Positions 1 to 64,000 of a stretch of 64,000 bases of DNA are shown piece by piece. This stretch comes from Candidatus Solibacter usitatus. Lineage in GTDB: Bacteria > Acidobacteriota > Terriglobia > Bryobacterales > Bryobacteraceae. The position numbers were made by a program, and so were the translations under genes. The notes beneath the pieces were generated by a model, which ran no database searches, was not told where the DNA came from, and was given only the letters and a program-made list of their open reading frames with translations. Location: positions 1 to 64,000 of the forward strand of contig JACRBC010000153.1 of NCBI GenBank assembly GCA_016213245.1, read 5' to 3'. How positions within the stretch are numbered: the first letter of the stretch is position 1; every line of letters begins with the position of its first letter.

Positions 1-86
1 ATAGGCTGTGAGCGGTCAAAACCGCGAGAACAAATTGCCGGCGCGGTCGCCGGCGAGGTATAACAATCCTTGTCCTGCCTTACGCC

Positions 87-135
87 CATTGGCCGGTTTT
101 GAGGTGTCCCTCATTGGCCGGTTTTCAGGTGTCCC
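87..135. repeat. Two direct copies of a 24-bp repeat, possible insertion-sequence end
   Basis: Copies lie at 87-110 and 112-135 and differ at one base (GAGGTG versus CAGGTG); the core is GGCCGGTTTT followed by AGGTGTCCC. The second copy ends exactly where a mannosyl-3-phosphoglycerate phosphatase reading frame loses similarity to its family. Short repeated ends of this kind are typical of IS21-like elements, but no transposase is visible because the window starts 86 bases upstream. The repeat itself is seen directly; the IS assignment is inference. Confidence 0.6.
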
Positions 136-253
136 CCGAGGTCCAGGGGACTTGCTGGCGCTTCAGGCGGTCGAGCGCCGGCCGCGCCGCTTCCCAAGAG
201 TACGTGTCATGATCCAACAGGGTCCCGTCGAGATCCGTGAAGACGAGATACAT
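125..253 (-). pseudogene. Truncated mannosyl-3-phosphoglycerate phosphatase (HAD family), N-terminal fragment
   Basis: Reading the minus strand from an ATG at 253 gives 42 residues. They begin MYLVFTDLDGTLLDHDTYSW and continue through a helix resembling AARPALDRLKRQQVP before reaching TGA at 125. FTDLDGTLLD is HAD motif I (DxDGT, residues 7-11). The following DHDTYSWEAARPAL is characteristic of the MpgP/YedP phosphatases, which are normally about 250-280 residues long. Similarity stops after the VP that should lead into motif II, and the remaining codons come from the 112-135 repeat. I read this as a gene cut by a mobile-element insertion. The rest of the gene is not in the window. Confidence 0.7.
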
Positions 254-351
254 ATGACGCCCACCCCAGACTACAGTAACTGGGAAGTGCGGATGGATCA
301 TGTCCGGACTCCGTTTTCCAGCAAGAATGCCTGTAGGGAGGACCGCGAATC

Positions 352-1701
352 ATGGGATCCCGAAGTTGGCTGATACTCTCGCTCGGGTTCGGCACGTTGA
401 TTCTCTTGATTGCGCTCCTCGGGTTTGGCGCGATGCGAAGGGCGCAGAATCTGCACGAGCAGGCGATGTCCGCTCACGTGGCATACCTGCAGACCGACAC
501 CGTGTTGCGGGAGATCCCTGCCGACCTGTACATGAGCGGCATCCTGATTCGGGACTACCTTTTGGACCCGTCGCCCACAACAGCTCCCGAATATCAAGAG
601 GAGCTCGTGTCACTGCATTCTTCAATTCGGCAGCGACTCGACCTTCTTGCTCAGCGATTGGGAAGTGGAGAAGAGACGACGAGTCTTCGCCAACTGCGGA
701 CAGAACTTGAAGCGTATTGGAAATCGGTGGATCCGATCCTGACTTGGTCTCCCCAGGACAAGCTAGCATTCAGCCGGATGTTCCTTCGACAGGAGGTGCT
801 CCCGCGGCGGGAGGCAGTTGTGGCTCTGGCACGCGAAATCAGCGAGATTAACGCCGCGAACCTACGAAAGGAACAGCGGAGACTCCAGGGGAGCCAGGAG
901 CTGTTTCAGAGTTTCCTGCGCAGAACCGTTGCCTTGGCGCTTGCTCTCGGCCTGGTTGTCGCCGTGATCAGCACGGCCCGGGTGGCCGTCCTCGAACGCC
1001 GTAGCGAGCGACAGCGCGGACGGGCCGAACACGCGGAAGGGGAACTGCGGCGGCTCTCGCGCAAGCTGGTGCAGACACAAGAGGAAGAGCGGAAGTCGCT
1101 GTCGCGCGAGCTACACGATGCGGTCGGCCAGATGCTGTCCGCCATGACCATGGAACTCGGGAATCTGGAGTCTTTCATAACGTCCTCGCCCGAGAAACTA
1201 CGCGAACGGTTGAACGAAGCCCGGAGCCTGAATGCCGAAACCTTGCGCGAAGTTCGCGCCCTGGCGATGGGGCTGCGGCCGACCATGCTGGACGAACTCG
1301 GACTAGGACCGGCGCTCCGTTGGCAGGGGCGGGAGTTCTCGCGCAGAAGCGGCGTGACGGTGACGGTTCAAATTGATGGCGACCTCGATGGCTTACCGGA
1401 GGCTCACCGAACCTGCATCTACCGGATTGTCCAGGAAACTCTCACCAACTGCGCCAGGCACGCCCAAGCGAAGAGTATCCGAATCTCGATCTACGGACGA
1501 CACGATTGGGTAAAGCTTTCCATTCAGGACGATGGTGTCGGCTTCGATCCAGGCGGGGCGAATGCTCGCGGCCTTGGGCTGATTGGCATCCAGGAGCGGG
1601 TGCGCGAACTCGAAGGGACAGTCATCATCGTGTCCGCGCCAGAAAAGGGAACTATTGTGGAAGTGGAAGTTCCGGTTGGCGGAGGAGTGACCGCGGGATG
1701 A
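352..1701 (+). CDS. Membrane sensor histidine kinase, NarX/DegS (HisKA_3) type
   Basis: 449 residues. A first membrane segment (about 6-27) and a second (about 190-212) flank a roughly 160-residue extracytoplasmic helical sensor. A coiled linker follows with QTQEEERKSLSRELHDAVGQ, where His255 is the predicted phospho-acceptor of the HisKA_3 dimerisation domain. The HATPase domain has an N box (ETLTNCARHAQAK), a G1 box (DDGVGFDP) and GLGLIGIQERV. GGAGG at 337-341 supports the ATG at 352. The stop overlaps the next start (ATGA), so it forms an operon with the response regulator. The ligand is unknown. By eye this gene looks less GC-rich than its neighbours and sits beside a probable insertion end. 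Confidence 0.93.
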   Translation: MGSRSWLILSLGFGTLILLIALLGFGAMRRAQNLHEQAMSAHVAYLQTDTVLREIPADLYMSGILIRDYLLDPSPTTAPEYQEELVSLHSSIRQRLDLLAQRLGSGEETTSLRQLRTELEAYWKSVDPILTWSPQDKLAFSRMFLRQEVLPRREAVVALAREISEINAANLRKEQRRLQGSQELFQSFLRRTVALALALGLVVAVISTARVAVLERRSERQRGRAEHAEGELRRLSRKLVQTQEEERKSLSRELHDAVGQMLSAMTMELGNLESFITSSPEKLRERLNEARSLNAETLREVRALAMGLRPTMLDELGLGPALRWQGREFSRRSGVTVTVQIDGDLDGLPEAHRTCIYRIVQETLTNCARHAQAKSIRISIYGRHDWVKLSIQDDGVGFDPGGANARGLGLIGIQERVRELEGTVIIVSAPEKGTIVEVEVPVGGGVTAG

Positions 1702-2342
1702 TTCGTGTTCTGATCGCAGATGACCACGGCGTGATGCGCAAGGGCCTCCGTCTGCAACTTGAGCAGCACGAGGGGATCGAAGTGGTGGGCGAAGCGGCGG
1801 ACGGCCGTGAGGCGGTGAGACTCTCTGAGGAACTCCACCCAGACGTGGTAATGATGGATATCGGCATGCCGAACCTGAACGGAATCGAGGCGACGGCGCA
1901 GATATTGAAGCGTAATCCGAATACCGGGGTGATCATCTTAAGTGTCCACTCCGACGAAGAGTATCTCGTGCGCGCCCTTACCGCTGGCGCGAAGGGCTAC
2001 CTTCTCAAGGAAAGCGCCGACGTCGATTTGCTGCGTGCGGTCCAGGCGGTTGCCCAGAAGAAATCGTTCTTCAGTCCCACAGTCGCCAAGACACTCTTGG
2101 AGGACTACGTCCAGCAGATGAAGCAGCGCGGACTGAAAGATTCCTATGATTTGCTGACCGATCGCGAGAAGGAAGTTTTCCAACTTCTGGCGGAGGGCAA
2201 GCCGGCCAAGGAGATTGCCGCCATCTTGAACCTGAGCCCATATACCGTGGAGACCCATCGGACACACATTATGCAGAAGCTCGACATCCACAGCGCGGTG
2301 GATCTTGTGCTCTACGCAGTGCGCAAGAAAATCATTTCGTAG
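1698..2342 (+). CDS. NarL/FixJ-family response regulator
   Basis: 214 residues. The receiver domain starts MIRVLIADDH, with acidic pocket D8/D9, phospho-acceptor Asp54 in VVMMDIGMPN and conserved lysine in YLLKES. The C-terminal LuxR-type helix-turn-helix reads LTDREKEVFQLLAEGKPAKE followed by the recognition-helix region YTVETHRTHIMQKL. The start at 1698 overlaps the kinase stop and has GGAGGAG at 1681-1687; a longer upstream reading would lie inside the kinase gene and is rejected. It is the cognate partner of the preceding kinase. Target genes cannot be deduced. Confidence 0.95.
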   Translation: MIRVLIADDHGVMRKGLRLQLEQHEGIEVVGEAADGREAVRLSEELHPDVVMMDIGMPNLNGIEATAQILKRNPNTGVIILSVHSDEEYLVRALTAGAKGYLLKESADVDLLRAVQAVAQKKSFFSPTVAKTLLEDYVQQMKQRGLKDSYDLLTDREKEVFQLLAEGKPAKEIAAILNLSPYTVETHRTHIMQKLDIHSAVDLVLYAVRKKIIS

Positions 2343-2605
2343 AAGGCCCCGGCGTTGATGGACCCCAGGGTTGCATCCGGACCGGCAGTATTGGCGGCGG
2401 CGGACATAGCGGCTCTCACGTCCTGGCCACCGCCAGCCTCGATCCTCCTTCCAAAGCTGGCACACGCAGGCGCGCCTCAGAGACTCACATGCGTTTCGGT
2501 GGATGAGTGTTCGCGCCGGCTATGCTGGATCTCAGGTCAGCGAGGTAAGCAGGCGCCGCAAGGTGGGCACGCCGCATGGTGTTCTAATCAACCCAGAGGC
2601 ACCTC

Positions 2606-3835
2606 ATGAACCGGAGACACTTCTTATCAGCGACCGCGGCTGCATGGTGGCAGGCCGCAGGGCAATCCTACGGCACATCCACGGCGCCGGGGGCCGTGCC
2701 GGAGTGGGAGGCCGATCTGTTCGGCCTGGAGCGGCACTCGAAGACGCCGGTGACGGCACGCATCGAACTGCTGAAGGCGGGCCGGTCCTACTTTGTCCGC
2801 GCCACGTCGAAGGAAGGGGTGCAGGGGATTGCGCGCGTGAAGCAGATTGAGGACTATCTGCCAATGCTGACGCGTGTGGCGATGCCGTTTTTCGCCGGCA
2901 AAGACGTCAGGCGGCTGGAGACGCTGATGGACGAGTTCTACATCCGCAACTACAAGCTGGCTGGACAAGCTCTGTGGGCGCCGGCGGCCTACGTGGAGCA
3001 GGCGCTGTTCGACCTGTACGGCAAAACGGTGGGCAAGAGCGTGGGCGCGCTGCTGGGCGGCGTGAAGCGCACGCAGATTCCGGTGTACCTGTCGGGTTCC
3101 GGCCGCGAGACTACGGCGGAGGAGGAGGTGGCGGTTTACCAACGGGGCCTGGCGGAGACCGGTGCGCGGGCGGTGAAGTTCAAGATCGGCGGGCGCATGT
3201 CGCGCAACGCCGACGCCTATCCGGGGCGCACGGAGAAGATGCTGGAGCTGGCCCGCAAGACCTACGGCGACAAAGTGGTGATCTACGCGGACGCCAACGG
3301 CAGCTACAACGCGGCCAAGGCGATCGAGGTGGGGAAGCTGCTGGCCGGGCTCAAGTGCGGCTTCTTTGAGGAGCCTTGCCCGTGGGAGGAGATCTCGGAG
3401 ACCAAGCGCGTGGCCGACGCGCTCTCCATGCCAATCGCCGGCGGTGAGCAGGACTCCAGTTTCTGGAAGTTCAGCCACATGATCGGCACGCGCACGCTGG
3501 ACATCGTGCAGCCGGACCTGAACTACAACGGCGGGTTCATCCGCGCGGCTCGGGTGGCGCGCATGGCGGCGCGGGCGGGCATCCCCATCACGCCGCACAA
3601 CACGCAGACCGGCGTGACGTCGTGCTACATCCTGCAATTTGCCTCGGCGATTCCGAACGTTGGTCCGTACATGGAGTATCCCTACCGGGGCAAGTACGAG
3701 AACGAACCCTGGCACTCGCCGCAGTTTGTGATTCGCGACGGGACCATCGCCGTACCCGAGGGGCCAGGGCTGGGCGTGGAGATTGACCCTGCCTATCTGG
3801 CGAAGGCGGCAGTGGTGTCAACGGCCGGCGGGTGA
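2606..3835 (+). CDS. Mandelate racemase/muconate lactonizing enzyme family protein, exported
   Basis: 409 residues in the enolase superfamily. The N-terminus MNRRHFLSATAAAWWQAAG is a Tat-like leader, as in many Bryobacterales sugar enzymes. Active-site elements in order are the KxK motif (K191, K193 in KFKIGG), metal ligand Asp229 (YADANG), the Glu of FFEEPCPWEE, the Glu of AGGEQDSS, Asp in DIVQPDLNYNGG and His in PHNTQTG. The reaction is probably proton abstraction from a sugar acid followed by dehydration or epimerisation; the substrate is not readable. It converges on the GH106-like gene, which suggests a shared carbohydrate context. The 263 bases upstream (2343-2605) show no gene. Confidence 0.88.
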   Translation: MNRRHFLSATAAAWWQAAGQSYGTSTAPGAVPEWEADLFGLERHSKTPVTARIELLKAGRSYFVRATSKEGVQGIARVKQIEDYLPMLTRVAMPFFAGKDVRRLETLMDEFYIRNYKLAGQALWAPAAYVEQALFDLYGKTVGKSVGALLGGVKRTQIPVYLSGSGRETTAEEEVAVYQRGLAETGARAVKFKIGGRMSRNADAYPGRTEKMLELARKTYGDKVVIYADANGSYNAAKAIEVGKLLAGLKCGFFEEPCPWEEISETKRVADALSMPIAGGEQDSSFWKFSHMIGTRTLDIVQPDLNYNGGFIRAARVARMAARAGIPITPHNTQTGVTSCYILQFASAIPNVGPYMEYPYRGKYENEPWHSPQFVIRDGTIAVPEGPGLGVEIDPAYLAKAAVVSTAGG

Positions 3836-3854
3836 GTGTTGGCGGCGGCCGTCT

Positions 3855-6800
3855 TCACGTCTCCACCAGCAGGCGCACCGGCCCCAGCAGCCCGGATGGC
3901 AGCAGCGGCGAGGCCTTCGTATACGGCCGGAATGGGCTGAAGGTGTACCGGCCTGTGGGACTGGCGCGGCCCTGCAGGAGCCATTCGGGCCAGGCTTTGA
4001 GCCGCCCCCTGTCGCTCCACTCGGCGTCTTCCGGCAGGTGCGCGTCGCCGATCATGCGGTTGGGCCAGAGGTTGGTGACTTTGATCTCCAGGAGATTCTC
4101 GCCGCCAGGGACGACACCTTCGAGCACGGCGTGAAACGGGCGGCGCCACAGGATGCCCAGGTCGTTCCCGTTGAGGCGCACGCGGGCGATCTCGCGCACC
4201 GAGCCGAGGTCGAGCGCGAGGCGACTGCCGGCCAGCGAGGCGGGGACGTGGATTGGCTTGCGGTAGACGGCCGTGCCGCTGTAGAAGCGGATGCCGTCCT
4301 CCGGCCGCTTGGACCAGTCCTCCAGGGTTGCGAGTTGAACCGGGCGGTCCGGCCCGCCGAGCTTCGGATCGAAGGTCACCTCCCAGGCGCCGCTGAGTTC
4401 CAGTGCGGTGCGCCGGCCTGAGAAGTTGCGGCCCGGCGCGCGCCCGGCGGACTTGTCGCGGAAGACGATGAAGTAGCTCTCCTCCGGTTCAAAGCGAAGC
4501 GGGATCAGCGTGTCGCCCTGGGGCGTGGAAGAAAACTCCGGCAGCGGCCTCATCGCACCGCTCTCCGGGTGCCACAACTCGGGAGCACGGCCGCGGACGC
4601 GGAAGGTGCACGCGGCTTCAACCGCGCGCGGCTCGCCGTTGCTGACGAAGTAGATGTCCATCGTCGCTGAGCGGCGATGGGCAAAGCGCAACGGGGCATC
4701 GGAGCTGAAGTCCGGCCGCACGCCCATCCGCATCCCCATCCCCGTCCCCATCAAAACCTGCTCGACCACCTCCGATGGCGGATAGAGCTCGACGTGCAGG
4801 GGCGAAAGGGTGTGCGGGATGGCCCACGGGCCGAGATCCAGGGCGGGCGAGGCGCCGCAGGTCCAACGCGCATCGGTGAGGATCACTTGTTCGCCGGCTC
4901 CGGGCCGGTCAATGGAGATGGCGCCGGCCAGTTCTTCCGGGTACTGCGGGTTGTCCGGCAATGCCACGTTCACCGATATTTCGTTCGCGCCCTGCCGCAG
5001 GTGGGGTTTCAGGTCGAAGATTGCCACCCGGCGGAAGCCCTCCAGGCGGTCGCGGTCCAGGATGGCGTCGGCCCACGACTGCGGGACCAGTGCGCCGTTC
5101 ACGCGAAGTTGAATGCCGCCCGAGGCGTGAAACTCGGCCACGGCGGTATCGGCTGAACCGGGAACTATCTCCAGGGTGCGGCGGAAATCGCGGGCGCCTT
5201 CCGATGACCAGATGCGCCGCGAGCGATAAAACGGCGGCACTTCACCCGGCGCCTTCCGGCGCGCGGCGACACCTTCGCCCCATACGACTCTACCCTTGCC
5301 GGCGCGCCGTTCGGCGACGCCAGCCGGCGGAGCAGCCCCACCCCACAACGCACCGGCGATGCGCCGCACTTCGCCGTCGCACTCCGGATAGCCGCTCAAC
5401 CCCGGAGCCTTCTCCGGCGGCAGTCCGATGACGGTGGCGCCCGCTTCGACCAGTTGCCTCACCTTGCCGAGCAGTTGGGGCGTCATTGCAGGTGATTCGG
5501 GCAGCACCAGCACGCGATACTCCATGCCGTCCGGCAACGCCAGCCGGCCGTTGCGCACGCTGACGCGGCCGAGCAGCGCCTCCGGCGTGCAGGCGTCGAA
5601 CTTGTAGCCGCGCGGGGCGAGCCGGGGCGACTGGAAGACGTTGGGCGCGCCTTCGGGGCTCAGGTAGAGCGCATCGGCCACCCACCGGCCTTGCCGCAAT
5701 ATGTGCTGGCAGCGTGCCGTGTAGCGGTGCCAGGGCTGCGAGAGCTCCCACCAGGTTTGCGTGCGGTCGCAGTGGATGCCGTGGACCGACAGGCTCAGTC
5801 CCGGCTTGATCTGTGGGAACGGCTGGTGGATCGAACGGTGGATCACGAAGCGGTTGATGCCTTCGCTGAAGGCCCAATCGCCGTTGGCTTTCACCGAGGC
5901 GGGGTGCAACTGCCAGGCGTCGCGCGGGCCGGAGGTGAAGGCCTCGGCGGCCACGACGGGACGCCCGTAGACGTGGGCGACGGAGGTGGCCTCCTTCACG
6001 CTGTAGCGTGCGTCGAAGAAGCCGCTCCAGAACTCGCACATGGGCACGTCGGCCGTCGCGCCCAGCGTCATGTCGTCGCAGGGCGTCATGTCGTAGGGCT
6101 CGATGGAAAGAAACAGCCCGGCCTTGCGCGCCAGCTCCGCCATCAACCGGCCGTGGTTTTCGGCGATGAGGTCGGAGACGGTCTGCCGCAGGTCCCAGAG
6201 GAAGCGTTCGGAGACCTCCAGGGTTTTGACAACGAGGCCCTGCATGACGGGCAGGAACGGAATGGGATCGTAGCCGCGGCGCCGCCGGAACTCGGCGGCG
6301 AAGCCGGCCGACCAGTTTTGCGCTCCGACCTCCCAACTGTCCAGGTGTGTCCCGGCCAGGGCTTTACGGGCGGCGCCGGCGTCGGCGACCAGGCGCGAGG
6401 TGAACTCGCGGAAGTGATCTTCGAGCGCGGCTCTTTCGAGCTTGTCGCATTCGAGCCCTTCCGACGGCGCCGGGCGGTTGGTCTGCCCGGTGCTGGTGTG
6501 GCCGAAGCGCAGGATGGTCCAATTGCCGGACGGAACGTCCCAGGTCAAGCGGCCCGCGGAGTCCATGCGCGAGCTGAGATCGATGATACTATTCGCGGCG
6601 ATCACTTGCTCCGGAGGCAGCGCGTCAAAGCGCGAGGGAATCTCGAACGCGGGGCGCACGCCGGGCTGTGAGGAGTATGGGCCGCGCACATAGAGGGCCT
6701 TTTCGCGAATGCCGTCGATGCGGTGCGGCGCCGCCGGGGAAGGGAAGGCCAGCACGGCGACGTCGCGGTAGAAGCCGCGCACGCTCTCCGGCTGGGGCAG

Positions 6801-7268
6801 CGGCGCGTCGAAGCGCGCGGGTCCTTGCACGTGAGTCTCCGACGCGGTCACCTTCTGCATCGATCGTTCGGGTGTGACCCACGCCCCGCCGCTACCGGTC
6901 CAGCCGGGCGCGCTGTTCATTTCGATTTGCAGGCCGAGACGCGCGCACTCCTCCATAGCGTGCCGGAAGAGCTCCCGCCACTGCGGGCTGAAGAACGCCA
7001 CCGGGCCCTTGGGCGTGGTGAGGGAGACCTCCATGGCGATAATGCCGCCGATGCCCACCCGCTGCATTGCTTCCAGGTCGGCGGTGATGCCATGGCGGCT
7101 GATGTTACCGTTCTTCCAGAACCAGTAGACCCATGGCCGGGCGTCATCGGGCGGCGAGACGAATTCGAGCGCCAACTCTGCCGGCGTGGTGGCGGGCGCC
7201 GGTGCGGCCGGGGCCACCGAGGCAGCCAGGGCCAGCCATTCGCGCCGCGTCAGGTCGATGGGATGCAT
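3855..7268 (-). CDS. GH106-like glycoside hydrolase (putative alpha-L-rhamnosidase), secreted
   Basis: 1137 residues. A leader (MHPIDLTRREWLALAASVAP) with a Tat-like arginine pair precedes the typical family opening PRPWVYWFWKNGNISRHGI. GIIAMEV, EMNSAPGWTGSGGAWVTP and SIEPYDMTPCDDM then follow along the catalytic barrel region. The C-terminal part has jelly-roll or galactose-binding-like modules, for example LALDLGSVREIARVRLNGND and NLLEIKVTNLWPNRMIGD. Length and module order fit family 106 rhamnosidases, which cleave terminal rhamnose from pectic or glycosidic substrates. The specificity is inferred from family only. The gene ends 19 bases from the convergent enolase-superfamily gene. Confidence 0.82.
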   Translation of the reverse strand: MHPIDLTRREWLALAASVAPAAPAPATTPAELALEFVSPPDDARPWVYWFWKNGNISRHGITADLEAMQRVGIGGIIAMEVSLTTPKGPVAFFSPQWRELFRHAMEECARLGLQIEMNSAPGWTGSGGAWVTPERSMQKVTASETHVQGPARFDAPLPQPESVRGFYRDVAVLAFPSPAAPHRIDGIREKALYVRGPYSSQPGVRPAFEIPSRFDALPPEQVIAANSIIDLSSRMDSAGRLTWDVPSGNWTILRFGHTSTGQTNRPAPSEGLECDKLERAALEDHFREFTSRLVADAGAARKALAGTHLDSWEVGAQNWSAGFAAEFRRRRGYDPIPFLPVMQGLVVKTLEVSERFLWDLRQTVSDLIAENHGRLMAELARKAGLFLSIEPYDMTPCDDMTLGATADVPMCEFWSGFFDARYSVKEATSVAHVYGRPVVAAEAFTSGPRDAWQLHPASVKANGDWAFSEGINRFVIHRSIHQPFPQIKPGLSLSVHGIHCDRTQTWWELSQPWHRYTARCQHILRQGRWVADALYLSPEGAPNVFQSPRLAPRGYKFDACTPEALLGRVSVRNGRLALPDGMEYRVLVLPESPAMTPQLLGKVRQLVEAGATVIGLPPEKAPGLSGYPECDGEVRRIAGALWGGAAPPAGVAERRAGKGRVVWGEGVAARRKAPGEVPPFYRSRRIWSSEGARDFRRTLEIVPGSADTAVAEFHASGGIQLRVNGALVPQSWADAILDRDRLEGFRRVAIFDLKPHLRQGANEISVNVALPDNPQYPEELAGAISIDRPGAGEQVILTDARWTCGASPALDLGPWAIPHTLSPLHVELYPPSEVVEQVLMGTGMGMRMGVRPDFSSDAPLRFAHRRSATMDIYFVSNGEPRAVEAACTFRVRGRAPELWHPESGAMRPLPEFSSTPQGDTLIPLRFEPEESYFIVFRDKSAGRAPGRNFSGRRTALELSGAWEVTFDPKLGGPDRPVQLATLEDWSKRPEDGIRFYSGTAVYRKPIHVPASLAGSRLALDLGSVREIARVRLNGNDLGILWRRPFHAVLEGVVPGGENLLEIKVTNLWPNRMIGDAHLPEDAEWSDRGRLKAWPEWLLQGRASPTGRYTFSPFRPYTKASPLLPSGLLGPVRLLVET

Positions 7269-7348
7269 GGGTGATTCCGTTCCTGGGTCCGCCAGGGAGC
7301 CCGAACCGCATCATATCCCGGACAGGTGCACGATCTTGTGTGTGAGAA

Positions 7349-7366
7349 TGTACACAGGCGAGTACA
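7349..7366. promoter_or_regulatory. Palindromic operator candidate of the toxin-antitoxin operon
   Basis: TGTAC at 7349-7353 and GTACA at 7362-7366 are perfect inverted arms separated by 8 bases, ending 4 bases before the antitoxin ATG. Ribbon-helix-helix antitoxins normally autorepress through short palindromes at exactly this place. The symmetry is seen; binding is inferred. Confidence 0.4.
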
Positions 7367-7370
7367 ACAG

Positions 7371-7628
7371 ATGACAGAGACCTTGAGCATTCGCATCGAT
7401 TCGGCCACCAAGCAGCGCCTGGAGGCCTTGGCGCAACGCTCCCGGCGTTCGAAGTCGTTCCTGGCGGCAGAGGCAATCGCTTCCTTCGTGGAAGCGGAAG
7501 AGTGGCAGATTGCGGAGATTCAGGCGGGTCTCGCCGAACTGGGTTCCGGGGCGGAGGTGAGCCACGACCGAGTGTCGAAGTGGCTGGCGTCGTGGGGCAC
7601 AAAGGCTGAGACGAAAGCGCCGCGATGA
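7371..7628 (+). CDS. CopG/RHH-family antitoxin
   Basis: 85 residues. The ribbon-helix-helix motif is at the N-terminus (MTETLSIRIDSATKQRLEAL then RRSKSFLAAEAIASFVE). The C-terminal tail (KWLASWGTKAETKAPR) probably wraps the toxin. The start at 7371 was chosen because the family motif begins there. The stop overlaps the toxin ATG (ATGA). It should neutralise the ParE-like product and repress the operon through the palindrome just upstream. Confidence 0.85.
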   Translation: MTETLSIRIDSATKQRLEALAQRSRRSKSFLAAEAIASFVEAEEWQIAEIQAGLAELGSGAEVSHDRVSKWLASWGTKAETKAPR

Positions 7629-7912
7629 GGATTGTCTGGCCGCGGCGGGCCGTTCGCCATCTGACGGCGCTCCGCGACTACATCGCGACGGACTTGGAGA
7701 AGAGCGCGCGCGACATCGCGGCGCGCATTCTGGGTGCGGTGGAGAGGCTGGCGATACAGCCCGCGATGGGGCGGCCCGGCCGGTTGCCGGGCACGCGTGA
7801 GTTGGTGATTCCGGGCACGCCGTTCTTCATCCCCTACCGGGTACGAGAGGGCCGGTTGGAGTTGATCGCCGTGATCCACGGGCGCCGCAATTGGCCAGCC
7901 GTCAAAAAGTGA
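7625..7912 (+). CDS. ParE/RelE-family type II toxin
   Basis: 95 residues, the normal length for this fold. Family features are WPRRAVRHLTALRDYIATD, the helix with AVERLAIQPAMGRPGR, TRELVIPGTPFFIPYRV and the closing strand LELIAVIHGRRNW. This C-terminal H-G-R-R-x-W pattern is typical of ParE proteins, which usually target DNA gyrase rather than cleaving mRNA. The gene is translationally coupled to the CopG antitoxin. Its last 11 bases overlap the end of the convergent TonB-receptor gene, so it is tightly embedded and probably functional. Confidence 0.85.
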   Translation: MRIVWPRRAVRHLTALRDYIATDLEKSARDIAARILGAVERLAIQPAMGRPGRLPGTRELVIPGTPFFIPYRVREGRLELIAVIHGRRNWPAVKK

Positions 7913-10900
7913 ACCGCAGCCCGAGCTGCACCTGGCGTTTTTCGTAGGCGCCGTTGAAGCGGCCGAAGCTGGCGCTGCTGCGGTTGGAGTCCACCGTGCG
8001 GTAGTTGGTCACGTTGAACACGTTGAAGAACTCCGAGCGGAACTGAAGGCCCATGCCCTCGCGCGGCAGGCGGAAGTCCTTCATCAGGGAGAAGTCCAAC
8101 TGGTAGAAGGCGGGCATGCGGGCGATGTTGCGGCCCGCGTTGCCGAAAGGGTTGTTGCCGTTGGGGCCGGTGGCGGTAGGCAAACTCACATTGGCCGGGT
8201 TCAGATACTGCTCGTTGATGCGCTTGTCGGCGGCCAGGATGGGATCGCCGGAGATGTTGGGCCGGAACCACGGGCGGCCGCGCCAGTCCTGCTGGATGCC
8301 GGAGACGGAAAAGTTGCCGGCGAGCTGATGGACGAGGTTGATGCGCCCGCCGGAGTAAGCGTTGCTGATGCCGCCCACCTGCCAGCCTCCGAGCACGGCG
8401 TCGGCCACGGCGTTGCCATCGGCGCCCCACTTGCGGCCCTTGCCGTAGGGGAGATTGTAGAGAACGCTGGTGGTGTTAGTCAGCGTCTGGTCGTAGGCCG
8501 AGGGGCCCTTGTCGCCGGCGCGATTCCGGAAGTCCTGCATGGAGGAGCCGGCGCCGTTGATGCCTTCCAGCGCGCCCGCGCCGTTGTCCATCGCCTTGCC
8601 CCAGGTGAATGAGTTGAGGAAGAACAGACCGCCCTGGAAGCGGCGCTCGAAGCGCGCCTGCAGGCTCTGGTAGTTGGACCAGCCGCCGTTGTGGGCGTAG
8701 GTGATGTCGCTGAAAGTGGCGATGGGGCGGCGCGACTGCAATGCGATGGTCGAGCCGTTGGTGTTGGGCAGCGCCTGGTTGTAGTCGGCGAAGAGGATCA
8801 GCTTGTTCGCGCGGTTGCCGACATAGGCGACGTCGACGATCGTGTTTTTGGCGATCTCGCGCTGCACGCCGAAGAACCAGCTCGCCACGTAGGCGCTGCG
8901 GTAGTTCTGCGGCATGTAGGTGACGTTGGCCCGCAGCGGGTTGAAGTTCACGCTGTCGGTGAAGCCCGCCGGGTAGCCCTGGTCGGTGGTGCGGAAGGTG
9001 GACTGGACAGGATTCTGCGACACCAGCGCGTTGACCACCTGGGGCCCGTTGATGGCCAGCAGGTTGCCCCCGCCGGCGCGGTTGAAATGGATGAAGTTCA
9101 CGCCGAAGCCGGAGCGGATGACAGTCTTCTGGTCCCAGGAGTAGGCGGCGCCGATGCGCGGCGCCCAGTTGTTGCGGTCCGGGTCCATCATCGCCCGGTT
9201 GCCGATGGAACCGTTGCTGGCCGGGACCATGACGAGCTTGGCGGGATCGAAATTGGACAGCCTGTTGTCCTTCTCCCACTGCGGCGAGGCGTATTCGTAG
9301 CGCACGCCAAGGTTCACAGTCAGCTTGGAGTTGACCTTCCAGTCGTCCTGCAAGTAGAGGAACGACATCTGCTGGCGGTATTGGGCGATGAACAGAGTGG
9401 TGAGGGCGTAGGTGTCGCGGGCGCCGAAAAAGAAATCGGCGATGGAAAACGTCCCGGCGTCGCCCGGGGCCGTGGCGGTGGGCTTGGAAAAGCCGCCGGC
9501 GTAGGAATCGCGGCCGTAGAGCGGATTGACGTCCTGCACCTCGGTGTGGATGCGCTGGTATTCGTAGCCGGTCTTCAGCGAGTGCTTGCCGAGGATGCGG
9601 GCGTAGTTGACCTTGGGATTCCACATGGTGGGGTACTGCCACTGCGGGTTGGTGGCCTGGCGGCCGATGTTGCTGACGCCGGAGAAGAGCTGTGAGTTCA
9701 GCCCGCCGGAGACGCGCGGGTCGGCCGGCAGTCCGCTGATGCCGTAGGCGTCCTGCATGGACGGGCCGCCGAGGCCTATCGGGTTCTTGCCGGCGTTTGT
9801 CCTGTTCACGCCGAAGCGGAATTCGATCAGGTCGCGCGGCGTGGCGGTCAGGGTGACGCCTGAGGCCAGAGCCTGGTTCAGGATGCGGGTGCGGCCGTTG
9901 GAGTCGCCGCCGGACGGCCCGGGAATGCCGGGCTCCTCCAGGATGTTGTCCTTGCGCTGGCCCAGCCGGACGAAGGCGCTGATGCGGCTGCTGAACTGGT
10001 GGTCGATCTTGGCGTTGAACTTGTCGCCGAAGTCGCGGAAGCCGCGCGGGCCGTAATAGTTGCTGGAGCGTGTTGTGTTGTCGAACGCCGCCGGCAGGTC
10101 ATTCAGAACCTTCACGGCAAAGGGGAGCAGCACGTTGCGCGGCAGCGGCGTGTTGGCGGGGTAGATAGTGCCGCGGATGGGATCCTTTACCGGCACCGTG
10201 AACACGGCGTTGCGGTCGTTGGCCGTCGGCAGGTTGACGAACGTGACGTTCTTGGCCACCCAGCGCATGCCTTCGTAGTCGGCGAAGTAGAAGGTGCGGT
10301 TCTTGATGATCGGCCCGCCGAGCGTGGCGCCAAACTGGTTGCGGTTGAAGGGCGGCTTTTTGCCGTCGCGCGGCCGGTAGTAGTCGAAGGCGTTCATCGA
10401 GCGGTTGCGGTTGAACTCCCACAGAGAGCCCTTCAGCCGGTTGGTTCCGCTCTTGTAGGCGACGTTCACCGTGGCGCCGCCCGTGCGGCCGTACTCGGCC
10501 GACATGTTGTTGGTCACCACCTGGAACTCGGCCACGGCGTCCGGAGTCGGCTGCATCACCTGGTTGGCGAAGCCCTGATTGGAGGTGCCATAGGCGTTGT
10601 TGTCGACGCCGTCGAGCAGGAAGTTGTTCACCGTGCTGCGCAGTCCGTTCACGTTCACCGAGCCTTCACGGGTGACGAAACCGCCGGTGGAGATGGGCGA
10701 CGGCCGCACGCCGGTGGTCAGCAGCACCAGTGAGGAGTACTGGCGGCCATTCAGCGGCAACTCGGCGATGGCCTCCTGCTTGATGACCTGCCCGCGCTGG
10801 CTGGTGTCGGTTTCCACCAGCGAGACCGACTCGCTCACGTTTACCGTCTCTGAAACCGAGCCGACCTTCAGTTCCAGGTCGATTCGCTGCCGGGCGCCGA

Positions 10901-11186
10901 CGGTGGCCTCGAAGTCCTCCACCACGGCCAGGGCGAAGCCGGCCTTTTCGGCAACCAGCTTGTAGTGCCCGATGCGGACCTGGAGGAACTCGAATGCGCC
11001 GCCTTCGTCCGCTTCCCTCGCAGACGAGATCCCGGTGCCGATATTGGTCAGCGTCACCTTGGCGCTGGGCACCACTCCACCCGTCTTGTCCTTGACAGTG
11101 CCCAAAATGGTGGCGGTATCAAATTGCGCCGAAGCCGGAATGCCGAGGCATACGGCCAGCAGACTGTTCAGTAGAAGCTTGTTCAA
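7902..11186 (-). CDS. Oar-like TonB-dependent outer-membrane receptor with carboxypeptidase-regulatory-like domain
   Basis: 1094 residues. A signal peptide (MNKLLLNSLLAVCLGIPASA) precedes a carboxypeptidase-regulatory-like domain (about 24-110, with ILGTVKDKTGGVVPSAKV). The plug follows (about 115-235, IAELPLNGRQYSSLVLLTTG and NNFLLDGVDNNAYG), then a long beta-barrel ending in LGLRFTF, the usual aromatic outer-membrane C-terminus. The start is TTG with AGGGG about 9 bases upstream. These receptors are abundant in Solibacter relatives and take up oligosaccharides or other large ligands. The neighbouring GH106 gene on the same strand suggests a carbohydrate ligand, but that is inference. Confidence 0.92.
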   Translation of the reverse strand: MNKLLLNSLLAVCLGIPASAQFDTATILGTVKDKTGGVVPSAKVTLTNIGTGISSAREADEGGAFEFLQVRIGHYKLVAEKAGFALAVVEDFEATVGARQRIDLELKVGSVSETVNVSESVSLVETDTSQRGQVIKQEAIAELPLNGRQYSSLVLLTTGVRPSPISTGGFVTREGSVNVNGLRSTVNNFLLDGVDNNAYGTSNQGFANQVMQPTPDAVAEFQVVTNNMSAEYGRTGGATVNVAYKSGTNRLKGSLWEFNRNRSMNAFDYYRPRDGKKPPFNRNQFGATLGGPIIKNRTFYFADYEGMRWVAKNVTFVNLPTANDRNAVFTVPVKDPIRGTIYPANTPLPRNVLLPFAVKVLNDLPAAFDNTTRSSNYYGPRGFRDFGDKFNAKIDHQFSSRISAFVRLGQRKDNILEEPGIPGPSGGDSNGRTRILNQALASGVTLTATPRDLIEFRFGVNRTNAGKNPIGLGGPSMQDAYGISGLPADPRVSGGLNSQLFSGVSNIGRQATNPQWQYPTMWNPKVNYARILGKHSLKTGYEYQRIHTEVQDVNPLYGRDSYAGGFSKPTATAPGDAGTFSIADFFFGARDTYALTTLFIAQYRQQMSFLYLQDDWKVNSKLTVNLGVRYEYASPQWEKDNRLSNFDPAKLVMVPASNGSIGNRAMMDPDRNNWAPRIGAAYSWDQKTVIRSGFGVNFIHFNRAGGGNLLAINGPQVVNALVSQNPVQSTFRTTDQGYPAGFTDSVNFNPLRANVTYMPQNYRSAYVASWFFGVQREIAKNTIVDVAYVGNRANKLILFADYNQALPNTNGSTIALQSRRPIATFSDITYAHNGGWSNYQSLQARFERRFQGGLFFLNSFTWGKAMDNGAGALEGINGAGSSMQDFRNRAGDKGPSAYDQTLTNTTSVLYNLPYGKGRKWGADGNAVADAVLGGWQVGGISNAYSGGRINLVHQLAGNFSVSGIQQDWRGRPWFRPNISGDPILAADKRINEQYLNPANVSLPTATGPNGNNPFGNAGRNIARMPAFYQLDFSLMKDFRLPREGMGLQFRSEFFNVFNVTNYRTVDSNRSSASFGRFNGAYEKRQVQLGLRFTF

Positions 11187-11243
11187 GGAAGTACCCCTTA
11201 CCAGAGGATGCTAAACCAGAGTCACTGCGCAGTGAAGAAATAT

Positions 11244-11543
11244 TTACAGAATCGTTACAATGCGGCCGGAGGGGGCCAGGGAGCGCTCGATGGCAGAACT
11301 TTGCTCCCCGCCGCCGGGGTCGACGATGAGGGTGAACCAGGCGGGCCGCCAGGGGATGTCATCCCGGTGGCCAGCAATAAACATGACGTTGTCATGGGCG
11401 GCCATCTCGCGACGGGCGGCGCGTACCTCCTCCCCCGTGCCGAGCCCGACCAGGAGGTGACCGGCGGCCAGGGCAGGCAGGTGGGTGCGGTCCCTCAGAG
11501 AGGTGAGCAGGACGCGGTCTTCACTGGTGACGGAAACGGGCAC
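11244..11543 (-). CDS. Small protein resembling part of a SAM-dependent methyltransferase fold
   Basis: 99 residues with a GTG start 8 bases after the thiC stop on the same strand, so it is probably co-transcribed. HLLVGLGTGEEVRAARREM resembles the glycine loop of Rossmann methyltransferases. NVMFIAGHRDDIPWRPAWFT followed by LIVDP and SLAPSGRIVTI resembles the motif II-III strands and the late LxPGGxxV strand. It is only about half the length of a normal class I methyltransferase. It may be a minimal or degenerate domain, and I cannot name a function. Confidence 0.55.
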   Translation of the reverse strand: MPVSVTSEDRVLLTSLRDRTHLPALAAGHLLVGLGTGEEVRAARREMAAHDNVMFIAGHRDDIPWRPAWFTLIVDPGGGEQSSAIERSLAPSGRIVTIL

Positions 11544-11551
11544 AGTGGCAA

Positions 11552-13213
<1,662 letters not shown>

Positions 13214-13233
13214 GAGCCCGGTGAGCCGGTGAG

Positions 13234-14622
<1,389 letters not shown>

Positions 14623-16248
14623 TCAGTCCTCGCCCTCGGTTTCAGTCTGCCAGCGCCCGCGGGCTCTCAGTTGCGCCACCTCGATCTCGGCCATCTCTTT
14701 GAGCTTTAGTGTGTCCACTTTGGCCACGCGGTTCAGCGGAAGCTGGCCCGGCTCGACAATCACGTAGTGCAGCGGCCGCATGTAGGAGGTCAGGCCGCGC
14801 GCGTGCCGCCGCAACTCCGCCGCCGTCAGATCCACCCCGGGACGCTTTTCGACAAAGGCCACAATGGCTTCCACCCAAATCGGATGCTCCACACCGACGA
14901 CGCCGGAGGAAGCCACCTTGTCAGAGAGCGCCGCCAGATGGTTTTCGACGTCGCCCGGGAAGACCTGGAAGCCCGCCGGTTTGATCACCCACTTCGAGCG
15001 CCCGGCAAAGTGCAGCCCCGCCGCATCCAGGCGGCCCATGTCGCCGGTGTACAAGTGGCCGTCTGAGGACAGCGCGGCCGCCGTCGCTTCGGGGTCGTTC
15101 ACGTACCCGGCGAAGGTCTGGGGGCCATTGAAGCACACATGCCCAATCTCGCCGGCCGCCACTTCGTCGCCCGCCGCGCCGCCGGCCTTCATCGGATTGC
15201 GAATGGTCATGCCGTAAATGGGCATAGGGAAGCCGATGCCCGCGGCAACGGCGTCCACGTCGCCGCTGGGGGCGGTATAGGTGCAAAAGCCCGACGTCTC
15301 CGTCAGCCCCAGGCCCGTGGCGATGCGCGGCGCCATCGTGCGGAGCTTCTCCAGAAACGGCCGGGGAACGGCCTGGCCGCCGTAAACGGCGATTTCGAGG
15401 CTGGAAAGGTCCCGCTTGCCCCACTCCGAATGACGCCATTCCATGAGGGACATGGCCGGAATCTGGCCGAGCAGCCGGACCTTGTATTTCTCGATCGCCT
15501 CCAGACTCTTGCCCGGGTCGAACAACTCCAGCGTGACCGCGGTGCCGCCCCAGAAAAAAATCGACATGAGCAGTTCGGCCTGGCAGCCGACATGGCTCGG
15601 CGGCAGGTTGACCAGCGCCCGCGAGGCGTCGAACTCGAATGCCGCGCCCAGGCACAGGTTTTGGGAGGTGATGCTGCGGTGGGTCAGCAGCGCCGCCTTG
15701 GGACGCCCCGTGGATCCGGTGGTGAAGATCACCTGCGCCCCGTCGGTGGGCGCGACCTCCGGCCACTCAACGGGCTCGGAACCGCCCATGGCGGCTGCAA
15801 AAAGCGCCTTGAGCTCGTCCACGTTCCAAAGCTGCTCGATAAACGGGCACTCGGCCTGCGACTCGAAAGCGAGAGCGGTGGCATAGCCCTTGGCACGCAC
15901 CAGGCTCAAACAGCGGATGAGTTCGGCCGGCGACAGCCGCAGGTCGAGCGGCACGTGAATCACGCCGATGCGGAAGCAGGCGTACTCAAGAAAGATGTGC
16001 TCGTTCAACAGGGGCAGGGAAGTGGCCAGGAAGTCGCCCTTGCGGAATCCGCGGCGGAGAAGCTCGCCGGCAAGCGCGCGCGTCACGCGGTCCAGCGTGG
16101 CCCAGTCCACCACCGTGTCGCGGGTGGCGTTGATGATCGCCGGTTCCGCCGGCTTGCGTTCGGCCCACCAACTCATCGCATCGTGAATCAGGTGCCGGCC
16201 GCGGAACTCGTTCTCATACTGCGCCAGGGTGCATTGTAGGTAGGCCAT
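14623..16248 (-). CDS. AMP-binding acyl-CoA synthetase/ligase-like enzyme
   Basis: 541 residues of the ANL adenylating superfamily. Core motifs are IFTTGSTGRPKAALLTHRS (P-loop), LTETSGFCTYTAPSG, YTGDMGRLDAAGLHFAGRSK (hinge and AMP ribose Asp) and the late lysine in LPLNRVAKVDTLK. It activates a carboxylic acid, probably a fatty or aryl acid, through an acyl-adenylate. The specific substrate cannot be read from sequence. It lies 45 bases upstream of argG on the same strand and is divergent from a GH43-like gene. Confidence 0.88.
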   Translation of the reverse strand: MAYLQCTLAQYENEFRGRHLIHDAMSWWAERKPAEPAIINATRDTVVDWATLDRVTRALAGELLRRGFRKGDFLATSLPLLNEHIFLEYACFRIGVIHVPLDLRLSPAELIRCLSLVRAKGYATALAFESQAECPFIEQLWNVDELKALFAAAMGGSEPVEWPEVAPTDGAQVIFTTGSTGRPKAALLTHRSITSQNLCLGAAFEFDASRALVNLPPSHVGCQAELLMSIFFWGGTAVTLELFDPGKSLEAIEKYKVRLLGQIPAMSLMEWRHSEWGKRDLSSLEIAVYGGQAVPRPFLEKLRTMAPRIATGLGLTETSGFCTYTAPSGDVDAVAAGIGFPMPIYGMTIRNPMKAGGAAGDEVAAGEIGHVCFNGPQTFAGYVNDPEATAAALSSDGHLYTGDMGRLDAAGLHFAGRSKWVIKPAGFQVFPGDVENHLAALSDKVASSGVVGVEHPIWVEAIVAFVEKRPGVDLTAAELRRHARGLTSYMRPLHYVIVEPGQLPLNRVAKVDTLKLKEMAEIEVAQLRARGRWQTETEGED

Positions 16249-16272
16249 CTTGGATATCTTCTTAAGAGCACC

Positions 16273-17193
16273 ATGCTGCGCGCAATTCTATTTTTGCTGC
16301 CGCTATCCGCCCTGGCCTCCGGAGACGCCGTCTTTACCTTCTTTCGGGGTAACGGTGAAACAGGCGTTTACCTCGCCCACTCCAGCGATGGCTATCATTG
16401 GACCGCCCTGAACGGCAACCAGCCGCTCCTCAAGCCCCAGTACCCCGGCATGCTCATGCGCGACCCGTTCCTGGTGAAGGGGCCGGGCAGGACCTGGCGC
16501 CTGCTCTGGACCACCGGCTGGACCCGCGCGAAGAACGGCGCACTCACCATCGGCCACGCCTCGTCAAAGGACCTGGTCCGCTGGTCTGACCAGCAACTGA
16601 TAGACATTCCCCTGGAAGGCGCCCGCAACGCCTGGGCGCCGGAGATGGTCTGGGACGCGAGCCGGAAGCGCTGGATCATCTTTTGGGCTTCGACCATCCC
16701 CGGCCGCTTCCCTGATACCGGGAAGACGGGGGACAGCGGCTACAACCACCGCCTCTGGTCCATGACCACCGCCGATTTCAAGACCTTCTCACAGCCTGAA
16801 CTCTACTTCGATCCCGGCTTCAACAGCATCGACTCCACCCTGATCCGCACCGGCAAGCGCTGGACGATGGTCTTCAAGGACGAACGCCGAGACCCGCTTC
16901 AAAAGCGGCTCCGCCTGGCCTTTGCCGCCACGCCCGCCGGGCACTGGTCCGGCGTGACGGAGCCGTTCACCACCGATTGGATCGAAGGTCCATCCGTGCT
17001 GAAAGTCGGCCGCGATTGGATCATCTACTTCGACCATTACGCCAAGCCCCAATACTATGGGGCCTACCGCACCCGGGACTGGAAGTCCTTCGAGGAGATC
17101 AGCAAGCGGCTTACTTTCCCCGCCGAGCCGCGGCACGGCACGGCCAGCAGGATCTCCCGCCGGGAAGCGGTTCGCCTGAAATCCCTGCGCTGA
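16273..17193 (+). CDS. Secreted GH43-like five-bladed propeller glycosidase
   Basis: 306 residues. Signal peptide MLRAILFLLPLSALASGDA is followed by an antiparallel propeller pattern: VYLAHSSDGYHWTALNGNQP, LMRDPFLVKGPGRTWRLLWT, NAWAPEMVWDASRKRWIIFW, FNSIDSTLIRTGKRWTMVFK and WIEGPSVLKVGRDWIIYFD. RDPF and APEM-type blades with spaced acidic residues are typical of GH43/GH32-like arabinanases and xylosidases. The substrate is unknown. Short genes of this type are often annotated only as hypothetical in this phylum. Confidence 0.7.
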   Translation: MLRAILFLLPLSALASGDAVFTFFRGNGETGVYLAHSSDGYHWTALNGNQPLLKPQYPGMLMRDPFLVKGPGRTWRLLWTTGWTRAKNGALTIGHASSKDLVRWSDQQLIDIPLEGARNAWAPEMVWDASRKRWIIFWASTIPGRFPDTGKTGDSGYNHRLWSMTTADFKTFSQPELYFDPGFNSIDSTLIRTGKRWTMVFKDERRDPLQKRLRLAFAATPAGHWSGVTEPFTTDWIEGPSVLKVGRDWIIYFDHYAKPQYYGAYRTRDWKSFEEISKRLTFPAEPRHGTASRISRREAVRLKSLR

Positions 17194-17257
17194 AGACGAG
17201 TGCGAAGAATGCTGTCACCTGGCGGGGACGAAGTGCGTCCACTGGAATGACGGTAGA

Positions 17258-18130
17258 ATGAAAATAGTTGCGATGGGTGATGCCGTGAGGGTGTTGATTC
17301 TCAGCCTGGCCTTGGTCTTGCCGGCCGGCGCGTCCGATTTGGAACGCGCGCAGCGGCTCTTCGACCGCACGGACTACCGCGCGGCCATCGACGTTCTCAG
17401 CGCCTCCGGCGAGCCAAAGAACGGCCCGGCGTGGCAGCTTGCGGGCCGAAGCTGGTATCAACTCGGCGACTTCAAGAAGGCCATCGATTCCTTCGAGAAG
17501 GCGATCGAGGCTGAACCGGCCAACTCCTGCTACCACAACTGGATGGGCCGTGCCTGGGGCCGGCGGGCGGAGATCGCCAACCCGCTTTCAGCGCCGGGCT
17601 ACGCTTCCAAGGCGCGCGGCTACTTCGAAAAGGCGGTGGCGCTGAACCCCAAGGACCAGGAGGCGGCCAGCGACCTCCTCTCCTACTACCTGGATGCGCC
17701 CAGATTCCTCGGCGGCGGGCTCGACAAAGCGGCGGCGCTGGCCGAGCGGATGAAGGCTGACGATCCGGCCGAGTACCACTTCGCCCTGGCCCGCATCGCC
17801 GAACAGAGGAAGCAGTGGGATCTGGCTGAGGGCCAGTTGCGCCGCGCCGTCGAGCTGGCGCCGAAACAGGTAGGCCGCATCGTCGACCTGGCGCGGTTCC
17901 TCGCGCGGCGCGGCAAGCACCACGAATCCGACAGCGCCTTCCAGTTGGCGGCGAAAGTGGACCCCGCCAACAAGGCGGTGATCTTTGCGCGCGCCGAGAC
18001 CTATATCGCCTCCGGGCGCAACGTCGATGACGCCAGAAAGCTGCTGCAACAGTATCTGCAACTGCCGCTGGGTCCGGATGATCCTTCGCGCGAGGAAGCC
18101 CGCCGGTTGCTGCGCAAGGCCGGCGGCTAA
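17258..18130 (+). CDS. Exported tetratricopeptide-repeat protein
   Basis: 290 residues. A signal peptide (VRVLILSLALVLPAGAS) precedes several TPR units, for example AIDVLSASGEPKNGPAWQLA, FKKAIDSFEKAIEAEPANSC, ARGYFEKAVALNPKDQEAAS, WDLAEGQLRRAVELAPKQVG and SDSAFQLAAKVDPANKAVIF. It probably serves as a scaffold or protein-binding module in the periplasm. The start is uncertain: ATG at 17273 would also leave the signal peptide intact. Its TAA overlaps the stop of the convergent BNR gene by three bases (shared CTAA). Confidence 0.8.
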   Translation: MKIVAMGDAVRVLILSLALVLPAGASDLERAQRLFDRTDYRAAIDVLSASGEPKNGPAWQLAGRSWYQLGDFKKAIDSFEKAIEAEPANSCYHNWMGRAWGRRAEIANPLSAPGYASKARGYFEKAVALNPKDQEAASDLLSYYLDAPRFLGGGLDKAAALAERMKADDPAEYHFALARIAEQRKQWDLAEGQLRRAVELAPKQVGRIVDLARFLARRGKHHESDSAFQLAAKVDPANKAVIFARAETYIASGRNVDDARKLLQQYLQLPLGPDDPSREEARRLLRKAGG

Positions 18131-19410
18131 AGTTCCACTTCCAGAACAGAGACGGTCTGCGGGGGAATGTCTTCGAGCGTCTCAGCATTACCCTGACCGA
18201 CGCGCTGGTGGAACAGGTGCAGTCTGTTCTCCGCCGCCCACAGCGCGGCATCGCCGGTCGGCTCCCACTGGCCGACGGTCTCAGTGGTGAGATCCCGGAT
18301 GGTCCAGCGGAGGTAGGGCGGAGCGGCTTCGGCGGCGCTCACCACGCCTCCGCGCTCGTCGTCCCGGAAGATCATGTGGGCGCGGTCCTTCTTGTCCACC
18401 AGCAGCAGCGGCCTGGAAAGGGGAATCCGCCGCGCTCCGCCGGCGCCGCTCAAGTCGCAGTCGATCGTCCGCGAGCCGATCCGGATGGTCTCCCACCGCG
18501 AGCCGCTGTTCCACACCAGACGGTACTGCGGGGCTTTTTCGCCGGGCGCGCGCCACCAGGTCGAGATCAGCGGGCGGCCGCGCGAATCCACCGCCATGGT
18601 GCCCGTGTTAATCAGTTCGCTCTTCATCGGGATGGCCACGGCGACTTCAGCCGTCTCCAGTGTGATGGGCAACCGGTAGGCCTCACCGTTCGACTTGCGC
18701 CACGTCGCGCCCTCGTCATCGGACCGCGCGTAGCAGATGTCGTGATTGGTGGATGCATCGCCGAGTTCGCGCCAGCACCACGAGACGTGCCAGCGGCCCC
18801 GGCCGTCGATGGCCAGGCGGTTGGTGTAGGCGTTGCGGTTCTGGCCGCCGTGAATCAGCGGCGCGCACAGCGTCCGCCACTGGCGTCGCGCGACGTCATA
18901 GCGCTTCAGGATGGTGTCTCCGCGTCCCGAAGCCCCATGGCGGTACAGAAACAACAGATCGCCGTTGGCCAGCGGAAAGAACTCCGGGTAGGTGACGCGA
19001 GTCTCCAACTCGCCATCCATGGCGACCTTGGCGGATAACTCCAGCGAGCCGGGTTCCACGGTCCGCGCGTAGCGCAGAGGGTGCGCGTGGTGGTCCCACG
19101 ACAGATGCAACACGCCAGCGCCGTCGATGCCCAGCGAGATGCCGTTGTGGGCGTCGCGGATATTGCCTGAGTACTGGGTCTTCACCACTGCGCATTCCGT
19201 CGACGGCAGCCGCCGCCGGGCCAGCATCAGCTCTCCGCCGGGCGCGTACCAGGCCAGGTATTGCAGCCCGCCGCGCGAGACCAGCGGCTGGCAGAAGATG
19301 GTGCAGTTTACCGTGTTCATCGCGTGGCCCGTGCCGGCCGGAACCAGGCGGGTCAGCGGGCGGGGCGCCAGAAGCACGCCGGGGAATGCCAGGAAGCGTC
19401 GGCGATGCAT
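18127..19410 (-). CDS. BNR-4-type repeat protein, probable secreted sialidase-fold/polysaccharide-acting protein
   Basis: 427 residues from the ATG at 19410. I chose it because it begins MHRRRFLAFPGVLLAPRP, a Tat-like leader, and has TACGAT 6 bases upstream; an upstream ATG would add 17 residues. Propeller features include DAHNGISLGIDGAGVLHLSW, TYPEFFPLANGDLLFLYRHG, NRNAYTNRLAIDGRGRWHVS and ICYARSDDEGATWRKSNGE, an Asp-box-like turn. BNR-4 proteins often accompany polysaccharide lyase and sulfatase genes; here the neighbours are GH43-like and TPR proteins. The activity is not predictable. Confidence 0.78.
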   Translation of the reverse strand: MHRRRFLAFPGVLLAPRPLTRLVPAGTGHAMNTVNCTIFCQPLVSRGGLQYLAWYAPGGELMLARRRLPSTECAVVKTQYSGNIRDAHNGISLGIDGAGVLHLSWDHHAHPLRYARTVEPGSLELSAKVAMDGELETRVTYPEFFPLANGDLLFLYRHGASGRGDTILKRYDVARRQWRTLCAPLIHGGQNRNAYTNRLAIDGRGRWHVSWCWRELGDASTNHDICYARSDDEGATWRKSNGEAYRLPITLETAEVAVAIPMKSELINTGTMAVDSRGRPLISTWWRAPGEKAPQYRLVWNSGSRWETIRIGSRTIDCDLSGAGGARRIPLSRPLLLVDKKDRAHMIFRDDERGGVVSAAEAAPPYLRWTIRDLTTETVGQWEPTGDAALWAAENRLHLFHQRVGQGNAETLEDIPPQTVSVLEVEL

Positions 19411-19416
19411 CGCTCC

Positions 19417-19422
19417 ATCGTA
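19417..19422 (-). promoter_or_regulatory. -10 box (TACGAT) 6 bases before the BNR-gene ATG
   Basis: The minus strand reads TACGAT, GGAGCG, ATG. It fits the TANNNT-N6/7-start pattern seen at several genes in this window and suggests a leaderless mRNA. Confidence 0.4.
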
Positions 19423-19562
19423 TCGCGGCTGCCTCCACGGGCTAGCCCTCATTACGTACAAACTGTGGAACTTAGCCCGACGAGTTGACCGCGCTGCGCG
19501 AATTCACCCAGCCCGGCGCAGGTCAGGCGACGGCCATCGCGACTGTTGAAGTCTCCTTCACG

Positions 19563-19590
19563 TTGACGTTCAAGCATTTAAGATAATAAT
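19563..19590 (+). promoter_or_regulatory. Sigma-70-like promoter upstream of the molybdoenzyme operon
   Basis: TTGACG at 19563-19568 and AATAAT at 19585-19590 are spaced by 16 bases. They lie in a strikingly AT-rich stretch about 115 bases before the FeS-subunit start. They match the -35/-10 consensus at 5 of 6 positions each. No other good promoter is visible in the 19411-19706 gap. Confidence 0.4.
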
Positions 19591-19706
19591 ACTTGATGGT
19601 ATGAATTAATGGTCGAGTGGCGCAAGAAATGCATGGCAGGTCCCAGGTTGGGTGTCCCCTCGGGCTGCTCGGCCAATGCTGTAAAAACCCACAGGAGGGA
19701 GAGCGC

Positions 19707-20630
19707 ATGACCCCCAAGGAAGATGATGATCGCCGGGCCCCGGCAGCGCGGCGGGACTTCTTCAAAGTGCTTGGCAGTTTGGGCGCGGGCGGCGTCACCG
19801 CCGCGTTCGGCCTGAAGGTGCTGGGCTCCAGGAACCTGGAAGCCGCTCCTGCGCCTCCGCCCCTGGCTGAGCCCACGGGTAACGTGATCCTGCGGATGCA
19901 GCAGGATCTGGAGCGAGCGATCTCCCCCGGCGCCGCGCCCAGTTGGCTCATGGTGGTGGACACAAGGAAATGCATCGGTTGTGACTCCTGCACGGTGGCT
20001 TGCCGGGCCGAGAACCCGGCCGGGCCGGGCGGCGCTTTCCGCCGCGTGATCAAAAAGGAGTTGCCGATCAGCGCCCGCCCGTGGGTGATCTACAAGCCGG
20101 CCAACTGCCTCCAGTGCGACGATGCCCCCTGCATGCGCGCCGTGCCCAAGGACATGATGTGGAAACGTTCCGACGGTATCGTGGAACTCGACCCCGGCCG
20201 GTTGCGCGGGCCCTACGCCCAGGCGGCCGCACAGGCCTGCCCCATCCATGCGCTGCACGTCGACGACGGTGTGACCTTCACCCAGGACACGCCCCAGCCG
20301 CAAGCCTACGAGTCCCGTACGTTTGTGGAGAACGGCGTGGCTCAGAGCCGCAAGCCGGAGTTGGGCGCCATCGCCGGCGCAGGCCGGAAATGCACGTTCT
20401 GCAGCCATCTGCTCGACGTCGGCGTTCTGCCCGCATGCGTGTCCACCTGCCTCGGTGGCGCCATGTACTTCGGCGATGCCAACGACAAGAACAGCCTGGT
20501 GAGCGAGGTCACGCAAGGGCGCAGGGTTTTCAAGGGCCACCAGAACCAGGGCCTGAAGCCGCGGGTGATCTACTTCGAAGAGTCCATGCCGGGCACCCCC
20601 CACATCGATTGCAGCGCCTGCCATTCCTAG
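19707..20630 (+). CDS. Tat-exported 4Fe-4S ferredoxin-type electron-transfer subunit (TtrB/PhsB/NrfC-like)
   Basis: 307 residues from the ATG at 19707, which has AGGAGGGA at 19693-19700. The twin-arginine leader is ARRDFFKVLGSLGAGG. Iron-sulfur motifs are CIGCDSCTVACRAENP, CLQCDDAPCMRAVPK, ACPIHAL and CTFCSHLLDVGVLPACVSTC, together giving the four-cluster arrangement of DMSO-reductase-family beta subunits. It ends in HIDCSACHS. It should pass electrons to the molybdopterin subunit 9 bases downstream. The closest fit by eye is tetrathionate or thiosulfate reductase B-type proteins; the substrate is unproven. Confidence 0.88.
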   Translation: MTPKEDDDRRAPAARRDFFKVLGSLGAGGVTAAFGLKVLGSRNLEAAPAPPPLAEPTGNVILRMQQDLERAISPGAAPSWLMVVDTRKCIGCDSCTVACRAENPAGPGGAFRRVIKKELPISARPWVIYKPANCLQCDDAPCMRAVPKDMMWKRSDGIVELDPGRLRGPYAQAAAQACPIHALHVDDGVTFTQDTPQPQAYESRTFVENGVAQSRKPELGAIAGAGRKCTFCSHLLDVGVLPACVSTCLGGAMYFGDANDKNSLVSEVTQGRRVFKGHQNQGLKPRVIYFEESMPGTPHIDCSACHS

Positions 20631-20639
20631 GAGGATTTC

Positions 20640-23600
20640 ATGAAACCGGAACGCCCAGCTTCTCTTACCGACACCGCAATGGAGCCCCGCCCCGATCCCG
20701 CGCGCCGGGAGTTGCTACGCAGCGGCGCCCTGCTCGGCGGCGCCTGTCTCGCCTCCGCGCTCAATGCCCAGGCTTCGCCCGGGGACTCACGGGCCCGCGT
20801 CAAACCGAAGCCGGTGGAGGCTTCCGACTACATCTACAGCACCTGCTTACAGTGCAATACCGGTTGCGAGATCAAGGTCCGCATCCAGGATGGAATGGCG
20901 GTCAAGATTGACGGCTCCCCGTACGGGCCGCGCACCATGGACCCGCACATCGCCTGGACCACGCCGGTCACCCAGGTGGCGCGGCTGAACGGGATCATCT
21001 GCCCGAAAGGGCAGTCCGGCATTCAGACCACGTATGACCCCTACCGGGTGGTCAAGGTGCTGAAGCGCGCCGGCCGCCGCGGAGAGGGCAAGTGGACGAC
21101 CATCGCCTTTGATCAGGCCGTGAAAGAGATCGTCGAAGGTGGCGCTCTCTTCCCGCAGGATGGCGGTGCTGGTGTTACGGGGCTCAGGGATCTCTATGCC
21201 CTGCGCGATCCCAAAGTGCATGCATCCATGGCCGCCGACGTCACCAACATCCAGGACAAGAAGATGACGGTGGCCGAATTCAAGGACAAGTATAAGGACT
21301 ATCTCGACACACTGATTGACCCCGACCACCCCGACTTTGGGCCCAAGAACAACCAGTTCGTCTTCAACTGGGGCCGCCTCAAGGCCGGCCGGTCGGAGTT
21401 CTTCCTGCGCTTCTTGAAGGACAGCTTCGGATCGACCAACGGGCACGGCCACACTACGGTCTGCCAGGGTTCAATCTACTTTTCCGGCAAGTCGATGTCG
21501 GATCAGCCCAGCGGCGGCAAGTGGACAGGTGGCGCCAAGGCATACTGGATGGCCGATACCTCCAACGCGGAGTTCATCATCTACTGGGGCGCCAACGTCA
21601 TGGAGGGTAACTACGGGCCTCCCTTGAAGGTGCCGAAGATCACTCGCGGCCTGGCCAGCCGGAAGTTGAAAGTGGCCGTCATCGATCCCCGCTACAGCAA
21701 GATCGCGTCCAAGGCCTGGAAGTGGCTGCCCATCAAGCCTGGCGAAGACGCCGCCTTCGCCTTGGGAATGATCCGCTGGATCATCGACAGCGAGCGCTAT
21801 GACAAGCGGTACCTGGCGAACTGCAACAAGGCCGCCGCCACCGCCGACGGGGAGCCCACCTGGTCCAACGGCGCCTGGCTCGTCAAGACGCGCCCGGACG
21901 GCTCCGGCAGCGCATTCCTCCGGGCATCCGAGATCGGGCTGGGCGGCGACGCCGACACCTTCGTCTGCATGAAAGACGGCACGCCCGTTGCGTTCAAGTC
22001 CGACGACGCAACCAACGCGGTTGAAGGCGACCTGTTCGTCGACGAGACGATCAACGGCATTCCCGTCAAGAGCGGCCTGACCCTGTTGCGGGATGAAGCC
22101 TCCAAGAAAAGCGTGGATGGCTGGGCTGCCACGGCAGGACTCGGCGTGGGCGATCTCGCCGCGCTGGCTGCCGAGTTCACCTCGTACGGCAAGCGCGCCG
22201 TGGTGGAGATCCACCGCGGCGTCTCGCAGCACACCAACGGCTTCTACAACGTCCTGGCCACCATGGGGGCCCTCAACACGCTCATCGGGAACCTCGATTG
22301 GAAGGGCGGGCTCGTTTACGGCGGAGGCGCCTACGGCGAGACCGGCGGTACCGGCCGTCCCTTCCAGTTGGCGGACCATCCCGCCAAGATCACCCCCTTC
22401 GGCATCGACATCATCCGTGGCGGGGCCAGCTATGAGAAGAGCACCATCTTCTCTGGCTACCCGGCCAAGCGCCCCTGGTATCCCCTGGCCAGCGACGTCT
22501 ACCAGGAGGTGATTCCCTCCGCCGGTGACGCCTACCCCTATCCCATCAAAGCCCTCTTCCTGTACATGGGCTCGCCCGTCTACGCTCTGCCGGCCGGCCA
22601 TTCGCTCATACCAACACTCATGGACACGGCGAAGATCCCGCTCTTCGTCTGCAGTGACATCACCATCGGAGAAACCAGCCAGTACGCCGACTACATCTTC
22701 CCGGACCTCACCTACCTGGAACGCTGGGAGTTCCACCGCACCCACCCCTCCATCGTCCACCGCGTCTCTCCCGTGCGCCAACCCGTGGTCGCATCGCCCA
22801 ATGAGAACGTCAGGGTTTACGGGCAGGAGATGCCCGTGTCGATGGAGTCGCTTTTCCTGGCCATCGCCGAGAGACTGCAACTGCCCGGCTTCGGCCCGGG
22901 AGGTTTCGGAAGCACGGGCGACCTCAACCGTCCGGAGGACTACTATCTGCGCATGGTCGCCAATATAGCCTACGGCGACTCCAGCGCAGACGTTTGCCCC
23001 GACGCCAGCGACGAAGAGATGAGCGTATTCCAGAATGCGCGCAAACACCTGCCCAAGTCCATGTTCGACGCCGAGGCCTGGGCTCGCGCAGCCGGCGCCA
23101 ACTGGTGGAAGAAAGTGGTCTACGTACTCAATCGCGGCGGACGCTGGTGGAGCTACAACGAAGCCTGGTCCGGCGAGCAGGTCAAGGCCAAGTACGGCAA
23201 GCTGGTGAACCTCTATCACGAGAAGCCCGCCACCACCCGCAACTCCCTGACCGGCGCCTATCTCAGCGGTCTTCCCACCTACCTGCCGGTGGTCGACTCG
23301 CTCGGGCGCCCGCTCGACCACCGCGGCGCTCCCCTCACGCTCATCACCAACCGGTCCATGCTCGCCTGCAAGAGCCGCACGATCTCGAACTACTGGCTGA
23401 CCGACATCATGCCGGAGAATTTCATTGAGATCAGCACCGTCGATGCGGCCTCTCTCGGCCTGAAGGACAAGGACGAGGTCTGGGTGCTCTCCGCCGCCAA
23501 CCCGGAGGGCAGTTGGGATCTGGGTTCCGGTAAGAGCAAGCCCCTGACGGGCCGCCTCCAGGTCACATCGCGCATCCGTCCGGGTGTCGTCTCCTTCTCC

Positions 23601-23801
23601 CTGGGCTACGGCCATTGGGCCTACGGCTCATCCGATCAGGTGATCGACGGCGCCGTCATACCTGGCGACTCGCGGCGCGCCACCGGCATCCATGCCAATT
23701 CGGCCATGGTTGTCGATCCGCACCTCCGTTCGCCGCTTAGCGACGTCGTCGGCGGCAGCGCCGTCTTCTATGACAGCAAGGTCTTCCTCGTGAAGGCCTG
23801 A
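20640..23801 (+). CDS. Tat-exported molybdopterin oxidoreductase, TtrA/PsrA-like catalytic subunit
   Basis: 1053 residues. The Tat leader is ARRELLRSGALLGGACLASA. The cluster motif is C69-x2-C72-x3-C76-x44-C121 (CLQCNTGC and ICPKGQSG). Cys275 in GHGHTTVCQGSIYF is a candidate Mo ligand. Molybdopterin-contact regions include YWGANVMEGNYGPPLKVPKI, VVEIHRGVSQHTNGFYN, FLYMGSPVYALPAGHS and DYIFPDLTYLERWEFHRTHP. Length and order fit tetrathionate-reductase-like alpha subunits. Only a FeS subunit accompanies it; the usual NrfD/TtrC membrane quinol subunit is absent from both flanks. Reaction and substrate therefore remain open. Confidence 0.88.
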   Translation: MKPERPASLTDTAMEPRPDPARRELLRSGALLGGACLASALNAQASPGDSRARVKPKPVEASDYIYSTCLQCNTGCEIKVRIQDGMAVKIDGSPYGPRTMDPHIAWTTPVTQVARLNGIICPKGQSGIQTTYDPYRVVKVLKRAGRRGEGKWTTIAFDQAVKEIVEGGALFPQDGGAGVTGLRDLYALRDPKVHASMAADVTNIQDKKMTVAEFKDKYKDYLDTLIDPDHPDFGPKNNQFVFNWGRLKAGRSEFFLRFLKDSFGSTNGHGHTTVCQGSIYFSGKSMSDQPSGGKWTGGAKAYWMADTSNAEFIIYWGANVMEGNYGPPLKVPKITRGLASRKLKVAVIDPRYSKIASKAWKWLPIKPGEDAAFALGMIRWIIDSERYDKRYLANCNKAAATADGEPTWSNGAWLVKTRPDGSGSAFLRASEIGLGGDADTFVCMKDGTPVAFKSDDATNAVEGDLFVDETINGIPVKSGLTLLRDEASKKSVDGWAATAGLGVGDLAALAAEFTSYGKRAVVEIHRGVSQHTNGFYNVLATMGALNTLIGNLDWKGGLVYGGGAYGETGGTGRPFQLADHPAKITPFGIDIIRGGASYEKSTIFSGYPAKRPWYPLASDVYQEVIPSAGDAYPYPIKALFLYMGSPVYALPAGHSLIPTLMDTAKIPLFVCSDITIGETSQYADYIFPDLTYLERWEFHRTHPSIVHRVSPVRQPVVASPNENVRVYGQEMPVSMESLFLAIAERLQLPGFGPGGFGSTGDLNRPEDYYLRMVANIAYGDSSADVCPDASDEEMSVFQNARKHLPKSMFDAEAWARAAGANWWKKVVYVLNRGGRWWSYNEAWSGEQVKAKYGKLVNLYHEKPATTRNSLTGAYLSGLPTYLPVVDSLGRPLDHRGAPLTLITNRSMLACKSRTISNYWLTDIMPENFIEISTVDAASLGLKDKDEVWVLSAANPEGSWDLGSGKSKPLTGRLQVTSRIRPGVVSFSLGYGHWAYGSSDQVIDGAVIPGDSRRATGIHANSAMVVDPHLRSPLSDVVGGSAVFYDSKVFLVKA

Positions 23802-24100
23802 TCCAGGACTACCGCCGCGGCCTGCCCATCAGAGAACTCGCGATCCCGATGCGGCCCACCAACTGCAAGTCGGATCGGTGATCTTCACCAGCGGCGTATC
23901 CGCATCCACACCACGGACCTTCGCCGTGCGGCCCAGCGCCAGCTTCTGTCCATCCTGCGCCCGGACGCGAAGCGGCGAACACAACACCAGGGTGAAAGGG
24001 TGAATAGGGTGAGCAGAGCCTGGATCATGGCGCCTGCGGAGGTAATCCAAGCTCCAGGCCTCAGCCAGGGCAAACGTTGGTCAGCGCCTCGTTGTTCCCC

Positions 24101-24472
24101 TCAGCTCAACGCGGCAGGCCCGGATTTCACCCTCGGCGGGACCTTCTTTGCCAGCGTCCGAGGGTCCAGCAGGTGCAGCGGCTTGAAGCTGTGCTTCTCC
24201 CACTTGCAGCCGGTGTCGAATTGGACGCCCACAAAGTAGCCGATCTCACGGTACACGCAATAGCGCACCATGCCCGAAAACTCGCCCTTTGGGTATGAAA
24301 TCCGCACCAGCGTGTTCAGAGGCACTTGCGAATCCAATTGCAGGCATGCACCGGACAGCGAAATGTCCTCCAGGTTGGCCACTGCCCGGCGGCTACGGCC
24401 GGCGGTGTCCTTCCAGCGCACATCCACCAGATCTGCGCACAACATCCGGGGTTCTGATCGCCGCTCCATCAT
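24101..24472 (-). CDS. PilZ-domain protein
   Basis: 123 residues. It is almost only a PilZ domain, with a basic N-terminal motif MMERRSEPRMLCADLVDVRW (RxxxR-like) and LEDISLSGACLQLD, the D-x-S-x-x-G cyclic-di-GMP signature. It continues through VRISYPKGEFSGMVRYCVYR and GYFVGVQFD. It is probably a stand-alone c-di-GMP receptor, although many acidobacterial PilZ proteins do not bind the nucleotide. The 299-base gap to the molybdoenzyme (23802-24100) holds only a short frame-broken minus-strand ORF that I could not validate. Confidence 0.8.
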   Translation of the reverse strand: MMERRSEPRMLCADLVDVRWKDTAGRSRRAVANLEDISLSGACLQLDSQVPLNTLVRISYPKGEFSGMVRYCVYREIGYFVGVQFDTGCKWEKHSFKPLHLLDPRTLAKKVPPRVKSGPAALS

Positions 24473-24639
24473 ACGTGCATCTGATCGGCATCCATCGAAT
24501 TGCGGTACATGTCAGGGCGAGGCACTATTTCGCCTTAAATCCAGCTAGGTGATTGGCCTAAGGCTGCTCGCTGGCGTCCGGCTAAAGCCCATAGTACTCC
24601 AAACCTGATGCGTCCGCTCGCGCTACGCTACGAGTATCC

Positions 24640-25917
24640 ATGCGACACGTTCTAGCCCTCCTTGTTCTGGCCCTTGCCGCCCAGGCCGAGCCGCACACCC
24701 TGACGCTCAAGCAGGCCGTCGAACTCGCCCTTCGCCAGAACCCGGACCTCGTTCTGGCGCGTCTCGATGAGCAGAAAACCGCCTACGAAGTGCAGGCCGT
24801 CAAGGAGCCTCTGTTGCCGCGCGTCTTCGTCGGCAGCGGCCTGGCATATACAAGCGGCATGCCCATGAGCATTGATGGCGCCTCGCCCTCGGTGATCCAG
24901 GCCAAGGCCGTGCGGAGCATCTATAACGCTCAGCAGGGCTACCGGGTGGCTGGGGCTCGGGAGACATCCCGCGCCGCCGCGCTGGGTGTAGCCGCCCTGC
25001 GAGAGGAGATCGCCCTGCGCACGGCCTCCCTCTTTCTCGACCTGGAGCGCACCGTGCGGGCCCGCCAGATCGCCGCCCGCCAGACGGAGCATCTGCAGCG
25101 CGTGGAGGCATCTGTCCGGCTGAGGGTCGAGGAGGGCAGGGAACTCCCGATTGAAGCCAGGCGGGCAGCCGTCAATCTGGCCCATTCCCGGCGTCGTGAG
25201 GAAGCCCTGGCTTCTTCGCAGGCCGCGCTCTCCCGGTCGCTCGCCCTGGTCCTCGCTCTGAGCCCGGCCGATCCCATCTCCCCGGCCGCCGAACCGCGCG
25301 ACCTCCCCAACCTGCCGGCCGACCTTCCAGGGTCGGTGGCCGAGGCCCTCTCCGACAACCGCGAGATCCGCAAACTGGAGGCCGATCTGGCCGCCAAGAA
25401 CCTGGCGGTGCGCGGCCACCGCGCCGCCCGTCTCCCCAAGATCGACCTCGTCGCCCAGTACGGCCTCCTGGCCCGCTTCAACAACTACGAGGACTACTTC
25501 AACAGCTTCCAGCGCCACAACGGCCAGGTGGGGGTTTCCATCCAGGTCCCCATCTTCGCCTCTCCCGCCGATGAGGCGCGTGCCGCCCAGGCCGAAATCG
25601 AGGCGCGACGCATCCGCTTCCAGATCAATGAACTGCGCAGTCGAATCGAAGCCAACACTCGAAACGCCTGGCAGAAGGTCCACGACGCAGAATCCGCGCG
25701 CGAGGTCGCCCGGCTCGACCTCGACCTGGCCCGCGAGCAGGTTTCGCTGCTTCTGGCACAGATGGAGGAAGGGCGAGCCACCATGAAACAGTTGGAGGAA
25801 GCCCGCTTTCAGGAGCAGGAACGCTGGCTGGGGCTCTACGACGCCGGCTACCAACTGGAACTGGCGCGCTTCGAGATTCTCCGCCACACCAACGCCCTGG
25901 TGGCTGCGCTGCGTTAG
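24640..25917 (+). CDS. TolC-family outer-membrane efflux protein
   Basis: 425 residues. Signal peptide (MRHVLALLVLALAAQAEPH) followed by TLKQAVELALRQNPDLVLAR, the usual opening of OEP repeats. Two long helical hairpin repeats follow (about 90-210 and 270-420), including AALGVAALREEIALRTASLF and NARQAWQK-like helices late in the protein. The second repeat has VGVSIQVPIFASPADEARAA. It would form a trimeric periplasm-spanning channel. No adaptor or inner-membrane pump gene is adjacent, so its partner is elsewhere. Confidence 0.88.
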   Translation: MRHVLALLVLALAAQAEPHTLTLKQAVELALRQNPDLVLARLDEQKTAYEVQAVKEPLLPRVFVGSGLAYTSGMPMSIDGASPSVIQAKAVRSIYNAQQGYRVAGARETSRAAALGVAALREEIALRTASLFLDLERTVRARQIAARQTEHLQRVEASVRLRVEEGRELPIEARRAAVNLAHSRRREEALASSQAALSRSLALVLALSPADPISPAAEPRDLPNLPADLPGSVAEALSDNREIRKLEADLAAKNLAVRGHRAARLPKIDLVAQYGLLARFNNYEDYFNSFQRHNGQVGVSIQVPIFASPADEARAAQAEIEARRIRFQINELRSRIEANTRNAWQKVHDAESAREVARLDLDLAREQVSLLLAQMEEGRATMKQLEEARFQEQERWLGLYDAGYQLELARFEILRHTNALVAALR

Positions 25918-25970
25918 GCGACTCGGAGGAACTCTGTCCCGGCGCCGGGGTTATATACTGTTAAGCTCGC

Positions 25971-28900
25971 ATGCAGATGCCCAGGACCTTTCTGTTCGCG
26001 CTGGGGTTGGCGGCCACCCTGGCGTTGTCTTCCGCCCAAACACCCCGCCCTGGCGGTGACGCCACCTTCGGCACGGTGGTGGCGCCGGCCTCCGTTGGCG
26101 GCGTCAACTACCTTGTCGGCGGTGCTTCCGACATCGTGCTCGACGAAGGACGCGGCCGGCTCTACCTGGTCAACACCGGCCAGCGCCGCGTGGAGATCTA
26201 CTCCATCCCGCAGCGGCGATTCCTGGCCGTGGTTCAGACCGACGCCACACCCATCAGCGCCGCCCTCTCTCCTTCGGCCGACGCCCTGTATGTGACCTGC
26301 TTTGACGGCTCGTCCCTCAATATCATCGACCTCAACCTGGCCACCCCCGCCGTCATCCGCCGCGTGAGCCTGCCCGCCCGGCCGGAAGGGATCGCCGCCG
26401 GCCTCGCCGACGATGGGCGCGAGCGGGTCCTGCTCACCACCATCGGCACCGGAACGAACAACACGGCCAACGTCCTGCTGGTCTTCGATCCCAGCCCCGA
26501 CGCGGCTACCGATCCCATCCAGAACGTCATCGTGACGCCGCCGCCCCCGCCCTCGCCGCTGTTGCCGCCTCCCTCCGGCCGCGTGGCGTTCGCCGCCCGC
26601 ACGAACCTCATCGCCACTGCGGACAGGAAGACCATCATCGGCTTCGCCGCCGGCGGGGCCAACGACCGGACTCTATTCGTCTATAGCGTCAACTCCGGCA
26701 GCGTGCTGCGCTCCCGCCGGGTCAACGAAACGTCCACCGTCCTGTCCGTCGCCCCTGGCGGTGACAAATTCATGGCCGGATTGCGGCTCTTCGACGCCGA
26801 AACCCTGCAAGTCATCGCCCAGCAGAGCGCCGCCAACCTCCCCTACACCCTGCCGGCCGGCTCCAACTTCAACGTCCAGCAGAACCAGGGCGGCAGCGTC
26901 TTTGCGCCCGACGGCAGTTACCTGTTCACCGCCTTCAACTTCGCGCCGTTACAGAATCCGGCCTCCCGAGTCAACGTCAGCCAGTTGCTCATCAACGATC
27001 CCGACAATATGCTGACCTTCCTGGGGCTCAAAATGCCCGAGAACCTCTCCGGCAACATGGTCATCTCCTCCGACGGCGGCACCATCTACGCCATCTCCGA
27101 GTCCGGTTTCATGATCCTGCCGGTGGCCCGGGTCCGCGACAACCCGATCGCTATGCCGGAGTCCACCTCGATCCTGCTGGCCAGCGATCAGTGCGCCGTG
27201 ACCAAGGACATCTCTTCCGTGCCGGTCGCCGTGAACAATGCCGGCACGGGCAGGTTCACCCTGACGCCCCAACTGGTGCCCAACGTCGGCCCCGGCGCCA
27301 TCCTGCCGCCAGTGGCCGGCGCGGGCGGCAGCAACATCACGGTCGTCCTGCCCCCCGGCACGACGGTTGATCCCACGCGGCCCGTCGTCCCCCTGCCCGG
27401 GGGAGGGGGCGGCGTCAACCAGCAGCAGCAGATCATGGTGCAGACCTCGCCGCTGGCCACCACCCAGCAGACCGGTTCCGGCGGAACGGTGATCTTCACC
27501 TTCAACTCCGTCAATGCCCGCAGTCTTGGCACCACCGTGCCACACGACATCGAGATCTACGCGCCTGAGGCCGTCAATATCCCGCCGCAGATCCGCGTCT
27601 TCCAGAATATGCGCAACGCCGAAGCCACGGGCCAGATCCTGCCCGTTCCCGTCAGCCCCGTGGGCGCCGAGGGCCTGGTCGACATGGTCGTCGATTCCGC
27701 CCGGCAGCGCCTGTTCATCGCCAACTCGGGTCTGAACCGCGTGGAAGTCTTCGACATGCAGAGCCGCACCTTCCAGGCGCCCATCAAGGTGGGCCAAATG
27801 CCGCGCTCCCTGGCGCTGACGCCGGATGGCTACACCCTCTACGTCGCCAATGCCGGCGGAGAATCCATCTTCGGCATCGATACGCAGTCTCTCCAAGTCG
27901 TACAGAAGATCAAGTTTCCGCCCCTGCCGTTCAACTCCTTCGCCGGCATCATCACGCCATCGGTGATCGCCGCCACCGAACGCGGCCTGCAGATCATCAT
28001 GAACAATGGCACGTTGTGGAGCGTCATCGACGACGACGCCATGCCGCGGCAAGGTAATTCCATCCTCAGTAATGCGGCGATTCCCGGGCCGCGCTCCATG
28101 GCCGCCACGCCCAACGGCGAGTTTCTGATCCTGCTGGCCGGCAACGGCATCGTGTACCTCTACGACGCTCTGACCGGCGACTACGTCCACAGCCGCCAGG
28201 TCTTCACCAACCCCATCCAGGGCTACTACGGCCCCATCGCCGCCGGACCGCGGGGACAGTACTTCGTCGTCAACGGCTCCGTCCTGAACCAGGCGCTCTC
28301 CACCATCAGCACCTCCGGCAGTGCCGCCTCCGGGATCTCGGCCGTCACCGCCGCCGGCGCCACCACCTACGCCCGCTTCGTTCCGCCGCTGCGCGCCAAT
28401 GCCAACACTCTGCCCACCGCTCCGCCTACTCTGGAATTGGTGGACCCCGCCACGGGCCAGTTTCGCGGCCAGTTCACGGCGCTGGAAAGCCCTCTGGCCA
28501 CTCTGGTTGGCACGAACCGCGTCAATGTCGACGGCCGCCTGATGGCCGTCGACGGCCAGGCCGCCAACGCGTTCGTGCTCACCACCAGCGGACTCAGCAT
28601 CGTCCCGCTTCAGACGCCCCCGGCCGCCGCTCGGCCCGCCATCAATGCCAACGGCGTGGTCAACTTCGCCAGCCAGACACAACCCCTGCCCCAGGGTGGC
28701 ATCGTCTCTATCTACGGCCGCAATCTTGGCTCCCAGGCCAACTCCGGCTCCGGCCCGCTGCCGCCCAATATGGGCGGCGTTTGCGTCACCGTGAACAACT
28801 CGATGCTGCCGCTCTCCCTGACTTCGCCCGGCCAGATCAACGCCCAGTTGCCCATGGACCTTGTCCCCGGCCGCTACTCCATCGTCGTCCGCAACGTCGA

Positions 28901-29357
28901 TCAGAAGTTGGCCTCCACCCCGTTCAACATCACCGTCAACAAATACGCGCCTGCCGTGCTCATCGACGAAGCCACGAAGCTGCCAGCCATCTACCATGAC
29001 GACGGATCGCTCGTCACCTCCGACAAGCCCGCCCGCCGCGATGACCGGCTCTTCCTCTTCGCTTTGGGACTCGGCCCGGTGAAGGGCCCCAGGCTCACCG
29101 CCGGGCAGCCGACGCCCGCCACGCCCGCCGGCCATACCGATCACGTCCGCGTATTCTTCGACAACCCGCTGATCAACGAGTCGGAGATGGACGTCGAAGA
29201 CAGCATCATCATGCCCGGGCTGGTCGGCGTCTACCGCATCCAACTCTACGTCCCCTGGTACCGCCGCCGCGGCGACAAACTCCTGGTCACCGTCCGCATC
29301 GGCAATGTAGACAGCCCCTCCAAGGGCCCGGCGGTTCCCTACATCAAAGTGGAGTAG
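25971..29357 (+). CDS. Giant secreted double beta-propeller protein with Solibacter-type C-terminal (TIGR03437-like) domain
   Basis: 1128 residues. The signal peptide is RTFLFALGLAATLALSSAQ. Two lactonase/YncE-like propellers follow (about 40-400, with DIVLDEGRGRLYLVNTGQRR; about 570-880, with VDSARQRLFIANSGLNRVEV and SLALTPDGYTLYVANAGGES). They are joined by a proline/glycine-rich linker. The C-terminal module starts VNFASQTQPLPQGGIVSIYG and contains NAQLPMDLVPGRYSIVVRN, recognisable as the TIGR03437-type domain common in Solibacter. The function is unknown, probably cell-surface binding. No Shine-Dalgarno site is seen; TATACT at 25954-25959 suggests a very short leader. Confidence 0.82.
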   Translation: MQMPRTFLFALGLAATLALSSAQTPRPGGDATFGTVVAPASVGGVNYLVGGASDIVLDEGRGRLYLVNTGQRRVEIYSIPQRRFLAVVQTDATPISAALSPSADALYVTCFDGSSLNIIDLNLATPAVIRRVSLPARPEGIAAGLADDGRERVLLTTIGTGTNNTANVLLVFDPSPDAATDPIQNVIVTPPPPPSPLLPPPSGRVAFAARTNLIATADRKTIIGFAAGGANDRTLFVYSVNSGSVLRSRRVNETSTVLSVAPGGDKFMAGLRLFDAETLQVIAQQSAANLPYTLPAGSNFNVQQNQGGSVFAPDGSYLFTAFNFAPLQNPASRVNVSQLLINDPDNMLTFLGLKMPENLSGNMVISSDGGTIYAISESGFMILPVARVRDNPIAMPESTSILLASDQCAVTKDISSVPVAVNNAGTGRFTLTPQLVPNVGPGAILPPVAGAGGSNITVVLPPGTTVDPTRPVVPLPGGGGGVNQQQQIMVQTSPLATTQQTGSGGTVIFTFNSVNARSLGTTVPHDIEIYAPEAVNIPPQIRVFQNMRNAEATGQILPVPVSPVGAEGLVDMVVDSARQRLFIANSGLNRVEVFDMQSRTFQAPIKVGQMPRSLALTPDGYTLYVANAGGESIFGIDTQSLQVVQKIKFPPLPFNSFAGIITPSVIAATERGLQIIMNNGTLWSVIDDDAMPRQGNSILSNAAIPGPRSMAATPNGEFLILLAGNGIVYLYDALTGDYVHSRQVFTNPIQGYYGPIAAGPRGQYFVVNGSVLNQALSTISTSGSAASGISAVTAAGATTYARFVPPLRANANTLPTAPPTLELVDPATGQFRGQFTALESPLATLVGTNRVNVDGRLMAVDGQAANAFVLTTSGLSIVPLQTPPAAARPAINANGVVNFASQTQPLPQGGIVSIYGRNLGSQANSGSGPLPPNMGGVCVTVNNSMLPLSLTSPGQINAQLPMDLVPGRYSIVVRNVDQKLASTPFNITVNKYAPAVLIDEATKLPAIYHDDGSLVTSDKPARRDDRLFLFALGLGPVKGPRLTAGQPTPATPAGHTDHVRVFFDNPLINESEMDVEDSIIMPGLVGVYRIQLYVPWYRRRGDKLLVTVRIGNVDSPSKGPAVPYIKVE

Positions 29358-29416
29358 GTGCGGCGCCTCCGGTCACCCCCTCGACCCCAGCGCCGCGCCT
29401 GCGCTTTCTTACCCGC

Positions 29417-29422
29417 TACACT
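29417..29422 (+). promoter_or_regulatory. -10 box (TACACT) 6 bases before the DJ-1-family ATG
   Basis: TACACT, GATTCC, ATG. No ribosome-binding site lies between, consistent with leaderless transcription of the 29429 gene. Confidence 0.4.
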
Positions 29423-29428
29423 GATTCC

Positions 29429-29953
29429 ATGAACCTGACGGGCAAGAGAGTCGTTATCTTCGTCGACCAGCAGTATCAGGAAATGGAAGTCTGGTACCCC
29501 TACTACCGCCTCCTCGAGGCCGGCTGCGAGGTCACCCTCGCCGCCGCCGAAGCCGGCAAGTCCTACCCCTCCAAGACCGGCTACCCGTGCGTCTCCGACA
29601 AGTCCTACGACCAGATCGACCCCGCCGCCTATGACGGCATCGTCGCCCCCGGCGGCTTCGCCCCCGACTTCATCCGCCGCCATTCGGCCTCCAGTGCCAT
29701 CATGGCCGCCATCAACGCCCGCGGCGGCCTGGTCGCCGCCATCTGCCACGGCCTCTGGTGCTGCTGCTCGGCCAATGTCCTGCGAGGCAAACACTGCACC
29801 TCCTTCTTCGCCATCAAGGACGACGTCGTCAATGCCGGCGGCATCTGGGAGGATTCCGAAGTGGTCGTCGACGGCAACCTCGTTTCCTCCCGCAAGCCGG
29901 CCGACCTGCCCGCCTTCATGAGAGCCTGCATCGGCGTGCTTGCCAGCCCATAG
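29429..29953 (+). CDS. DJ-1/PfpI-family protein
   Basis: 174 residues, the normal size. It has the Rossmann-like fold with RVVIFVDQQYQEMEVWYPYY, YDGIVAPGGFAPDFIRR and the nucleophile elbow AAICHGLW, where Cys106 is the conserved reactive cysteine and the next residue is His. It closes with VVVDGNLVSSRKPADLPAFM. Members act as glyoxalases, proteases or chaperones, or deglycate proteins. Which applies here is unknown. The ABC transporter ATPase starts 2 bases after its stop, so the genes form one operon. Confidence 0.9.
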   Translation: MNLTGKRVVIFVDQQYQEMEVWYPYYRLLEAGCEVTLAAAEAGKSYPSKTGYPCVSDKSYDQIDPAAYDGIVAPGGFAPDFIRRHSASSAIMAAINARGGLVAAICHGLWCCCSANVLRGKHCTSFFAIKDDVVNAGGIWEDSEVVVDGNLVSSRKPADLPAFMRACIGVLASP

Positions 29954-29955
29954 CC

Positions 29956-30873
29956 ATGTCCAGCGAACCGGCCATCTCCGTCCGGGGGCTGCACAAGTCC
30001 TACGGCGATTTTGAAGCCGTGCGCGGCATCGACTTCGAAGTCGCCCGAGGCGAGGTCTTTGGCCTGCTTGGCCCCAACGGGGCGGGCAAGACCACCACCG
30101 TCGAGATCCTGGAGGGTCTCCGGACCCGTTCAGCAGGCGACGTCTCCGTGCTCGGCTACGACCCTGCCGAGGAGACCATGGCCGTCAAGGACCGCATCGG
30201 CGTCTCCCTCCAGGCCACCAACCTGCCGGAAAAAATCAAGGTCCAGGAGGCCGTCGAGCTCTTCGCCGCCTTCTATTCGCGCTCCACCGCCATCCAAGCG
30301 CTGCTCCAGCGGCTTCAGCTCTGGGACAAGCGCGGCGCTTACTACTCCACCCTTTCCGGCGGCCAGAAGCAGCGGCTGGCCCTTGCCCTGGCCATGGTCA
30401 ACGAACCCCAGGTCCTGTTTCTCGATGAACCCACTACGGGGCTCGATCCCCAGGTCCGCCTGGAAATCCACTCGCTCATCGAGGAACTCCGCGACCAGCA
30501 GCGCACCATCCTGCTCACCACCCACTACATCGAGGAGGCCGAGCGGCTCTGCCACCGCGTTGCCATCATCGACGAAGGCAGAATTGTCGCCATCGGCTCC
30601 CCGCGGGAGCTTCAGCAGCGCATTCTGGGCCACGCCCGCGTGGAGATTTCAACCCGCCAGCCGGTCGCCGGCGATCCGCCCGAACCCTGGCGGCCCGTCT
30701 TTTCGCCCGACCGCCGCCACCTCACCGTTTCATCGGAAAGCCCCGCCCGGGCCGTGGTCGAGCTGGTCAAGTGGCTCGACTCCGCCGGCGCCGAAATCGA
30801 CGACCTCCACATTAAACGCCCCACGCTCGAAGATGTCTTCATCGAACTCACCGGCAAGACGCTCCGCGACTGA
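29956..30873 (+). CDS. ABC-2 exporter ATP-binding protein
   Basis: 305 residues. Walker A is GPNGAGKTTTVEIL, the Q-loop region is VSLQATNLPEKIK, the signature is YYSTLSGGQKQRLALALAM and Walker B is QVLFLDEPTTGLDP. The switch His lies in LLTTHYIEEAERLC. The C-terminal extension ends RPTLEDVFIELTGKTL, as in DrrA/CcmA-type multidrug or lipid exporters. The start at 29956 was taken because the family begins with AISVRGLHKSYGDFEAVRGI. The permease starts 18 bases downstream. Confidence 0.94.
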   Translation: MSSEPAISVRGLHKSYGDFEAVRGIDFEVARGEVFGLLGPNGAGKTTTVEILEGLRTRSAGDVSVLGYDPAEETMAVKDRIGVSLQATNLPEKIKVQEAVELFAAFYSRSTAIQALLQRLQLWDKRGAYYSTLSGGQKQRLALALAMVNEPQVLFLDEPTTGLDPQVRLEIHSLIEELRDQQRTILLTTHYIEEAERLCHRVAIIDEGRIVAIGSPRELQQRILGHARVEISTRQPVAGDPPEPWRPVFSPDRRHLTVSSESPARAVVELVKWLDSAGAEIDDLHIKRPTLEDVFIELTGKTLRD

Positions 30874-30891
30874 GGCCAAAGAGAATCCACC

Positions 30892-32631
30892 ATGAGGGCC
30901 TATTCCGCCTACATCCAGACCACGTTGCGCCTCACCGCCCGGGACCGCCTTGTCGTCTTTTTCAACTTCCTGTTCCCTCTCGTCTTTTTCTTCGCCTTCG
31001 GCGAAGGCTTTGGCGCCAGAACCTCCTCCGGCTCGCTCGCCCAGGTCGTCACCATGGTTCTCATGATCGGCATCCTCGGCTCCGGCTTCTTCGGCGCCGG
31101 TATGCGCGCCACAACCGACCGCGAGGCCGGCATCCTGCGCCGCTTTAAGGTTGCTCCCATCACCCCCGCCCCCATTCTCGCGGCCGGGGTGATCACCGGC
31201 TGGGTCCTTTTTATGCCCACCGTCGTATTCTTCCTCGCCATCGCGCGGCTGCGGTACGGCATGCCGCTGCCGGATCACCCGTTCTCGCTGATCCTGATGG
31301 TCTCGATCGGAGTGGTCGCCTTTCGCAGCCTCGGACTCATCGTCGCCGCCGTGGTCAACTCCATGGCCGAGTCCCAGATCATCATCCAGCTCATGTACTT
31401 GCCCATGCTGATGCTCTCCGGCGCCACCGTGCCGCTCAGCATCATGCCCGACTGGCTCCAGATCGCCGCCGGCTTCCTGCCCTCCTCGCACCTCTACCTG
31501 GGCATGCAGGCCATCCTGGTCCGTAACCAGTCCCTCTGGCAGAACCGCACCGAAGCCGGAGCGCTGCTGCTCACCTCCGTCATCGCCCTTTTTATCGCCT
31601 CTCGTCTCTTCCGGTGGGAGAAGGAGGACAAGCTCAAGCCCTCCGCCAAGCTCTGGGTCCTCGCCGTCCTGGCGCCCTTCATCCTGATGGGCGCCTGGCA
31701 GTCCCACACCAAGGACAACCTCCGGAAGACCCGCATCCTCAGCCGCGAAATGCGCCGCAATCAGAACTGGCTCATCCGGGATGCCCGCATCTTCCTCGGC
31801 GACGGAGGTGTGCTGGAATCCGGCGCCATCCTCATCCGCAACGGCAAGATCCAGCAGGTCTTTGCAGGCAAGTCCCCCGACGCCAAGCCGCTCAACGCCG
31901 AGCCCCTCGACGCCTCCGGCAAGACGGTCCTGCCCGGGCTGATCGATACGGGCGTCGAGCTCACTTTGAACGGCACAGGCGCCCCCGCCACCGATAAGGA
32001 CATGGAGCGCGCCCTGGCCGCCTACCTCTATTGCGGCGTCACCGCCGTCCGCTCCGCGCCAGACCCCGCCGGTATCGCACATCGCATCCAGCAACGCACC
32101 GCCTCCGGTGAGCTGTCCGGCGCTGCTCTCTACCTTCAGCCCGGCCTCTCTCCGCCCTCGCCTCTCATCGCCGCCGAGATCGCCGCCGGCTACACCCTCA
32201 TCCTCAAGGACTCCCTGCTCCAGCAGGTCGTCCGCCCCAGCCAGCTAGAGGTTCTGCGCCAGATGGCCTCCGTGCGCACTCCCACTCCCGGATTCCAACT
32301 GCCCGCGCCCCCGCAGCCCCTGATTCCCGCCACTCTCTCCGGCAGCCTGATGCTCCCCCACGGGGCCTCCCTCCACCGCGAGCTCCAGCTCTGGGTGCGC
32401 CAGGGCGTATCCCCCAAAGACGCCCTCGTCGCAGCCACCTCGTCGGCCGCCCGTGCACTTGGCGCCGGCTCAAGCATCGGCCTCATCCGCCCCGGCTATG
32501 ACGCTACTCTGCTGGTAGTGGAAGGCAATCCCCTGGAAGACATCGCCGCCACCGAGCGCGTCTGGTACGTCATGTTCAAAGGCGAGCACGTCCGGCGTGA
32601 GGACCTCTTTGACGGCCAGGACCAGCGCTAG
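30892..32631 (+). CDS. ABC-2 permease fused to a degenerate amidohydrolase-like domain
   Basis: 579 residues in one uninterrupted frame. Residues 1-245 are an ABC-2 permease with six predicted membrane segments (for example VVFFNFLFPLVFFFAFGEGF and IIIQLMYLPMLMLSGATVPL). Residues 254-271 (LWVLAVLAPFILMGAWQS) look like a seventh, signal-anchor-like segment. From about 293 the sequence is amidohydrolase-like: LIRDARIFLGDGGVLESGAI, LDASGKTVLPGLIDTGVEL and later GSSIGLIRPGYDATLLVVEG. Metal ligands are lost: the usual D-T-H-V-H is DTGVE, and the late Asp is not visible. The extra segment would place this domain outside the membrane. Transport substrate and role of the dead domain are unknown. Confidence 0.85.
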   Translation: MRAYSAYIQTTLRLTARDRLVVFFNFLFPLVFFFAFGEGFGARTSSGSLAQVVTMVLMIGILGSGFFGAGMRATTDREAGILRRFKVAPITPAPILAAGVITGWVLFMPTVVFFLAIARLRYGMPLPDHPFSLILMVSIGVVAFRSLGLIVAAVVNSMAESQIIIQLMYLPMLMLSGATVPLSIMPDWLQIAAGFLPSSHLYLGMQAILVRNQSLWQNRTEAGALLLTSVIALFIASRLFRWEKEDKLKPSAKLWVLAVLAPFILMGAWQSHTKDNLRKTRILSREMRRNQNWLIRDARIFLGDGGVLESGAILIRNGKIQQVFAGKSPDAKPLNAEPLDASGKTVLPGLIDTGVELTLNGTGAPATDKDMERALAAYLYCGVTAVRSAPDPAGIAHRIQQRTASGELSGAALYLQPGLSPPSPLIAAEIAAGYTLILKDSLLQQVVRPSQLEVLRQMASVRTPTPGFQLPAPPQPLIPATLSGSLMLPHGASLHRELQLWVRQGVSPKDALVAATSSAARALGAGSSIGLIRPGYDATLLVVEGNPLEDIAATERVWYVMFKGEHVRREDLFDGQDQR

Positions 32632-32642
32632 CCGGCCCGTCT

Positions 32643-33458
32643 CTACAGCGCCGCGGCCCCGCCCAGCCAGAGGAACATTCGCAGAAAAGCGTACCCGGTG
32701 AGCGCCACCAACAGAGCGGCGATCGTTCCCCAGACCCTCTCCCGCAGGTTCGCCAATTGCGCCGGAGTGCCGGCCGCATAGGCCACCACGAAGCCCGTCG
32801 CCAGCCCGCCCAGGTGCGCCGCGTTGTCCACGCGGAAGACCGGCAGCAGCCCCCACAGCAGCCCGTAAATCGCCCAGCGCACGTAAAAGGCCTTGATCGC
32901 CGACGCCTCATAGGACCACTTGTGCGTTATCCCTAGCGCGATCATCGCCCCGATCAGCCCGAACAACCCCGCCGATGCCCCCACCGTCAGCATGGTCCCA
33001 CGCAGCATGCTCAGCGCGAATCCGCCGATGTTGGCCAGCAGGTAAATGGCGACCATCCGCCGGCTGCCGTAGACCTCCTCGGCATGCCGGCCCACATCCA
33101 TCAGCGCCCACATGTTGAAGCCGATGTGCATCAGCCCTCCGTGCAGGAATCCGGCCGTGATCAGCCGCCACCACTGCCCGCCGAACACGCCCGCCGGGAA
33201 CGCCGCCCCGTACCGTACCAGGGCGTTCAATTCACCCACCTTCGCGGTCGCCAGCATCGTCACCAGGAACATCCCCAGGTTCACCGTGAGGATGACCACC
33301 GTGGCAAACTGCGCCGTCGGAATCAACCCACCCAACATCGTCCCGCTGCCCAATCGGTCGATCGCCCGCGGTCCTACCGCCGTGTCGCAGTACGGGCAGA
33401 CTTTGTCAGACGTCGTGATAAAGGCCCGGCAGTGCGGGCACATTCGGCGGGTTTCCAC
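32643..33458 (-). CDS. Rhomboid-family intramembrane serine protease with N-terminal zinc ribbon
   Basis: 271 residues with a GTG start. A CPHC...CPYC zinc ribbon (about 7-25) precedes a six-helix rhomboid core: FGGQWWRLITAGFLHGGLMH, IGFNMWALMDVGRHAEEVYG, the nucleophile motif GASAGLFGLIGA and the catalytic histidine helix NAAHLGGLATGFVVAY. Rhomboids cleave transmembrane helices within the membrane. The substrate is unknown. TACAAT lies 7 bases upstream of the start, so the mRNA may be leaderless. It converges on the permease-fusion gene with 11 bases between stops. Confidence 0.92.
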   Translation of the reverse strand: METRRMCPHCRAFITTSDKVCPYCDTAVGPRAIDRLGSGTMLGGLIPTAQFATVVILTVNLGMFLVTMLATAKVGELNALVRYGAAFPAGVFGGQWWRLITAGFLHGGLMHIGFNMWALMDVGRHAEEVYGSRRMVAIYLLANIGGFALSMLRGTMLTVGASAGLFGLIGAMIALGITHKWSYEASAIKAFYVRWAIYGLLWGLLPVFRVDNAAHLGGLATGFVVAYAAGTPAQLANLRERVWGTIAALLVALTGYAFLRMFLWLGGAAAL

Positions 33459-33465
33459 TCATTCC

Positions 33466-33471
33466 ATTGTA
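33466..33471 (-). promoter_or_regulatory. -10 box (TACAAT) 7 bases before the rhomboid GTG
   Basis: The minus strand reads TACAAT, GGAATGA, GTG. It matches the recurrent TANNNT-N6/7-start arrangement in this window. Confidence 0.4.
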
Positions 33472-33612
33472 CGAAACCGCCGGCGCTCGCCGAACTAGGG
33501 TCGGTTCTCCGTGGTACTAAGGTCTCCCACTGATTTGAGCCCTTTTGTCCCCATGGTGTACTGAGGCTGAACTCCCTGTGCCGAATTGCCGATAGTGAGT
33601 TGAGGAAGGCCA

Positions 33613-34308
33613 ATGAAACGTAATCTCATGCCGCTGCTCGGTGTCGCGTTCGTGGCGGCAGTAGTCGCCACGGGCATCTTCTACGGATTGCTCATCCCGC
33701 GGCTGAGAGGTACTGCCTCGGCCGGCGGACTGGGGACGATGGTGGTGGCCAGCCGACCCCTGGACCGCGGCGCCGTATTGAAAATAGAGGACTTGCGTGT
33801 TATCAATACGGACGGGCAGCCGTTACCCAGCGGCGGGCTCACGGCCGCCGAGCAGGCCGTCGGCCTGACCTTGCTCGAGCCGGTCTCGCCCAATCAACCC
33901 GTGACCAGCCCGTTGCTCACGCGCCGTGGTGCAGCCGGCGGACCGTCGCTGGCAATTCCCGGCGGCAAGCGTGCGGTCAGCGTCCATCCCATCGATTCGG
34001 GCGGCGTTATCGCCATGCTGCGCTCGGGCAGCCGCGTCGACATCCAGATCCTCGACGTTCGTAACACCTTGCAACTGCGGCGGTTGCTCGAAGACATAGA
34101 GGTGCTCTCGGTGACGGGTACCGAGGGCGGCAATCGTCCCGCCATCACACTGCTGGTGAAGCCGAACGAGGCCGACCGGCTCAGCCTGGCCGACGCCGCC
34201 ATGCAGATCCGCCTTGTGCTGCGCAACCCCAACGACCGTTCGGCCAACGGCCAGGTGTCCGTCTCGCCGGCTTCACTGCTTCAGCCCGGATTGTCCGACA
34301 GGAACTGA
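33613..34308 (+). CDS. cpaB: Flp pilus assembly protein CpaB (RcpC)
   Basis: 231 residues. One N-terminal membrane segment (LMPLLGVAFVAAVVATGIFY) is followed by a SAF domain (VVASRPLDRGAVLKIEDLRV to EPVSPNQPVTSPLLTRRG). The RcpC/CpaB region follows (KRAVSVHPIDSGGVIAMLRS, GSRVDIQILDVRN, ITLLVKPNEADRLSLADA). It is a periplasmic component of the Tad secretion/pilus machine that supports the secretin. GAGGAAGG precedes the ATG. It is the first gene of a three-gene run with tadB and tadC, separated by 5 and 7 bases. Confidence 0.9.
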   Translation: MKRNLMPLLGVAFVAAVVATGIFYGLLIPRLRGTASAGGLGTMVVASRPLDRGAVLKIEDLRVINTDGQPLPSGGLTAAEQAVGLTLLEPVSPNQPVTSPLLTRRGAAGGPSLAIPGGKRAVSVHPIDSGGVIAMLRSGSRVDIQILDVRNTLQLRRLLEDIEVLSVTGTEGGNRPAITLLVKPNEADRLSLADAAMQIRLVLRNPNDRSANGQVSVSPASLLQPGLSDRN

Positions 34309-34313
34309 GCCAT

Positions 34314-35276
34314 ATGCTCAGCGTAGTCGTATTCATGTTGATGTTCGGTGGAGCGTTCCTCACCGCCCTGCTCGCCGTCACCTTCTACTGGGCCTCGCTG
34401 CACGTGCGCGCCCGACGGGCCGGCGCCGAGTTCGTCCTGGACGGTTCCGAGCCTGTTTCTGCCGCCGTGCTGCGCGGCGAGGACCTGAGCACCATCCGCG
34501 TGTGGAGCTCCGTGCTCGCCCGCTTCGGCCGCGTCGAGGAGCTGCGCCGCCTGATCGAGGACGCCAACCTGAAATGGACCGTCGGCCGGCTCACCCTGAT
34601 GATGCTGCTCGGCGGCACCGCCACGGCCGCGCTGCTGTGGCAGATCGGTTTCGTGCCGGCGCTGCCGGCGGCGCTGATCACCGCTCTGGCCGCCTTCTCG
34701 CCGTATCTCTATATCGTGCGATTACGCCGCCTGCGCTTTGCCAACTTCGCCCGCCAGTTCCCCGAGGCGCTCGACTCGCTCACGCGCGCCCTCAAAGCCG
34801 GCTACCCGCTCTCCTCTGCGGTCGAACTGCTCTCCTACGAACAGCCCGAGCCGCTCGCCTCGGAGATGCGCCGCACCCGCGAGGAATGGAACCTTGGAGT
34901 GGGATGGGACCAGGCTCTGGACAACCTCGCCGGCCGCGTTCCGCTCCCCGAGGTCCACCTCTTCGTCGCCGCCGTCAAGATGCAGAACCGCATCGGCGGC
35001 CGGCTCAACGACGTCCTGGCGCGGCTGGGGGAGACCATGCGGGACAACGCCACGCTGGAAAGCGAGGTGCGTGCCATCTCCACCCACAGCCGCATCACCG
35101 GCATGGTGCTCACCGTCCTGCCGGTGGTCATCGGCACGCTCATGCTGGCCGTCAACCCGGAGTACATGGCCATCATGCTGCGCCGCCCGGAAGGCCGCAC
35201 CATGCTCGGAGCAGCCGTCCTGGCCAACATATTCGCCCACTTCGTCATCAAGCGCGTGGCCCGGGTGAAGATGTGA
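34314..35276 (+). CDS. tadB: Tad-type inner-membrane platform protein TadB (T2SF family)
   Basis: 320 residues. There are N-terminal membrane segments (VVFMLMFGGAFLTALLAVTF; LMMLLGGTATAALLWQIGFV). The T2SF cytoplasmic domain has FARQFPEALDSLTRALKAGY and LPEVHLFVAAVKMQNRIGGR. The C-terminal membrane pair includes GMVLTVLPVVIGTLMLAV. TadB and TadC form the platform that couples the TadA ATPase to pilus growth. TadA, the secretin and Flp pilin are not in the window. Confidence 0.88.
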   Translation: MLSVVVFMLMFGGAFLTALLAVTFYWASLHVRARRAGAEFVLDGSEPVSAAVLRGEDLSTIRVWSSVLARFGRVEELRRLIEDANLKWTVGRLTLMMLLGGTATAALLWQIGFVPALPAALITALAAFSPYLYIVRLRRLRFANFARQFPEALDSLTRALKAGYPLSSAVELLSYEQPEPLASEMRRTREEWNLGVGWDQALDNLAGRVPLPEVHLFVAAVKMQNRIGGRLNDVLARLGETMRDNATLESEVRAISTHSRITGMVLTVLPVVIGTLMLAVNPEYMAIMLRRPEGRTMLGAAVLANIFAHFVIKRVARVKM

Positions 35277-35283
35277 GGAAATC

Positions 35284-36195
35284 ATGAACGAAGCCCTCCT
35301 TACGCTCTGTTTCTTTCTCTTCGTCATGGCCACCACCGGCGCCATCCTGCTCCTTTTCCGCTGGCGCGCCGCCGCCCGTCTTCAGCAGGGCGACGTGGAT
35401 TTCGCCGCCGGCAAGGCCAAGGGCGCCTGGACCGGCCTGCTGCAATCGATGTTCGTCATTGGTGAACTTGCGCCGGGTACCCGGGAAAAGATCGATCCAC
35501 TGCGCGGCAGGCTCTCGGCGGCCGGCTATCGCAATCCGGTCGCGCCCACCGTTCTCTACGGCGTCAAGGTGGCCACGGGCGTGGCTTTGGCGCTTGTGCT
35601 CGGCTGGGTCGGGCTCCTTGACCAGGAAAGCCCCGTCATGGCCATCGTCCTGGCTGCCTGCGGTGCAGGCTTCGGTTTTCTCCTGCCGGACCGTTTCCTG
35701 GACGCCAAGGTCAGCCAGCGCGCCTTTCAGCTTGAGCGCGCTCTGCCGAACGCGCTGGATCTGCTCGTGCTCAGCGTCGAGGCCGGCCAGTCGCTGGACA
35801 GCGCCCTGGCCGAGACCAGCCGCGAGCTGCGCCAGGTCTACCCGGAGCTTTCCAGTGAGTTCGGACAGGTCCAGACCGAACTGCGGGCCGGCCGCTCTCG
35901 CGCGGAAGTCCTCTTCTCCCTGGGCCAGCGCACCGGTTCCTCTGAGTTGAAGAAGTTCGCCACCGTCCTGATCGACAGCGACCGCTTCGGCACCAGCCTG
36001 GGCCCGGCGCTTCGCACGCACGCCCGCTACCTGCGCACGCGCCGCCGGCACGAGGCTCAGGAAGCCGCCCGCAAGCTCAGCGTCAAACTGATCTTCCCGG
36101 TCTTCTTCCTGATTATGCCGTCGGTGTTCGTCATCACCCTGGGTCCGGCCGTGCTCACTTTCTACGAAGCCATGGCCCCCGCTCTCGGCTTCTAG
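35284..36195 (+). CDS. tadC: Tad-type inner-membrane platform protein TadC (T2SF family)
   Basis: 303 residues. An N-terminal membrane helix (LLTLCFFLFVMATTGAILLL) is followed by paired helices around 105-140. The T2SF domain contains FQLERALPNALDLLVLSVEA and QSLDSALAETSRELRQVYPE, followed by SSELKKFATVLIDSDRFGTS. A C-terminal helix reads LIFPVFFLIMPSVFVITLGP. It is the partner of the preceding TadB in the pilus platform. The locus stops here: the next gene is on the opposite strand, so this is a cpaB-tadB-tadC fragment of a tad system. Confidence 0.88.
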   Translation: MNEALLTLCFFLFVMATTGAILLLFRWRAAARLQQGDVDFAAGKAKGAWTGLLQSMFVIGELAPGTREKIDPLRGRLSAAGYRNPVAPTVLYGVKVATGVALALVLGWVGLLDQESPVMAIVLAACGAGFGFLLPDRFLDAKVSQRAFQLERALPNALDLLVLSVEAGQSLDSALAETSRELRQVYPELSSEFGQVQTELRAGRSRAEVLFSLGQRTGSSELKKFATVLIDSDRFGTSLGPALRTHARYLRTRRRHEAQEAARKLSVKLIFPVFFLIMPSVFVITLGPAVLTFYEAMAPALGF

Positions 36196-36204
36196 CCACG
36201 GCTC

Positions 36205-37176
36205 CTACGTCCGGAAACCCTCCCACACCAGGGCCTCGAACTGGTAGGCCACCTGGTAGCCGAATCGCTCGTACAGCCGGATGGCCTGGCGGTTGGCGGC
36301 CGTGACGGTCAGCGAAACCTCCTGCGCGCCACCGGCCTCCAGCGACTCCATGCTGCGCCGCAGCAATTCGTAGCCGATTCCCCGGCCCTGCAGCTCCGGC
36401 GAAATACAGACCTGGGCGATGTGGCCCGATTGCGGCGACACCATCGTCGCCAGCACCAATCCGCGAGCACGTCCGGCCGGGTCCAGGGCGACCCACGAAC
36501 TGGCCGGTGAAAAGTGGCCGCAGCCGGGGTAGTGCACGATGTTCTGCAGGAAGCGCCGCGCCCCGGCCGGCGTGTGGTACTGGTCGTTGATCTCGCTGTC
36601 CACGTGGCCGCGGTAGACCTCGGCGATCAGCTCGCAGGATTGGTCCAGCCAGCGCGATCCCCACCTTTCCAGCCGCAACTCCGGCTCCAGCAGCATCGGC
36701 CGCTTGCCCGACAGCCCCGTTGTCTGCGCCAACATGAAGTGCCGCGGATAGGTTCTTGGCCGCATACCGGCCGGAGCCACCTGCGCTCCTCGCAGGCCCA
36801 GTTGAAGCAGTTGAGCTTCCACGCGCTGGATCCAGGGGCTGCGCCGCAACTGCTCCAGCGCCGCGCCCAGCAGCAGATTCTCATTCGCCGTCGAGCGCCA
36901 CTCATCCCGGACATAGAGGTCGCCCACCAATCCCTTATGCTCCTCGGCCACCCAGTAGGTGTAACCTACCGCCTCGTCCCCGTCCAATAGGGCGAAACCG
37001 TCCAGCGCCTGCATGCCCACGTAGCGTGAAACCAGCTCGGCCGAGGGCGTGAAGTCCCAGTGCAGCATCGCCCGCCAGCGCGCCCGCTCCTCCCCCAGCA
37101 CGCGCTCCAGCGCGGCGGAGTTCAGTGACCGCAACTCCAGTAGCCGCGTCGGCCGGGCCTGTTCTCGCGCAGCCAT
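36205..37176 (-). CDS. GNAT-family acetyltransferase, probably tandem domain
   Basis: 323 residues. The C-terminal half is a clear GNAT domain: LVLATMVSPQSGHIAQVCIS, the acetyl-CoA loop PELQGRGIGYELLRRSMESL, and VSLTVTAANRQAIRLYERFG. The N-terminal half has a weaker GNAT-like pattern (GYTYWVAEEHKGLVGDLYVR then TANENLLLGAALEQL), suggesting a duplicated fold with one active site. The acceptor is unknown. TATCAT lies 7 bases before the ATG. Confidence 0.85.
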   Translation of the reverse strand: MAAREQARPTRLLELRSLNSAALERVLGEERARWRAMLHWDFTPSAELVSRYVGMQALDGFALLDGDEAVGYTYWVAEEHKGLVGDLYVRDEWRSTANENLLLGAALEQLRRSPWIQRVEAQLLQLGLRGAQVAPAGMRPRTYPRHFMLAQTTGLSGKRPMLLEPELRLERWGSRWLDQSCELIAEVYRGHVDSEINDQYHTPAGARRFLQNIVHYPGCGHFSPASSWVALDPAGRARGLVLATMVSPQSGHIAQVCISPELQGRGIGYELLRRSMESLEAGGAQEVSLTVTAANRQAIRLYERFGYQVAYQFEALVWEGFRT

Positions 37177-37183
37177 AGCGCTG

Positions 37184-37189
37184 ATGATA
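37184..37189 (-). promoter_or_regulatory. -10 box (TATCAT) 7 bases before the GNAT ATG
   Basis: The minus strand reads TATCAT, CAGCGCT, ATG. This is again the leaderless-type spacing, although it lies only a few bases after the alaC stop (37195), so readthrough from alaC is also possible. Confidence 0.35.
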
Positions 37190-37194
37190 CCAGC

Positions 37195-38391
37195 CTAGAG
37201 GGCCTTTTGATCCCGCAGGAATTCCTTAATGCAGCGGATCGCCTGCCGCGACCTGTGGTGGTTCTCGATCAGCGCGAAGCGCACGTGCGAATCGCCCGCG
37301 GGTCCGAAGCCGATGCCGGGCGACACCGCCACCAGCGCTTTCTCCAGTAACAACTTCGAGAATTCCAGCGATCCGATGCCGCGGAAAGCCTCAGGCAGCG
37401 GCGCCCAGACAAACATCGAGCCCCGCGGTTTCTCCACCGGCCAGCCCGCCCCGTTCAGCCCCTCCACCAGCAGGTTGCAGCGCTTTTCATACTGCGCCCG
37501 GATCTTCTCTACCTCCGCTTCGCATTCCCGCAGGCCGATGATGGAAGCGATCTGAATGGGCTGGAAGTTGCCATAGTCCAGGTAGCTCTTGATCCTCGCC
37601 AGAGCCTTGATCATCTTCGGATTGCCCACGCAGAAACCCACTCGCCAGCCGGCCATGTTGTAGCTCTTCGACATGGTGAAGATCTCCACCGCTACGTCCT
37701 TGGCCCCCTCCACCTGCAGGATGCTGGGCGCGCGGTAGCCGTCAAAGCCCAGGTCGGCGTAGGCGAAGTCGTGCAGCACCATGGTGCCGTGCATTCGCGC
37801 CATCCGCACCACTTCCTTGAAGAAGTCCAGATCCACGCATACCGTGGTTGGATTGTGCGGGAAATTGAGCAGGATCAGCTTCGGCGGCTTGATGGACTTG
37901 CGGTAGACGCCCTCCAGCGCCGTCAGGAATTCGGCGGGTTTGGAGACCGGCAACGGCACCGCCTCGCCCTCGGCCATGATCACGCCCCACTGGTGGATGG
38001 GGTAGCATGGCGCCGGCGTCACCACGTGGTCGCCCGGCCCGATGACGGCAAACAGCAGGTGCGCCAGCGCATCCTTCGATCCGATGGTGACGATCGTCTC
38101 CGACTCCGAATCCAGCTCCACGCCGTAGTTGCGCGCGTACCGCTTGCAGATCTCGTGGCGCAGGTTCGGGATGCCGCGCGAGACCGAGTAGCGGTGGTTT
38201 TTCGGATTCCTGGCCGCTTCGGCCAGCTTGCTCACAATCGGCCGCGGCGTCGGCCCGTCCGGGTTGCCCATGCCGAAATCCACCACGTCGTACTGCGCTG
38301 CGCGCAGCTTCGCCTTCATCTCGTTCACCACGGCGAAGACATACGGGGGCAGCTTCCCGATGCGGTAAAACTCGTCTGGCAATGAACTCAT
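37195..38391 (-). CDS. alaC: Alanine-synthesising class I/II aminotransferase, AlaC-like
   Basis: 398 residues, fold type I PLP enzyme. It closely resembles AlaC/YfdZ: RIGKLPPYVFAVVNEMKAKL, VVDFGMGNPDGPTPRPIVSK, YSVSRGIPNLRHEICKRYAR and ETIVTIGSKDALAHLLFAVI. It continues with NFPHNPTTVCVDLDFFKEVV and the Schiff-base lysine in IFTMSKSYNMAGWRVGFCVG. It would make alanine from pyruvate with glutamate as donor. LL-diaminopimelate aminotransferase is a related alternative. It is divergent from the rhodanese gene with only 25 bases between starts. Confidence 0.88.
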   Translation of the reverse strand: MSSLPDEFYRIGKLPPYVFAVVNEMKAKLRAAQYDVVDFGMGNPDGPTPRPIVSKLAEAARNPKNHRYSVSRGIPNLRHEICKRYARNYGVELDSESETIVTIGSKDALAHLLFAVIGPGDHVVTPAPCYPIHQWGVIMAEGEAVPLPVSKPAEFLTALEGVYRKSIKPPKLILLNFPHNPTTVCVDLDFFKEVVRMARMHGTMVLHDFAYADLGFDGYRAPSILQVEGAKDVAVEIFTMSKSYNMAGWRVGFCVGNPKMIKALARIKSYLDYGNFQPIQIASIIGLRECEAEVEKIRAQYEKRCNLLVEGLNGAGWPVEKPRGSMFVWAPLPEAFRGIGSLEFSKLLLEKALVAVSPGIGFGPAGDSHVRFALIENHHRSRQAIRCIKEFLRDQKAL

Positions 38392-38399
38392 ATCACTCT

Positions 38400-38409
38400 A
38401 TGCTACACT
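38400..38409. promoter_or_regulatory. Overlapping divergent -10 boxes for alaC and the rhodanese gene
   Basis: Minus strand TAGCAT at 38405-38400 lies 8 bases before the alaC ATG. Plus strand TACACT at 38404-38409 lies 7 bases before the rhodanese ATG. The two boxes overlap within the 25-base gap between the starts, so both mRNAs would be near-leaderless and polymerase binding should be mutually exclusive. Confidence 0.4.
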
Positions 38410-38416
38410 TCCCGGA

Positions 38417-38833
38417 ATGAGGAACTACTGTTGGGCCTGCACCCTGACCTCGGTGCTGGCCTTCAGCTTGGCCTGCGGACAACAGGCCGGCAATGCGTCC
38501 AAGGAAGTGAGCCCGGAGGAACTGGCCAAGCTGCTTGAACAGCCCGGGAAAGTCTACTTCCTGGACGTGCGCGAGCCGGCCGAAATCGAGCGGCTGGGCA
38601 CGGTGAAGGGCTACGTGAACATCCCCATGAGCCAGTTGGAAGCACGTATCCGGGAAGTGCCCAAAGACAAACTGATCGTCACCCTTTGAAGCTCCGGAGG
38701 ACGGGCTGCCCGTGCGGCGGCCATTCTGGAGGAGAAGGGCTTCAAGACGCTCGGATCGTGCGGGCTGGAAAAGGTAAAGCGCCAGGGCGGCGAAAAGCTG
38801 GTGACGGAGAAACCGGCCGCGAAGGGCAAGTAG
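38417..38833 (+). CDS. Exported rhodanese-like protein with in-frame UGA at the catalytic position (candidate selenoprotein)
   Basis: 138 residues if the TGA at 38687-38689 (codon 91) is read through. The N-terminus MRNYCWACTLTSVLAFSLAC is a signal sequence, possibly with a weak lipobox. The rhodanese fold follows: VYFLDVREPAEIERLGTVKG, YVNIPMSQLE, DKLIVTL, then UGA, then SSGGRAARAAAILEEKGFKT. The family loop is C-x-x-G-x-R and UGA takes exactly the Cys place (U-S-S-G-G-R). The same frame stays open and family-like for 47 more codons to TAG at 38831. A SECIS-like hairpin follows the UGA. Alternatives are a nonsense mutation (TGC to TGA) or a sequencing error. Confidence 0.75.
38704..38722 (+). 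promoter_or_regulatory. Candidate bacterial SECIS hairpin
   Basis: GGCUGCC (38704-38710) pairs with GGCGGCC (38716-38722) over 7 bp including one U-G pair. The loop is CGUGC, with G in second place. The loop starts 21 bases after the UGA. As I recall the consensus used for bacterial SECIS searches, spacing is 16-37 bases and a G occupies one of the first two loop positions; both hold. A competing 5-bp hairpin (ACGGG/CCCGU, 38701-38713) exists. Confidence 0.55.
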
Positions 38834-38892
38834 CCGGAGCGCAACTCGGGCGCGCGTGCCCGCTCCGCCGTGCGTGAGACAATGGTGAGTTC

Positions 38893-40215
38893 GTGACTCC
38901 CCAACTCTCCTGCTCGAACCCGCAGTGCCGTGCCGCGTTTCCCATCGAAGAGGTGCTCTACACCTGCCCCCGCTGCTCCGCGCTTCTGGAGGCCTCCTAT
39001 CCGGGGCTGAGCCTGGATCCGGTTTCCACCAAGCGGCTGTGGCGCGAGCGGCGCATGTCGAACGCCGCCATTGACCAGAGCGGCGTGTGGCGCTACCGGG
39101 AACTGCTTGGCTTCCTCGACACCGCCAGGCACCCCGTGGTCACGCTCCGTGAAGGCGACACCCCGCTGCTTCCCGCGCCGCCCGCCGCCCGCTACGGCGG
39201 CCTCGACGCGCTGGTCTTCAAGCACCAGGGCTTCAACCCCACCGGGTCGTTCAAGGACAACGGCATGACCTGCGGCGCCACCCAGGGCCTGCGTCTCGGC
39301 CTCCGCCGCGTGGCCTGCGTCTCCACCGGCAACACGTCGGCCTCCATGGCCGCCTACGCCTCCAGCGCCGGCATGACCCCGGTCATCTTCCTGCCCCACG
39401 GCAACATCAGCTACGGCAAGCTGGCCCAGGCGCTGGAGTACGGCGCCCTCACCCTCCAGGTGGAGGCCAACTTCGACCAGATTCTTGCCCTGGTCCGCGT
39501 GCTCGCCGAAAAGACCGGCATCTACCTGCTCAACTCCGTCAACCCCTTTCGCATCGAGGGCCAGAAGACCATCATGGTGGAGATGCTGGACCAGCGCGAC
39601 TGGCGCGTGCCCGATTGGGTCGTCGTCCCCGGCGGCAACCTGGGCAACATCTCGGCCTTCGGCAAGGGCTTCCGCGAGCTTCTCCAACTGGGCTTCATCG
39701 ACAAACTGCCGCGTTTTGCCGTCATTCAGGCCGCCGGTTCGGCGCCCTTTGAGGATTACTTCCGCCGCCGCGGCCAGTTCCAGCCGGTGGCCGAACCCGA
39801 AACCCTGGCCACCGCCATCCGCATCGGCGATCCCGTCTCCTGGCCGAAGGCGATCCAGGTGATCGACGAGTCCCGCGGCGTGGTCGAAAAGGTCACCGAA
39901 CAGGAGATCGCCGACGCCAAGGCCGTCGTCGGCCGCTGCGGCATCGGCTGCGAACCGGCCTCCGCCGCCACCCTGGCCGGCATCCGCAAACTCACCGCCG
40001 CCGGCGTCATCGGCCGCGGCGCCGATGTCGTCGCTGTGCTCACCGGCAACGTCCTCAAGGACCCCGACTACATCTTCAAGTACCACACCGGACAACTGAA
40101 GACGCCCTCGGGGGCGCCCATCCAGGCGACCTTCGGCAATGCCCCGCTCGTCGTCCCCAACGACCCGGAGCGAATCGCCGCCATCCTCGAAGAGCGCATC
40201 CCCGCGTCGTCGTAA
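38893..40215 (+). CDS. thrC: Threonine synthase
   Basis: 440 residues with a GTG start. The N-terminal zinc-ribbon-like segment is LSCSNPQCRAAFPIEEVLYT followed by CPRC. The PLP fold type II core has the cofactor lysine in GFNPTGSFKDNGMTCG, STGNTSASMAAYASSAGMTP, and the phosphate-binding glycine stretch VVVPGGNLGNISAFGKGF. It converts O-phosphohomoserine to threonine. The domain order matches archaeal-type or short ThrC proteins. It lies 59 bases after the rhodanese stop and 22 bases before a tRNA gene. Confidence 0.93.
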   Translation: MTPQLSCSNPQCRAAFPIEEVLYTCPRCSALLEASYPGLSLDPVSTKRLWRERRMSNAAIDQSGVWRYRELLGFLDTARHPVVTLREGDTPLLPAPPAARYGGLDALVFKHQGFNPTGSFKDNGMTCGATQGLRLGLRRVACVSTGNTSASMAAYASSAGMTPVIFLPHGNISYGKLAQALEYGALTLQVEANFDQILALVRVLAEKTGIYLLNSVNPFRIEGQKTIMVEMLDQRDWRVPDWVVVPGGNLGNISAFGKGFRELLQLGFIDKLPRFAVIQAAGSAPFEDYFRRRGQFQPVAEPETLATAIRIGDPVSWPKAIQVIDESRGVVEKVTEQEIADAKAVVGRCGIGCEPASAATLAGIRKLTAAGVIGRGADVVAVLTGNVLKDPDYIFKYHTGQLKTPSGAPIQATFGNAPLVVPNDPERIAAILEERIPASS

Positions 40216-40237
40216 AATAGAGGCAGCCCTCCACTGT

Positions 40238-40314
<77 letters not shown>

Positions 40315-40547
40315 CACACCAATATGCACCTCGACGGTGCCGGGACCCGGTAGGAGTTTCCTGGGGCAGTAAGAATTGCGGGGCGAGGGAGACGCAAGCC
40401 GTTCAAGATGCCATGCAGGTGAATGGCTGCGGAATTGCTACCAGCATCGGGTGAAACCCAAGCCGCTCCTTTTCCCTATGATGACGGCGGCAGCATTGCT
40501 GACGCTGATCCAGATCGGCTGCCAGCGGCTTGGCGGGAGGTTCAGCC

Positions 40548-41270
40548 ATGAAAGCGAACGGGCGCGGATTGTTTACCCTGCTGACGGGGTGCCTACTTGT
40601 TGCTCTGCCGGCAGTTGCGGCTTTGCCGGCTGACGAGGAATCAGAAGACCTGGGGCGGGTGCTGCTGACCGCCGAGCTCGTGAGGGTGGCGGATGTCGCC
40701 GGACCTTTAGGTGCGGGATTCCTGCCTGCGCCGGCGGGCACGGACGCCATCGACGAGGGAATGGTGCAGGTGCGGGCCCGGCGGAAGGTAGTCATCGCCC
40801 TGGACGGCGCCCAGCCGTCGAGCACCCATGAAGTGTTCTACTGCGCGGCAGCAGGGGGCGCATGGAGTTGCGCGCTGCTGGGTGCGCTGGCGACCGACGA
40901 GCACGGGCGGGCGCGGGAGTCGCTGGACTTTACGCAGCCGGGGACGGCCTTCACGGGCATGTTCGCGGTGGTGCGCGGGAACAGGACCCAGTTCGTCTCG
41001 GGCTTCGGATTGCCGGCGGCGCCGGCGCCGGCGGGCGTGTCTGCGGCGGTGAACGTCAAAGGGCAGGTCGCGAGCGTGAATCAGCAGGCGGGAACATTCA
41101 AACTGGCCGGATTCGCCCCAACGATCGCCGTCGACAGCGAGACCAAGTTCAAAGGAGGGGTGGCCTTCGCGGGCCTGCTGGCCGGCATGACCGTGGAGGT
41201 GGATGGGACGAGCCGCCAGGACGGATCGGTCCTGGCGGCCGAGGTGAAGGTCGCCCGCCACGGCAGGTGA
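40548..41270 (+). CDS. Exported DUF5666-like domain protein
   Basis: 240 residues from the ATG at 40548, chosen because GGGAGG lies at 40535-40540 and the next residues form a signal peptide (RGLFTLLTGCLLVALPAVAA). The first part has no recognisable domain but includes VIALDGAQPSSTHEVFYCAA. The C-terminal portion (about 165-240) resembles DUF5666 OB-like units: VKGQVASVNQQAGTFKLAGF, IAVDSETKF, GMTVEVDGTSRQDGSVLAAE. The function is unknown; the protein is periplasmic or surface. The gap 40315-40547 contains no gene. Confidence 0.7.
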   Translation: MKANGRGLFTLLTGCLLVALPAVAALPADEESEDLGRVLLTAELVRVADVAGPLGAGFLPAPAGTDAIDEGMVQVRARRKVVIALDGAQPSSTHEVFYCAAAGGAWSCALLGALATDEHGRARESLDFTQPGTAFTGMFAVVRGNRTQFVSGFGLPAAPAPAGVSAAVNVKGQVASVNQQAGTFKLAGFAPTIAVDSETKFKGGVAFAGLLAGMTVEVDGTSRQDGSVLAAEVKVARHGR

Positions 41271-41291
41271 ACGGCCGGTCTGACCGGCCGC

Positions 41292-44200
41292 TCAGAAATT
41301 GATGCGCAGGACGAGCTGCACCAGCCGCCCGCCGGGGTCGTTGGTGGTGGAGGTGTCCTGGTAGGCGGCGGTGATCTTGCCGAACTCCTGGCTGGAGAGG
41401 GCGGCAAAGTTGGAGGACACGGTGTTGGTATCGTTGGCGGCGCTGCCGACGATGAAGTTGGCGGCATTGAAGGCGTTGAGGAACTCGCCGCGGAACTCGA
41501 CATTGACGCGCTCGGTGATGCGGATCTTCTTGACGGCGCTGAGGTCGAAGCGGGCGAACTTCGGCCCGTAGAGCATGTGGCGGACGCCGCCGCACTGGCC
41601 GGCGTAGAGCTCCATGCAACCGCTGCTGTTGGCCGGGGCGATGTACTGGCCGGAGGGCACGCCGAGTGAGCCGTAGCCGGTGGCGCTGGTGGCGCTCACG
41701 TTGTTGGCTTTGATGGTGTTGTCGATGACGTTCTGCGGCAGGAAGTAGACGAAGCTGGGCGCCTTGCGCACGGCGACCATCGACTGCAACTCACTGCGGG
41801 TCATGCCGATCAGGCGGACGTTGCCGAGGTTGAAGGGCGAGCCGCTCTGGATGCGCCCGGCGCCATTGACGGCCCAGCCGCCGAGCAGGCCGTCGACCAC
41901 CGCATTGGAGCCGGAGAGGAAGTGGCGGCCCTTGCCCACGGGCAGCTCGTAGAGCCAGTTCACCTTGAAGGCGTGGGTGATGTTGTAGGGCGAGACACCG
42001 CGCGCGCCGTCCATCTGGCGGAAGCTGGTCCAGATGGACTGGAGAGCCTTGCCGAAAGTGTAGCTGCTGTTGACCAGCAGTCCCTTGGAGAAGCGGCGGC
42101 GGACCTCAACGGTGGCGGCGTTGTAATTGGAGCCGCCCCAGTTGGTGAGGTCCCGGGCGCCGCCGCGCTTGTCGGGGTTGACGAGGAAGAAGTTGCCCGG
42201 CAGGCCGGCCGTGATGGCGTTGGCGCGCCGGGTGGCGTCGCTGTGAAGGTTGGCGGCGTAGGTGAAGGGTACCGGGGCCTGCATGGCGAGCGGGTTGACC
42301 CACAAGGTATTGGTGAAGTTGGAAGAGGAATAGAGCGTCTGGTCGCCGGCGCGGGCGGCGGGGATGGCGCTGAAGTAGGCCAGGGTGATGGGCAGCGGGG
42401 AGGTGCCTGTGCCAGGGCCGTAGTAGCGGAAGTTGGCGCCGCGGTTGGCGGCGAGGTTGGCCTGGAGGTTCTGTTGGGCGAGCCTAAACTCCTGGAGCAT
42501 GCCGTTCTCCAGAATGTTGGTTTCGTTGTAGTTGATGGAGGTGCTCCAGGGGCGGCTGGCGCGGTTGCCGATGTAGCGCACCTCAAGGGCCATGTCGGCG
42601 CCGAGCTCGCGCTGGAAGCCGAAGCTCCAGCTCTGGACCATCGGCACCTTGAGGGCGGGGTTGATCACGTTGACCTGGTCGGTGACGGCGCCGCTCAGCG
42701 GGAACGAAGGCGTGGTAGAGAAGGGAGGCGGGCCGAGGCGGCCGGTCTCGCGGAGCAGGACGGGCATCACATTGGAGCCGCTGCCGCTGACCAGGTTGCC
42801 GATGGTGTTGTTGCGGTTGGCGGTAAGGAAGCCGCCGGGGTTGGCGCCGAGATAGTCCGAGAACCAGTTGGCGCCTTCGCGGTTGTAGGAGATAGAGTAG
42901 CCGGCGCGGATGACGCTGCGGCCGCGGCCGCCGAGCAGGGTCTTCAGCGGCCCGGAGTCAAAGCCCGGGCTCCAGGCCAGGCCGAGGCTGGGGGCGAGAT
43001 TGCCGTAGTCGGTCTGGTAGGAGTGTTTGCCGACCTCGATAGGGACAAACTGGGTGACTTTGCCGCCGCTGGCGCCGGGCTTGAAGAGGTTGCCGGGGCC
43101 GGAGATGCCGAAGACCTCGTTGTAGCTGGTGACGGCGAACTTCTTGTTCTCGGCGACGAAGGGATACTGGATCTCCCAGCGGACTCCGAGATTCACGGTG
43201 AGTTGAGGGCTGAGCCGCCAATTGTCCTGGAAGTACAGGCCCTGCTCGCGGAAGCGATAGCGCCGGATGTCGGGGCCGATGTAGGTATAGGCGGAGCCGT
43301 CTTCGCTGAGCTGGCGTTGGCGTTGATGCCATTGACGCGGCCGGTGAGAACGGCGTAGATGTTGCGGGCGTTGGTGAGATCGGTGTTGGATGAGCCGGGG
43401 AAGTTGGCGGCGGTGAAGATGGATTCGGCAGGGTCAATGGCGTCGACGCCGAAGGTGATGTTGGGAACCAGCACCTTGCTCTTGGACCAGTTGTAGACCT
43501 GGGTGTAGGAACCGCCCATGCTCAGGTTGTGGCGTCCGGTGGTGATGGTGAGGTTGTCCATGAGCTGCTTGACCGGGGTGCTGCGCCGCGATGGGTTGGT
43601 GACGACGTAGGCGTTGGTGAGGCCGGCGGCGCTGATGGCCAGGGAGAAACCGCCCTGGTTGGCGACGGGGCCGCTGAAGCTGCCTGGGCTGGCTTCGGGG
43701 TTGAAGAGCGTCACGCCGCCCATCATGCCGCCGCGAAGTTCATTGACGATCCTGGACGCGAGGGTGGAACGCAACGCGACGACGCCGGACCAGCGGTTGG
43801 AGCCCTGGCTGCCGCTGTTGGGAAAGCCCGGGAAAGCCGGGTCGGTGCCGTTGAGGAAGTCCACGAGGCCGGCGAAGTCCTGGTAGTTGTAGGTGAATTC
43901 GAGGCTGTGTTTGGGCGTGATGATGTAGTCGATGCGGGCGGTGGGGAAGCGGCGCCACTGGCCGCCGCGGTTGATGAAGGTGGCACGCTGGAGGTTGGGG
44001 TCGCTGAGCTGGGAAATGCTGCCGGCCGACGCGGAGGCGGAGCGAATGTCGGCCAGGAGCTTGGCGATGATGGGGTCCGGCGTGGAGGTCTGCCCGTTGG
44101 CGGCGGCGAGGGTGAGCAGATTGACGGTTCGCACGCCGGAGGAGGAATTGTAGCGGAAGTCGCCCGCCTGAGTGAGGGGATTGAGGATGGTGCGGTTGCG

Positions 44201-45160
44201 GAGCGTCTGCTCGGGCAGGCGGTACTCCTCGTAGTTGACGAAGAAGAAGAGCCGGTTCTTGCCGCTGAACAGCTTCGGGACGGAGATGGGCCCGCCCACG
44301 CGGAAGCCGAACTGGTTGAGCAGGACACGGGCGCGCGGGGCTTTGCCCGAGGCGTCGGGCGGCAGGTCGCGGTTGTTGAACCAGTAGTTGGAGTTCAGCA
44401 CCGGGTTGCGGTGGTACTCGTAGATGCTGCCGCGATAGTCGTTGGTGCCGCCGCGGGTGACGAACTTGATCTGGACGGCGCCCTCTCCGGTGCTGTCGGC
44501 GCCGGCGGTGGCGGTGGAGACGGTGACCTCCTGGATGGCGTCAAGGCGCGGGCGGATGTAGGTGAAGTAGCCGTCGGAGGATTTCAGGAGGTTGTCCTGG
44601 ACGTTCAAGCCGTCGATGGTGATGTTGATGGCGCCCTTGGGGAGGCCGTCGACGGTGGAGGAGCGGGGGCGGCCGGGGGTGTTGACGTTGGGCAGGAAGA
44701 GCACGAGGTCGAGGGCGTCGCGGGAGACCAGGGGCAGGTCGACGATCTGGCGGCCGGTGAGCGTGGTGGAGACGGTGGCGGACTGGGTCTGGAGGATGGC
44801 GCCGGCGGCCTCGACAGTGACCGCCTCGGCCTGCGAGCCGACCTCCAACTTGAGCTCGACGTGCGTCGGGACGCCGACGTCGATCTTGATCTTGTCGGCG
44901 ACCGCCTGTTTGAAGCCGGGGTAGGTGACTGTGACCGAGTACGTCCCGACGCCCAATGCGGGCACGATGAAGGCGCCGTTGCCGTCAGTCTGGGACTTGT
45001 AGACGGCGCCGGTTTCGATGTTGCGGACGACCACTTCAGCGCCGGGGACGATGCCGCCGGAGGGGTCGGTGACGTTTCCGGAAAGGGGGGCGGTCTGGCC
45101 GGCAGCGATGGGGCTCAACAGCAACAGCGAAACAAGCAGGATGACGCGATGCAGCTTCAT
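41292..45160 (-). pseudogene. Oar-like TonB-dependent receptor interrupted by a one-base frameshift
   Basis: The frame from ATG 45160 has a signal peptide (MKLHRVILLVSLLLLSPIAA), a carboxypeptidase-regulatory-like domain (LSGNVTDPSGGIVPGAEVVV), a plug and the early barrel to about residue 614. After GRVNGINANA the frame becomes nonsense, while the -1 frame continues with QLSEDGSAYTYIGPDIRRYR, GLYFQDNWRLSPQLTVNLGV and the rest of the barrel to QLVLRINF at 41292. Restoring one base near 43311-43316 gives a single 1289-residue receptor. It is either a real recent inactivation or a sequencing error in a C run. Confidence 0.88.
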
Positions 45161-45290
45161 GGCGAAAAAACTCCTCCACCGGCTGGCGATCCTGGCATGG
45201 GCGACAGCCCGTTACAAGTGTGTCGATTAGGGTGAAGCGTATCCGAAATTCCCGAACAGGTCAATAGAGAACTCGCGGCCCCGGAGGCGT

Positions 45291-47036
45291 CTATTTTGAT
45301 CTTTCGACGACTCGGACGTCTACCTTGAAGGTGCCGGCGGCCAAGCCGGTGATCTTCATCGGGTAGGAATCCTTGCGGGGATCGAGCTTGCATTCGGACG
45401 GTTTTACGGTGACGCCGCCGGAGCTCTTGAAGGTGAGCAGGACATCCTTCTTCTTGAGGACCTGGTCGAGTCCCGCCGTCCCCTTCAAGTTAGCCGTGGC
45501 GCCTACGGTCTGACCCTTATGGATAACGCCGTCCTTGAGCGGCTTGTCCAGTTTCGCGGTGACCGACAGGGCGTGTACCTGCTGGGTGCGGACGGGTTTG
45601 CCTTTGACGGATTCGGTGATTGTGGAGGGGCCATGGATGTCGGGCGGGATCCAGATGACGCTGCGGTTGTCGGTGCCGGCGACGAGGTCAGCGGGTTTAG
45701 GGGTGCCGGGGGCGCCGGGGGTGGTGACGGGGGCGATGGAATACTCGCGGTCGATGATGGGAGTCTGGCTGGGTAGAGAGACGGGCTGGCCGCTCTGCAC
45801 GACCGTGCACTCCGTGGCCGGCGCCACGCCCTTGGCCAGGCCGTCGACGGCGACGGTGGCAACGGGCTTCAGGATGCCGTCGCCCTCGAGGATGGTGATG
45901 AGCTTGGCCGCGGTCAGGGCCGAGGCCGACAGGAAGATGGGAGTGAGGGACTTGTGTGCCTCCACTCTGCGGCCGCCGATGTCGACGACGGCGCCTTCGA
46001 TGGTGGCGCCGGCCGGGGCGGCATCGGTCGTGGGTTGGGCGGGCCTGGTGTCTTCAGAGACGACTGTGATCCAGAGAGAACTGGAGTCGCGCCAGCCGGT
46101 GGGGACGTTGAGGGCGACGTTGCCGTGCGAGGTGGGGACGGTGACGGTCTCGAGGCCGGACTGCTGATCCAGGTCGCGGCGCCAGGCGGTGGCGAGCGCC
46201 CGCGGACTTGCATCGGCTCCAGCGGCAGCCTCCTGGACGCGGCCCTTGTCGGGGGTGGTACGGAACCGGCTGCCATCGGGGAAGGTCTCAATGATGTCCT
46301 GCAAGCCGGGCGTTCCGGTACAGCTTGTTCCCAGGCACTTGATTGTGATGGTGACGTTGGCCTGCGAGGCGACATTGACGGCGAAGGGCCCCAGCAACGG
46401 AGGGCAGCTCACATAGACCTGGTAGGCGCCGGCTGCGAGCATCCTGTGGCGCACAACTCCGCCCACGGCCTGCCGACGGCCGAAGGTTCGCTTGTTGCTG
46501 GTCCGCACGATGAAAGTCCAGGGTCCTGACAGCGGTTTATTGGTGCAATCGACCACGGCGATGGTGAGGTTGCCGAAGGGTCTCTTCCAGGAGGTTTTGA
46601 CCACGCTGGCCCCGATGGAGTTCTCGGTCCAGGGCTGTCCGCCGGCGTAGTCCCACCAATCGAGTTCGGTGACTTCGCCTTCGCAGCAGCGCACTACCAG
46701 AGTCTGGTCATGGAAGAAGAGGGGGTTGATGTAGATAGTCTTGGTGAGGGTGCGGCCGCCGCATGAGACCGTCACATTGTAGTTGCCGCCGAGACGGCCG
46801 AAGGCAGCGATTCCATCAGCATCTGTCGTAACCGTTCCCCCGGGCGGGGCCGGCGGCGGGGTCGCGAACGCGTCGGCTGGAGCGACCGTGACCGACGCTC
46901 CGGTGAGTCCGTCACTGTCGCAGTCCACTACCTGGACGGTGAGGCTGCCCCCGAGAGCGGATGGGGAGAGCAACAGGATGGAGAGCACGCAGAGAGGCAC
47001 CGTCAGCAGGTGACGGGGCCGCAATTGGAATTGCAT
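45291..47036 (-). CDS. Large secreted protein with two carboxypeptidase-regulatory-like repeats
   Basis: 581 residues. The signal peptide is LLTVPLCVLSILLLSPSALG. It has two N-terminal beta-sandwich repeats (about 30-115 and 155-235) sharing the pattern LTVQVVDCDSDGLTGASVTV / LTIAVVDCTNKPLSGPWTFI. The middle region contains SHGNVALNVPTGWRDSSSLW. The C-terminal part is Thr/Pro/Val-rich with Ig-like character (GQTVGATANLKGTAGLDQVL). No enzyme motif is seen. It lies 130 bases upstream of the frameshifted TonB receptor on the same strand. It may be a surface protein; the function is unknown. Confidence 0.72.
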   Translation of the reverse strand: MQFQLRPRHLLTVPLCVLSILLLSPSALGGSLTVQVVDCDSDGLTGASVTVAPADAFATPPPAPPGGTVTTDADGIAAFGRLGGNYNVTVSCGGRTLTKTIYINPLFFHDQTLVVRCCEGEVTELDWWDYAGGQPWTENSIGASVVKTSWKRPFGNLTIAVVDCTNKPLSGPWTFIVRTSNKRTFGRRQAVGGVVRHRMLAAGAYQVYVSCPPLLGPFAVNVASQANVTITIKCLGTSCTGTPGLQDIIETFPDGSRFRTTPDKGRVQEAAAGADASPRALATAWRRDLDQQSGLETVTVPTSHGNVALNVPTGWRDSSSLWITVVSEDTRPAQPTTDAAPAGATIEGAVVDIGGRRVEAHKSLTPIFLSASALTAAKLITILEGDGILKPVATVAVDGLAKGVAPATECTVVQSGQPVSLPSQTPIIDREYSIAPVTTPGAPGTPKPADLVAGTDNRSVIWIPPDIHGPSTITESVKGKPVRTQQVHALSVTAKLDKPLKDGVIHKGQTVGATANLKGTAGLDQVLKKKDVLLTFKSSGGVTVKPSECKLDPRKDSYPMKITGLAAGTFKVDVRVVERSK

Positions 47037-47205
47037 TGGGCCAACCTTCCTCTTCTGGCGCGGGGATGCGCCGGTCCAAGGCCATCACATGCCGGTTGGA
47101 GGGGTCGCCATGCTGGCGGCGCCACGGGACTTCCAGCTTGACTTCGGGCGGGGGGACGCGGATCAACCGAGGGGCGTGCCCCCGTCGGGCTGAGTCTATT
47201 GCAAG

Positions 47206-47559
47206 TTAACAGACTTTGCAATACTTTTTGGAAGTTTCATTGATAGATACGCGGCGGGCGAGTGCGAGGGCGGCGAGACCGGCGGCGCAGAGGAAGATTG
47301 TGACGGGTTCGGGAGTGGCCGTAGGCGGCGGGTCGAAGAAGAAGCCGCTGGGGGTCGGCAGGCACAGAAGGCGAAGGTCCCAGTCGAAGCTGCCCGGGTC
47401 GGCGCCCTGCCAGATGAGGCCGTTGCCAAGGTCCAGTTGGAACCAGGGTCCGGAGGGGGAGGGGGTGAACAGAGGCGGGTCCTGCAAGGTGACGCCCTCG
47501 ATGGGCGAAGCGCCGGCGGAGGCGGCGAGGAGGAGGGCCAGCAGGAGTACTTGCTTCAC
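47206..47559 (-). CDS. Short secreted protein with PEP-CTERM sorting signal
   Basis: 117 residues from a GTG at 47559, chosen because a signal peptide follows at once (VKQVLLLALLLAASAGASP). A longer in-frame start at 48030 would overlap the opposite-strand cysteine-cluster gene. The C-terminus has the PEP-CTERM layout: TATPEPVTIFLCAAGLAALA followed by an Arg pair. An unusually long tail (VSINETSKKYCKVC) follows the arginines. It would be an exosortase substrate; no exosortase gene is in the window. The body (about 25-85) has no recognisable domain. Confidence 0.7.
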   Translation of the reverse strand: MKQVLLLALLLAASAGASPIEGVTLQDPPLFTPSPSGPWFQLDLGNGLIWQGADPGSFDWDLRLLCLPTPSGFFFDPPPTATPEPVTIFLCAAGLAALALARRVSINETSKKYCKVC

Positions 47560-47646
47560 ACCCTCATTGTTGGGTGGGGCGGACGGTATTTCATCCGCCG
47601 CGGTCCCGGAACCATGGTCCGGGGTTGATACCATGGCGAGGGGAGC

Positions 47647-48162
47647 ATGATTACAGACCTGATTCAGATCCGGCGGCTGGGTGAGCAGAAGCGCGGCGAG
47701 AACGAGCGCTTCCGCCGCCATCTGAAGACGCACGACTTTGTGGAGCGGCGGTTGCGGCACCTGGCCGAGGAGACCGAGGCGCAGGTGGACTGCACCGAGT
47801 GCGCCAACTGCTGCAAGGTGGCCACGGCGCGGCTGCTGGCGCGGGACGTAGACCGGCTGGCGAAGCTGCTGCGGCTGCCGGAGGCGCGATTTCTGAAGGA
47901 GTACACAACCAAGACTGAGGACGAGGGGCTGGTGTTGAAGCGGGATGAGGCGACCGGGTGCGTGTTCCTGTCGGGGAATGAGTGCACGGTCTACGAGACA
48001 CGCCCGGCATCGTGCCGGGACTTCCCTCACATGCTACGCGGGTCGGCGTCGCTGCAAGCCAAGATGTGGGACTTCAAGGACCGGGCGGTGTACTGCCCGA
48101 TCGTGTACAACACCTTGGAGGCGTGGAAGGTAGAGACTGGTTTTTCGCCGGCGGCGAAGTAG
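47647..48162 (+). CDS. YkgJ-family cysteine-cluster protein
   Basis: 171 residues. The family signature is VDCTECANCCKVATARLLAR (C-x2-C-x2-CC). The second half-site is GCVFLSGNECTVYETRPASC followed by RDFP and, later, YCPIVYNTLEAW. These cysteines probably bind a zinc or Fe-S centre. The biochemical role of the family is not established. GAGGGGAG precedes the ATG. The gene is divergent from the PEP-CTERM gene. Confidence 0.88.
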   Translation: MITDLIQIRRLGEQKRGENERFRRHLKTHDFVERRLRHLAEETEAQVDCTECANCCKVATARLLARDVDRLAKLLRLPEARFLKEYTTKTEDEGLVLKRDEATGCVFLSGNECTVYETRPASCRDFPHMLRGSASLQAKMWDFKDRAVYCPIVYNTLEAWKVETGFSPAAK

Positions 48163-48194
48163 GGAATTGCGGCCGCGGCAGGGCAGAGTGACGG

Positions 48195-48893
48195 TCAGGC
48201 GGCTGTTGTGAGGACGGCAGGCGCGTCCTTGCCGCAGCAGCGCTTGAACTTCTGGCCGGAGCCGCAGGGGCAGGGGGCGGAGCGCGGGGTGAGCGGAACT
48301 GATTGAACCGGCGCGGGTTGCGGGGGAATTGGGTTCGTTTTGGCAAATAGCGGTGCAGTGGGGAACGAGGCGCGCCGGTTTTGGAAGCTGTTGGGGTCAG
48401 CGGCAGCTTTGGCCTGATTCTCGCACTCGATGATATTGGTGAGGATGGCAATGGCCTTGTCGCGGTCGCGGAGGAAGAGGCGTTCCCAACGCATGAGGCG
48501 GGAGATGGCCTTGGCGGACTTGCAGTCGTCGAGGAAGACCTGGGCTTCGAGGGTGATGAGGTTGGAGGTGTTGCCTTCCTCGCGGAGTTTGGCGACGCCG
48601 ATGGCGTAGATGCCGCGGTCGAGCGATTGGACGCGGTCGATGCGGAAGTCAGCGAGGGCGACGCGGGAGACCCAGTATTCCATTTCGGGAGTGTGGGGCT
48701 GCCACTGTTCGACGTGGTAGGCGCGGAATTCGTCGAAGATGGCGCGGTCCTGGGGGGAGAGGTTGTCGAAGGAGGCGAAGAGGCCGTGGGAGACGCGGTT
48801 GCGGCTGGAGGCGGCCTTGCCTTCGGCGGTGCGAGGGCCGGTGGAGAGCTGGGCGTTGGCGTGGTTGGCCAGGACCTGGGCAGTGGATGCCAT
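48195..48893 (-). CDS. SEC-C-motif protein with N-terminal STGPRTAEGK-type segment
   Basis: 232 residues. The N-terminus (NHANAQLSTGPRTAEGKAAS then RNRVSHGL) is a short conserved motif that I recognise from many small acidobacterial and planctomycete proteins of unknown role. A helical middle region follows. The C-terminus carries a zinc-binding SEC-C motif (APCPCGSGQKFKRCCG), as at the end of SecA. AGGAG about 6 bases before the ATG supports the start. It may bind nucleic acid or ribosomes, but nothing specific can be said. Confidence 0.78.
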   Translation of the reverse strand: MASTAQVLANHANAQLSTGPRTAEGKAASSRNRVSHGLFASFDNLSPQDRAIFDEFRAYHVEQWQPHTPEMEYWVSRVALADFRIDRVQSLDRGIYAIGVAKLREEGNTSNLITLEAQVFLDDCKSAKAISRLMRWERLFLRDRDKAIAILTNIIECENQAKAAADPNSFQNRRASFPTAPLFAKTNPIPPQPAPVQSVPLTPRSAPCPCGSGQKFKRCCGKDAPAVLTTAA

Positions 48894-49076
48894 GGGGGAC
48901 TCCTATGGGTGGGGATTGGGATCAGGCCGCAAGGGCCATCATCCGGTTCCACCATAGCAGGTGGAGTCAATCGATTCGTGAAGAAATCGGTGACGTGAGA
49001 TTGAAAACAAAGGAGATTGAGGTCGAAAAAAGTTGTGAACGGATTTTTTCGCGGGACAGAAGATGACGCCAGGGCG

Positions 49077-51338
49077 TTACTGGCGGGCCTTGGCCACCAG
49101 CCGGGTGCCAGGCGCGCCATCGACCTCGACAATGACATCCTTGGCTGGGTCGCGCTGAATCCAGGCCAGCCCGGCGGCGTCCGTGCGGACCTCCACCTCG
49201 GCGCCCTCCACCGTCAGCTTCACGTTTGAATAGCCCACCTCGTTGGCGTCGGTGACCCGCAGCACGAGCAGCGAACCCTGGGAGTAGTATTCCAGCAGCC
49301 GCAAGTCCGAGCGCTGGCCCTTCACGGCAATGCGGGCAAACACGGCGGCATAGCGGGCGTCCACGCTTTCAGCCACAAGGTCGCAGGTGCCGGCCGAGAT
49401 TCCTTTCACCCGGAACGAGACCGCGCTTTTTCCGGCCGGCAAAGTCACGGCGGCAGGGTATTCGATCAGCCCCTGGGGGCACCACAGCATCACGCCGGTG
49501 TCGGCCGCGGCTGGGCGCGGCGCCCGCAATTCGAGGAGGGCTTCATCGCCGGCGACCACGCCCCCGGCGGGCCAGGCCGAGAGCGCGAGCGAGTTGCGCA
49601 GTGTGCACTCGGCCCAGGCCCTTTCCTGCGCGGCGCGCGGAAAGAAGCGCTCGAACTCGGCCCTGTAGGATTCCAGCTTCTCCAGGTCGTCGGCTTGCGG
49701 TTCGGTTCCGGCGGGGACGAGCATGATCAGCGCGAAGCGGAAGCGGCGCTGGGCTACTGTGTCGTCGGGCGTCCTGCGGCCCTCGGCGGCGATCACGTCA
49801 TCCACGGTGATGTCCTGCCGCTGGCCGGAAAACACGACGCCGGCCCTGGGGAAGCCGGCGTTCGGATAGGGGCTGCCGCGGACCAGGAAGGAGGGAGGCA
49901 CCTCTTGCGGCGCCCTGAGCCCCATCAGGTACTGGTCGAGCGGCGAATAGCCCTCCACGGTGGCCACCGTGAGGAAGCGGTTGGTGAGGCCGGGGCCGTT
50001 GTCCTGGATCCGGTTGCCCTCCAGCAGGGAGGCCTCCGAATTGAAGTTGAAACTCCAGTGGGCGTTCTGGGCGCCCAGCATCGGGCGGGCGCCCGACGGA
50101 TCGCGGATGCTAGCCAGAGCCAGAAAGAGGTGGCCGGCCTCGTGGCCGAGGATGGTCATGGTGTTGTCGCCGGTGACGAGGCCGCGGTTGCCCACGGGGG
50201 CGTAGGGGTTGCGAGGGTACTGCGCCAGCGGGCCCATGTTGAGCACGGCCTGGAGGCGTTGCGGAGAGCCGTATGAGCCTGCTGCATCGATCGGGGTTTC
50301 ACCGATTCCCGTACGCGTGCTGCGCACGGTGGTTTCCGTGGCCAGGGCGCCGGGAGCAGCCGCCAGACCCATGGTGTTGAAGAAGACCAGGTAGTCGTAC
50401 GAGTCGTCATGCGACTCGTAGAAACGCTGCGCGGCGCGAACCAGGTCCAAGCCGTCGGTCGTCCCGAACCGCTCCGCCACAGTGGCCGCGAATTCACTCT
50501 CGCTTCCATCGCGAAAACTCAGAATCGCCGCCTCACCGGCCAACCGGCCGGGTGAGATGCCGACCACCACGTCCCCGGCGGTGACGCGCTGGTAGGTGAA
50601 CAGCATGCCGCCATCGGATGACAGCTCGAGTTGCACATCCTGCCGCGGCCCGGTGCCGCTGTCCCTGTATTCCGGGACGTTGAGCCAGGTGACCACCACC
50701 CGGCCGTCGCCGTTCCAGACCCGCACGGCGGCTCCGGACTGGGAGGGGTCCAGGTCGGAAAACAGGGTTCCGATGCGCGGCGGGCCGGCGGCCAACCGCC
50801 CCAGACTGCGGGCGGCCGAGGCTGCGTCGGGCTGCTCGAAGGAGACGTTGCCATCCGAGTGGACGAACATCGAACTGTGGCGCACACCGTAGTACTCGAA
50901 TTCGAACGGCAGATCGACGAGCCTGGAGTCGTCGTCCTCGATGCCTGCCAGGGGCTTTCCCTCATCCGCCGCCGCGGCGTTCCAGCGCGCCTCTTCCACA
51001 AGGAAGCGGTAGCCGGAGGGCCCGGCTTTGAGTGGCGCAAACCGTAACGCCTTGCCCTCGAGGTTGAACGGGTTGCGCCGCGCCATGACGCCGCCGGCGT
51101 CGTCCAGGACGGCGATTTCACCGAAGTCCTTCTGCCATGCCGCCCGCTCGACTCCCACCGCGGCGCGCTGGCCGAGGAGCGCCGCCTGGCGCTGCCTTTC
51201 CGAGGAGCGGTGCAGGTAGATGGCTTCGCGCACCGACCCGCGTTCGGTGCCGCACACCGACGCGCCTGGCCTTGCCGCGGCGGAGGCCAATACCAGACAG
51301 GCGAGTGAACAAATGAAGGCTGGATTGCGTTTCTTCAA
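49077..51338 (-). CDS. Large secreted protein with HExxH zinc-metallopeptidase motif
   Basis: 753 residues with a TTG start. The signal peptide is FICSLACLVLASAAARPGAS. The N-terminal half contains a NIDO-like or Ig-like stretch (FEFEYYGVRHSSMFVHSDGN, GTLFSDLDPSQSGAAVRVWN). The peptidase segment is NTMTILGHEAGHLFLALASI with HEAGH at 399-403. NAHWSF downstream may supply another ligand. The C-terminal half has beta-sandwich modules, ending VDGAPGTRLVAKARQ. It is probably an extracellular zinc protease. I do not recognise a named family. Confidence 0.72.
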   Translation of the reverse strand: MKKRNPAFICSLACLVLASAAARPGASVCGTERGSVREAIYLHRSSERQRQAALLGQRAAVGVERAAWQKDFGEIAVLDDAGGVMARRNPFNLEGKALRFAPLKAGPSGYRFLVEEARWNAAAADEGKPLAGIEDDDSRLVDLPFEFEYYGVRHSSMFVHSDGNVSFEQPDAASAARSLGRLAAGPPRIGTLFSDLDPSQSGAAVRVWNGDGRVVVTWLNVPEYRDSGTGPRQDVQLELSSDGGMLFTYQRVTAGDVVVGISPGRLAGEAAILSFRDGSESEFAATVAERFGTTDGLDLVRAAQRFYESHDDSYDYLVFFNTMGLAAAPGALATETTVRSTRTGIGETPIDAAGSYGSPQRLQAVLNMGPLAQYPRNPYAPVGNRGLVTGDNTMTILGHEAGHLFLALASIRDPSGARPMLGAQNAHWSFNFNSEASLLEGNRIQDNGPGLTNRFLTVATVEGYSPLDQYLMGLRAPQEVPPSFLVRGSPYPNAGFPRAGVVFSGQRQDITVDDVIAAEGRRTPDDTVAQRRFRFALIMLVPAGTEPQADDLEKLESYRAEFERFFPRAAQERAWAECTLRNSLALSAWPAGGVVAGDEALLELRAPRPAAADTGVMLWCPQGLIEYPAAVTLPAGKSAVSFRVKGISAGTCDLVAESVDARYAAVFARIAVKGQRSDLRLLEYYSQGSLLVLRVTDANEVGYSNVKLTVEGAEVEVRTDAAGLAWIQRDPAKDVIVEVDGAPGTRLVAKARQ

Positions 51339-51419
51339 TCGATGGGTTCCGACGTGTACGATAATCGCCAGGGGACCACTCCCCTTTCACACTAACCCAA
51401 CGGACCATCAGGAGTTTCA

Positions 51420-52289
51420 ATGCCCTACTGCACAGCTTGTGGTTCGGAGCTCGCCGATCAGGCCAGGTTCTGCGCCCGCTGCGGGGCGGCGTTCGGCTCG
51501 GCCGGCGCCGCTTCCGTCCAGGCTTCCAGAGTGATCGAGGCCGAGCCGCTCGACTTTACCATTCAAGGCGACAACCTGCAGGTGGCCCGGCTGCGGCTGA
51601 AGCCGGGTCAGGAGGTCTTCGCCGAAGCCGGCAAGATGCTCTACAAGACACCCAGTATCCAATGGGAAACCCGCATGAGCGGCGATACCATCGGGCAGAA
51701 GATCTGGGGCGCCGTCAAGCGCAAGCTCATGGGCGAGTCCCTCTTCTGGACCTACTTCCGGGCCAGCGCCGCCGGCGAGGTCGGCTTCGCCGGGGCCTAC
51801 CCGGGGCGCATCCAGTCCTTCGATCTCAAGCCCGGCCAGAGCGTGATGGTGCAGCGCGACAGTTTCGTCTGCGCGCAAGCCTCCAACCAGGTGAACATCG
51901 CCTTCGTCAAGAAACTCGGCACCGGCTTCTTCGGCGGCGAGGGATTCATCCTGGAAAAGATCACCGGTCCAGGCATCGCCTTCATCCACGCTGGAGGCGA
52001 CTTCATCGAATTCACTCTCAATGCCGGCGAGTCACTCCAGATCGACACCGGTTGCATTGTGGCCTTCGACGAGTCGGTCGACTACGATATCCAGTTTGTG
52101 GGCGGCATCAAGACGGCGATCTTCGGCGGCGAAGGGTTGTTCCTGGCCACGCTGACCGGCCCAGGACGAGTGATTGTGCAGTCGATGACGCTTGAGAAGA
52201 TGCGGCGCGAACTGGCGCCGGCGCGAACCGGAGGAGACGAGCGTTCGCCGTTGGGGGCGCTGGGAGGTCTGTTCTCCTCGGAGGACTAG
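51420..52289 (+). CDS. AIM24/TIGR00266-family protein with zinc ribbon
   Basis: 289 residues. The N-terminal double-CxxC zinc ribbon is YCTACGSELADQARFCARCG. It is followed by an AIM24-type beta domain: VARLRLKPGQEVFAEAGKML, GDTIGQKIWGAVKRKLMGES, GEVGFAGAYPGRIQSFDLKP, GTGFFGGEGFILEKITGPGI and GGIKTAIFGGEGLFLATLTG. The TRAP-like fold binds or assembles in other families; no enzymatic role is known. AGGAG lies 8 bases before the ATG. The divergent neighbour is the metallopeptidase gene. Confidence 0.9.
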   Translation: MPYCTACGSELADQARFCARCGAAFGSAGAASVQASRVIEAEPLDFTIQGDNLQVARLRLKPGQEVFAEAGKMLYKTPSIQWETRMSGDTIGQKIWGAVKRKLMGESLFWTYFRASAAGEVGFAGAYPGRIQSFDLKPGQSVMVQRDSFVCAQASNQVNIAFVKKLGTGFFGGEGFILEKITGPGIAFIHAGGDFIEFTLNAGESLQIDTGCIVAFDESVDYDIQFVGGIKTAIFGGEGLFLATLTGPGRVIVQSMTLEKMRRELAPARTGGDERSPLGALGGLFSSED

Positions 52290-52370
52290 TCTCAGGTGTA
52301 TATGTCCGGCAGACCCGGACTTTCCCCTAAACTTCACCCTGCAAATGGCCGATGTAAGGACCAGGTCGCA

Positions 52371-53588
52371 ATGAGTCCCACTCGGCTCAGGATGTCAATG
52401 ATTTCCGCGGAGCCGGCGAGCTCGGCGCAGGCGGTGCCCGCCATGCCCGAGCCGTCGGCGCTGAAGCTGCAGTTCCTCGCCAGTCTGAATCACGAGATTC
52501 GAACGCCGCTGAGCGGCATTCTGGGCATGGCCGAACTGTTGCTGGAAACCGCGCTGGACGAAGAGCAGCGCGACTACGTCAACGCCAGCCGGCAATGCGC
52601 CGAGGGCCTGTTTGAGCTGCTCAACGACACGCTGGAATACACCTCACTGTCGTCCGGCTGCGTGCAACTGGACGAGGCGGAGTTCCATCTGGAAGACACG
52701 CTGGGCAGCGCGGTGGGCGAGCACGAGCTCAAAGCCCGGGCCAAGGGCCTGGCGCTGCACTACGTGCCTGCCGCGGATATTCCCGCCACAGCCATCGGCG
52801 ACGCCTACCGGGTACGGCAGGTGCTGTCGCTGCTGATCCAGCACGCCATTAAGACCACCGAAACGGGCTGGATCCGAGTGGACGCCGCGGTATTGCCGGT
52901 TTCGACGCCGGGATTGTCGCGCGAAGTGACGATTCAACTCAGCGTGAGCAGCACCGGCAGTTCGTTTTCGGCGGAGAGCGTTCGAGAGGTTTTTGAGACT
53001 TTCGACAGGGTGGAGGGCGGCGCGACGCAGCGCTTCAACGGAATCGGGCTCGGTCTTGCGCTGACGCGGCGCGTGCTTCAATTACTGCGCGGCGACCTGG
53101 TGGTTGAATCCGGCGCCTTGGCAGATCCTGCCGCCGCCGGCGTCATCATCGCGGAGATTCCGCTTCAAGTGCCGAAGCCGGCGCTGGTTGCGCAGACAAG
53201 CCGGGGGGGGACACAACGCGCCGCCGCGGCGAGGATTCTGGTTGTCGAGGACAATCGCATTTCGCAACAGGTATTGAGCGCCATGCTCGCCAAGGGCAGT
53301 CATGAGTTCGACTGCGTCTCCGATGGTCATGCCGCCATCGCCGCCGCCGCCGCACGGCCGTATCAGCTCATCCTGATGGACCTGCAAATGCCGGGCATGG
53401 ACGGCATTGAGGCCACGCAGTGTATTCGCCAGATTCCCGGCTACCATGACGTGCCCGTGCTGGCGCTCACGGCCGAGGTCTCCGATCAGGTGCGCGTGCT
53501 CTGCCGGCAAAAAGGCATGGCGGAGTTTCTCAACAAGCCGGTCCAGGCGTCCGAACTCCTCTCGGCCGTTCAGCGCCATCTCGCCTAG
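52371..53588 (+). CDS. Hybrid histidine kinase-like protein with degenerate ATPase domain and receiver
   Basis: 405 residues from the ATG at 52371; an upstream start at 52296 is possible. HisKA is intact (FLASLNHEIRTPLSGILGMA). The HATPase region has lost key residues: the N-box Asn is replaced (LIQHAIKTTETG) and the G1 DxGxG is STGSS. The G2 box (NGIGLGLALTRRVLQL) remains. The receiver domain is normal, with Asp in LILMDLQMPGMDGIEATQCI and Lys in EFLNKPVQ. No sensor or membrane domain is present. It is probably a signalling adaptor or phospho-relay that cannot autophosphorylate. Its stop codon lies inside a repeat element. Confidence 0.82.
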   Translation: MSPTRLRMSMISAEPASSAQAVPAMPEPSALKLQFLASLNHEIRTPLSGILGMAELLLETALDEEQRDYVNASRQCAEGLFELLNDTLEYTSLSSGCVQLDEAEFHLEDTLGSAVGEHELKARAKGLALHYVPAADIPATAIGDAYRVRQVLSLLIQHAIKTTETGWIRVDAAVLPVSTPGLSREVTIQLSVSSTGSSFSAESVREVFETFDRVEGGATQRFNGIGLGLALTRRVLQLLRGDLVVESGALADPAAAGVIIAEIPLQVPKPALVAQTSRGGTQRAAAARILVVEDNRISQQVLSAMLAKGSHEFDCVSDGHAAIAAAAARPYQLILMDLQMPGMDGIEATQCIRQIPGYHDVPVLALTAEVSDQVRVLCRQKGMAEFLNKPVQASELLSAVQRHLA

Positions 53589-53715
53589 TTCTCTGACCGG
53601 GTGAACAGGTTCGCCGAACCCATACCGCTCACTGACGTTCGCGGCTCCGATCAGAGCCACAACCGTCAGGGAGTGGTTTCGCAAAGGCACCGAACCAGGC
53701 GGTTAGAGAACTAGG
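53584..53715. repeat. 132-bp REPIN-like element with inverted ends and two inverted REP halves
   Basis: The 16-bp ends at 53584-53599 and 53700-53715 are inverted repeats with one mismatch (core CTAGTTCTCT/AGAGAACTAG). Inside, 53625-53647 and 53654-53676 form an imperfect 23-bp hairpin (18 of 23 matching) with a 6-base loop. Its arm CCGCTCACTGACG resembles a short palindromic repeat I recall from Solibacter-like genomes. The left end includes the TAG stop of the hybrid-kinase gene, so insertion probably created or moved that stop. Confidence 0.8.
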
Positions 53716-53742
53716 GCAGCCCACTCCCACCCCTTCCGGCGA

Positions 53743-53748
53743 TACGCT
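53743..53748 (+). promoter_or_regulatory. -10 box (TACGCT) 7 bases before the GH35 ATG
   Basis: TACGCT, GATAGCC, ATG. It is another instance of the leaderless-type arrangement; no Shine-Dalgarno sequence lies between. Confidence 0.4.
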
Positions 53749-53755
53749 GATAGCC

Positions 53756-55579
53756 ATGAACCGCCGCAAGGCTCTCACCCTCATTGCGGGCTCTCCGGCC
53801 CTGGCGCAAACTCCGGCACCCAGTCATACGTTCTCGATCCAGGGCGACCGGTTCACACTGGACGGCAAGCCATTTGTGATTCGCTCAGGCGAGATGCACT
53901 ACGCCCGCGTCCCGCGCGAGTACTGGCGAGACCGCATGAGGAAGATGCGCGCCATGGGCCTGAACACGCTCTGCATGTACTCCTTCTGGAACGCGCATGA
54001 GCCCCGGCCGGGCCAGTTCGACTTCACCGGCAACCTGGACTTAGGCGCGTTCATCCGCACCGCTCAGGAGGAAGGACTCTGGGTGCTCGTCCGCCCAGGC
54101 CCCTACTCCTGCGCCGAATGGGAGTTCGGCGGCTTCCCCTCGTGGCTTTGGGACGCTCCGGACATCCAGGTGCGCACCACCGATCCGCGCTTCCTCGCCG
54201 CGGCCGCGGGCTACATCAAGGCATTGCTGGCGCACGTAGCGCCGCTGCAAATCACGCGCGGCGGCCCGGTCATCATGCTCCAGGTGGAGAACGAATACGG
54301 CTCCTTTGGCAAGGACAAGAAGTACTTGAGTGCCATTCGCAAGATGATCGCCGACGCCGGCATTGACGTCACTCTCTACACCTCGGACGGCTCGCTGCCC
54401 CACATGCTGGAGGGCGGGACGCTGCCGGACCTCCCCTCGGTCGTCAACTTCGGAGGAGCGCCGCAGGGGGAGTTCGCCAACTTCGCGAAGTTCCGCCAGG
54501 GCGTCCCGCTCATGTGCGGCGAATACTGGGTGGGGTGGTTCGATCATTGGGGGGAACAGCACCACACCGGCAACAACGAGGTGCACCTGGCCGGCATCGA
54601 CTGGATGCTTCAGCGCAACATCTCCTTCAATCTGTACATGGTCCACGGCGGCACCAACTGGGGTTTCATGAACGGGGCCAACTTCGGCACCGTGAAGGGC
54701 TCCAAGGGCTATGAGCCCACCATCACTTCCTACGACTACGACTCACCCATCGACGAAGCCGGCCGGCTGGCGCCGAAGTTCGCTCTCTATCGGGACGTGA
54801 TCGGCAAGCACCTGGCGGCCGGTGAAAGCCTGCCTGAGCCTCCCAAACCGCTGCCTGTCATCGAAGTGCCACGCATTGAGCTGAAGGAGAGCGCCCCTCT
54901 GATGAGTCTGATGGGCAAGCCGGTGCTCTCGCCGCGCCCGCTGAAGTTCGAGGATCTGGGGCAGAACTACGGCTTCGTGCTGTACCGCACTCAGGCTCCG
55001 GCGAGTTCAGGAGGCCGGCTCGAGATCACCGAAGCGCGCGATTTCGCGGTTGTCCTCCAGGCCGGCCGCCGTCTGGCCAGCATCGACCGCCGCCTCGCCC
55101 AAACCGCCGCTACAGTCTCCCTGACATCCGAGCAGCCCCTGGACATCCTGGTTGAGAACATGGGCCGTATCAACTTTGGACCCAGGCTCCTGGAAGACCG
55201 CAAGGGGATCACTGAAAAGGTGACTCTCGATGGCCGGGAGCTGAACGGTTGGGAGATCTTCAGGCTGCCCTGCAAGGATCTCAGCGGCCTGCGCTTCTCC
55301 AGCAAGCCGGCGCGCGGGCCGGCGTTCTTTCGCGGGCGGTTCAACCTGAAGCAGACCGGCGACACGTGGCTGGACATGCGCGGCTGGGGCAAGGGGAACG
55401 TCTGGGTGAACGGCCACAACCTGGGGCGGTATTGGAGGATCGGCCCGCAGCAGACGCTCTACTGCCCCGGAGTGTGGCTGCGGCCGCGCGGCAACGAGAT
55501 CATCGTTCTCGACCTTTTCGACGATTCTCCGGCACGCACCGTTTCCGGGTTGCGCGATCCGGTCTGGGCGGCACTTTGA
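53756..55579 (+). CDS. Glycoside hydrolase family 35 beta-galactosidase, secreted
   Basis: 607 residues, typical of bacterial GH35. The leader is MNRRKALTLIAGSPALAQTP. The barrel shows FVIRSGEMHYARVPREYWRD, MYSFWNAHEPRPGQFDFTGN, LVRPGPYSCAEWEFGGFPSW, acid/base Glu180 in MLQVENEYGSFG and nucleophile Glu256 in MCGEYWVGWFDHWG. MVHGGTNWGFMNGANFG follows. C-terminal jelly rolls end with FFRGRFNLKQTGDTWLDMRG and WGKGNVWVNGHNLGRYW. It removes terminal beta-galactose from plant polymers or oligosaccharides. Linked genes are GH27 and a Gfo/Idh dehydrogenase. Confidence 0.95.
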   Translation: MNRRKALTLIAGSPALAQTPAPSHTFSIQGDRFTLDGKPFVIRSGEMHYARVPREYWRDRMRKMRAMGLNTLCMYSFWNAHEPRPGQFDFTGNLDLGAFIRTAQEEGLWVLVRPGPYSCAEWEFGGFPSWLWDAPDIQVRTTDPRFLAAAAGYIKALLAHVAPLQITRGGPVIMLQVENEYGSFGKDKKYLSAIRKMIADAGIDVTLYTSDGSLPHMLEGGTLPDLPSVVNFGGAPQGEFANFAKFRQGVPLMCGEYWVGWFDHWGEQHHTGNNEVHLAGIDWMLQRNISFNLYMVHGGTNWGFMNGANFGTVKGSKGYEPTITSYDYDSPIDEAGRLAPKFALYRDVIGKHLAAGESLPEPPKPLPVIEVPRIELKESAPLMSLMGKPVLSPRPLKFEDLGQNYGFVLYRTQAPASSGGRLEITEARDFAVVLQAGRRLASIDRRLAQTAATVSLTSEQPLDILVENMGRINFGPRLLEDRKGITEKVTLDGRELNGWEIFRLPCKDLSGLRFSSKPARGPAFFRGRFNLKQTGDTWLDMRGWGKGNVWVNGHNLGRYWRIGPQQTLYCPGVWLRPRGNEIIVLDLFDDSPARTVSGLRDPVWAAL

Positions 55580-55705
55580 CGCCGCTCCGGGGGGCCGCTC
55601 CGGCCATGGCGGAGGCGGGGTTCAGCTCTTGTTTGCTGGAAAAAACGATCCCCTGTATGATGTTGTGACCGCCTTGACCGGAGCAGGGCGAGAAGAGAGG
55701 TTCGC

Positions 55706-56404
55706 ATGTCCATTGGCAAGAGGGCCACGGCCGAGTTCTTCGGCACTTTCTGGCTTGTGCTCGGCGGTTGCGGCAGCGCCGTGCTGGCCGCCGCGTTTCC
55801 GAACGTGGGGATCGGACTGTTGGGCGTCAGCCTGGCATTCGGGCTCACCGTACTCACCATGGCTTACGCGATCGGCCATATCTCGGGCTGTCATCTCAAC
55901 CCGGCCGTCTCGATCGGGCTGCTGACCGGCAAACGTTTCGCCGGGAAGGACCTGCCGGCCTACGTCGTGGCTCAATGCGCCGGCGCGGTGTGCGGGGCCG
56001 GGGTGCTGCGCATCATCGCCAGCGGCAAGGCTGGTTTCGACATCGCGGCGGGCTTTGCCTCCAACGGGTTCGGCGAGCACTCACCGGGCGGCTATTCGAT
56101 GCTCGCCGGCTTCACGGCGGAGGTGGTGCTGACGTTTTTCTTCCTGCTGATCATCCTGGGGGCCACGGACACACGCGCGCCCAAGGGATTCGCGCCGATT
56201 CCGATCGGGCTCGGCTTGACCCTCATCCACCTGGTGGGCATCCCGGTGACCAACCTGTCGGTCAACCCGGCGCGCAGCCTTGGGCCAGCGGTCTACGTGG
56301 GTGGCTGGGCGATGGAGCAGTTGTGGCTCTTCTGGGTGGCTCCGGCGATCGGGGCGGCGCTGGCCGGGCTGGTCTATACCTGGCTGGCCTCGGGCAACGA
56401 CTGA
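55706..56404 (+). CDS. aqpZ: Aquaporin (AqpZ-like)
   Basis: 232 residues with six membrane helices and two half-helices. The N-terminus is [20 protein letters not shown]. The first pore motif is [19 protein letters not shown] and the second is [19 protein letters not shown]. The small residues and spacing around the motifs fit water-selective AqpZ rather than GlpF. GAGAGG lies 8 bases before the ATG. It converges on the Gfo/Idh gene. Confidence 0.95.
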
Positions 56405-56426
56405 CCGAGGCCGGGGCTGGTTTCCT

Positions 56427-57704
56427 TCAGGCGGAGAGCTTCCAGGGCGCGCGGTAGTCGCGTTCCAGGAAGGGCCTGGCCGCATCCTGACTGACTCTCT
56501 GATTGGCGCCGTCCCAGTCCAGGCGCAGTTTGCTGCGGTAGGACGCGTTGCCCAGCACGCAGGCCAGCGACGAACGCACGCAGGTCTCGATGTCGCTGTT
56601 GGGCCGCTTGCGCGTGCGCACACAATCCAGGAAGTTGGCCCAGTGCAGCGGGTGGGGATCGGCCACGCGCTTCATTTCGAGCGGCTCAATGCCGGAGCGG
56701 TCTTCCGGGGTGATGCGGAAGAGCGTGCGGTCCACGTAAAGCGTCCCCAGGGTGCCGTGGAAGCTGAGGCCCATCAGCCGCGACCTGGTCGCCTCGGTGT
56801 TATTGGCGCGGTGTTCCCATGAGCCGAGGCAGCCGTCATATTCGAGGCTGACCTGCATGGTATCGGGCGCCTCGGTGCTGTCCTGGATCCAGTATTTTCC
56901 GCCGAGTCCGGTCACCGCCTTCGGCATCGTGTCGCCGAGCGCCATCTGCATGATATCGATCATGTGCACGCCGGAGTCGGTGAGGTAGCCGCCTCCGTAG
57001 TCCCAAAAGAAGCGGAACGTCGAATAGGCCGCTGCATGGACGCCGAAGCGGTTCGGGTTGAAAGTACGCTCCGGCGCCGGGCCGAGCCACAGGTCCCAAT
57101 CGAGCCCGGGCGTAGGAGCGGAGTCGGGCGGGTGACCGATGCCGGTCCGCGGCATGTTGGCGTAGATCCATGTACGGCAGAACGCCACCTTGCCAATTCC
57201 GCCGTTCCGCACGATTTCACAGGCCTTCTGAAAGTGCGCGCCGGAGCGTTGCCAGGTGCCCGCCTGCACGATGCGGCCGTGCTTGCGCGCCGCCTCGATC
57301 ATGATGCGGCCCTCATTGACGCCCAGGCAGACGGGCTTCTCCACATAGACGTCCTTGCCCGCCTTGCACGCTTCGACGGCCATGTAGGGGTGCCAGTGGT
57401 CGGGTGTAGAGATGCAGACCGCGTCCACAGAACGGTCAGCCAGGATTTCGCGGAAGTCCCTCACCGCCCTCGGTTGCTGGCCGGCTTTCCGCGCCACCGC
57501 TTCGGCACGCTCCAGGTTGGGCTGGTAGACATCGCAAACGGCCACCGCCTGCGCCCCCTGCGCGATGGCCGCGCCCAGGTTCTCACGGCCCATCACTCCC
57601 GTGCCGATGAAGGCCACCGCCGTCCGGTCGTTGGCCCCCCACACCACCCGCGAGAGCGCGGCCGAGCCGACCGCCTTCAATAGTTCCCGCCGCTGGCTGT
57701 TCAT
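56427..57704 (-). CDS. Gfo/Idh/MocA-family oxidoreductase, Tat-exported
   Basis: 425 residues from the ATG at 57704 (GAGGTGG upstream); a longer in-frame start is less likely. The Tat-like leader is MNSQRRELLKAVGSAALSRV. The NAD-binding fold begins VAFIGTGVMGRENLGAAIA. The family motif EKPVCLGVNEGRIM carries the conserved EKP lysine, and the C-terminal sheet domain has FRFFWDYGGGYLTDSGVHMI. Such exported enzymes act on sugars, or as NAD-dependent glycosidases, in soil bacteria. The substrate is unknown. It is divergent from the GH27 gene. Confidence 0.9.
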   Translation of the reverse strand: MNSQRRELLKAVGSAALSRVVWGANDRTAVAFIGTGVMGRENLGAAIAQGAQAVAVCDVYQPNLERAEAVARKAGQQPRAVRDFREILADRSVDAVCISTPDHWHPYMAVEACKAGKDVYVEKPVCLGVNEGRIMIEAARKHGRIVQAGTWQRSGAHFQKACEIVRNGGIGKVAFCRTWIYANMPRTGIGHPPDSAPTPGLDWDLWLGPAPERTFNPNRFGVHAAAYSTFRFFWDYGGGYLTDSGVHMIDIMQMALGDTMPKAVTGLGGKYWIQDSTEAPDTMQVSLEYDGCLGSWEHRANNTEATRSRLMGLSFHGTLGTLYVDRTLFRITPEDRSGIEPLEMKRVADPHPLHWANFLDCVRTRKRPNSDIETCVRSSLACVLGNASYRSKLRLDWDGANQRVSQDAARPFLERDYRAPWKLSA

Positions 57705-57806
57705 GGTTCCACCTCTGTTGGCTGATTGATTGACGTCCGGGCCGGTCGCCCGACGTACCTCACAAAAATACAACGCGGGAGGAGGCAGACGCACCTCGAT
57801 TTCGTT

Positions 57807-59321
57807 ATGATTTCAGACGTGCGATTCGCCTTTGCTCTCCTTCTCGCCGGATCCGCCCTGGCGGACTCCCCTGAAATGCGAACTCCGAAAGCGGGGCCGG
57901 CGCCCCGGCTGAACGGCCCGGAGTTGACCGCCGTGCGCGCGGGACACGAGTTCATCTACCGCATCCCAGCGACAGGCAACAGGCCGATGCGGTTCAGCGC
58001 GAAGGGGCTGCCCCCCTCCATCCAACTCGACCCGGCGACGGGCATCCTGCGGGGCAAGGCGCCGGAGCGGGAAGGTGAGCACCGGATTGCGTTGCGGGCG
58101 GAGAACAGCGCGGGTCATGACGAACGCACATTGAAACTGGTGGTGGGCCGGACGCTGGCGCTGACGCCGCCGATGGGCTGGAACCACTGGTACACGCACT
58201 ACGATCGCATCACACAGGCGGAGATGGAGAGATCGGCGCGACAGTTGGTCGACACAGGGATGGCCGACTACGGCTACCAGTACGTGAGCATCGACGACTG
58301 CTGGATGGTGAAGCCGGGATCGAACGATCCGGAGGTAGGGGGACCCACGCGCGACTCCGCGGGCAACATTCTCACCAACAAGCGGTTCCCGGACATCAAG
58401 GGCATGGTGGATCGGATCCACGGGCTCGGCTTGCGCGCCGGCACTTACACTTCGCCCGGCCCCCTGACTTGCACCAAGTTTGAGGGCGCCTACAACCACG
58501 AAGAGCAGGACGCGCGTCAAATCGCCGCCTGGGGTTTCGATCTGCTCAAGTACGACTGGTGTTCCTACAGGAGGATCGATCCGGCCGAGACGCTGGAGGC
58601 GCGGAAGAAGCCGTACGTGCTGATGGGAGCGATACTGGAGCGCCAGAACCGCGACATTCTGTTGAACCTGTGCCAGTACGGCATGAGCGAGGTGTGGAAG
58701 TGGGGCGGGGAAGTGGGCGGTCACTCCTGGCGCACAACGGGCGACCTAGGTCTGGAGAAGAGCGCGCGGCTGCCGGGTTTCTATAGCATCGCGTTCAAGA
58801 ACATGGTGCTGAGCGATTACGCCGGACCGGGACGGTGGAACGATCCCGACTACATCCTGATCGGCACGGTGGGCAACGCCTTCAAGACCGGCGCTCCGCC
58901 GCAGAAGACATCGTTGACGGCGGACGAGCAGTACAGCTACATGTCGCTGTGGAGCCTGATGGCGTCGCCGCTGTTTTATTCCGGCGACATGAAGTTCCTG
59001 GACGAGTTCACGCTCAACGTGCTGTGCAATCGCGAGGTGATCGCCATCAACCAGGACCGGCTGGGCAAGCAGGCGCGGGTGGTCCGGAAGACCGAAGACG
59101 AACTGGTGCTGCTGAAGCCGTTGGCGAACGGCGGGGTGGCGGTTGGGTTGTTCAACCTCTCCGAGCAGAAGCGGACGGTGACGGCTTCATGGGCGGAACT
59201 TGGCCTGAGCGGCGCGCGCAAGAACCGAGACCCGTGGCGCTACCGGGACCGGGGAACGGCGCGCGGCTTGGTGTCGCTGGAACTGCCGCGGCACGGCGGG
59301 GAGATTACGGTGCTGCAGTAG
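57807..59321 (+). CDS. Glycoside hydrolase family 27 alpha-galactosidase with N-terminal putative-Ig domain
   Basis: 504 residues from the ATG at 57807, chosen because a signal peptide follows (VRFAFALLLAGSALADSP). A He_PIG-like domain (about 20-120, LPPSIQLDPATGILRGKAPE) precedes the catalytic barrel. The barrel has LTPPMGWNHWYTHYDRITQA, YQYVSIDDCWM, nucleophile Asp250 in LLKYDWCSYRR and acid/base Asp346 in RWNDPDYILIG. A C-terminal beta-sandwich domain ends the protein. It releases alpha-galactose from galactomannan or raffinose-type sugars. Its TAG stop lies in an inverted-repeat arm. Confidence 0.93.
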   Translation: MISDVRFAFALLLAGSALADSPEMRTPKAGPAPRLNGPELTAVRAGHEFIYRIPATGNRPMRFSAKGLPPSIQLDPATGILRGKAPEREGEHRIALRAENSAGHDERTLKLVVGRTLALTPPMGWNHWYTHYDRITQAEMERSARQLVDTGMADYGYQYVSIDDCWMVKPGSNDPEVGGPTRDSAGNILTNKRFPDIKGMVDRIHGLGLRAGTYTSPGPLTCTKFEGAYNHEEQDARQIAAWGFDLLKYDWCSYRRIDPAETLEARKKPYVLMGAILERQNRDILLNLCQYGMSEVWKWGGEVGGHSWRTTGDLGLEKSARLPGFYSIAFKNMVLSDYAGPGRWNDPDYILIGTVGNAFKTGAPPQKTSLTADEQYSYMSLWSLMASPLFYSGDMKFLDEFTLNVLCNREVIAINQDRLGKQARVVRKTEDELVLLKPLANGGVAVGLFNLSEQKRTVTASWAELGLSGARKNRDPWRYRDRGTARGLVSLELPRHGGEITVLQ

Positions 59322-59366
59322 GCAAGCGGGGACACACCCGCTCAACGACTGATTTCTGCCTACTGC
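59315..59366. terminator. Nested inverted repeat between convergent genes, terminator-like
   Basis: GCAGTAGGCA (59315-59324) and TGCCTACTGC (59357-59366) are perfect inverted arms. Just inside lies a second hairpin, AGCGGG (59325-59330) with CCCGCT (59337-59342). There is no T run, so intrinsic termination is uncertain. Its position between the GH27 stop and the methyltransferase stop suggests a bidirectional transcript end or a small palindromic element. Confidence 0.45.
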
Positions 59367-59400
59367 CGCGGGTGAGGGTGTAGACAATCTACCTACCCCC

Positions 59401-60222
59401 TCAGTGTTTGACTATCAGGCCTTGTCCGGTTGGCAGCGACAGGATTTTCGTTCCCAGCGCTACAGCAGCTTTGTCCATCTCCTCGGCCTGCTCCTCATGC
59501 CCAAAGTAAGCGTAATCATCGCGCAATACGATTCCACGGGGCGAGATGCGTTCCCAAAAGTGCTCCCGCGCCGCGCGTTCCGGAAACGCGCAATTCATAT
59601 CGATGTGCAGAAACGCGACCGCGCCAACGTCGAGCTTTGAAAGCACCTGCGGCACTTCACCCGGCACGACTACTGCATTCGGCCACTCGGAGAAATTCCT
59701 GCTCACCCGTACCATGTCGGTCACGTATGCTCCCGACCTGAGAGATGCTTCAGCCAGTTTGAGCCGGCCTTGCTCCACTTCCGCGTCAGAAAACTGTTGA
59801 AGGACAGGACCGTTGAATGTATCGATCAGGAGGAATCGTCTGTTGATCGACTCCCATCTCAGGTGGTGCATGATCGCGGAACTGATGAAACCGGCGTTTA
59901 CTCCACATTCCACAAAATCACCCGGGGCCTGAATGGCGGTAGACGCCGCCCACAGCGCTACATGGACCCGCCACTCAAATGCCGGATCCACCCCCATGCT
60001 TGCCAGCACTCCGCGCTTGTATGCAGCCCTGAAGGCGGGATCGTCACGAAAGTGGTCGTTGTGAACCGTGAACAAGCCGTCCTGCATGTGGCGGCCTTGG
60101 TTCTTGATGACCGCGTATCCCGCTTTCGCCAGGATCGCTCCGAGTACGCGCTTAATCACGGGAAATATCCCTCTGATGATACCGAATTGCGCGCTGGAGA
60201 GGGGATGACCCAAAGGCGCCAT
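59401..60222 (-). CDS. TylF/MycF-like class I SAM-dependent methyltransferase
   Basis: 273 residues. The family layout is clear: WRVHVALWAASTAIQAPGDF, VECGVNAGFISSAIMHHL (SAM loop), RRFLLIDTFNGP, VAFLHIDMNCAFPERAAREH and the metal-site region ISPRGIVLRDDYAYFGHEEQ. TylF-type enzymes O-methylate sugars in macrolides, lipids or surface glycans. The start is 14 bases after the CehA-like gene stop, so it closes a same-strand operon. The sugar acceptor is unknown. Confidence 0.87.
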   Translation of the reverse strand: MAPLGHPLSSAQFGIIRGIFPVIKRVLGAILAKAGYAVIKNQGRHMQDGLFTVHNDHFRDDPAFRAAYKRGVLASMGVDPAFEWRVHVALWAASTAIQAPGDFVECGVNAGFISSAIMHHLRWESINRRFLLIDTFNGPVLQQFSDAEVEQGRLKLAEASLRSGAYVTDMVRVSRNFSEWPNAVVVPGEVPQVLSKLDVGAVAFLHIDMNCAFPERAAREHFWERISPRGIVLRDDYAYFGHEEQAEEMDKAAVALGTKILSLPTGQGLIVKH

Positions 60223-60235
60223 GAGTCAGACTGCG

Positions 60236-61876
60236 CTACCGGTCTCCGGTCAGCGCTTCCTCGGCGCGGCGGCGGTAGACGGCACGTCCCTGCTCAAAGG
60301 CGTCCAGGGTGGCCTTACGGTCGGAGGGGCGCAGGAAACGCCCCTGCTTTTCGAGCCAGGCCGAAGCGGCGTTGAGGTAGCGCACATAGTATTGCGCGTC
60401 GTCGTGGTTCCGGATGGCCTTTCCGCCGCGGATGACGTAGACGGGGGAGGAGTGGGCAAACACGGTTTCAGGGCGGCGCGTGCCGTAGTAGTCGCCGAGC
60501 CGAGTGCCCTCGGCGGCGTGAATGGCGCGGAAGTCGACCTTGCGCGCGCGGTAGGTGGAGGAGTCCTCGACGGAGCGGGCGGCGATCCAACAGCTCTTGG
60601 TGACCGGGAACTCGAGGTGGATCTCGGCCACGTGCTTCGGGCCGGAAGGCGTCGATTGGGCCACGGTGTTGCCGTTGACCACAATTTCAAGGCGGTCATA
60701 GGTGAGCTGCGACTCGGCGCGGGCGTGGACGCGCACGGTGTTTCTCTTTCCGGGCTCGATCGCGATGGTGCCGCCGGCCTCGCTGCCATTCACGGTGAAG
60801 GCGAGCACAGGGCTGTTGGTGATGAAGGTACGCCCTTGCTTGAGCGCCTGAATCCAATTGGCGTAGGTGAAGTCTCGTTCCATCTTCGCGTAGACGCGGT
60901 TGGCGCCCACGGTGACGAAGCTGGTCATCTTGTCCGTGCCGGCGGTGGCGGTGAGGCGGAAGCCGCAGTTGAGATAGCGATACCAGAGGCGCAGGCCGTT
61001 GTTGGCCTCCACCTCGGGGACCACCTGCTGCATGAAGACAGGGAAATCGTGCGGGTCGAGAACGGAGAGAATCTCCAGGCCGTCGAGTTTCTCCATGGCG
61101 ACATCGAGCGGGCCTTCGAGGCCCGGCCAGCTTGGGAAGTGCGCCCAGGAGACGTAGCCGCCCTGGGCGCGGGCGTTGTCACAGGCCTCCAGGAGCAGTG
61201 GATAGTGCTCCGTTTGCATTGTCTTCACCGGTTCGACAGTGCGCTTCAGGTTGAGCAGGCACATATGGCCGAGGTGGTTGTGGCGGAACTCCTGCGAGAC
61301 ATAGATGAGCCGGTCGCGGCTGGAGTTGGCGTTGAGGCGGCCCTCGAACTCCTGCTGGTCGGTGGTGAAGTCGGAGGTGAGGATGTTGGCGACATCGAGA
61401 TCTTCGGCCTCCATCTCCAGCCTGCAAGTCTTCGGAGAGATGTGATGGATGTGGATGTCGCCGCCATACCACTGGCGGCGAGAGAGGTGCGACCAGCGGG
61501 ATATCGCGATCTCGGCCGTGCCCGCACGAGCGCGTTCGGGCGTGAGGACGCCTTCGGCAATTCCGTACTCGTAGCCTTTGATCACCTGGTAGCGGAGCGG
61601 CAGCATCTCGGGCCGAACCTGAAAGACGCCGTCCACATAGGCGAATCGCTTGGACTGGAAGCGCACGTCGCCTTGCTGGGCCTCGGCCGCCAGTTGCGGC
61701 GCGTGGCCGAGGGGCACGACTTCAGATCCATCGGCGGCCAGCAGGCGCACGCGCGCCGGGACGGGCCGGCCGGAGTCCTTGTCGACGATGCGAACCTCAA
61801 GCGGGCGGCCGTCGAGCAGCACTGGGGCGGCGCTGAGCATGAAGTCGCGGCGGCTGGTAAGCGCGTCAAGCGCCAT
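60236..61876 (-). CDS. CehA/McbA-like metallohydrolase (PHP-type domain)
   Basis: 546 residues. The N-terminal segment is a carboxypeptidase-regulatory-like sandwich (VRIVDKDSGRPVPARVRLLA). The metal-binding domain begins RQWYGGDIHIHHISPKTCRL, the H-x-H of PHP-type hydrolases. It continues with DFTTDQQEFEGRLNANSSRD, YVSQEFRHNHLGHMCLLNLK, GGYVSWAHFPSWPG and LTATAGTDKMTSF. The CehA family was named from a carbaryl esterase, but most members have unknown substrates. It starts 1 base after the MFS stop. Confidence 0.8.
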   Translation of the reverse strand: MALDALTSRRDFMLSAAPVLLDGRPLEVRIVDKDSGRPVPARVRLLAADGSEVVPLGHAPQLAAEAQQGDVRFQSKRFAYVDGVFQVRPEMLPLRYQVIKGYEYGIAEGVLTPERARAGTAEIAISRWSHLSRRQWYGGDIHIHHISPKTCRLEMEAEDLDVANILTSDFTTDQQEFEGRLNANSSRDRLIYVSQEFRHNHLGHMCLLNLKRTVEPVKTMQTEHYPLLLEACDNARAQGGYVSWAHFPSWPGLEGPLDVAMEKLDGLEILSVLDPHDFPVFMQQVVPEVEANNGLRLWYRYLNCGFRLTATAGTDKMTSFVTVGANRVYAKMERDFTYANWIQALKQGRTFITNSPVLAFTVNGSEAGGTIAIEPGKRNTVRVHARAESQLTYDRLEIVVNGNTVAQSTPSGPKHVAEIHLEFPVTKSCWIAARSVEDSSTYRARKVDFRAIHAAEGTRLGDYYGTRRPETVFAHSSPVYVIRGGKAIRNHDDAQYYVRYLNAASAWLEKQGRFLRPSDRKATLDAFEQGRAVYRRRAEEALTGDR

Positions 61877-61877
61877 C

Positions 61878-63137
61878 TCACACCTCTTTCAGCGGCGCCG
61901 CAGGCCGGCGCAGGAGCACGGCGATGGCGAGACCGGCGGCGGCCAGAACGGCGAGTGCCAGAAACATGTCATTGTAGCCGCCGGCCAGATCACCGGCGGT
62001 CTTGCGCCGCTCCAGCAGCGTGGCCATCCAGCGTGGGACGGTGAAGCCGGCTGCGCCCCAGGCGGTGAACATCAGGCCGTAGTTGGCGCCGATGCGGCGC
62101 GCGCCGAAGTATTCGGCCGTGAACGCCGGCATCAGCGCCAGGTAGCCGCCGTAGCAGAAGCCCACCAGGCACAGGCCGGCCAGAACCCGGTAGAACTCGC
62201 GGCTGCCGGGGAGCAGAAACGCGCAGGTCGCCGCCGCAATTCCGAACATCGCCATGATCACCGCGCGCTTGCCGGTGCGGTCGGAGAGCGCTCCCCAGAC
62301 CAGGCGGCCGGCGCCGTTGAACAGCGACATGACACCCAGCGCCATGCCGCCCGTCATCACCGCGGAAGCGCCGGCCAGTTCGCGCACCAGCGGCGCGGAT
62401 TCGCCGATGGCGGTGAGACCCACGGCGCTGCCGAGGTAGTAGACGAGCCAGAGAACATAGAATTGCCATCTCTTCAACATCTCTCGCGGAGACAGGTCGG
62501 CGAGCGCGGCGCGGGCGCCCACGGCGGGAGTCCACCCTTCCGGCTTCCAGTCCTTCGGCGGAACGGAGAACATGCGCGCGCACGCCGGCACCACGACGAG
62601 GAAGACCGCGGCCAGGATGAAAAAAGTGCGCGGAATCGTGGCCGCGTATTGTGCCGGATCTCTGCCCAACATCCATTCCAGCAGCGGCGCGAAGATCAGA
62701 GAGCCGATACCAAAACCCATCACGGCCAGGCCGACGACGAAGCCGCGCCGGTCAGGGAACCACTTGACGCAGGTGGCGATTGGGGTGACATAGGCGAAGC
62801 CGACGCCAAGCCCGGCGACCGCGCCGTAGGCGAGGTTCAAGCCCATAGGGGTATCGCCGAACAGTGCGGCCAGCAGGCAGCCGGAAGCCAGCAGCAGCCC
62901 GCCGATGGAGCCGACCAGGCGCGGGCCCTTGCGGTCTTGCCAGAAGCCGGCCAGGATCATGGCGAGCGTGAAGAAGAGGATGGACCAGCGATAGGGCGCG
63001 ATGGATTCGAGCTTCGACCAGCCGTAGTGCTGTTCCAGAGGCGCGCGGAAAACGCTCCAGGCATAGATGATGCCCAGGCAGACCTGCATCAGCACGGCAG
63101 CGCCGGCGATGATCCAACGGTTCGGGGTGGCGGTCAT
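61878..63137 (-). CDS. MFS transporter, oxalate/formate antiporter (OFA) family
   Basis: 419 residues with 12 predicted membrane helices. The OFA opening is AAVLMQVCLGIIYAWSVFRA. Inner-loop motifs are FWQDRKGPRLVGSIGGLLLA and FPDRRGFVVGLAVMGFGIGS. The second half has LFNGAGRLVWGALSDRTGKR and CYGGYLALMPAFTAEYFGAR. OFA members move small carboxylates such as oxalate, formate, lactate or glycolate-like acids. Here it probably imports a carboxylate processed by the adjacent SDR and hydrolase. It lies 30 bases after the SDR stop. Confidence 0.9.
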   Translation of the reverse strand: MTATPNRWIIAGAAVLMQVCLGIIYAWSVFRAPLEQHYGWSKLESIAPYRWSILFFTLAMILAGFWQDRKGPRLVGSIGGLLLASGCLLAALFGDTPMGLNLAYGAVAGLGVGFAYVTPIATCVKWFPDRRGFVVGLAVMGFGIGSLIFAPLLEWMLGRDPAQYAATIPRTFFILAAVFLVVVPACARMFSVPPKDWKPEGWTPAVGARAALADLSPREMLKRWQFYVLWLVYYLGSAVGLTAIGESAPLVRELAGASAVMTGGMALGVMSLFNGAGRLVWGALSDRTGKRAVIMAMFGIAAATCAFLLPGSREFYRVLAGLCLVGFCYGGYLALMPAFTAEYFGARRIGANYGLMFTAWGAAGFTVPRWMATLLERRKTAGDLAGGYNDMFLALAVLAAAGLAIAVLLRRPAAPLKEV

Positions 63138-63167
63138 GTTCCGCCCATTGTAGAGCCTGCGGGCGGG

Positions 63168-63905
63168 TTACGTCCCGACGACGAGCCCGCCGTCGACCGA
63201 GATCACCGCGCCGTGGATGAAGCCGGCGGCCTCCGAGGCGAGCCAGACGTAGGTGCCGGCGATGTCCTCCGGCTTGCCCATGCGGCCGAGCGGCGTGTGG
63301 CCGACCATGGAATCGATGATCTTGGCGGGCATGGCTGAGAGAATCTCGGTGGCGATGAAGCCCGGCGCCACGGCGTTGACGCGAATGTTGTAGCGGCCGA
63401 GCTCGCGCGCCCAGCTTTTGGTCATGGCGATGACACCGGCCTTGGTGGCGGTGTAGTTGGTCTGTCCGAAGTTGCCGTAGAGACCGACCACCGAGGAGGC
63501 GTTGAGGATGACGCCGCCGCCGGCGGCGATCATGTGGGGGATGACGGCGCGGGCGCAGTGAAAGACGCCTTTTAGGTTGACGTTGACGACGGCGTCGAAG
63601 ACTTCGTCGGTCATCACGCCGGCCACGGCACCGTCCTTCCACTTGACGATTTGCGCGTCGCGCACGATACCGGCGTTGTTTACCAGGACGTCGATGCGGC
63701 CATGGCGGGCGATAGCCGCGGCGGCGGCGGCGTTCACCTCATCGGCGCTGGTGACGTCGACTTTTTCGATGCCCTCGCCGGGGGCGACGTCCCACTTCAC
63801 CACCACTGCGCCCTCGGCGGCGAAGGCCTCCGCGGTGGCTCTGCCGATGCCAGCCGCGGCTCCGGTCACGATGACTATTTTGTTCTTCAGGCCGGTGTCT
63901 CTCAT
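63168..63905 (-). CDS. Short-chain dehydrogenase/reductase (FabG-like)
   Basis: 245 residues. The cofactor loop is IVIVTGAAAGIGRATAEAFA (TGxxxGIG). The structural motif VLVNNAG and the active site LNASSVVGLYGNFGQTNYTA followed by TKAG (Ser, Tyr-x-x-x-Lys) are present. The C-terminal part reads AGFIHGAVISVDGGLVVGT. By family it oxidises or reduces a hydroxy or keto substrate. Genome context suggests a sugar-derived alcohol rather than fatty-acid synthesis. Its start codon lies at the foot of a 9-bp hairpin. Confidence 0.92.
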   Translation of the reverse strand: MRDTGLKNKIVIVTGAAAGIGRATAEAFAAEGAVVVKWDVAPGEGIEKVDVTSADEVNAAAAAAIARHGRIDVLVNNAGIVRDAQIVKWKDGAVAGVMTDEVFDAVVNVNLKGVFHCARAVIPHMIAAGGGVILNASSVVGLYGNFGQTNYTATKAGVIAMTKSWARELGRYNIRVNAVAPGFIATEILSAMPAKIIDSMVGHTPLGRMGKPEDIAGTYVWLASEAAGFIHGAVISVDGGLVVGT

Positions 63906-63926
63906 AGGAGTCTCTCCAGACTCCTA
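63905..63926. promoter_or_regulatory. Perfect 9-bp hairpin enclosing the SDR ribosome-binding region
   Basis: TAGGAGTCT (63905-63913) and AGACTCCTA (63918-63926) are exact inverted repeats with a 4-base loop. On the minus-strand mRNA the GGAGAG ribosome site lies in and beside the loop. The A of the SDR ATG is the last paired base. It could mask translation initiation or mark an intercistronic processing site. Confidence 0.45.
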
Positions 63927-63944
63927 AGCTAGCGCGAAGGGGGG

Positions 63945-64000
63945 CTAGAAGTAGAACTTGGCGCCGAGCACCGTCCGGCGCGCGTCGAGCGTGGAGGTGT
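63945..64000 (-). CDS. C-terminal end of a further TonB-dependent receptor (partial)
   Basis: Only the last 17 codons are inside the window, reading TSTLDARRTVLGAKFYF before TAG. The ending with alternating aromatics and a terminal Phe is the outer-membrane barrel signature seen in the other receptors here. It is same-strand and 39 bases upstream of the SDR gene. The identification rests on this tail alone. Confidence 0.45.
   Translation of the reverse strand, partial: TSTLDARRTVLGAKFYF

Follow-up and report, generated by a model that had tools for sequence, protein, structure and literature searches.

The gene at positions 38417..38833 (+ strand) of the window, the 64,000-nucleotide stretch of Candidatus Solibacter usitatus DNA analysed here, very probably (about 93%) encodes a single-domain rhodanese that is probably exported and lipid-anchored and has a catalytic selenocysteine (Sec), whose UGA codon would be decoded by SelB and tRNA-Sec under the direction of a SECIS element. 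The gene opens with ATG at 38417, comprises 138 codons when UGA is read as Sec, and ends with TAG at 38831-38833. Under the standard code, the ORF closes at the UGA after 90 residues, exactly where the preliminary description had expected a conventional gene call to stop. Judged by the sequence and the alignment, this TGA (codon 91; 38687..38689, + strand), which is in frame between ...DKLIVTL and SSGGRAARAA..., falls on the catalytic residue of the C-x-x-G-x-R motif; the earlier proposals that it replaces the rhodanese-loop Cys and that the frame stays open for 47 codons beyond it agree with our reading of the sequence and, for the former, with the domain assignment. The read-through product matches the Pfam family PF00581 (Rhodanese) over residues 32-111 (51.7 bits against a cut-off of 22.2, E = 1.3e-13), and the catalytic loop [C/U]-x-x-G-x-R is present as USSGGR, with R96 invariant and G94 conserved in at least 90% of 46 aligned rows.

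The first 20 codons (38417..38476, + strand) specify what we take, judging the motif by eye, to be a signal peptide with a lipobox-like end (..FSLAC followed by G, the Cys being residue 20). Near relatives share an N-terminus of approximately MRxYCWAC and an AC/VC-G/A end, and several more distant members (e.g., L029, L035, and L073) have no Cys at the lipobox position, which in the window protein was placed by eye at the LAC-G end. Judging from this signal-like N-terminus, the rhodanese would be exported. The orthologue L026 (G008:C218), like L052, has another TGA in frame, exactly at the lipobox Cys between ..FGLA and GQ; it may reflect a sequencing error or damage to this copy, or may encode a further Sec.

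To place the in-frame UGA in a comparative context, we aligned 53 family members (L020-L049, L053, L059-L065, and L073-L087), chosen as the better matches by score. The set excludes L050-L052, which repeat L021, L024, and L026; the paralogues L067 and L069, whose aligned codon reads TGC; L066, L068, and L070-L072, which gave no tblastn match; L054-L057, which come from outside the phylum and have TGC or TGT at the site; L058 and L088-L090, matching in the N-terminus only; L091 and L092, representing a CHU paralogue; and many weaker rhodanese matches among those listed. The alignment at codon 91, proposed in the preliminary description as a check, gave TGA in 40 members, Cys (TGC/TGT) in 10, and Ser (TCC/TCG) in 3, so that the UGA stands where some homologues have Cys. 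The UGA members span 23 genus codes and 10 family codes within one phylum. A 93%-identical orthologue in another genome (L050) has TGA at the site as well and, given that the same codon is TGA in 39 further genomes, an error in one genome is not the cause. Among the matches listed for the 61 genomes searched, TGA is found at the orthologous codon in at least 28 genomes, including that of the window. Across 396 genomes of the phylum, a threshold of E = 1e-13 yielded UGA members in 13, that of the window and 12 others; the gene is hence widely scattered in the phylum, and at this threshold it is not common. The latter search also returned 10 matches without UGA, of which L085-L087 alone were fetched; of the seven others, six belong to frames 383-619 residues long. 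At least seven changes among the Sec, Cys, and Ser states of the site are required on a quickly built tree, several branches of which are weak. In three loci of one genus (L088, L089, and L090 in G005, G006, and G001, respectively), a 39-residue ORF occupies the position and no rhodanese part was seen there; this ORF consists of the signal peptide, with 71-76% identity, followed by a different short tail ending in VVVI.

The genome of the window (3.83 Mb in 153 contigs, 78.6% complete) contains the complete Sec decoding machinery, the absence of which the preliminary description had regarded as fatal to its proposal: selA (487.9 bits), selB (354.6), selD (362.2), and tRNA-Sec (78.8) all score above their cut-offs. 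Because the tRNA-Sec model also exceeds its cut-off in 5 of the 14 control genomes, the ARAGORN call of a tRNA-SeC with anticodon tca in the window's genome is a useful second witness. The selD gene itself (L010, G000:C129) contains a UGA, located in GUASKL, which we take to be the known Sec site of SelD. The same genome holds a second candidate selenoprotein (L092/L091, G000:C150:38370-38699), a membrane protein, presumably DedA-like by the appearance of its membrane domain, with a rhodanese part containing YCHU-PNEASSA and a score of 71 bits to NF041203, below the cut-off of 115; its CHU resembles the CxU form already published. With the Sec machinery, a UGA-containing selD, and a CHU rhodanese in one genome, one would expect UGA to be decoded as Sec.

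Among the matches listed for the near set, selB was found in 24 of the 28 UGA genomes, tRNA-Sec in 25, and either one in 27, the single genome with neither (G039) being 64% complete; among the further UGA genomes, 10 of 12 have selB, and the two without it are 72% and 75% complete. We nevertheless set aside selB co-occurrence in near relatives as weak evidence, because selB is present in 51 of the 61 near-set genomes and in 7 of the 9 genomes with a Cys orthologue (again among the matches listed). Since the Cys genomes mostly keep selB, a Cys in them need not mean that decoding was lost. By contrast with these, selB is missing from both genomes whose site encodes Ser (G261 and G418), each of them 99% complete. 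Their rhodanese homologues (L085-L087) carry Ser at the catalytic position in every match read, two of three in G261 and one in G418, and possibly have a non-catalytic role.

The stem-loop described earlier downstream of the UGA was found as stated. It occupies 38704..38722 (+ strand), with 7-bp arms (38704-38710/38716-38722) enclosing the apical loop CGUGC (38711-38715); the stem arm begins 14 nt and the loop 21 nt past the UGA, and G is the second loop nucleotide. With an energy of -12.3 kcal/mol, it falls within the published limits for bacterial SECIS elements (bSECIS), that is, a spacing of 16-37 nt, a loop of 3-9 nt, G in one of the first two loop positions, and an energy of -7.5 kcal/mol or lower (PMC13188914). 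By itself, the fold of the window sequence is unremarkable (z = -1.57, with 12 of 200 shuffles equally good), its hairpin energy is matched by 20.5% of synonymous redraws, and an Rfam search returned no SECIS among matches up to E = 10. In a simple hairpin search, -7.5 kcal/mol was reached by 21 of the 40 UGA members versus 3 of the 13 Cys/Ser members, and folding of single sequences was significant (≤0.05) in just 2 of the 40 UGA members. Proof from single-sequence folding was accordingly rejected as not significant, and comparison across sequences was used instead.

This comparison yielded a result far beyond chance, which is the strongest evidence obtained and, at the level of sequence, decisive for the predicted SECIS. 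At codon +8, where the loop starts, CGT accounts for 33 of the 38 Arg codons of UGA members; at all other positions of these genes, it accounts for 27 of 307 (Fisher p = 2e-24). This background share becomes 12.1% when codons +1 to +14 are omitted, and nine further ORFs of the window give 9.7%. Conversely, Cys/Ser members with Arg at +8 use CGC in all five cases and CGT in none. The CGT loop is absent in 7 of the 40 UGA members: L033, L036, and L078 have AGG, ACG, and CAG, respectively, and no CGN codon, and L065, L079, L082, and L084 have CGC. The stem further includes two pairs, 24-30 and 21-33, each linking two wobble (third codon) positions. These are intact in 36 and 37, respectively, of the 38 distinct UGA rows versus 2 and 3 of the 13 Cys/Ser rows, with pair 24-30 occurring as C-G, G-C, and G-U, and pair 21-33 as C-G, U-A, G-C, G-U, and U-G. 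None of 5000 synonymous redraws reached these counts, the redraw maxima being 27/38 and 26/38, and with a single row per genus (23 rows) the two pairs are kept in 21 and 22 rows, again reached by no redraw. The covariation score of the whole stem is 0.313 versus 0.093 for shuffled alignments (0/500) and a maximum of 0.114 when the stem is slid along the alignment, with the proviso that kinship among the rows inflates scores of this kind. Of the five measures, two based on pair counts stand out less or not at all (double-change pairs are matched by 188 and pair types by 13 of 500 shuffles), and the stem pairs 18-36, 19-35, and 22-32 are kept in just 21 to 23 of the 38 rows. Overall, the covariation supports a bSECIS just past the UGA, and the aligned sequences likewise support read-through of the UGA, the SECIS itself, and the interchange of Sec and Cys at codon 91.

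The same data bear on the alternative that the UGA is a genuine stop and the locus a pseudogene or truncated rhodanese leaving a 90-residue fragment. Such a fragment is precisely what the standard code predicts, and the three relatives with the 39-residue ORF demonstrate that the rhodanese part can be lost at this locus. A decaying gene, however, would not be expected to show TGA at one and the same codon in 40 genomes from 10 family codes, Cys or Ser as the sole alternatives among 53 members, and constraint on the RNA past the UGA. Moreover, in all 11 pairs that we chose for comparison, dN is lower than dS past the UGA (dN 0.04-0.19, dS 0.24-1.63, dN/dS 0.06-0.39); the downstream frame, the lack of conservation of which in relatives had been named in advance as an argument against the proposal, is thus conserved, and we regard the pseudogene explanation as extremely improbable. 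A further possibility is that the UGA is read without selenium, through a code in which UGA means Trp, by plain readthrough, or by a Cys-inserting tRNA. Other residues can indeed be placed by readthrough, yet SelA, SelB, SelD, and tRNA-Sec are all encoded in the genome, the 13 members without TGA have Cys or Ser and never Trp, the window hairpin fits the bSECIS rules, and both Ser genomes are devoid of selB. A selenium-free reading thus appears highly improbable, and incorporation of Sec is the explanation we adopt.

A third alternative concerns what the Sec protein does rather than how it is made, and is a variant of, and compatible with, the Sec-rhodanese explanation: the protein might be a Sec91-Cys115 redox enzyme acting on peroxide or disulfide, with no sulfurtransferase activity. 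Cys115 (38759..38761, + strand), 24 residues past the Sec, is a candidate resolving cysteine by comparison and in the predicted structure. A Cys at exactly +24 is present in 27 of the 40 UGA members versus 2 of the 13 Cys/Ser members; it is absent from all 16 rows of family f3 (11 with UGA), without which the counts become 27/29 versus 2/8. The predicted structure is a rhodanese fold (mean pLDDT 79.8) in which the Sec ends strand 86-91 and Cys115 lies within strand 110-116; in the rhodanese fold, the ends of these two strands would lie next to each other. On the other hand, 13 of the 40 UGA members, including all 11 of f3, lack the +24 Cys, indicating that Cys115 follows clades, and the Arg and Gly of the rhodanese loop are retained. 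On balance, the odds are against the purely redox variant, although it deserves serious consideration.

Under the Sec-rhodanese explanation, SelB and tRNA-Sec would decode the UGA at 38687-38689, directed by the SECIS hairpin 14 nt downstream with its CGU loop motif 21 nt past the UGA. Outside the cytoplasm, the selenolate of residue 91 would accept sulfane sulfur or become oxidised and would then be resolved by thiols; in members with Cys115, resolution could plausibly proceed via a Se-S bond, as suggested by the structural model. The role would be in persulfide/polysulfide handling or thiol-linked redox repair. A more specific scenario, in which an exported Acidobacteriota rhodanese became a two-residue selenoenzyme with a Sec91-Cys115 Se-S cycle, redox or persulfide-reducing instead of a one-residue sulfurtransferase, is speculative and, in our estimation, rather unlikely. 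It would fit the three rows read from family f8, whose genomes lack selB: these have Ser at codon 91 and no second Cys, the outcome expected were the Sec/Cys pair gained and lost together.

The genomic neighbourhood offered no hint of the substrate: across 22 loci, in which the flanking ORFs were chosen by length and judged by eye, no neighbours are shared beyond close relatives, and those shared are confined to the close groups window+L027, L034+L035, L041+L044, and L073+L074. The divergent upstream neighbour (37195..38391, - strand), which from its appearance we presume to be a PLP aminotransferase, recurs at the orthologous L027 locus and lies outside the system. On the same strand, 59 bp downstream, is a gene resembling threonine synthase by appearance, with which the rhodanese gene may be co-transcribed; a promoter scan found nothing.

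Rhodanese-like selenoproteins have been reported before. Five forms are distinguished in one survey, two of them with UxxG (PMC13188914), rhodanese-related sulfurtransferases are listed among metagenome selenoproteins (PMC1088965, PMC2398784), and a sulfurtransferase with homology to a rhodanese-like protein is counted elsewhere (PMC5029168; see also the earlier selenoprotein list in PMC9312934), so that the Sec-containing rhodanese-like proteins mentioned in the preliminary description are in print. For Acidobacteria, the pertinent passages of one study count four selenoproteins and name no rhodanese selenoprotein (PMC1794560), and three are reported for one Acidobacteriota genome in a paper whose main text does not mention rhodanese (PMC12013277). 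Our literature search, mostly at the level of titles, found no paper on this Sec rhodanese family in Acidobacteriota, and the papers listed for Solibacter selenoproteins deal with other topics. The closest counterparts are forms 2 and 4 (PF00581), which likewise have a rhodanese domain with Sec in U-x-x-G (PMC13188914). Compared with these by motif alone, the window family has the lipobox-like signal peptide and, in 27 of the 40 UGA members, a Sec-x23-Cys arrangement, and it spans 10 family codes of a single phylum.

No NCBIfam model scores above its cut-off for the window protein or five relatives. The best selenoprotein match, NF041203 (rhodanese_LYCAU, a rhodanese-related (seleno)protein corresponding to form 3; E = 1.2e-6), gives 28.2 bits where 115 would be required and has CxU where the window protein has UxxG, placing the latter outside that family. 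The closest solved structures, by both sequence and Foldseek, are the rhodanese domains of CoA-disulfide/CoA-persulfide reductases (3icr, 3nta, 8a56), first among them 3icr (sequence E = 5.1e-12, Foldseek 7.4e-9); these contain Cys and are fused to a larger reductase, whereas the window protein is free-standing, with a signal peptide and Sec. The thiosulfate sulfurtransferase PspE (NF007627, 2jtq) is also an exported single-domain rhodanese, presumably periplasmic, but it is a Cys enzyme, and the window protein scores 29.7 bits against the cut-off of 102.

Because the standard-code ORF ends at the UGA and no NCBIfam model exceeds its cut-off, annotation is likely to miss the gene, cutting a complete selenium protein short. 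The family is also a clean case in which covariation at wobble positions identifies a SECIS where folding of single sequences cannot. Rhodanese selenoproteins with UxxG are already known, and the present family, probably exported and often with a Cys at +24, adds to them and gives Acidobacteriota, which are common in soil, a selenoprotein family with good support. Its series of Sec, Cys, and Ser members offers a test of what selenium buys a rhodanese.
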